21,121 bases of DNA, taken from positions 1 to 21,121 of IMG/VR virus record IMGVR_UViG_3300025669_000226; one strand, given 5' to 3'. Under the pieces are notes generated by a model, which had not been told where the DNA came from, did no database searches, and saw only the letters and a program-made list of their open reading frames with translations. A program made the translations under genes and the position numbers. Positions 1 to 21,121 of this stretch are shown one piece after another. Source of the DNA: a virus. Every line of letters begins with the position of its first letter. Position 1 is the first letter of the stretch.

Positions 1-869
1 TCACCAGTTCCAGAAAAAGCTAGGCGTGAGGTTGCATCTTCAATCCCAGAAACAAAAATTCTAGAAATAGCAAAGATTGGCATTGAACCAATAATACCTA
101 GAGTAGAATTAGCTTCGGTTGGTAAGATTGAAAGTGATGGGTCATCGCCACCCTTGTCATCGTATGAGTTAGTGTAAACCGTTCCCATATAAGTTTCGCC
201 AAGACCAGTAGCGTAGCGACCATAAATATTGTATCCAACGGCATTTGCTGTGGCTGTCCAGGCAAGAGCGTTGTAATTTGTAGCGTTAAGAGTTGCGTTG
301 CCAGTTGTAGTATTAACAGTAGCACAAGCTAAAGTTTCACCAACACTGTTAAAAGCACTCACTCGATAAGAATAAGTGGTTGATCCAGAAGTTCCTGTTG
401 GAGTGATTGCTAAACCCACAGGAGTGGTCAGCGCAGTGTAAGTTTGAACGGTTGTGCCATCATAATGAGTCAAATTATCCGTTCCGTTGAAAACATAAAC
501 TTTATCATCAGCTTGAACAAAGTTCATTGGAGAAGCATCATCAAAGGTGGCTGTACCAATATCTGTTGGAACTCCAGCCACATACTTTTGAAGCTTATCG
601 TTTGACCCTGCTGCAAATCTCAAAAGTTCACGAGTACCATCGCTCTTATAGTAGGGGAAAGCTCCAAGCACTCTAGTGCCGTCCTCATCACCGTAATTTA
701 GCGTTCCAGCTCTCGGCTCGATACCATCAACGTTAAGAGTAACGTTCTTAGCCTCAGTTAGTTCACCGTTCTTAATAGCTGCTTCGTCTTGAAAGAGGTT
801 TAGTCCTCCAGTAAAGCCAGTAATAAATTCGTCTTTTCTTGTAGGATTTTTTGCATTTGATATTTTCAT
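1..869 (-). CDS. Virion structural protein, beta-rich, partial (C-terminus off window)
   Basis: This leftward frame is open from ATG at 869 to the window edge, giving 289 residues with no stop. The N-terminus (MKISNAKNP...) leads into segments such as TGGLNLFQDEAAIKNGEL and NVDGIEPRAGTLNYG, a pattern I associate with tail-hub or propeller-like proteins of podophage-type particles. Residues about 140-230 resemble a fibronectin-III-like module: a Thr/Ser/Gly-rich stretch with STTYSYRVSAFNSVGET and NAVGYNIYGR. The start codon overlaps the upstream adaptor stop (TAATG), so translation is probably coupled. A tail or head-tail structural role is inferred from fold-like composition and position; the exact role is unknown. 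Confidence 0.72.
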   Translation of the reverse strand, partial: MKISNAKNPTRKDEFITGFTGGLNLFQDEAAIKNGELTEAKNVTLNVDGIEPRAGTLNYGDEDGTRVLGAFPYYKSDGTRELLRFAAGSNDKLQKYVAGVPTDIGTATFDDASPMNFVQADDKVYVFNGTDNLTHYDGTTVQTYTALTTPVGLAITPTGTSGSTTYSYRVSAFNSVGETLACATVNTTTGNATLNATNYNALAWTATANAVGYNIYGRYATGLGETYMGTVYTNSYDDKGGDDPSLSILPTEANSTLGIIGSMPIFAISRIFVSGIEDATSRLAFSGTG

Positions 870-1738
870 TACCACATTGACTCACTCAACGGAGTGTCTA
901 TATTTGCCCTTCTTAGATTTTCTTTGTTCATTTCATCAGTAATGTCGTTGTATTCATCAAAACCGTCAGTAGCATCGCCTCTTTCTCCATCAAGCTGAGC
1001 TAATCTACCAAAAACATAAGCACTCAGTGCATCTTTATAGCGGTCAGGAATATCAATACTGTCACTGACAGCAGTAAAGCTGACTGTTGGGATGTAACTG
1101 TATCTCATTGTAAAATTATTCCAGGTAGCTGTGATCGTTCCAGTTGGACTAGCAGTGCCAGTTGCAACTGTATAAGTAAAGATTAGGGTTGAGGTAACCG
1201 TGACCCTTTTTGAGCCATTACACTCGCTCTCACTAGCACCAGCAATCTGAGCGTAATCATTGTTAGATAAGCCGTGAACAGCAGCACAAGTAACTGTGGC
1301 TGTCGTTCCACTAACCACAATTGAAGAAACTGAAATTGCACTAGGAGTTGAGCTTGGATAAGGCAACAAATGAAGTTCGTCACCATAAATATAGTAGTAT
1401 TTGCTACTAAAATAGTTTATTGAGTAAGGAGAGGTAATTGGAGGATACTGACCAACACTAAAAGCCACTTTGTCAGCCTGAGGAGTTCTTAGTAGTCTAT
1501 CCACTCTAACTTCAAACATTTGCTTGAAATCATCTGGTAAACTATAAATCTCCTGACCGTCAGTCGTGGACTCAGCATAGGTTTTAACTAAAAACCAAAA
1601 ATCATTTTTACGCAATAAATCTCTATAACCTTGCCCGACAAATCTTATTCTTCGTGATTGTTCATTTCCTGATGGAACTGAATTCTCTCCACGCCTATAA
1701 GATACGTCAAGAAGTACATCATTAACAGTTGCAGACAT
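869..1738 (-). CDS. Head-tail adaptor/connector-like protein with inserted FCCH-like beta domain
   Basis: The 289-residue product has an alpha-helical N-terminus (residues 1-50, with RRIRFVGQGYRDLLRKNDFW) and then a strand YSLPDDFKQMFEVRV, as in phage adaptor proteins that plug the portal. Residues about 137-206 form a separate beta module with AVHGLSNND, an ECNGSKRVTVT stretch and a TGTIT ending. This resembles the FCCH-type repeats seen in other phage structural proteins. The C-terminus returns to helices (IPDRYKDALSAYVFGRLAQL). It lies between the coiled-coil gene and the truncated virion protein, with an AAGGAT ribosome site before ATG 1738. The adaptor role is a family-level inference. 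Confidence 0.66.
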   Translation of the reverse strand: MSATVNDVLLDVSYRRGENSVPSGNEQSRRIRFVGQGYRDLLRKNDFWFLVKTYAESTTDGQEIYSLPDDFKQMFEVRVDRLLRTPQADKVAFSVGQYPPITSPYSINYFSSKYYYIYGDELHLLPYPSSTPSAISVSSIVVSGTTATVTCAAVHGLSNNDYAQIAGASESECNGSKRVTVTSTLIFTYTVATGTASPTGTITATWNNFTMRYSYIPTVSFTAVSDSIDIPDRYKDALSAYVFGRLAQLDGERGDATDGFDEYNDITDEMNKENLRRANIDTPLSESMW

Positions 1739-1746
1739 TTAAATCC

Positions 1747-2172
1747 TTATTTTTTAAACATACTATCAACGAGCTCTTGTTTGATCCTGGCTTTGTATTC
1801 GCCACGTTCTTGTTGGAGAGCTAATTGTTTTTTGGCAATTTCTTCTTCACGATATTTAGCTTCAGCTAATTTGAGTTCGCCATCTGCCAGAGTTTTCTTA
1901 GAAACTTCTTCTTTGAGATAAGCTTCCTCGAGTCTCTCTGAGATTTCTTCATCGGTATGAATTTTCTCTAATTTCTTTTCCACACTAATCTCACGACCAG
2001 CAATATCTTCCAAACGAAGATCAGCTTCAATTTCACGAGATTTAGATTTAGCATCACGAGACTTAATCTTTTTCTCAGTAACACTAAGTTCTGAGATTTT
2101 TTCATTATACTTAGCCTTCAACTCATTAACTTCTGCCTCTAATTGGTTGGCAAAATCTTGGATTTTGGACAT
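1747..2172 (-). CDS. Coiled-coil protein of unknown function
   Basis: The 141 residues are almost entirely charged heptad-like helix: Lys/Glu-rich, with repeated patterns such as LEAEVNELKAKYNEKISEL and EEIAKKQLALQQERGEY. There is no Cys, no signal peptide and no membrane segment. ATG 2172 has a clear AAGGAAA ribosome site. It sits between the glycosyltransferase/cytidylyltransferase cassette and the head-tail adaptor. Possible roles are a virion-associated, ejected or assembly helper protein, but nothing in the sequence decides between them. Confidence 0.6.
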   Translation of the reverse strand: MSKIQDFANQLEAEVNELKAKYNEKISELSVTEKKIKSRDAKSKSREIEADLRLEDIAGREISVEKKLEKIHTDEEISERLEEAYLKEEVSKKTLADGELKLAEAKYREEEIAKKQLALQQERGEYKARIKQELVDSMFKK

Positions 2173-2221
2173 AAAAATTTCCTTTTTAATACTTATAACT
2201 AAAGTATAAAATATAAAAGGA

Positions 2222-2638
2222 TCAAAGGTTTAACTTGGAGCGAATAAGAGTGGCAGTTATTCCATCAGTATGAGGAATATAAAGCAAGGCAATATTGTGG
2301 TCAGTTAGCCATTGGGCGCAAAATTTCATCTGTTTGCAGTAGTCTTTTTCTAGCCAATCGTTACCAATAATTATAATATCTGGATTAACGCTTAGAATTG
2401 CTGGCTTGCTATCGGCTCCGCCAATGTTAGGGATAATCTCGTCAATGTAAGGGCATTTAGATAAAATCTCAACCCTTTGCTGATAACTAAACTCTGGAGC
2501 TTTCCCTTTATAACTTTTAATAAAATCATCGGTATTAAGTGAAACTACTAAGTAATCACAATGCTCTTTGCAAAGTCTAAAGAAATTATAGTGAGCAAAA
2601 TGCGGAATTGAAAAAGAGCCTCCACTATATCCTATCAC
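2222..2638 (-). CDS. TagD-like cytidylyl/nucleotidyltransferase
   Basis: This is a small HxGH-superfamily nucleotidyltransferase that resembles glycerol-3-phosphate cytidylyltransferase. The N-terminus carries a GGSF...PHFAH version of the G-T-F-D-x-x-H-x-G-H signature, with both His kept and Ala replacing Gly. DIIIIGNDW matches the family's D-x-x-V-x-G-D-D-W strand, and the C-terminal HTDGITATLIR matches the R-T-x-G-I-S-T-T motif. Length (138 residues) is typical. Such enzymes make CDP-activated glycerol, ribitol or similar alcohols. I chose GTG 2638 over TTG 2656 because it follows an AGGAAA site and gives a GTGA overlap with the upstream gene. The substrate is unknown; together with the glycosyltransferases it suggests surface polymer or virion decoration chemistry. 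Confidence 0.78.
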   Translation of the reverse strand: MIGYSGGSFSIPHFAHYNFFRLCKEHCDYLVVSLNTDDFIKSYKGKAPEFSYQQRVEILSKCPYIDEIIPNIGGADSKPAILSVNPDIIIIGNDWLEKDYCKQMKFCAQWLTDHNIALLYIPHTDGITATLIRSKLNL

Positions 2639-3156
2639 AACATTTTCCTGTTCCAAACTGACTTATACTTAATTAAATAATCATTTTCAATCTTCATTAC
2701 CATATGACCGAACTTATCAACAAAGTTGTCCACATTGTGCAAATCATCAAACAATGAAAAAGGTTTCTCAAACTTAGCATAATCTAATCCAATCTGCATT
2801 TCATACTCAACCGACTGCAATTTTGTTTTAATTTCTGGCAAATCCATTTGTTCCAAAATAGCTCTTTTATATTTTCCAAGATAACAGCCAAAAAGGCTTG
2901 GGTGATTACAAATTGACACGCTCTGAGGTAGAGCAAGAGCAATATCAATAAACTTAGGATTTTTGACCTCAACAGTGTCTTGTAGAAAAATAAACTCATC
3001 TAAATCAGTATTATCTAAAACCCACTTCAGCTTCCCCACCTCATAGCCATCGCAATCAACCGTTATGATTGGAATATTAGTGTTTATACTGTCCAAGCAG
3101 TTTCTTAACTGTTCAGTGCGGTCAGGTCTGGTGCCAATAATTATTGCTCTTTTCAT
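2635..3156 (-). CDS. Small glycosyltransferase-like protein
   Basis: The 173 residues begin KRAIIIGTRPDRTEQLRNCL followed by IPIITVDCDG, the Rossmann-like opening of GT-A (GT2-type) enzymes. A strand EFIFLQDTVEV stands where the metal-binding D-x-D would be, here Q-D-T. A later SICNHPSLFGCYLGKYKRAIL segment resembles the acceptor-side region of short glycosyltransferases. The start ATG overlaps the preceding tandem glycosyltransferase stop (ATGA), and its own stop overlaps the cytidylyltransferase start, so the three are translated as a coupled unit. The weak D-x-D leaves open that it is a divergent or non-catalytic partner. Confidence 0.58.
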   Translation of the reverse strand: MKRAIIIGTRPDRTEQLRNCLDSINTNIPIITVDCDGYEVGKLKWVLDNTDLDEFIFLQDTVEVKNPKFIDIALALPQSVSICNHPSLFGCYLGKYKRAILEQMDLPEIKTKLQSVEYEMQIGLDYAKFEKPFSLFDDLHNVDNFVDKFGHMVMKIENDYLIKYKSVWNRKML

Positions 3157-4400
3157 TCAAACATTTTTATATTGGTATACTTTTTTTGACGTTTCTTAAA
3201 TAGAGCTTTATCTGCTTTATTCACTTTTTTGTCTGACTTATCATAATCAACCTCAAACATTATCGCTTTAGGGTTGTAACAAATTTGATTATCCACTGTT
3301 GCGGCAACACTCAGCTCAGTGTCAGCATAGTGAGTGTGATAGCAGGATTCAAAGAACGGTTTTTTATAACTTGCCCTTACCATTCCAAATGCAGCCAACT
3401 TACCATTCCACTTATTATCGTTAAAAGCTAAAAGACCTTTGCCAGTACGTTCTAGTTCGCTATAAGCCTCAGTTAACCAGTTTTTGCCACCAAAAGCATC
3501 TTGTGCTGTATAAACATAGAAATCGTAGTCTTTGCCGTAAACTTCTTTATGGTGATTAACAAATTCGTTAATTTTTGCAGTAAAACCGACTCTCTCATCA
3601 TCCATTAGTAAAAAGTAGTCTGCCTCGAGACCAGCATTGTCAGATAGCTGTTTTATCACCTTAGAACCAAGTTCTCGATCTATGCAAGGCATTAAGACGG
3701 CTATTTTCGGCTTTTTATCATCACTGACTGCCAATGTATCACTTATATCGTGAGCCTGGCGATATTCTTCCAATCCAATCAATCTTTTTGATATGTGATA
3801 GGCTTGAACGCCATTATGTACCCAAATTTTATAGCCGTGCTTCTGACAGCGTTGACAAAAGATTAAATCGTGGCTTTCTTTGTGAGTAGTAGCGGTAGGG
3901 ATGTGAAAGTTCTTTCCATAAGTAGCCCACTTGTCCTCACCTAGAGTGTCAAACACTTCTCGCTTAATTAACATTCCACCAAAGCCAATGCCATCAACTT
4001 CTAGTGGTTTTGCTGGTGATCCACTTAAATCAACACTCGTATAAGGTAAATCTTTATTGCCACTTTTAATATAAACAACTGGATCATAAGGTCTACTTCT
4101 CTTATGGTAAACAGTTCCGATAATATCTTTATCAGCTTCAACCAACTTTTGAATAATATCAAATGGGTAAACTTCGTCAACATCAAGCCATAAAACGTGA
4201 GTCAAGTCGTTAATTTCTAAAAAATCATTGAGAATTGCATTTCTGTTTGAGTCAGTACGAACACCAGTTTTATATGATAAGGATATTTTATAACCACACT
4301 TCTTGGCGTGAGCCATAATTGATGGAAGATTGCCAAAGGCAAATTCTACATCAGCTTCTTGTGGGGTGGGCAACCCGATAGCAATGTGTTTTTTGTCCAT
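3153..4400 (-). CDS. Tandem GT-A glycosyltransferase (two domains)
   Basis: The 415-residue protein looks like two GT-A units. The first (about 1-220) has VLWLDVDEVYP with the D-x-D at residues 73-75, an acceptor-loop GIGFGGMLIKREVF at 137-150, and SHDLIFCQRCQKHGYKIW near 176-193, which fits the usual E/D-x-x-F-C catalytic region. The second (about 231-400) restarts with PKIAVLMPCIDREL, followed by YFLLMDDE (266-269) and a YADTELS segment. It is the first gene after a strong terminator, and its ATG (4400) lacks a good ribosome site, so expression is probably low or read-through. Likely role: sugar transfer to a virion protein or a host surface polymer. Donor and acceptor cannot be told. Confidence 0.75.
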   Translation of the reverse strand: MDKKHIAIGLPTPQEADVEFAFGNLPSIMAHAKKCGYKISLSYKTGVRTDSNRNAILNDFLEINDLTHVLWLDVDEVYPFDIIQKLVEADKDIIGTVYHKRSRPYDPVVYIKSGNKDLPYTSVDLSGSPAKPLEVDGIGFGGMLIKREVFDTLGEDKWATYGKNFHIPTATTHKESHDLIFCQRCQKHGYKIWVHNGVQAYHISKRLIGLEEYRQAHDISDTLAVSDDKKPKIAVLMPCIDRELGSKVIKQLSDNAGLEADYFLLMDDERVGFTAKINEFVNHHKEVYGKDYDFYVYTAQDAFGGKNWLTEAYSELERTGKGLLAFNDNKWNGKLAAFGMVRASYKKPFFESCYHTHYADTELSVAATVDNQICYNPKAIMFEVDYDKSDKKVNKADKALFKKRQKKYTNIKMFE

Positions 4401-4407
4401 AGCTTAT

Positions 4408-4445
4408 TTATAACAAAACAGGAGCTCTTTTACAAGCTCCTGTTT
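4408..4445 (-). terminator. Rho-independent terminator after the capsid genes
   Basis: A perfect 11-bp stem (arms 4416-4426 and 4435-4445, core AGGAGCT/AGCTCCT) with an 8-nt loop is followed on the leftward transcript by TTTTGTT. It separates the highly expressed head genes from the glycosyltransferase cassette and the connector genes, so the latter need read-through or a promoter I could not find. Confidence 0.85.
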
Positions 4446-4466
4446 CTCAGACTTTAATTTCAATGA

Positions 4467-4955
4467 CTACACGTCTATGAAAACAGCCACAGTTCCAGCG
4501 GTGGAAGTTGTAGCGGTATCTGATGCTAAAGCCATACCAAAAGAGGTATCGTTTTGAGCAACAGTAGAGCTGGCGGTGTATTTTGAAACACATCCATCAG
4601 CTGTACCAGTTACAACTCTATCACCTGCGACAACAGCAGTATTGGCAGCCACTTTACAAGTAGCTAAGCCTTTGATTTGCACCCAGCCATAGTAAGCATC
4701 GGTAACTGTCGAAACAGCCACACCAGCAAATTGATGACCTAGTGAAGATCCACCACTAACATCGTTAGTGACTTCAGTTCCAGTTGCATTTGCAAATTCT
4801 ACTACATCGTTTGCAGCTAATGCTGCATCCTCTGCTTGGACGTATCGGTAAGATTTGCCATTTGAGCCATCTTCCATAATACTTCCTACTTGGTTTAAAT
4901 CAGTTGCATCATTTGCAGCTGTAAAACCTGTTCTTGCGACGATTTTCTTCGCCAT
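4467..4955 (-). CDS. Capsid decoration-like protein
   Basis: The 162-residue, Ala/Thr/Val-rich, beta-strand-dominated protein is encoded directly after the major capsid gene, the usual place for a head decoration or stabilisation protein. Segments YRYVQAEDAALAANDVVEF, GVAVSTVTDAYYGWVQIKG, AANTAVVAGDRVVTG and TAGTVAVFIDV follow the small beta-barrel pattern of phage proteins of the DUF2190/decoration type. It has no signal peptide or membrane segment. ATG 4955 has a strong AAAGGAGA site. The strong terminator just downstream fits a high-copy structural protein. Identification rests on position and composition more than on a diagnostic motif. Confidence 0.62.
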   Translation of the reverse strand: MAKKIVARTGFTAANDATDLNQVGSIMEDGSNGKSYRYVQAEDAALAANDVVEFANATGTEVTNDVSGGSSLGHQFAGVAVSTVTDAYYGWVQIKGLATCKVAANTAVVAGDRVVTGTADGCVSKYTASSTVAQNDTSFGMALASDTATTSTAGTVAVFIDV

Positions 4956-4980
4956 AAGGGTCTCCTTTCGGCTCTAACTC

Positions 4981-5002
4981 CCCCTAGCCGTCTAGCCAGG
5001 GG
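4981..5002 (-). promoter_or_regulatory. Intergenic mRNA hairpin between capsid and decoration genes
   Basis: On the leftward transcript CCCCTGGC (5002-4995) pairs with GCTAGGGG (4988-4981), eight pairs including one G-U, with a 6-nt loop. The wobble is a mismatch on the other strand, so the structure suits only the leftward mRNA. No U-run follows, so it is not a terminator. mRNA processing or stabilisation is possible. Confidence 0.45.
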
Positions 5003-5022
5003 AAGAAGAACTAATTTATATA

Positions 5023-5979
5023 TTAGGCACTAGTCTTAGCGGTCATTTGACCCAAGCTAGATCTACGATCAGTGAAGGTCGCACCACCAAACACAATGTG
5101 TTGAATGGAAACGTGCTGATCTGATGGTTGACTCTTGTCGATGACTGCAAAGTTAGCATCACTGAGGATACCTAATTTGTAGTTATCTTTGTTCAAGAAG
5201 AACATCGCACCAGTTGGCATATCTTCGTCATAAACGACTGGGATACCTTCAAACTCTAGCATTTCAAAAGAGGCTTCAGCTAAACGCTTGCCTTCTTTAG
5301 TAGCTGCTTGAGTCGGATTGAAAGAGTAAGTAGCAGTCAATAGAGCAAACAATTTTTGATAAATTGCTTGAGTAGTGACAATTAAACTTACTTTAGAACC
5401 ACCATTGCCATTTTGGCAACTATTCTTAACATTTCTCATATCTGAGAAAGAAACGGTAACAGCATCGCTGTCAACATTACCTCTCCACCAGCTATAAGTT
5501 GCGCCAGAGATACCACCAATTGAGGTAGTAGCATCAGACATAGTCAAGAAACTTTGAAGTCCTTTGGCGTCAGTGCCATCAATCATATCAGAGTTGATTT
5601 TTTCACTCAAAGCTAATTCAGCTTGTGTAATCTTTGCTTTAAGCAGAGACAGCACTTGCTCTTTACCTTTGTTTTTGATTTTATCAACCATCGTGAAAGC
5701 GACAGCAACGTTATAAAATCTCCAATCGTACTCAGCCGCATCAATACCCTCTTGATAGGTTGTATCTAGAGTATCAGTTCCGTCAAAAGTCTGAACGGTG
5801 GAGTTAGTACCATACATTAAAGGAGCAACCAATTGTCTGCCTCCAGTGTATGTTTTCGTTCCGCCATTAGCCTTTAAGTGGTTAAGGACAACGTGTTTCT
5901 TATAAACGTTATCTACTAATTTTGGCTGGTATTTTTGCAGTGTGGTCGCAGCCAGCTGACCAATATTTATGTCTGCCAT
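5023..5979 (-). CDS. Major capsid protein
   Basis: The 318-residue protein matches a well-known phage coat family. The N-terminus has TTLQKYQPKLVDNVYKKHVVLNHLK, followed by GGRQLVAPLMYG and the DTLDTTYQEGIDAAEYDWRFY strand region. A helical KEQVLSLLKAKITQAELALSEKINSD spine and a C-terminal P-domain part (GIPVVYDEDMPTGAMFFLNKDNYKLGI) complete the HK97-like layout. Length is typical. It forms the icosahedral shell assembled on the scaffold encoded just before it. ATG 5979 lies 10 bases after the scaffold stop with an AGAAAGAAA ribosome site. Confidence 0.9.
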   Translation of the reverse strand: MADINIGQLAATTLQKYQPKLVDNVYKKHVVLNHLKANGGTKTYTGGRQLVAPLMYGTNSTVQTFDGTDTLDTTYQEGIDAAEYDWRFYNVAVAFTMVDKIKNKGKEQVLSLLKAKITQAELALSEKINSDMIDGTDAKGLQSFLTMSDATTSIGGISGATYSWWRGNVDSDAVTVSFSDMRNVKNSCQNGNGGSKVSLIVTTQAIYQKLFALLTATYSFNPTQAATKEGKRLAEASFEMLEFEGIPVVYDEDMPTGAMFFLNKDNYKLGILSDANFAVIDKSQPSDQHVSIQHIVFGGATFTDRRSSLGQMTAKTSA

Positions 5980-5989
5980 AATTTTCTTT

Positions 5990-6814
5990 CTACCAATTAA
6001 AAGTTCCTCCTACTTCGTTGAGTGCTTCTTTGAAAGCATCATCTAGGTCTAGACCGCCAGCTTTTTTCAGACTAGCTGAATTAGCTTTAGGGTTCGCTTT
6101 AGAAGATTGATTAACCTTAGAGCGAGCTTTTTCATTGTTTTTTGTTAAATAACTTTGTACTTTTAGCTTCACAGCCTCATCATAAGCTTTGATTAAACCT
6201 TTAGCTTTACCCACAAAATCAAATCCAAAGACTGATCCGTTTTCAGCTTCAAAAGCTTCGCGTTCTTTGGTTAGTTTCCCAACCGTAGAATAGAATAGGG
6301 CTTCATCAAAAGTAGGGTTATCTTCATCTAGTCGTTGGTCAAGCTCATAAAATGTCTTTTCCTGTGACTCAATGTAGGAGTTATCCCGCTCCGACTCAAC
6401 CTGTCTTCTGGCTTGGGAAAGAGTATATTCACGAAATTCCTGTGGAGACATTTGCTCAATAGGTTTCTCGTTCTTAGGTGCTTTGGCTTCAAGATCGGCT
6501 AACCGTTCTTTTAGTGTTCGCACTTCCTCTTTCTCAACCTGCCTCTTTTGAGTGTAGGTTTTCTGCCAATCCTTGTAGATTTTATCCATTTCATCGGATG
6601 ACTTTCCACTTAGATCAGGTTTTTCAACAAAAGTTTCTTCCGCCTCAGGTTCAGCTTTATCATCTGGAGTTTCTTCGACTTCCTTTTCAGGATTAGTCTC
6701 CGCTTCTTCAGTTGGAGCTTCTTCTGCTTCTTCCGACACCTCGTTGAGAGGTTCTTCACTTGTTAATTCGACGGCAGCTTCAAAGGCTTCGTCGATATCT
6801 GGGAGGTCTTTCAT
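5990..6814 (-). CDS. Capsid scaffolding-like protein
   Basis: The 274-residue protein is placed between portal and major capsid genes, as scaffolds usually are. Residues 1-65 are extremely acidic (Glu/Asp/Pro runs). The middle (about 80-190) is charged helix with likely coiled coil, including YKDWQKTYTQKRQVEKEEV and REYTLSQARRQVESERD. The C-terminus is a short basic linker (NPKANSASLKKAGG) followed by DLDDAFKEALNEVGG, resembling a capsid-binding tail. There is no Cys. ATG 6814 has an AAGGGG site. It is expected inside procapsids and to leave on maturation. The assignment rests on order and composition. Confidence 0.7.
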   Translation of the reverse strand: MKDLPDIDEAFEAAVELTSEEPLNEVSEEAEEAPTEEAETNPEKEVEETPDDKAEPEAEETFVEKPDLSGKSSDEMDKIYKDWQKTYTQKRQVEKEEVRTLKERLADLEAKAPKNEKPIEQMSPQEFREYTLSQARRQVESERDNSYIESQEKTFYELDQRLDEDNPTFDEALFYSTVGKLTKEREAFEAENGSVFGFDFVGKAKGLIKAYDEAVKLKVQSYLTKNNEKARSKVNQSSKANPKANSASLKKAGGLDLDDAFKEALNEVGGTFNW

Positions 6815-6899
6815 AGACTTGTTCCCCTTTCATTGATTACAGACTTACCACACGGCATTGGTCTATATTCCTATAATATCAACTGAATACGTAAAAGGT

Positions 6900-7151
6900 T
6901 TAACTAGGAGGAGCTTTTTCAACTATTTTGCCATCAACTAACGAGTGAATACCCACAATTGGTGTAAAAATAAACTGACAGTGCTTACAAGTCCACTCCC
7001 TATTAGCTGTTGCCTCAAAGAAGTGCTCGCCGAAGTTTTTACAAGACCGCCACACGACTTTAGGCTTATGAAGCTTAATTGATGACTCACCAGTAGCGGT
7101 GTTCACCCTCTCAGTCCAAAGACCTTTATCCTCACCCTTTTGTTCCCACAT
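6900..7151 (-). CDS. Small Cys-containing protein, possible zinc ribbon half
   Basis: The 83-residue protein has Cys in RSCKNFGEHFFEA and then TCKHCQF, a C-x-x-C knuckle with one extra upstream Cys and a nearby His, which could form a small metal site. Its start overlaps the portal stop (TAATG), implying coupled translation. The 85 bases between it and the scaffold gene hold no gene. I do not recognise a family; a head-assembly accessory role is only suggested by location. Confidence 0.55.
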   Translation of the reverse strand: MWEQKGEDKGLWTERVNTATGESSIKLHKPKVVWRSCKNFGEHFFEATANREWTCKHCQFIFTPIVGIHSLVDGKIVEKAPPS

Positions 7152-8992
7152 TAAAATTGACTTCCAGCCATTCCACCACTCATCCCAGCTTGGCTAGGTG
7201 CTGGTGGTTGCATCCCACCTTGAGCGGGGGAGGACGGAGCTGACTCTGCACTTTGTTGTGCTGGGATCAGCTCTCCACCTTCGTCAATACTATATTGTTC
7301 CCCCGTTTGTGGATTAACTAACATTGTACCTGGAGCTATCTCCATTTCTTTAATGTATCTATCTGGATTGGCTATCTCAAAGCCTTTGCGTAACATATCT
7401 TTAAAAATAACTTTGCGATCAATTAGTGGATCATCTTTAACCTTATCGTAGAGGCTAATCATTTGCTCTCTCACCACATCTTTATTGACCGAGACTGACT
7501 CAGCATCAATGATAATATCTCTATCAAAGTCAATGTCAGCAAGGTCATCTCTTGTGACTGTGACATCCTCACTGTTGCCATCCTCGTCAGTTAAAGTAAT
7601 AACCTTCTCGCTATCCCAATTATCTTGACATTGCTTAAACAACTCAATCAAACAAGAGCGGTAGAACTTCATAAATATTCTCTTAGCCTGTTTCATTCTT
7701 CTAGCTGAGGCTTCGGCAAATATTGTTTGACCAGTGGCAGTATCAACAGTGGAGGTTTCCTGTGCTCCACTTGAAATGTCCATTAAGCCAAATGCTGCTT
7801 GAGCATCGCTCTCAGCTGATTGCTCTGCCTCACTGACCACTCCACTGAGGTTTCCTGGTTGAAGGACTCCTGGAGCATCAGTCTCATAAGTTAAGACAAT
7901 ATTTTCACGTGGGTCTTTTAATTTGTTTGGATCAATCTTATTCTTACCATCATTCTTGACAGTGTACTTAGGATAAGCAGCGATGTCAGCTAACCTAATG
8001 CGCTGACCAACTCTAGCTGACTTCTCTCGTTGAAATGGAGCTCCAATCTTACCGTAGCCATAGCCAAAGAAATCATTTGGATTAGCGTACCAGCGACAGA
8101 GTTTGTAGTTCTTTCTATTTTTCTTTTCAGTATAAAGAATCTTGTTAGGAGTAAAGATAATCAAAAAGTCATTATCCTCAGAATAGTTGTCAATATCCTC
8201 AGCATTATCTTCTGGAATTGAACCAACGTAAAAGTAGACTTTAGTTTTCTCCAAATCCTTCTTAACGTTTCCTGACTCTCCGCCAGTCGCATATTCTTCT
8301 TCATAGTTAGCTGACACTTCCTCACCATAAAACTTTTTAATATCCTTGATGTTTAGTGCATCCCACCAAACTTTGTAATCAACACCCTTAGCATCAATAT
8401 CAAACTCACTAGCTGGAGAGAAATAGGTTTTAATTGGATTATCAACGTCAATGGTTGGGTCATCATAAGTGTATCGCTCCTCAACGACTTCGTTCCCCTC
8501 CTCATCAAGCATCACCTCACCGTTGTCATAAATCTTTTGTTCCTCAGTTGTGGTTTTGTAGTCAATCGTTGCAGACACAAAGCCTGACAAAATGAACCAG
8601 TGAGCTGCTGTCCAGGTGAAAGTTTCTAAATCTAGTTTATCTTTTAAATACTCGTAAGTGGCATTGATCTTCATTGACTTATTATCATCATCAGAGCCTC
8701 TGCCCTTGATGATTAAGTCTGGTAGCCTGTCAAACAGGGAAGCTTTAGCAGCCTCAGTGTTGGTAAAAACCATCGGGATGACATAGTCATAACGGTGATT
8801 GATGGCGGCACTTAACTTATTTGCAGATTTAGAACCAAGAATATCGTTAACTCCAGGCATCTTAGCCTCGTAAGCTTCCATATCTCTCTTGACCTGATGA
8901 ATAAAACCATCAGAGGTGAACTTCTCAGCTCGATCCCTTCTGCTATTCAGCAAGCTTAGTAAACCTGTTTGGTCGGAATTGTTGTCGTTCAT
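7151..8992 (-). CDS. Portal protein
   Basis: The 613-residue protein lies downstream of the terminase genes and upstream of the scaffold and capsid genes, the canonical portal slot. The N-terminus (SRRDRAEKFTSDGFIHQVKRDMEAYEAKMPG) and the VIPMVFTNTEAAKASLFDRLPDL region match portals of podophage-type heads. A stem/crown section follows with ANPNDFFGYGYGKIGAPFQ, and a helical SARRMKQAKRIFMKFYRSCLIELFKQC is probably the crown or stem helix. The last ~45 residues are Gly/Pro/Gln/Met-rich and probably disordered. It forms the dodecameric DNA gate at one capsid vertex. ATG 8992 lacks a good ribosome site and follows the previous stop by two bases, suggesting re-initiation. Confidence 0.83.
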   Translation of the reverse strand: MNDNNSDQTGLLSLLNSRRDRAEKFTSDGFIHQVKRDMEAYEAKMPGVNDILGSKSANKLSAAINHRYDYVIPMVFTNTEAAKASLFDRLPDLIIKGRGSDDDNKSMKINATYEYLKDKLDLETFTWTAAHWFILSGFVSATIDYKTTTEEQKIYDNGEVMLDEEGNEVVEERYTYDDPTIDVDNPIKTYFSPASEFDIDAKGVDYKVWWDALNIKDIKKFYGEEVSANYEEEYATGGESGNVKKDLEKTKVYFYVGSIPEDNAEDIDNYSEDNDFLIIFTPNKILYTEKKNRKNYKLCRWYANPNDFFGYGYGKIGAPFQREKSARVGQRIRLADIAAYPKYTVKNDGKNKIDPNKLKDPRENIVLTYETDAPGVLQPGNLSGVVSEAEQSAESDAQAAFGLMDISSGAQETSTVDTATGQTIFAEASARRMKQAKRIFMKFYRSCLIELFKQCQDNWDSEKVITLTDEDGNSEDVTVTRDDLADIDFDRDIIIDAESVSVNKDVVREQMISLYDKVKDDPLIDRKVIFKDMLRKGFEIANPDRYIKEMEIAPGTMLVNPQTGEQYSIDEGGELIPAQQSAESAPSSPAQGGMQPPAPSQAGMSGGMAGSQF

Positions 8993-8994
8993 AA

Positions 8995-9282
8995 TTATAG
9001 TTTATCAATAGTTTTTACTAATCGTTTACTTTTGGCATCTTTGTAAATGATACTTTTAATAACTTTTATTTTTGACCAGATTGTTGCCTTAGACAAACCT
9101 AAAGCTTTCTCAGCACTTCTCCTAGTGTTTTTAGCCTCAAAAACATAGCAAAGCAAGAACTTATCAACTGGATCAGGAAGTAACTCGTAAAAGTGAACGG
9201 TATCAAGTGGCTCATCACTGCCAGTGGTCAAATATCTAAACAGCTCTATCTCCTCTGGCGTACAATCATTTGGCAGTCTCAT
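8995..9282 (-). CDS. Small helix-turn-helix protein (sigma-region-4-like)
   Basis: The 95-residue protein has a C-terminal HTH-like stretch, RRSAEKALGLSKATIWSKIKVIKSII, with the spacing of sigma-70 region 4 or a recognition-helix HTH. The N-terminal half (TPEEIELFRYLT...LLPDPVDKFLLCYVFEA) looks helical. It sits between terminase and portal with a strong AAAGGAG site before ATG 9282, and overlaps the upstream gene end by 17 bases. It may be a late-gene regulator or a packaging accessory DNA-binding protein. The HTH is visible but the role is inference. Confidence 0.6.
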   Translation of the reverse strand: MRLPNDCTPEEIELFRYLTTGSDEPLDTVHFYELLPDPVDKFLLCYVFEAKNTRRSAEKALGLSKATIWSKIKVIKSIIYKDAKSKRLVKTIDKL

Positions 9283-9721
9283 CTATCTCCTTTATGAGTT
9301 GCTTGACCTCAGGTGGAGCACTATTGACCACACTGTCGATCTTCTCTTGCTCTTTTCTCTCCTCAGCCTTGCGAAACTCCTCACGAATAATATATTCATT
9401 TTTATCAAAGAAAATTTCTTCACTCTCAAACATTTTAGTCAGATTATTTAAAAATAACAACTCAACCTCCGCTGGTGTCCTTGCTATCTGAAATGAACAG
9501 ACAAACTCGTTGTCAAAGTAAATAGAGTACCAACGAGACTCTTTGTCGCTCTCCTGGTTAGCCATATCAATATGATTAACGCTCCACTTCTCAAGATCAC
9601 CCTCAACTCTGCAACGCTTCTTGAAGTTCACTAGGTTTAGATCAAAATGACTCTGCAATCTATTTTCAATGAAGCCTGCTAGCTGCTTCTTCTCTTTAGC
9701 AATTCGTTTAAGGTCTAGCAT
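9266..9721 (-). CDS. Unknown charged protein between terminase and portal
   Basis: This is a 151-residue charged protein. The N-terminal half has helices (KRIAKEKKQLAGFIENRLQSHF). A central beta-like part (KESRWYSIYFDNEFVCSFQIA) is followed by a Glu-rich C-terminal helix (KNEYIIREEFRKAEERKEQEKID). I recognise no family. ATG 9721 follows the large terminase stop almost directly, and the 3' end overlaps the HTH gene. A DNA-packaging or head accessory role is possible from position only. Confidence 0.55.
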   Translation of the reverse strand: MLDLKRIAKEKKQLAGFIENRLQSHFDLNLVNFKKRCRVEGDLEKWSVNHIDMANQESDKESRWYSIYFDNEFVCSFQIARTPAEVELLFLNNLTKMFESEEIFFDKNEYIIREEFRKAEERKEQEKIDSVVNSAPPEVKQLIKEIDETAK

Positions 9722-9722
9722 A

Positions 9723-11045
9723 TTACATCCAAGAGAGAGCTTCTCTCGCTTTCTGGCTGTTGCCGATAATATCTAAAAGCTCCTGGCTTGAGTTGTGCTT
9801 CTTAATGCCAGTCATCTCTTGATCTGGTGGATTGTAGTTCCAACACCAATACTCAAACGCTCTAGCTCCGTGACTCCACTGGTCGTGAATTGGTCGCTCG
9901 TTTGATTGATTTCTAATATCAGACTTAATCTCTGGATAGTGATAGTTAAGGATGATGTCCTTAAACCTTGATGATTTGTGGTTGATAAACAGGTGAGCAA
10001 TCTTAGCGTGGGCTGCTCTAATTTGAGCTGGGATGTTAGGGATGTGAGCTGATTTGATGTAGTAGCCAGCTTCTCTCAACATCATTATTGGGCTCTTGCC
10101 ACTAGTTAAGTCAGTCGCTCTGCCTGCAATATCTCCAGCACAGAACTCTGGAGTTTTGTAAGGCTTAGCCTTTAGCACCTGAATGAAATGATTGATGTCG
10201 GTGTTACTCGCCTCATAATAATCGATTATTCTTGTCTCACTGCCTTTAGGTTGTATCCAAATGATTGCTGTTGGGTCATTAACTCCAAAGTCAAAGCTTA
10301 AATGCAGTGGCAAGTTCTCGTCATAGTCAAACTTCTTGTAGTTATCAACCGACCACTCCTTATAAACTGTACCGCTCGGTCTAGTGAACTCAGCCAAGTG
10401 CTCCTGATTAAAGTAATCAAGCTTGCCTTCTTTTACTGCTCGATCGTAAACTTCTTGCATCTTAGCCACAGAGGTGTAGCTTGACAGCACATCAACCACT
10501 TTCCCTCCGAGTATTCTGCAAGATGGAAACTTAAACTTCCTAAAACCATTATCCTCAATATACTTAAAGTAAAAATCATTCCCTAAACCTTTTGGGCTTC
10601 CCAAGAACCACATCTGCCCATTGGTGGTAGCAAGCATTGGCTCAAGAACCTTCTCAAATACTCCGTCTCTGAAATCAGCGTACTCATCCAAGACCATAAA
10701 GTGAACCGCTGCACCTCTAAGTTTCTCAGCGTTCTCGACACCAATTAGCTCAATTTTTGATCCATTAACTAGCACCACCGCTAAGTCTGTTTTGTTAGCT
10801 TCTTTTATTAACTCTTTTGGTATAAATCCAAGTAAAACATCCCAAACATTGCGTTTTGCCTGACGATAATCGTTAGTAATGTACCAATTCCGACTGCCTT
10901 TAATCAAGACAGCTCGCTTAATTAGCTCATTAACAGCACAAACAGTCTTACCAATCTGACGTCCAGTGACAGCAACAAGAGAAGTGTTACAGTTGTGAAG
11001 CTGTCGTTGATGAGCTTGAGGTAAGTAATCAATCTCAATCTTCAT
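9723..11045 (-). CDS. terL: Terminase large subunit (packaging ATPase/nuclease)
   Basis: The 440-residue packaging motor carries both expected domains. ATPase: Walker A GRQIGKT (28-34), Walker B VHFMVLDEYAD with D120/E121, and coupling motif LGSPKG (148-153). RNase-H-like nuclease: FDFGVNDP with D252, GDIAGRA with D305, and the C-terminal IHDQWSHGARAFEYW region with D388/H392 as the third acidic site. It translocates DNA through the portal and cuts the concatemer. The start ATG overlaps the small subunit by 11 bases, as is usual for this pair. All key residues are present. Confidence 0.93.
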   Translation of the reverse strand: MKIEIDYLPQAHQRQLHNCNTSLVAVTGRQIGKTVCAVNELIKRAVLIKGSRNWYITNDYRQAKRNVWDVLLGFIPKELIKEANKTDLAVVLVNGSKIELIGVENAEKLRGAAVHFMVLDEYADFRDGVFEKVLEPMLATTNGQMWFLGSPKGLGNDFYFKYIEDNGFRKFKFPSCRILGGKVVDVLSSYTSVAKMQEVYDRAVKEGKLDYFNQEHLAEFTRPSGTVYKEWSVDNYKKFDYDENLPLHLSFDFGVNDPTAIIWIQPKGSETRIIDYYEASNTDINHFIQVLKAKPYKTPEFCAGDIAGRATDLTSGKSPIMMLREAGYYIKSAHIPNIPAQIRAAHAKIAHLFINHKSSRFKDIILNYHYPEIKSDIRNQSNERPIHDQWSHGARAFEYWCWNYNPPDQEMTGIKKHNSSQELLDIIGNSQKAREALSWM

Positions 11046-11421
11046 TACGCCAGTTCACCTCGATAGATGCGCCATCTTTACCAGTGACCTCACTTCGCTT
11101 TGAATAGCCTTTGTCTTTTCCAATAGTTTCAGCCACAAACTTTGCAGTATCTTGTTTAATTTTTAAAAGTCCACTGTCTTTTTTAGTATTCATTGTTAAA
11201 CATTCATCAAAAACTTTCTCAGCTTTTGCTAATCTGTCGTTCTTTCCCATCGCTTCCCCTAGCCATCGCGGCATCAGAGTGGTTATGTTTTCAGCATACT
11301 TTCGCTCAAATCCTGCCTTCAAAGCTGACTGTAACGCATTAGAATAAGTCTTACTCTTTGTATTTAAGTAATATTCTAAAAATCTAATCTGCCTGTCATC
11401 TAAATTTTGTTTACCTGCCAT
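11035..11421 (-). CDS. terS: Terminase small subunit
   Basis: The 128-residue protein starts with DDRQIRFLEYYLNTKSKTYSNALQSALKAGF and KYAENITTL, the Terminase_2-like helix-turn-helix that recognises the packaging site. The central helices (KAEKVFDECLTM...LLKIKQDTAKFVAETIGKDKGYSKRSEVTG) match the family's oligomerisation region and the typical KxGYSKRSE ending. It sits directly before the large subunit, overlapping it. The start ATG overlaps the upstream stop (TAATG), with GGATGA as a weak ribosome site. Confidence 0.86.
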   Translation of the reverse strand: MAGKQNLDDRQIRFLEYYLNTKSKTYSNALQSALKAGFERKYAENITTLMPRWLGEAMGKNDRLAKAEKVFDECLTMNTKKDSGLLKIKQDTAKFVAETIGKDKGYSKRSEVTGKDGASIEVNWRNED

Positions 11422-11681
11422 TATTTCATCCCTTTAACAACGTACTCACTACTTTTCCCTGGAACTTTTTTCCTAGTTATAAAACCATATTCTTCAAGCT
11501 TTTTAAATGACCTCCGAAACTCTTTTTCATTCATTTCCACATCAGAAAGTATCCTGCCAAGCGACAGGTTTTTAATAGAATTAAACTCATACATCTTGAA
11601 AATTCGGTATATCTTAACCGAGAGGGGATCAATCTTACCTTCTGAAATTAAACTAAATAGCAACGGAGGTATTATAATCAT
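11421..11681 (-). CDS. Winged-helix-like small DNA-binding protein
   Basis: The protein (86 residues from ATG 11681; 92 if GTG 11699 is used) has a segment LSVKIYRIFKMYEF...NEKEFRRSFKKLEEYGFITRKKVPGKSSEYVV. That is the helix-helix-recognition-helix then wing pattern of a winged HTH. I prefer ATG 11681, because the six extra GTG-led residues (MCYCNC) are odd, but neither start has a good ribosome site. It precedes terminase and could be a late-operon regulator. The opposite-strand frame over the same bases looks non-coding. Confidence 0.55.
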   Translation of the reverse strand: MIIIPPLLFSLISEGKIDPLSVKIYRIFKMYEFNSIKNLSLGRILSDVEMNEKEFRRSFKKLEEYGFITRKKVPGKSSEYVVKGMK

Positions 11682-11706
11682 ACAATTACAATAACACACC
11701 GTTTTG

Positions 11707-11901
11707 CTATTTACAAGAATTTATTTTTTTCTTCAAATTTGAAATGAGATCGTCAACCTTATTGTTGAACTCACCAACGTCTTTGTTCATTGCAGCAAAA
11801 GGACCTTGATTTTTATAGTTCTCAGAGCACATCTCTTCGTGCGCAACATCTGTGTCCTGGTCATAAAGCTCACCACAATACTTACATCTAGATACTGACA
11901 T
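11707..11901 (-). CDS. Small C2HC zinc-knuckle protein
   Basis: The 64-residue protein starts with CKYCGELYDQDTDVAHEEMC: Cys6, Cys9, His20, Cys24, a C-x2-C-x10-H-x3-C zinc finger. The C-terminal half is helical and charged (EFNNKVDDLISNLKKKI). ATG 11901 has a GGAGG ribosome site inside the end of the preceding small ORF, with a 14-base overlap. A nucleic acid or protein adaptor role is suggested by the finger only. Confidence 0.68.
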   Translation of the reverse strand: MSVSRCKYCGELYDQDTDVAHEEMCSENYKNQGPFAAMNKDVGEFNNKVDDLISNLKKKINSCK

Positions 11902-12058
11902 TTCGATCCTCCGTTCTTATATAATCAATTAGTAAATCTTTAGCGTTATCAATACAGTTGCAAGCATCAGTGAGGTTGCCAAGCTCAGGGTTTTGCTCAC
12001 GATAAAGCTCCTCAATTAGTTCTGATAGCACATCGGCTTGATCTTTAGTTAAAGTCAT
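11888..12058 (-). CDS. Small acidic helical protein (56 aa), unknown
   Basis: ATG 12058 opens a 56-residue frame (MTLTKDQADVLSELIEELYRE...) with a good GAGAGGAG ribosome site about 8-10 bases upstream. It overlaps the preceding ORF by 14 bases and the following zinc-knuckle ORF by 14 bases. The product is acidic and probably helical, with two Cys in the DACNCID part. The overlaps, ribosome site and shared direction support a real gene. The function is unknown. Confidence 0.6.
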   Translation of the reverse strand: MTLTKDQADVLSELIEELYREQNPELGNLTDACNCIDNAKDLLIDYIRTEDRNVSI

Positions 12059-12215
12059 AGCCACACTCCTCTCTCAACTCAATTTGGTTTTCTAATTCAG
12101 TGTCGTTATCAAAATCGTCACTGTCATCAAAGAGGGCATCATCACCCATCTCTAAGGTTTGCTCAGCACAAACCTTAATAGCTTCTTGTTCTTCAAATCC
12201 TGTAAGTCCAAACAT
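12045..12215 (-). CDS. First ORF of late operon, very acidic (56 aa)
   Basis: ATG 12215 opens a 56-residue frame (MFGLTGFEEQEAIKVCAEQ...) that becomes strongly acidic (DDALFDDSDDFDNDTELE). An AAGGGA ribosome site precedes it, and the late promoter lies about 27 bases upstream. It is the same length as the next ORF, but I see no sequence similarity between them. The acidic composition could mimic DNA or bind a basic protein, but this is speculation. Confidence 0.58.
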   Translation of the reverse strand: MFGLTGFEEQEAIKVCAEQTLEMGDDALFDDSDDFDNDTELENQIELREECGYDFN

Positions 12216-12241
12216 ATTTCCCTTTCTTTTATATTAAGGGT

Positions 12242-12271
12242 ATTCTAACAAACAATATGTATATCTGTCAA
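12242..12271 (-). promoter_or_regulatory. Leftward late-operon promoter
   Basis: On the minus strand TTGACA (12271-12266) and TAGAAT (12247-12242) are separated by 18 bp, giving a start near 12235 and a ~20-nt leader with a ribosome site. The -35 lies in the extended box ACCTATTGACAGATA, shared almost exactly with the lysozyme promoter at 17730. A dyad ACTCAA-GAG-TTGAGT (12282-12296) lies ~10 bp upstream. Confidence 0.78.
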
Positions 12272-12283
12272 TAGGTAATTTAC

Positions 12284-12664
12284 TCAAGAGTTGAGTTTTA
12301 GGTAGTGCTGATATTTCTCCATCAAATCAACCACAGAATATGATTTCTTTTCAGCCTTATAAGCTTTTGCTTTCTCTAAAACCATTCTATAACGATCTGG
12401 GTACATCTCTTGAAACTTGATGGCTGCCTCCAGCGGGTTTTTATGCCAAAACCTGAGATGATCGGTTGAGCACAAACATTTTAAGTTCCACTCCTCAAAC
12501 TCGTAGCCAGGATAAGCTATTGATGACTTTGGGAGGATATGACTACAATGGCAGTCGCTTTTGTAACACTTTTTACCACAAAGCTGACAAATATGACCGT
12601 CACGGTTCTTTATATAGATAGCGATTTGTTTCCACAGTTTGTTTTTTAAAGCTGTTTTAGTCAC
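12284..12664 (-). CDS. HNH endonuclease
   Basis: Using GTG 12664, the product has 126 residues. ICQLCGKKCYKSDCHCSHILPKS provides the Cys pairs and the catalytic-region His, and WNLKCLCSTDHLRFWHKNP provides the N/H part of the HNH beta-beta-alpha metal fold. HNH proteins beside terminase genes often nick DNA to help packaging, although a homing nuclease is an alternative. A longer TTG 12700 start is rejected because that TTG is the first base of a -35 box. The GTG falls at the predicted transcription start, so the mRNA is probably leaderless. Confidence 0.78.
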   Translation of the reverse strand: MTKTALKNKLWKQIAIYIKNRDGHICQLCGKKCYKSDCHCSHILPKSSIAYPGYEFEEWNLKCLCSTDHLRFWHKNPLEAAIKFQEMYPDRYRMVLEKAKAYKAEKKSYSVVDLMEKYQHYLKLNS

Positions 12665-12670
12665 CAATCC

Positions 12671-12700
12671 ATAATCGCACACTAGAACAAGCCTTGTCAA
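12671..12700 (-). promoter_or_regulatory. Leaderless promoter of the HNH gene
   Basis: Minus-strand TTGACA (12700-12695), 18-bp spacer, GATTAT (12676-12671). The predicted +1 is 12664, which is the G of the GTG start. The extended -35 is CACCTATTGACA, matching other promoters here. Confidence 0.6.
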
Positions 12701-12718
12701 TAGGTGAGCAAGCTTTCA

Positions 12719-13065
12719 AAAAGCCTATGCACAAACCACCAAAAAGCCTATGTAATAGTGCATAGGGTTCAAAGCCTATGCAAAGCCTATGCACAAAGCC
12801 TATGCCTAACTGATGTATCAATCCTTTTGCCACAATGAAAAGTACCTTGTCAATAACGTACTCAAAAAGCCTATGCCTAAGGGATATATCAATCCTTTTG
12901 CCTCAAATTACATAGGCTTTGCTAAAAAACAGCTAAAACTATTTGTATTTATATTTTATTTTTTTCCTTATTGAGGAAATAAAAAAAAAAGAAAAAATAA
13001 AAATGAAAAATAAAAAAAAAATAATAAAATTTTAAAGTTTTGAATTTTTTACAAAAGCCTATGCA
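12719..13065. repeat. Iteron cluster AAGCCTATG, candidate replication origin
   Basis: Core AAGCCTATG occurs in direct orientation at 12721, 12744, 12772, 12783, 12796, 12867 and 13055, and inverted at 12911-12919. There is an inverted one-mismatch copy at 12761-12769. Two cores sit in a ~40-bp direct repeat (12795-12834 and 12866-12905, 71-bp period), each followed by ATATC/TGTATC-AATCCTTTTGCC-like sequence. TTGTCAATA also recurs at about 12695, 12848 and 13077. Iterons, an adjacent A/T tract and the primase-helicase gene next door fit an origin where the encoded initiator or helicase loads. No known origin was matched. Confidence 0.7.
12936..13052. other. A/T-rich tract, possible DNA unwinding element
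   Basis: About 115 bases are nearly free of G/C, with long A runs on the + strand (12981-13030). A small dyad TTTCCT-TATTG-AGGAAA lies at 12963-12979. The tract sits between the iterons and the rightward promoter and has no open frame. It is probably the melting site of the origin. Confidence 0.55.
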
Positions 13066-13097
13066 CTTTGGTTTTTTGTCAATAACAAAAACTACTG

Positions 13098-13134
13098 TTG
13101 ACACGTAATTAAAAAAGAGTTAGATTGGTATAAG
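13098..13134 (+). promoter_or_regulatory. Rightward replication-operon promoter
   Basis: An extended -10 TGGTATAAG (13126-13134) would start RNA near 13141. A consensus TTGACA (13098-13103) is present but 25 bp away from that box. With TTAGAT (13120-13125) it would give a 16-bp spacer. Either way transcription enters the structured leader before the primase-helicase. Confidence 0.55.
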
Positions 13135-13140
13135 AGATAA

Positions 13141-13333
13141 AGAAAAATCTATAAAACTCGCCCCGAAAGGGTTTAACTGCGTCAAGGAGAGGAATTAACC
13201 TCTCACTCGGAGGGCAAACCGAGCGTTATGATATAATTAGCGAGAATAAGAAATCTGTTTTCGCTTAGCAAGGGTAAATCTTTGCTCAAAGTCTAATTAT
13301 ATTAGCCTTTGTTAAGTGAAAACAGATTTTTTT
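13141..13333 (+). ncRNA. Candidate structured leader RNA/attenuator of the primase-helicase
   Basis: About 190 nt fold into a compact set of helices. P1 CTCGC/GCGAG (13157-13161 with 13240-13244) closes a junction holding three hairpins: CCC-GAAA-GGG (13162-13171), GAGAGG/CCTCTC (13187-13204) and CTCGG/CCGAG (13206-13223). A long terminator hairpin follows (13251-13329). TATAATTAG (13232-13240) is complementary to CTAATTATA (13293-13301) in the terminator loop, so it could form a pseudoknot or antiterminator. It matches no RNA class I know. It could be a cis-regulator, or a stand-alone ~190-nt or (from extended -10 TGATATAAT at 13229) ~90-nt RNA. Confidence 0.55.
13251..13333 (+). terminator. 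Long-stem terminator before the primase-helicase
   Basis: Arms 13251-13273 and 13306-13329 pair over about 23 bp (outer part AAATCTGTTTTC/GAAAACAGATTT, inner part CTTAGCAAGG/CCTTTGTTAAG with G-U pairs). They are followed by T to 13333. The G-U pairs favour the rightward RNA. The ribosome site (GAAAGG, 13339-13344) comes just after it, as in attenuators. Confidence 0.75.
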
Positions 13334-13347
13334 CTCTGAAAGGTCAA

Positions 13348-15486
13348 ATGACCACTGAGAACATCCCACAAGAAATGAAAGCCACGAAGCAGTGGATACT
13401 CTGGAAGTTTAAAGAAGTTCCAAACCCTAAGACTGGCGGCACTAAGATGACTAAAGTTCCTCTTAGTCCTTTAACTTTTCAGCCACACGATGTAAAAGAC
13501 AAGTCGGTTTACCAAACTTTTGAGAAAATTGTCGAAATCCACACTAAAAATAGTGATTTTGGCATCGGTTTCGCATTTAACACAGAAATCTCAGACATTT
13601 GTGGCATTGATATTGATAATAATAATATAAAAGATACTGTAACGATCAAGGCTAAAAAACAACGAAATGCTGATGACATTATTTTAATAATGAAAAGCTA
13701 CACTGAAAAATCCCCATCGGGCAAAGGCTATCACATTTACTTTCACGCAACCAAATCCAATAAGAACTGCCGAAACACCCTCTTAGACCTTGAAACATAC
13801 AGCAGGGATCGTTTCTTTACTGTGACTGGAAACAAGGTATCTAATGAGACCACAGTGGAGAAAAGACAAGAGGAGTATGACCAAGTTCTTGAAAAGTATT
13901 TTAAAACAGACAAACCAGATATTGTCGCTATGAAAAGGACTCCTATTATTCTCCAAGATCAGCACGTCCTTAATCTCCTCGCTTGCGAAAAAGATGCTCA
14001 CGTATTTAAAGCTCTATATACTAATCCTGGATTTGGTGACTACCCATCACAATCTGAGGCTGACGGAGCTCTCTCAATGAAGATCGCTTTCTATACCCAA
14101 GACGTTTCTCAAATCAAGAGAATAATGTTCAGCTCTGCTAAAGTCAGAGATAAATGGAACAGAGAAGCTTGGATGCTTGGAACTATCAACAGTGCTATCA
14201 ATAAATTAAGTGAATACTACACTCCTCCATCAAACGAGGATTTATCTTTTGACTTCCCAGAGGATCACAAACTCTCTTGGGTTGAGGCTGAGGATGAGGC
14301 TGCCAAAATCTTTGATAAAAATGGTCGAGTAAAAAAGAAGCAGAAAAAATTAGTCACTGATGAATATAGAAAAATATTTGATAAGCTCGGCTACTCTTTT
14401 GCTCTCAATGAATTAAACGACAACATTGAAGTCAACGGCGAAACTTATGGTGATGTAATGATTGGAGTTGTCGGAAGTAATCTTGATGATGTTGGCGTTT
14501 TTGAAAAAGGTCAAATCAGTCATAAAATTACTGCTTTTGCCAACGAGAATAGGTATCATCCAATTAAAAGATATTTAGACACTCTTGTTTGGAATGGAGA
14601 AAAAAGTATTGACCACCTAATTGATTGCTTTGAAGATGAGGATGGAACTTTCGCCATCTATTTTAAAAAGTGGATTGTCGGTTCTATTGCTAAAATTTAT
14701 AAAAGACACCAGAACAAGGTTTTAATCTTAAACGGAAAGCAAAATATTGGCAAAAGTAGGTTTGTTGACTGGCTAGGATCTGCTTGTGAAGATGGTCGCT
14801 ATTTTATATCTGCTGAATTAAACGCTGGAGATAAAGATAGCTTAGTCAGAATGGCAAGCAAATGGATTTGGGAAATCGGAGAGCTTAGTGGCGTTTCTGG
14901 TAAGACTTCTGCTGGCAGAATTAAGTCACTGATTACAACAGTTGACCTGACTGTCAGAAAATCTTATGCGAAAAACGATATGACTAAGCCAGCTCTAACA
15001 AGCTTCATTGGAACAGTCAACGATGCTGGTGGCTTCTTAAACGATAAAACTGGCAGTAGAAGGTTTGCTGTTTCCACAATAAAGAGCATTGACTGGCATA
15101 GGTATCTTAACGAATTAGACCCTGATGATGTTTGGGCTGAGGCTTATCACCTCTTTAACAGTGGCTTTGACTATGAGTTTAATGTTCAGGAAGAAGAAAT
15201 GCTTGAAAAGCAGAATGAGGCTTACACCGTTGATGATCCAGTCAGCGATGCAATTATGGAGTTCATTGACTTTTCTGATCCTAATGGAGAAATCTCATCA
15301 CTTGAATTGAGGAAGGTTGTGCTTGAGGTCACAAAAGTAAGGTGTAGCGACACCGAGCTTAGTCAACAGATTGGCTACATTATGAAGAAGAAGAAAGTGA
15401 AGAAAATTACAAAAAGAAATCGTGGCACTATTTATATTGGAGCACGATATGTAGCGGATGCTATAAGAACTGGAGGATTACTATGA
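13348..15486 (+). CDS. Primase-helicase: AEP-type primase fused to VapE-like ATPase
   Basis: The 712-residue replication protein has an N-terminal archaeo-eukaryotic primase/PrimPol-like domain. It has CGIDIDN with D88 and D90, SPSGKGYHIYFH with H129, and LETYSRDRFFTVTG near 148-161. The C-terminal VapE-type superfamily 3-like ATPase has NGKQNIGKSRF (Walker A, G463-S470), KWIWEIGEL (E509) and the FIGTVNDAGGFLNDKTGSRRF arginine-finger region. The end (LRKVVLEVTKVRC...) looks like a winged helix. I chose ATG 13348, with GAAAGG upstream, because the earlier TTG 13309 lies in the terminator hairpin. It probably primes and unwinds at the adjacent origin. Confidence 0.88.
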   Translation: MTTENIPQEMKATKQWILWKFKEVPNPKTGGTKMTKVPLSPLTFQPHDVKDKSVYQTFEKIVEIHTKNSDFGIGFAFNTEISDICGIDIDNNNIKDTVTIKAKKQRNADDIILIMKSYTEKSPSGKGYHIYFHATKSNKNCRNTLLDLETYSRDRFFTVTGNKVSNETTVEKRQEEYDQVLEKYFKTDKPDIVAMKRTPIILQDQHVLNLLACEKDAHVFKALYTNPGFGDYPSQSEADGALSMKIAFYTQDVSQIKRIMFSSAKVRDKWNREAWMLGTINSAINKLSEYYTPPSNEDLSFDFPEDHKLSWVEAEDEAAKIFDKNGRVKKKQKKLVTDEYRKIFDKLGYSFALNELNDNIEVNGETYGDVMIGVVGSNLDDVGVFEKGQISHKITAFANENRYHPIKRYLDTLVWNGEKSIDHLIDCFEDEDGTFAIYFKKWIVGSIAKIYKRHQNKVLILNGKQNIGKSRFVDWLGSACEDGRYFISAELNAGDKDSLVRMASKWIWEIGELSGVSGKTSAGRIKSLITTVDLTVRKSYAKNDMTKPALTSFIGTVNDAGGFLNDKTGSRRFAVSTIKSIDWHRYLNELDPDDVWAEAYHLFNSGFDYEFNVQEEEMLEKQNEAYTVDDPVSDAIMEFIDFSDPNGEISSLELRKVVLEVTKVRCSDTELSQQIGYIMKKKKVKKITKRNRGTIYIGARYVADAIRTGGLL

Positions 15487-15863
15487 CACTACACGAAGCT
15501 TACTTAGAAGCCAAAGATCGCCACGACGATCTTGACATCCCAAACGGCATAGCTTGGGGAGTAGCAATCAAAGAGATTGCCTTTGAAAACGATGTTGATG
15601 TGGACAAACTTCGCACCTACATCGCTACCGAGATTGGTAAGAACAGAAATCGCAGCACTAGAAATCTTCTAAACGCCAACAAGGCTTGGACTGATGCAAT
15701 GGCAGATGGCAAGCTGACCGATCTGACTATGATCCACTCTAAGTTTGATGCTGGCTTAATCAACCGCAAAAACGCAATGAAGAAATGGGCAAGAGAAATT
15801 GTGGCTGATGAGAGCGTTGATGAAATCACGAGATACAAAATAAAAACTAAATATAAAGTCTAG
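15483..15863 (+). CDS. Unknown 126-aa protein coupled to primase-helicase
   Basis: The ATG overlaps the primase-helicase stop (ATGA) with a GGAGG ribosome site. The protein is mainly helical and mixed in charge, e.g. AWGVAIKEIAFENDVDVDKLRTYIATEIGKNRNRSTR and FDAGLINRKNAMKKWAREIVADESVDE. It has no Cys and no membrane segment. I do not recognise it. Coupled translation suggests a replication partner, such as a loader or accessory DNA-binding protein. Confidence 0.62.
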   Translation: MTLHEAYLEAKDRHDDLDIPNGIAWGVAIKEIAFENDVDVDKLRTYIATEIGKNRNRSTRNLLNANKAWTDAMADGKLTDLTMIHSKFDAGLINRKNAMKKWAREIVADESVDEITRYKIKTKYKV

Positions 15864-15873
15864 AAAGGACAAG

Positions 15874-16158
15874 ATGACAGATAAAAAGAGAACGATAACT
15901 GACAATATCTCCCCTTATGGTGACTATTGGAGAGAAAGCAAAATTGAAGCAGAAAAATATATAATAAAGTATAGTTTTTATCAAGATAAAACTGAAACTG
16001 AAATGCAGTCACTCACTGGCTTAGTTCTTTATTTGAAAGGAGTTAGCCCAACCGAAGAAATAGTTGAGGTTTTGAGATTAAATCCAGTAAATCTTCCAGA
16101 GTTTAGATCAGCTTTTAATGATCTTAAAAACATCCTCAATGGATGTGAGGAATATTAA
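15874..16158 (+). CDS. Unknown 94-aa protein in the replication operon
   Basis: ATG 15874 follows an AGAAAGGA site. The product is helical and charged with a DYWRESKIEAEKYIIKYSFYQDKTETEMQSLTGLVLYLKG core and an acidic/Asn-rich C-terminal helix (NDLKNILNGCEEY). No motif is recognised. It ends just before the SSB promoter. Confidence 0.6.
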   Translation: MTDKKRTITDNISPYGDYWRESKIEAEKYIIKYSFYQDKTETEMQSLTGLVLYLKGVSPTEEIVEVLRLNPVNLPEFRSAFNDLKNILNGCEEY

Positions 16159-16167
16159 AAAGTCCTA

Positions 16168-16196
16168 TTGACACCTGCCCTCTAAACCATTATAAT
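16168..16196 (+). promoter_or_regulatory. Consensus sigma-70-type promoter for SSB
   Basis: TTGACA (16168-16173), exactly 17 bp, TATAAT (16191-16196): a full-consensus promoter. It shares CCTATTGACA with the others. The predicted start is ~16203, so the RNA begins with TGTCGC (16203-16208), which can pair with GCGACA (16240-16245) to form a 5' stem just before the ribosome site. Confidence 0.88.
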
Positions 16197-16258
16197 AATT
16201 AGTGTCGCAGCCACAAAAAAACTATTAACAAACAAGAGCGCGACAGAAAGACATATAT

Positions 16259-16768
16259 ATGTCAGATTTTTTTCCAGATGAGATCCAAACGGAGTCCATC
16301 TCAGGATACACTAAGTTCGTTAGTGGAACTCCAACCCGTCTTAGAATTTTAGCCAAACCTCTTTTCCTGTGGGAAACTTGGATTGAAGAAGATGGCAAAA
16401 GAGCTCCAAAACGCTTTGCGCTAGATGCTAAAATCCCAGTTAGTGAAGTTGGTGCAGACGGCATTAAACAGACAATGTTTTGCAAGGTTTATAACTATGA
16501 AACAAAGAGTGTTCAGGTTATGAGCGTTTACCAAAAACAGATTTTAAAGCCACTTAAAAAGTACACTTTAAATCCTAAATATGGTAATCCAACAGGCTAC
16601 GACATCATTGTCGAGCGTGAAGGTGAAGGAAAGCAAACCAGATACAGTTTGGTCGCTAATCCTAAAGAGGAAATGGCAAAAGAGGTCAAAGAAGCCGATG
16701 AGAAGCAAGGAGTCGACCTAGAGGCTATGCTTATCAACGCTGACCCCTTTATGAATAAAACCAAATAA
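16259..16768 (+). CDS. Single-stranded DNA-binding protein (gp32/OB-fold-like)
   Basis: The 169 residues match the phage SSB type seen in T4 gp32-related proteins. Features are GYTKFVSGTPTRLRILAKPLFLWETW, a DGKRAPKRF loop, FCKVYNYETKSVQVMSVYQKQILKPLKKYTLNPKYG with aromatic and Lys residues for ssDNA, and TGYDIIVEREGEGKQTRYSLVAN. The C-terminal tail is charged and ends DPFMNKTK. It has its own consensus promoter and a terminator after it, fitting a high-copy replication protein. The weak part is the absence of a clear zinc motif, so it is gp32-like rather than a proven orthologue. Confidence 0.72.
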   Translation: MSDFFPDEIQTESISGYTKFVSGTPTRLRILAKPLFLWETWIEEDGKRAPKRFALDAKIPVSEVGADGIKQTMFCKVYNYETKSVQVMSVYQKQILKPLKKYTLNPKYGNPTGYDIIVEREGEGKQTRYSLVANPKEEMAKEVKEADEKQGVDLEAMLINADPFMNKTK

Positions 16769-16794
16769 GGTAAAGTTACCGCTGAAACTAGGAG

Positions 16795-16819
16795 AGCCAG
16801 TTTAACCACTGGCTTTTTT
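16795..16819 (+). terminator. Terminator after SSB
   Basis: AGCCAGT (16795-16801) pairs with ACTGGCT (16808-16814) across loop TTAACC, followed by T to 16819. This is a clean rho-independent terminator that isolates the SSB unit. Confidence 0.87.
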
Positions 16820-16824
16820 AGTTC

Positions 16825-16854
16825 TTGACCTGTCAAGAGGGCTTATGTTAAGAT
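16825..16854 (+). promoter_or_regulatory. Leaderless promoter and operator-like palindrome of the HTH gene
   Basis: TTGACC (16825-16830), 18-bp spacer, TAAGAT (16849-16854). The predicted +1 is 16861, the A of the start codon, and no ribosome site exists. The -35 lies in the palindrome CTTGAC-CT-GTCAAG (16824-16837), a plausible repressor site. Confidence 0.65.
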
Positions 16855-16860
16855 GCAGCA

Positions 16861-17091
16861 ATGAGAAAATACACAAAGACAAACAGAAAAATTGAGAGTG
16901 ACCAAAGTCAAACCGACTGGGATAAAGTCATCAGAGTGATCCTTTTAAAGAACCAAAATCCTAAATTTACATTTGAAGATGTGGGTAAAAGAATAAAGAT
17001 GAGCAGACAGAGAGCTCATCAAATTTGGACTGCCCACAAAAACAAAACAGTGGCTGAGCTAGAGTTCTTAGCTGACAAATATGGTAAATAA
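16861..17091 (+). CDS. Small HTH regulator, sigma region 4-like
   Basis: The 76-residue protein has FTFEDVGKRIKMSRQRAHQIW, which closely follows the sigma-70 region 4.2 pattern of E-E-I-x-x-x-x-x-x-S-R-x-R-V-x-Q-I. The N-terminus is basic (MRKYTKTNRK). It probably binds promoter DNA, as a repressor or activator of nearby genes. Its start codon lies at the predicted transcription start. The last ~16 codons and 3' flank are duplicated at 17675-17744. The promoter of the next gene begins right after its stop. Confidence 0.66.
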   Translation: MRKYTKTNRKIESDQSQTDWDKVIRVILLKNQNPKFTFEDVGKRIKMSRQRAHQIWTAHKNKTVAELEFLADKYGK

Positions 17092-17105
17092 ATTACCTAT
17101 TGACA
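17036..17105 (+). repeat. 70-bp direct repeat, copy 1
   Basis: It covers the 3' end of the HTH gene and runs through the TTGACA -35 of the following promoter. It differs from copy 2 (17675-17744) at one base (A17049 vs T17688), a synonymous Thr codon change in the gene. Confidence 0.92.
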
Positions 17106-17128
17106 ACAATACGTTATAGTATTATACT
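17100..17128 (+). promoter_or_regulatory. Promoter with dyad over -10
   Basis: TTGACA (17100-17105), 17 bp, TATACT (17123-17128). An inverted repeat ATAGTAT-T-ATACTAT (17116-17130) covers the -10, so it is a good operator candidate for the adjacent HTH proteins. The -35 is in ACCTATTGACA. Confidence 0.82.
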
Positions 17129-17159
17129 ATCGTTAGTAATAAACAAATAAAGGAACAAC

Positions 17160-17345
17160 ATGAAAGTTCAATTTTACACAAAGCAGGTATACGGAAACAC
17201 ACTTATTTATTTAGTAGAGAGTGAAGCAACAGAGAACATGCTTTGCCTAATAGGCCAAAAGACAATCAGTAAGTTTCAAATGAAAAGATTTGAAGATCTT
17301 GGAATTAGTTTTGAGCAAGTTATAAACCCAGAGGATAAAATCTAA
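17160..17345 (+). CDS. Unknown 61-aa protein
   Basis: The ATG has an AAAGGA site and the ORF is expressed from the promoter at 17100. The product is mixed beta/alpha (KVQFYTKQVYGNTLIYLVESE...MKRFEDLGISFEQVI), with one Cys. No family is recognised. It abuts the next ORF with no gap. Confidence 0.58.
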   Translation: MKVQFYTKQVYGNTLIYLVESEATENMLCLIGQKTISKFQMKRFEDLGISFEQVINPEDKI

Positions 17346-17585
17346 ATGACAGATATATTATCAAAAACATATTTTAACGATAGAGATCCAATGGCAGAAT
17401 TAGATTCTATAATGGAGCGATCAGGATTCAACACTTTTAAGACACTCAAACAGGTTGAATTACTAACAGGAATCAAATTAGATAATCTTAGGCAGAGAAT
17501 ACACCGAGGCACGTTACAGGCGGTAAAGAGGGGTAGGGATTGGTTTATCTCAAATAAAACAATAGAAGAATTAACCAATACTTGA
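17346..17585 (+). CDS. Excisionase/MerR-like wHTH protein
   Basis: The 79-residue protein has TLKQVELLTGIKLDNLRQRIHRGTLQAVKRGRDWFIS, the signature of excisionase-type winged HTHs: a helix-turn-helix, R-G-x-L-x-A-V-K-x-G-R, then the I/F-S wing. The N-terminus (MAELDSIMERSGFNTF) is a helical extension. It directly follows the 61-aa ORF in one operon. No integrase is in the window, so it is more likely a transcription regulator than a true excisionase. Confidence 0.72.
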   Translation: MTDILSKTYFNDRDPMAELDSIMERSGFNTFKTLKQVELLTGIKLDNLRQRIHRGTLQAVKRGRDWFISNKTIEELTNT

Positions 17586-17671
17586 TCTTTGCCGAGAATA
17601 TCTTAGTACGCTGACACTATAAAGAATTGAGGGTTTACAGCCGTTGATATACGCTATTAGAGGAGAATAAT

Positions 17672-17701
17672 ATGACAAAAACAAAACTGTGGCTGAGCTA
17701 G
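17672..17701 (+). CDS. Possible 9-aa leader peptide at duplication junction
   Basis: AGGAG (17661-17665) then ATG 17672 opens MTKTKLWLS-stop, read out of frame through the start of the duplicated HTH tail. It could be a leader peptide, or a leftover start of an ORF broken when the 70-bp copy arrived. The rest of 17586-17770 holds no other gene. Confidence 0.25.
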   Translation: MTKTKLWLS

Positions 17702-17744
17702 AGTTCTTAGCTGACAAATATGGTAAATAAATTACCTATTGACA
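17675..17744 (+). repeat. 70-bp direct repeat, copy 2
   Basis: This near-identical copy of 17036-17105 holds a fragment of the HTH gene's 3' end plus AATTACCTATTGACA. It supplies the -35 of the lysozyme promoter. An in-frame stop (17668-17670) precedes the HTH fragment, so no fused protein is made. Confidence 0.92.
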
Positions 17745-17768
17745 GATACTTACAATTCGTGCTTTAAT
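17739..17768 (+). promoter_or_regulatory. Lysozyme promoter, near-leaderless
   Basis: TTGACA (17739-17744), 18-bp spacer, TTTAAT (17763-17768). The predicted +1 is 17775-17777, at the ATG. The -35 comes from repeat copy 2. Confidence 0.7.
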
Positions 17769-17776
17769 AGTTGTAT

Positions 17777-18307
17777 ATGAAAAAAAGAAAAGCTTGGAAC
17801 ACAAGAATCAAAACTAATGGTGGTTATTCCTTTTATAAAGGCAGCCGTTGGTCTCCAGTCGCAGGGCTAATGGGATCAATAGTTCTTGGGATTTTCTCAA
17901 TGGGCTTTGGTCAGGTCAAAGAAATGATTACCACATGGAATGATGTCAACCAAGCTCAAGCACATATAAGTAACGTGGTTGTGATTGAGAAACGAGAGCA
18001 AAACTACACAGAGAAACAACAAATTTTAGACTACATCATTGAAGTATTTAGCGATGACAGTGCTGATGCAATCACAATTATCAACAAGTGTGAAAATCAC
18101 GCCTTTAATCCAGGGGCTACCAACTGGAACAGAAACGGAACTTGGGATGCAGGTATTTTCCAGATAAATGAAATCCACGGCTACTCAATTGAGCAGATGA
18201 AGGATTGGAAACAAAACATTGATGCGGCAAAGAAGATTTTTGATGGCAGGGGGTGGTCGGCTTGGTCTTGCTCACACGTTATAAATATTAAGAGTTTTTG
18301 GCAATAA
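17777..18307 (+). CDS. Membrane-anchored lysozyme/transglycosylase (endolysin)
   Basis: The 176-residue protein has a basic N-terminus, a hydrophobic anchor (about 27-46, SPVAGLMGSIVLGIFSMGFG), a charged linker, and a C-terminal lysozyme-like domain. CENHAFNP has the likely catalytic E106, followed by GTWDAGIFQIN (residues 121-131), the substrate-groove motif of goose-type/SLT lysozymes, and GRGWSAWSCSH. C105 and C165 may form a disulfide, which would suit an outside-facing domain. It cleaves peptidoglycan for lysis (or is a virion enzyme). ATG 17777 is used because TTG 17771 is upstream of the predicted +1 and no ribosome site exists. Confidence 0.83.
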   Translation: MKKRKAWNTRIKTNGGYSFYKGSRWSPVAGLMGSIVLGIFSMGFGQVKEMITTWNDVNQAQAHISNVVVIEKREQNYTEKQQILDYIIEVFSDDSADAITIINKCENHAFNPGATNWNRNGTWDAGIFQINEIHGYSIEQMKDWKQNIDAAKKIFDGRGWSAWSCSHVINIKSFWQ

Positions 18308-18338
18308 TATAAATTAGTCGGTGAGTGAAAGGATCAAA

Positions 18339-18449
18339 ATGAAATTATCAATCAAAGAAAATGCACATAGCATTAAGCGTTTAGGAATTGCTATTTGGGC
18401 TATCGTAGCCTTCTTAGTATTATTAACATTAAAAGTATTATATTTTTAA
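18339..18449 (+). CDS. Tiny single-span membrane protein (36 aa)
   Basis: ATG 18339 after a GAAAGGA site opens 36 residues: a basic N-terminus (MKLSIKENAHSIKR) and one long helix (LGIAIWAIVAFLVLLTLKVLYF). It lies right after the lysozyme, so it is a holin or spanin-like candidate. Its small size makes identification tentative. Confidence 0.55.
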   Translation: MKLSIKENAHSIKRLGIAIWAIVAFLVLLTLKVLYF

Positions 18450-18470
18450 TAGTCGCTGAAAAGGCTTAAC

Positions 18471-18500
18471 GCAGTTGGCGGATCTGTTTAAAACCGCTAA
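18471..18500 (+). promoter_or_regulatory. Leader element copy 1
   Basis: GCAGTTGGCGG-A-TCTG-T-TTAA-A-A recurs at 19237 with only three changes. Here GCGG (18478-18481) can pair with CCGC (18494-18497), close to the GAAAGGA site of the next ORF. It is a possible translational control element. Confidence 0.5.
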
Positions 18501-18513
18501 ATAGAAAGGAATA

Positions 18514-18657
18514 ATGAAACATCATTTAAGCGAATTAGCATTTAGGTTTTATCTTTGGACGTGCAACTGCACCAGAGATGAATATTATGAATGGATTGAA
18601 GATAACATTAAAGTAAATAAGCCTAAAAAATTATCAGATTTTCAAAAAGAATTATAA
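18514..18657 (+). CDS. Small protein (47 aa), unknown
   Basis: ATG 18514 has a GAAAGGA site. The product is MKHHLSELAFRFYLWTCNC... then a Tyr/Trp/Glu-rich stretch and a basic tail, with CNC close together. It is not hydrophobic enough for a clear membrane helix. I do not recognise it. It may be an accessory or host-takeover protein. Confidence 0.48.
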   Translation: MKHHLSELAFRFYLWTCNCTRDEYYEWIEDNIKVNKPKKLSDFQKEL

Positions 18658-18663
18658 AAAATA

Positions 18664-18675
18664 AGCCTATAGGCT
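18664..18675. repeat. Perfect 12-bp palindrome AGCCTATAGGCT
   Basis: The palindrome sits just before the GAAAGGA site of the next ORF. Its half-site AGCCTAT is the iteron core of the origin region, so the same protein might bind here. Confidence 0.6.
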
Positions 18676-18685
18676 GAAAGGAATT

Positions 18686-19210
18686 ATGAAAAGTTTAATA
18701 AAAGGAGCAATAGTTTTGGTAATAGGTGGAGTAGCCTACTCGTTTAGTCAAGCCGATGTAGCTCGCAACATGTCAAAAGACACTGGTATGACCGAGAAAC
18801 AGGCAACTCAGTTTATTGAGAGCATACCTGAGAATGAGCTAGCGTCTTGGACAGAAGTAGGAGAAGATTATGTTTTATTTGGTAAAGAATTAAAACAGAT
18901 TGCTAACGAGTCTAATTGCAACGAGTGGCAGTTTGATTGGGAAAGCCCAACACTATCTTGTGAAAAAGGCTTATCTCAAATAGCTACTTGGGGAGAAAAC
19001 CAGATAGCTCTTGGCAATTCTTATATCAAGCTAGATAGCTCTAGCGCTACTGATAAGGACATGATTAAAACCATAAATTTGATTGGTCGTTATAACGCCA
19101 ATCTTGCTTTTGAAATAGTAGAAGCTATTTTATCTCAAGCAGATATTACAGAGGAAAAAAACACTAACGCTTATAATAAAGCAGTTTTACAATCAGCTAT
19201 TGAGAATTAA
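18686..19210 (+). CDS. Secreted/anchored protein of unknown function
   Basis: The 174 residues begin with a signal-like segment (MKSLIKGAIVLVIGGVAYSF, then SQADVA as a possible cleavage region). The mature part is helical and Glu/Asn-rich (TEKQATQFIESIPENELASW, CEKGLSQIATWGENQIALG) with Cys in NESNCNEW and LSCEKG that could pair outside the membrane. No catalytic motif is seen. It is in the lysis/host-interface cluster. Exclusion, spanin-like or host-modifying roles are only guesses. Confidence 0.58.
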   Translation: MKSLIKGAIVLVIGGVAYSFSQADVARNMSKDTGMTEKQATQFIESIPENELASWTEVGEDYVLFGKELKQIANESNCNEWQFDWESPTLSCEKGLSQIATWGENQIALGNSYIKLDSSSATDKDMIKTINLIGRYNANLAFEIVEAILSQADITEEKNTNAYNKAVLQSAIEN

Positions 19211-19213
19211 GTT

Positions 19214-19284
19214 AGAGTAATTGGTCTTACTCAGTAGCAGTTGGCGGGTCTGCTTAACAAACTGCTAAAAGACCCTAAGAGGTC
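19214..19284 (+). promoter_or_regulatory. Leader element copy 2 with three hairpins
   Basis: GAGTAA/TTACTC (19215-19232), AGCAGTT/AACTGCT (19236-19266, enclosing the GCAGTTGGCGG repeat shared with 18471) and GACC/GGTC (19271-19284) stand in a row before the ribosome site of the next ORF. No U-run is present. Confidence 0.5.
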
Positions 19285-19295
19285 AGAAAGAGATT

Positions 19296-19526
19296 ATGAA
19301 AACAGAAATGACATTAAGAACGATGCAACCAAAAAGAATGGCTAAACTAACTAATATAACTTCAAAAACAGATGAGATGGAAGTAAACGCAATCGGGGTA
19401 ATTATTGTGCTATCTATTTTCTCAATAGGAATGTTTACGGCATTAGTTATTTTAAGACCAGATTTAATAGACTGGAGAGCATTTGAACGATCATTTATGT
19501 TAGGAATTATTATGGGAATGAGATAA
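19296..19526 (+). CDS. Small membrane protein (76 aa)
   Basis: A basic N-terminus (MKTEMTLRTMQPKRMAKLT) precedes a clear transmembrane helix (AIGVIIVLSIFSIGMFTALVIL), then a short charged part and a second shorter hydrophobic end (SFMLGIIMGM). Ribosome site AGAAAGAGA. It is a holin or membrane-accessory candidate in the lysis region. Confidence 0.55.
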   Translation: MKTEMTLRTMQPKRMAKLTNITSKTDEMEVNAIGVIIVLSIFSIGMFTALVILRPDLIDWRAFERSFMLGIIMGMR

Positions 19527-19530
19527 ATTT

Positions 19531-19833
19531 ATGACACAACACTTCACCCCATCACAAAACCAATATATCGCCAAGCTGATTAAAAAGGCTAAAGCTAAAG
19601 AGCGAGCTAGAATAATTATGAATAACTTTACACCAGGACAAAGAAGCGAGATTGCTAGGCTGATTAAAAAGGCTAAGGTAAAGGAGCGAGCTAGAATAAT
19701 TATGACAGATAAATCATCAGTACAAGAATTTGCAGACAGTTTAAAAGATGATCCACAGGAAATTTTAAACTGGATTGATAGAGAAATTGCAGAATACAAA
19801 AAACTCAAAGCAATACTGGAGAAACAGAAATGA
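19531..19833 (+). CDS. Tandem-repeat basic protein (100 aa)
   Basis: Two ~28-29-residue repeats, each beginning with Met, share FTP, then IA-x-LIKKAK-x-KERARIIM, over 19531-19617 and 19618-19701, and a single C-terminal acidic part follows (SVQEFADSLKDDPQEILNW...). The DNA is also repeated. The repeat is basic helix, perhaps nucleic-acid or membrane-binding. The start ATG follows the previous stop by four bases with no ribosome site. Internal in-frame ATGs at 19618 and 19702 could give shorter forms. Confidence 0.55.
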   Translation: MTQHFTPSQNQYIAKLIKKAKAKERARIIMNNFTPGQRSEIARLIKKAKVKERARIIMTDKSSVQEFADSLKDDPQEILNWIDREIAEYKKLKAILEKQK

Positions 19834-19973
19834 ATAAAACAGACTTATATAGACTTTTAATAATGGTATTAGCGTTTGGCTTTATTGCTGTTGCAAGCTT
19901 AACAGTTTGCTATGGGTTTTACCAAGCTAGTGAGTTTGTAAGGATAGGGCTTGACCCAATTTTATGCAAATAA
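19830..19973 (+). CDS. Small membrane protein (47 aa)
   Basis: ATG 19830 overlaps the previous stop (ATGA). The product has a membrane helix (LLIMVLAFGFIAVASLTVCYGF) and a short polar tail. It is a holin-type candidate; in the same cluster are two other small membrane proteins. Confidence 0.52.
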   Translation: MNKTDLYRLLIMVLAFGFIAVASLTVCYGFYQASEFVRIGLDPILCK

Positions 19974-20308
19974 GAACCACTAAACAAAACAAAGGGATTG
20001 TTGAGTCAATTCGCAAGGGCGATGAAATTATCCTTGAAATGCCAGTCAACAATCACGCCGCTAAGTTTTTTAAAGTTGAAGTGGTAGAGCTAACAAACGA
20101 CATCCAAAGATGTTGTGCTTGCAACTGCTTACTGCACGCAAAAGAGGATCGTTTTGTTTGGGGTAAAGGAGTTTACTGTGGTGACTGCATTAAGAGAAAA
20201 AGAGAACGCACGAGAGAGGCTGCCGCCATCAGTGTTAGAAAAAGAAAAACTAAAGCAAATGCTATGAGGGCTACTATTGCTGCCGACATCCAGTCCAATA
20301 AAAAATAG
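19964..20308 (+). CDS. Zinc-ribbon protein (114 aa)
   Basis: The N-terminus is beta-like (GDEIILEMPVNNHAAKFFKVEVVEL). Residues about 48-75 hold CCACNC...VYCGDCIKRK, a C-x-x-C...C-x-x-C zinc ribbon. The C-terminus is highly basic (RKRERTREAAAISVRKRKTKANAMR), probably nucleic-acid binding. The start overlaps the preceding ORF by 10 bases. It is the last gene of the rightward arm, and its stop lies in the inverted repeat of the convergent terminator. Confidence 0.62.
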   Translation: MQIRTTKQNKGIVESIRKGDEIILEMPVNNHAAKFFKVEVVELTNDIQRCCACNCLLHAKEDRFVWGKGVYCGDCIKRKRERTREAAAISVRKRKTKANAMRATIAADIQSNKK

Positions 20309-20367
20309 CCAGTGGTTATTGTATAAAAGCTGGGAAGCAATGAAAAAAAAGCCACCACTGGCTATTT
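20303..20367. terminator. 14-bp inverted repeat at convergent gene ends
   Basis: AAATAGCCAGTGGT (20303-20316) and ACCACTGGCTATTT (20354-20367) are a perfect 14-bp inverted repeat with a long loop. A good T run follows on the leftward strand (TTTTTTATT), less so rightward. It is best read as a leftward terminator back-up, and possibly bidirectional. Confidence 0.62.
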
Positions 20368-20369
20368 GT

Positions 20370-20416
20370 TGAGGTTAAATCTTGCAATTGCTATGCTCTC
20401 ACAAAACTTAACCTCA
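20370..20416. repeat. 9-bp inverted repeat
   Basis: TGAGGTTAA (20370-20378) and TTAACCTCA (20408-20416) flank a 29-base loop between the terminators. The gap 20309-20531 otherwise has no gene. Confidence 0.45.
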
Positions 20417-20444
20417 GTTATATCCAAGATAGCACTTTTACAAA

Positions 20445-20468
20445 TAAAAAACCACTCGCAAAAGTGGT
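20445..20468 (-). terminator. Terminator after MazG-like gene
   Basis: ACCACT/AGTGGT stem (20451-20456 and 20463-20468) with a 6-nt loop, followed on the leftward strand by TTTTTTATTTG: a clean terminator. Confidence 0.85.
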
Positions 20469-20531
20469 CAATTATTATGTCTTTCTTAGTATAGGCTTGT
20501 GACCACAACAAATTAAGATCTAAATACTATA

Positions 20532-20933
20532 CTAAACTTCTTTTTGACTGTCAACCTTCGCCTGTTTCTCCCGATAAACCTTAACCCAAGAGCTTAAAAA
20601 CTCGTGGTCTTTATCGCCCCACTCTTCTCTAGCCTGATGACGATTAGTTTTCCCAAAATACTTAGCCTTATTTCTAGCCAGTTTTGACAGCACAGCTTCC
20701 ATAATATCAATGTCGCACATTTGGCTTAGACGGATTAAAAGGTACTGCACATCACCGATCTCACTCATTAGGCTAATCTCGTCAAACTCGCCCGAATTAA
20801 GCACTTCTAGTAGCTCCAGCAGTTCCTCTGATAGCCACCCTGCAACCTGATCTTTAGTTCCGTTCCTAAATATCTCAATATGCTCATTCTGTTTAATAAT
20901 GCACTTGCTGACTTTTTCAAAATCTGGTTTCAC
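20532..20933 (-). CDS. MazG-like nucleotide pyrophosphohydrolase
   Basis: The 133-residue protein has the MazG core EELLELLE (metal-binding Glu), SLMSEIGDVQYLLIRLSQM with E-x-x-D, and the final SKLARNKAKYFGK helix. It hydrolyses NTPs/dNTPs or (p)ppGpp-like nucleotides; phages use it to adjust nucleotide pools or the stringent response. The GTG start overlaps the upstream partial gene (GTGA). It is transcribed leftward, opposite to the nearby lysis cluster. Confidence 0.82.
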   Translation of the reverse strand: MKPDFEKVSKCIIKQNEHIEIFRNGTKDQVAGWLSEELLELLEVLNSGEFDEISLMSEIGDVQYLLIRLSQMCDIDIMEAVLSKLARNKAKYFGKTNRHQAREEWGDKDHEFLSSWVKVYREKQAKVDSQKEV

Positions 20934-21121
20934 TCTACCTGTCCAATAATTAAAATTAGTAAATGGCTAAATCTCTCAGCCATTTTAGGGTGCTGGCTGC
21001 AAAGTAAAATAAAATCTTCAATTTCTTTAGTGGTAAAGGGTGTTCTACCCTGACTCTCGTAGCCATTAAACTTGCTACCTAGATAACCAGCAGTAGCACC
21101 CATATCACTGTTATAGCCCTC
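20930..21121 (-). CDS. Unknown protein, N-terminus off window
   Basis: The 63-residue C-terminal part is open to the window edge (…NSDMGATAGYLGSKFNGYESQG... then a helical tail RFSHLLILIIGQVE). The stop overlaps the MazG-like start (GTGA), so it is in the same operon. No family is recognised from this fragment. Confidence 0.6.
   Translation of the reverse strand, partial: EGYNSDMGATAGYLGSKFNGYESQGRTPFTTKEIEDFILLCSQHPKMAERFSHLLILIIGQVE

Follow-up and report, generated by a model that had tools for sequence, protein, structure and literature searches.

A putative transcription attenuator ahead of a phage primase-helicase gene, with complementary segments in the terminator loop

In phage P4, the CI RNA shuts off the replication genes through premature termination of their transcription, which is brought about by complementary segments (seqA and seqC) within one transcript and involves a processed, trans-acting RNA (PMC4825925). 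The C4 RNA of phages P1 and P7 is an upstream structured RNA with a two-part, loop-borne complementarity to a region further down a phage transcript (PMC12197685). In the plasmids pT181 and pIP501, transcription of the replication gene is attenuated through alternative folds of the leader, with a countertranscript as the effector (PMC5703833). RNA-mediated antitermination in a phage leader is described for the put RNA of HK022 (PMC6256539).

The leader analysed here precedes a primase-helicase gene in a virus record of IMG/VR, the whole of which (21,121 bases) was analysed and is referred to as the window. We consider it probable that this leader is a transcription attenuator that controls the replicase operon of the phage and is switched by base pairing between RNA segments of the transcript itself. 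Its nearest analogues are the rep attenuators of pT181 and pIP501, the P4 CI RNA and the P1/P7 C4 RNA. As in P4, complementary leader segments would control termination ahead of a phage primase-helicase; the P4 regulator is a processed RNA acting in trans, whereas here a predicted intrinsic terminator carries the complements in its own loop. The two-part, loop-borne complementarity resembles that of C4, which keeps the ant mRNA from being translated by acting around its ribosome site, while the target here would be the terminator loop before the replicase gene. Unlike C4 itself, the leader is not recognised by the Rfam C4 model (no match in the window even at E 10, none at the gathering score in the relatives), and since no shared sigma-70-like countertranscript promoter was found either, it is assigned to none of these three groups. 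A literature search, with few subscription journals among its sources, returned no description of such an element.

The leader and the gene behind it

In the window, the replication genes are on the plus strand and the late genes on the minus strand. The terminase (TerL) is ~32% identical to the terminases of HTVC010P-type pelagiphages. The PrimPol half of the controlled gene product carries the HBD domain of the NrS-1 polymerase and is joined to a VapE-like helicase. The features of the leader and of the replication module are as follows.

13098..13126 (+): sigma-70-type promoter TTGACA-17-TAGATT, read from the sequence, with counterparts in the relatives
13162..13171 (+): hp1, hairpin CCC-GAAA-GGG, from the fold
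13187..13204 (+): extra hairpin GAGAGG-AATTAA-CCTCTC, from the fold and comparison with the relatives; window only
13206..13223 (+): hp2, CTCGG-AGGGCAAA-CCGAG, from the fold; counterpart hairpin in all four relatives
13212-13218 (+): a, GGGCAAA in the hp2 loop, complementary to the terminator loop; weak in the window
13229..13240 (+): b, linker TGATATAATTAG, putative 5' strand of the antiterminator; 12-bp complement of 13293-13304
13240-13248 / 13256-13264 (+): predicted inner antiterminator helix, from the best fold of a nascent RNA ending at 13306
13248..13279 (+): 5' arm of the terminator, from the fold and the hairpin scan
13281..13287 (+): a', TTTGCTC in the terminator loop, at a position equivalent to a' of the relatives; weak in the window
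13293..13304 (+): b', CTAATTATATTA in the terminator loop, from its complementarity to b and the nascent folds
13301..13333 (+): 3' arm of the terminator and U tract (U7 at 13327-13333), from sequence, fold and hairpin scan
13339-13343 (+): ribosome site AAAGG, before the ATG at 13348
13348..15486 (+): controlled gene, NrS-1-type PrimPol joined to a VapE-like helicase, by domain comparisons; ATG at 13348
16259..16768 (+): SSB-like protein of the same replication module, 61% identical to the protein of the relative L089 and related to single-strand binding PHROGs

The promoter would place the transcription start near 13134. The sequences quoted in the initial annotation are all present, including its P1 helix (CTCGC at 13157-13161 with GCGAG at 13240-13244), the GAAA hairpin at 13162-13171, the hairpins at 13187-13204 and 13206-13223, the terminator at 13248-13332 and the ATG at 13348. 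The terminator it had noticed is far beyond chance, with a z-score of -8.7 for the hairpin alone (0/200 shuffles as stable), and for the leader as a whole the z-score is -4.8 (again 0/200). The multi-helix domain that P1 was supposed to close is weak on its own (z -1.5 to -2.5), and P1 itself did not hold up: the 5-bp helix is missing when the entire leader takes its best fold and has no counterpart in any of the four relatives. An extended -10-like sequence, TGATATAAT (13229-13237, inside b), was rejected as a conserved element because b differs in every relative. Nor is there a case for a ribosome-mediated attenuator, since no leader ORF has a Shine-Dalgarno match and none in the window reaches 8 codons.

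Conservation of the leader plan among relatives

Single-protein scans of IMG/VR with the primase or the TerL of the window gave no relatives. Scanning by TerL alignment gave two uncultured sisters, L006 and L007 (57% and 56% identical), whose records lack this primase, and a scan with the aligned PrimPol portion brought up L089 (40% identical), where the region upstream of the gene has an equivalent architecture with practically no sequence similarity to the window. The SSB-like protein shared by the window and L089 served as the anchor for finding relatives and led on to L170, L171 and L173. After duplicates were merged (L169, L175, L289 and L336 are the L089 contig; L293 and L337 the L171 contig; L295 and L338 the L173 contig), five independent leaders remained, namely those of the window and of the four IMG/VR relatives L169, L170, L171 and L173. 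Three of them (L169, L170 and L173) are ~80% alike, and the window and L171 stand apart from these and from each other. Further searches added none: DNA searches of phages with the window or L173 as query gave no match, a DNA search of plasmids gave a partial match to the AT-rich end only, and a second SSB scan revealed no further relatives. The SSB model matched nothing in 296 genomes from the Flavihumibacter phylum, and no comparable leader was recognised by the covariance model in the stretches fetched from Cellulophaga and Flavobacterium phages, which carry distant SSB relatives. Pattern scanning of genome contigs yielded two matches, both rejected as chance occurrences inside coding genes; in viral contigs, only known leaders were among the matches listed after structural filtering.

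All five leaders have a long U-tailed hairpin directly before the replicase start codon, with a U6-7 tract right after the stem and a TTGACA-type promoter upstream. The promoter has the form TTGACA-18-(-10) at the equivalent place in L170, L171 and L173, and a weaker TTGACT in L169. An intrinsic terminator thus lies between promoter and gene in 5/5 leaders. The gene behind it is not the same throughout, being an NrS-1-type PrimPol with VapE in the window, an NrS-1-type PrimPol with AAA_25 in L089 and L171, and an unrelated Prim-Pol/PriCT with DnaB in L170 and L173. With three non-orthologous kinds of replicase behind one leader plan, the leader stays while the gene behind it changes. We appear to be dealing with an RNA control element without an Rfam entry that is retained while unrelated primase-helicase types swap behind it, and the limiting or timing of their own replication by phages without a known repressor is poorly known. 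As to the genes themselves, the NrS-1-type PrimPol half is found at 13348-15486 of the window, 3996-5843 of L089 and 5458-7353 of L171, and as its partner is VapE in the window and AAA_25 in the relatives, these replicases are domain chimeras.

The rarity of the hairpin was assessed by scanning both strands of 6.1 Mb of fetched phage DNA, chosen loci rather than a random sample, for U-tailed hairpins with loops of 18-36 nt. There were ten distinct matches, the best five of which were the five leaders with the window ranked top, and a sixth was the L171 hairpin read on the opposite strand. With a covariance model trained on L169, L170 and L173 only, the scores were 32.3 bits for the window and 18.7 bits for L171, while no unrelated site in 1.6 Mb exceeded 16.1 bits; the fast filtered search did not list the window, so that this comparison rests on bit scores, and the reverse strand of the window scores 17, i.e. 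about half of the window score reflects a generic hairpin.

A stem of more than 20 bp directly before a ribosome site might also serve as an RNase III processing site or an mRNA-stabilising hairpin, or belong to a stand-alone small RNA. We regard such roles as quite unlikely, for they would need neither the U6-7 tract after the stem in all five leaders nor the co-varying pairing described below. Moreover, the end of the U tract is only 14 nt from the ATG, so the primase mRNA should pass through the terminator.

Complementary segments and their covariation

In all five leaders the terminator loop holds two segments, a' followed by b'. The complement of b' is the linker b ahead of the terminator, and that of a' is the loop of the hairpin before the linker (hp2 loop). 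The segments are as follows.

b/b', window: TGATATAATTAG/CTAATTATATTA
b/b', L169: GTCAACAAAC/GTTTGTTGAC
b/b', L170: TAACAAAC/GTTTGTTA
b/b', L173: GACGGATAA/TTATTCGTC
b/b', L171: AGAGGTCAT/ATGACCTTT
a/a', L169, L170 and L173: GTGCAAGC/GCTTGCAC
a/a', L171: GTTGAAGC/GCTTCAAC
a/a', window: GGGCAAA/TTTGCTC

When every b was matched with every b', each b fitted its own b' alone, except within the close pair L169/L170. The pairing of the linker with the terminator loop proposed in the initial annotation is borne out in the window (p 0.007 against the whole 5' domain, dinucleotide shuffles), and has a counterpart in all four relatives. When the 5' domain was compared with the loop and no segments were preselected, the two best disjoint complementarities were a:a' and b:b' in four of the five leaders; in the window the best was b:b', and a:a' was weak and outranked by another pairing. 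Accordingly, b:b' co-varies in 5/5 leaders and a:a' in 4/5. The combined Fisher p for co-varying pairing, from dinucleotide shuffles, is 4e-10, which is optimistic because there are only five leaders and three of these are ~80% alike. A comparison of L169, L170 and L173 also revealed compensatory changes, whose absence among relatives would have counted against the initial annotation; they occur in hp1, in hp2 and in the stem of the terminator. The attenuator-like leader of that annotation, with an antiterminator or pseudoknot through the terminator loop, is supported by a complementarity that co-varies in five independent phages, and sequence and covariation together establish the parts of the predicted element, their order, the complementarities and the terminator.

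The other half of that proposal, a riboswitch, fared differently. Beyond the stems and the complementary segments, there is no core common to the window and the relatives. Sensing of a metabolite would be in keeping with a leader that has helices and a terminator ahead of a gene; yet we rate it as extremely improbable, as the window, L171 and the others share no conserved unpaired core (all five leaders compared), P1 is not conserved, and the Rfam search found no riboswitch. No other Rfam match was returned either.

A phage or host protein binding hp1/hp2 or the linker could instead choose the fold, in the manner of lambda N or Q, or as autoregulation by SSB or the replicase, which would suit the module. 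In its favour, four of the five leaders have a small hairpin with a purine-rich loop before hp2. However, neither hp1 nor its loop is constant, L171 has no evident hp1, and no conserved protein-binding sequence core is present, which makes this explanation unlikely. In L173 an additional hairpin, GTTGATTAAATCAAC, is located upstream of hp1 (about 3765-3785), and is absent from L169 and L170.

Nascent folding and the proposed switch

When the RNA is folded as ending at b', the mean b:b' pairing probability is 0.87 in the window, 0.99 in L169, 0.64 in L170 and 0.91 in L173, and b:b' is part of the best nascent fold in these four of the five leaders; in L171 the best nascent fold has a:a' paired instead. 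In the computed folds b:b' is lost after about 6-15 nt of the terminator 3' arm have emerged. The spacing between b and the terminator 5' arm is about 1 to 10 nt across the leaders (7 nt in the window), and with b so close before the arm and a full stem of more than 20 bp, the geometry suggests that b:b' cannot coexist with the full stem. These models thus point to a mutually exclusive alternative fold involving the terminator. In the window, the predicted antiterminator fold also pairs 13240-13248 with 13256-13264 and so ties up the terminator 5' arm, and in L169, L170 and L173 the arm can form a CCAG...CTGG hairpin of its own. The completed terminator is the more stable fold in all leaders, hence read-through would depend on kinetics.

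Under the attenuator reading, transcription would begin near 13134, and the nascent RNA would make the small hairpins and then the linker b. Once the terminator loop is made, b' could pair with b before the terminator 3' arm exists, and a' could also pair with a in the hp2 loop where that pairing is strong, which would lock the fold. The b:b' helix would act as an antiterminator with the 5' arm tied up inside, allowing read-through into the replicase gene; should b:b' fail or be displaced in time, the long hairpin would form, RNA polymerase would stop at U7, and no replicase would be made. The assignment of states, like that of a default, is inferred from the folding model: b:b' would give read-through (ON), and the terminator would be OFF. 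The element would presumably limit or time replicase expression. The antiterminators of pT181 and pIP501 pair with a terminator arm, whereas the pairing here is chiefly with the terminator loop, and the put RNA has its effect at remote terminators, through RNA polymerase, whereas here the pairing is with the loop of one adjacent terminator. An antiterminator of this form, linker to terminator loop, is open to a simple compensatory-mutation test.

The same parts may also act between molecules. In a possible extension of the attenuator reading, which we hold tentatively, terminated leader RNA would pair with the a and b segments of further leaders that are still being transcribed; its exposed a' and b' would block their antiterminator and enforce termination, and more genome copies would give more leader RNA and less replicase. 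The phage would thereby make its own copy-number or immunity brake, comparable to the P4 CI and P1/P7 C4 RNAs. The exclusive fit of each b to its own b' would agree with this, and so would the identity of b/b', which in spite of the pairing is 50-59% as compared with 72-84% for the rest of the leader (p 0.009-0.12), as expected under selected specificity. This lower conservation hints at a changing specificity and keeps the trans-acting version alive, and among phage replication genes the P4 CI RNA provides a precedent (PMC4825925). On the other hand, the covariation is explained by pairing in cis alone, and as no integrase was noticed, nothing points to prophage immunity. On this view, the regulator of each phage lineage would be the terminated leader RNA, serving as a self-specific copy-number or exclusion brake made from one transcript; this seems to us somewhat doubtful. 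If true, such a brake could sit before any replicase, with its specificity altered by co-changing b and b', and if the specificity in trans holds, the orthogonal b/b' pairs would be useful parts.

Termination driven by a countertranscript from the opposite strand would follow an equivalent logic, for which the replication-gene leaders of pT181 and pIP501 with their alternative terminators are a precedent (PMC5703833). It is very unlikely here, since a search of the five leaders for sigma-70-like sites found no minus-strand promoter common to them at the loop, and the key complementarity lies within one strand.

Just upstream of the leader, the window has six direct AAAGCCTATGCAC-like iterons together with inverted copies at 12714-13066, a candidate origin, followed by an A-rich tract at 12960-13030. 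The initial annotation had placed the leader next to a candidate origin; this stands for the window, where the iterons are present, and does not extend to the relatives, whose leaders have none, so that its origin-linked RNA is not supported. These iterons, together with a primase as the gene product, might suggest that the hairpin acts as DNA, for instance as a cruciform or an origin hairpin, and not as an RNA. This we judge to be highly improbable, given relatives without iterons, a constant hairpin orientation with the promoter upstream and the start codon downstream, and the b:b' pairing that the hairpin carries.

Several other features of the window were observed. The sequence TTGTCAATA occurs three times (12692, 12845 and 13076) between the HNH gene and the leader; it reads TATTGACAA on the minus strand, and these copies may be -35 elements or the site of a regulator. 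On the minus strand, ORFs resembling a nucleotidyltransferase and a glycosyltransferase, judged by their translations, lie inside the structural gene module (2222-4400). A small protein encoded at 19531-19833 has an internal duplication of two near-identical segments, LIKKAKAKERARIIM and LIKKAKVKERARIIM. In addition, the minus strand has a candidate late promoter at 12271-12242, TTGACA-18-TAGAAT, which is near-perfect and has a TG ahead of the -10 box.
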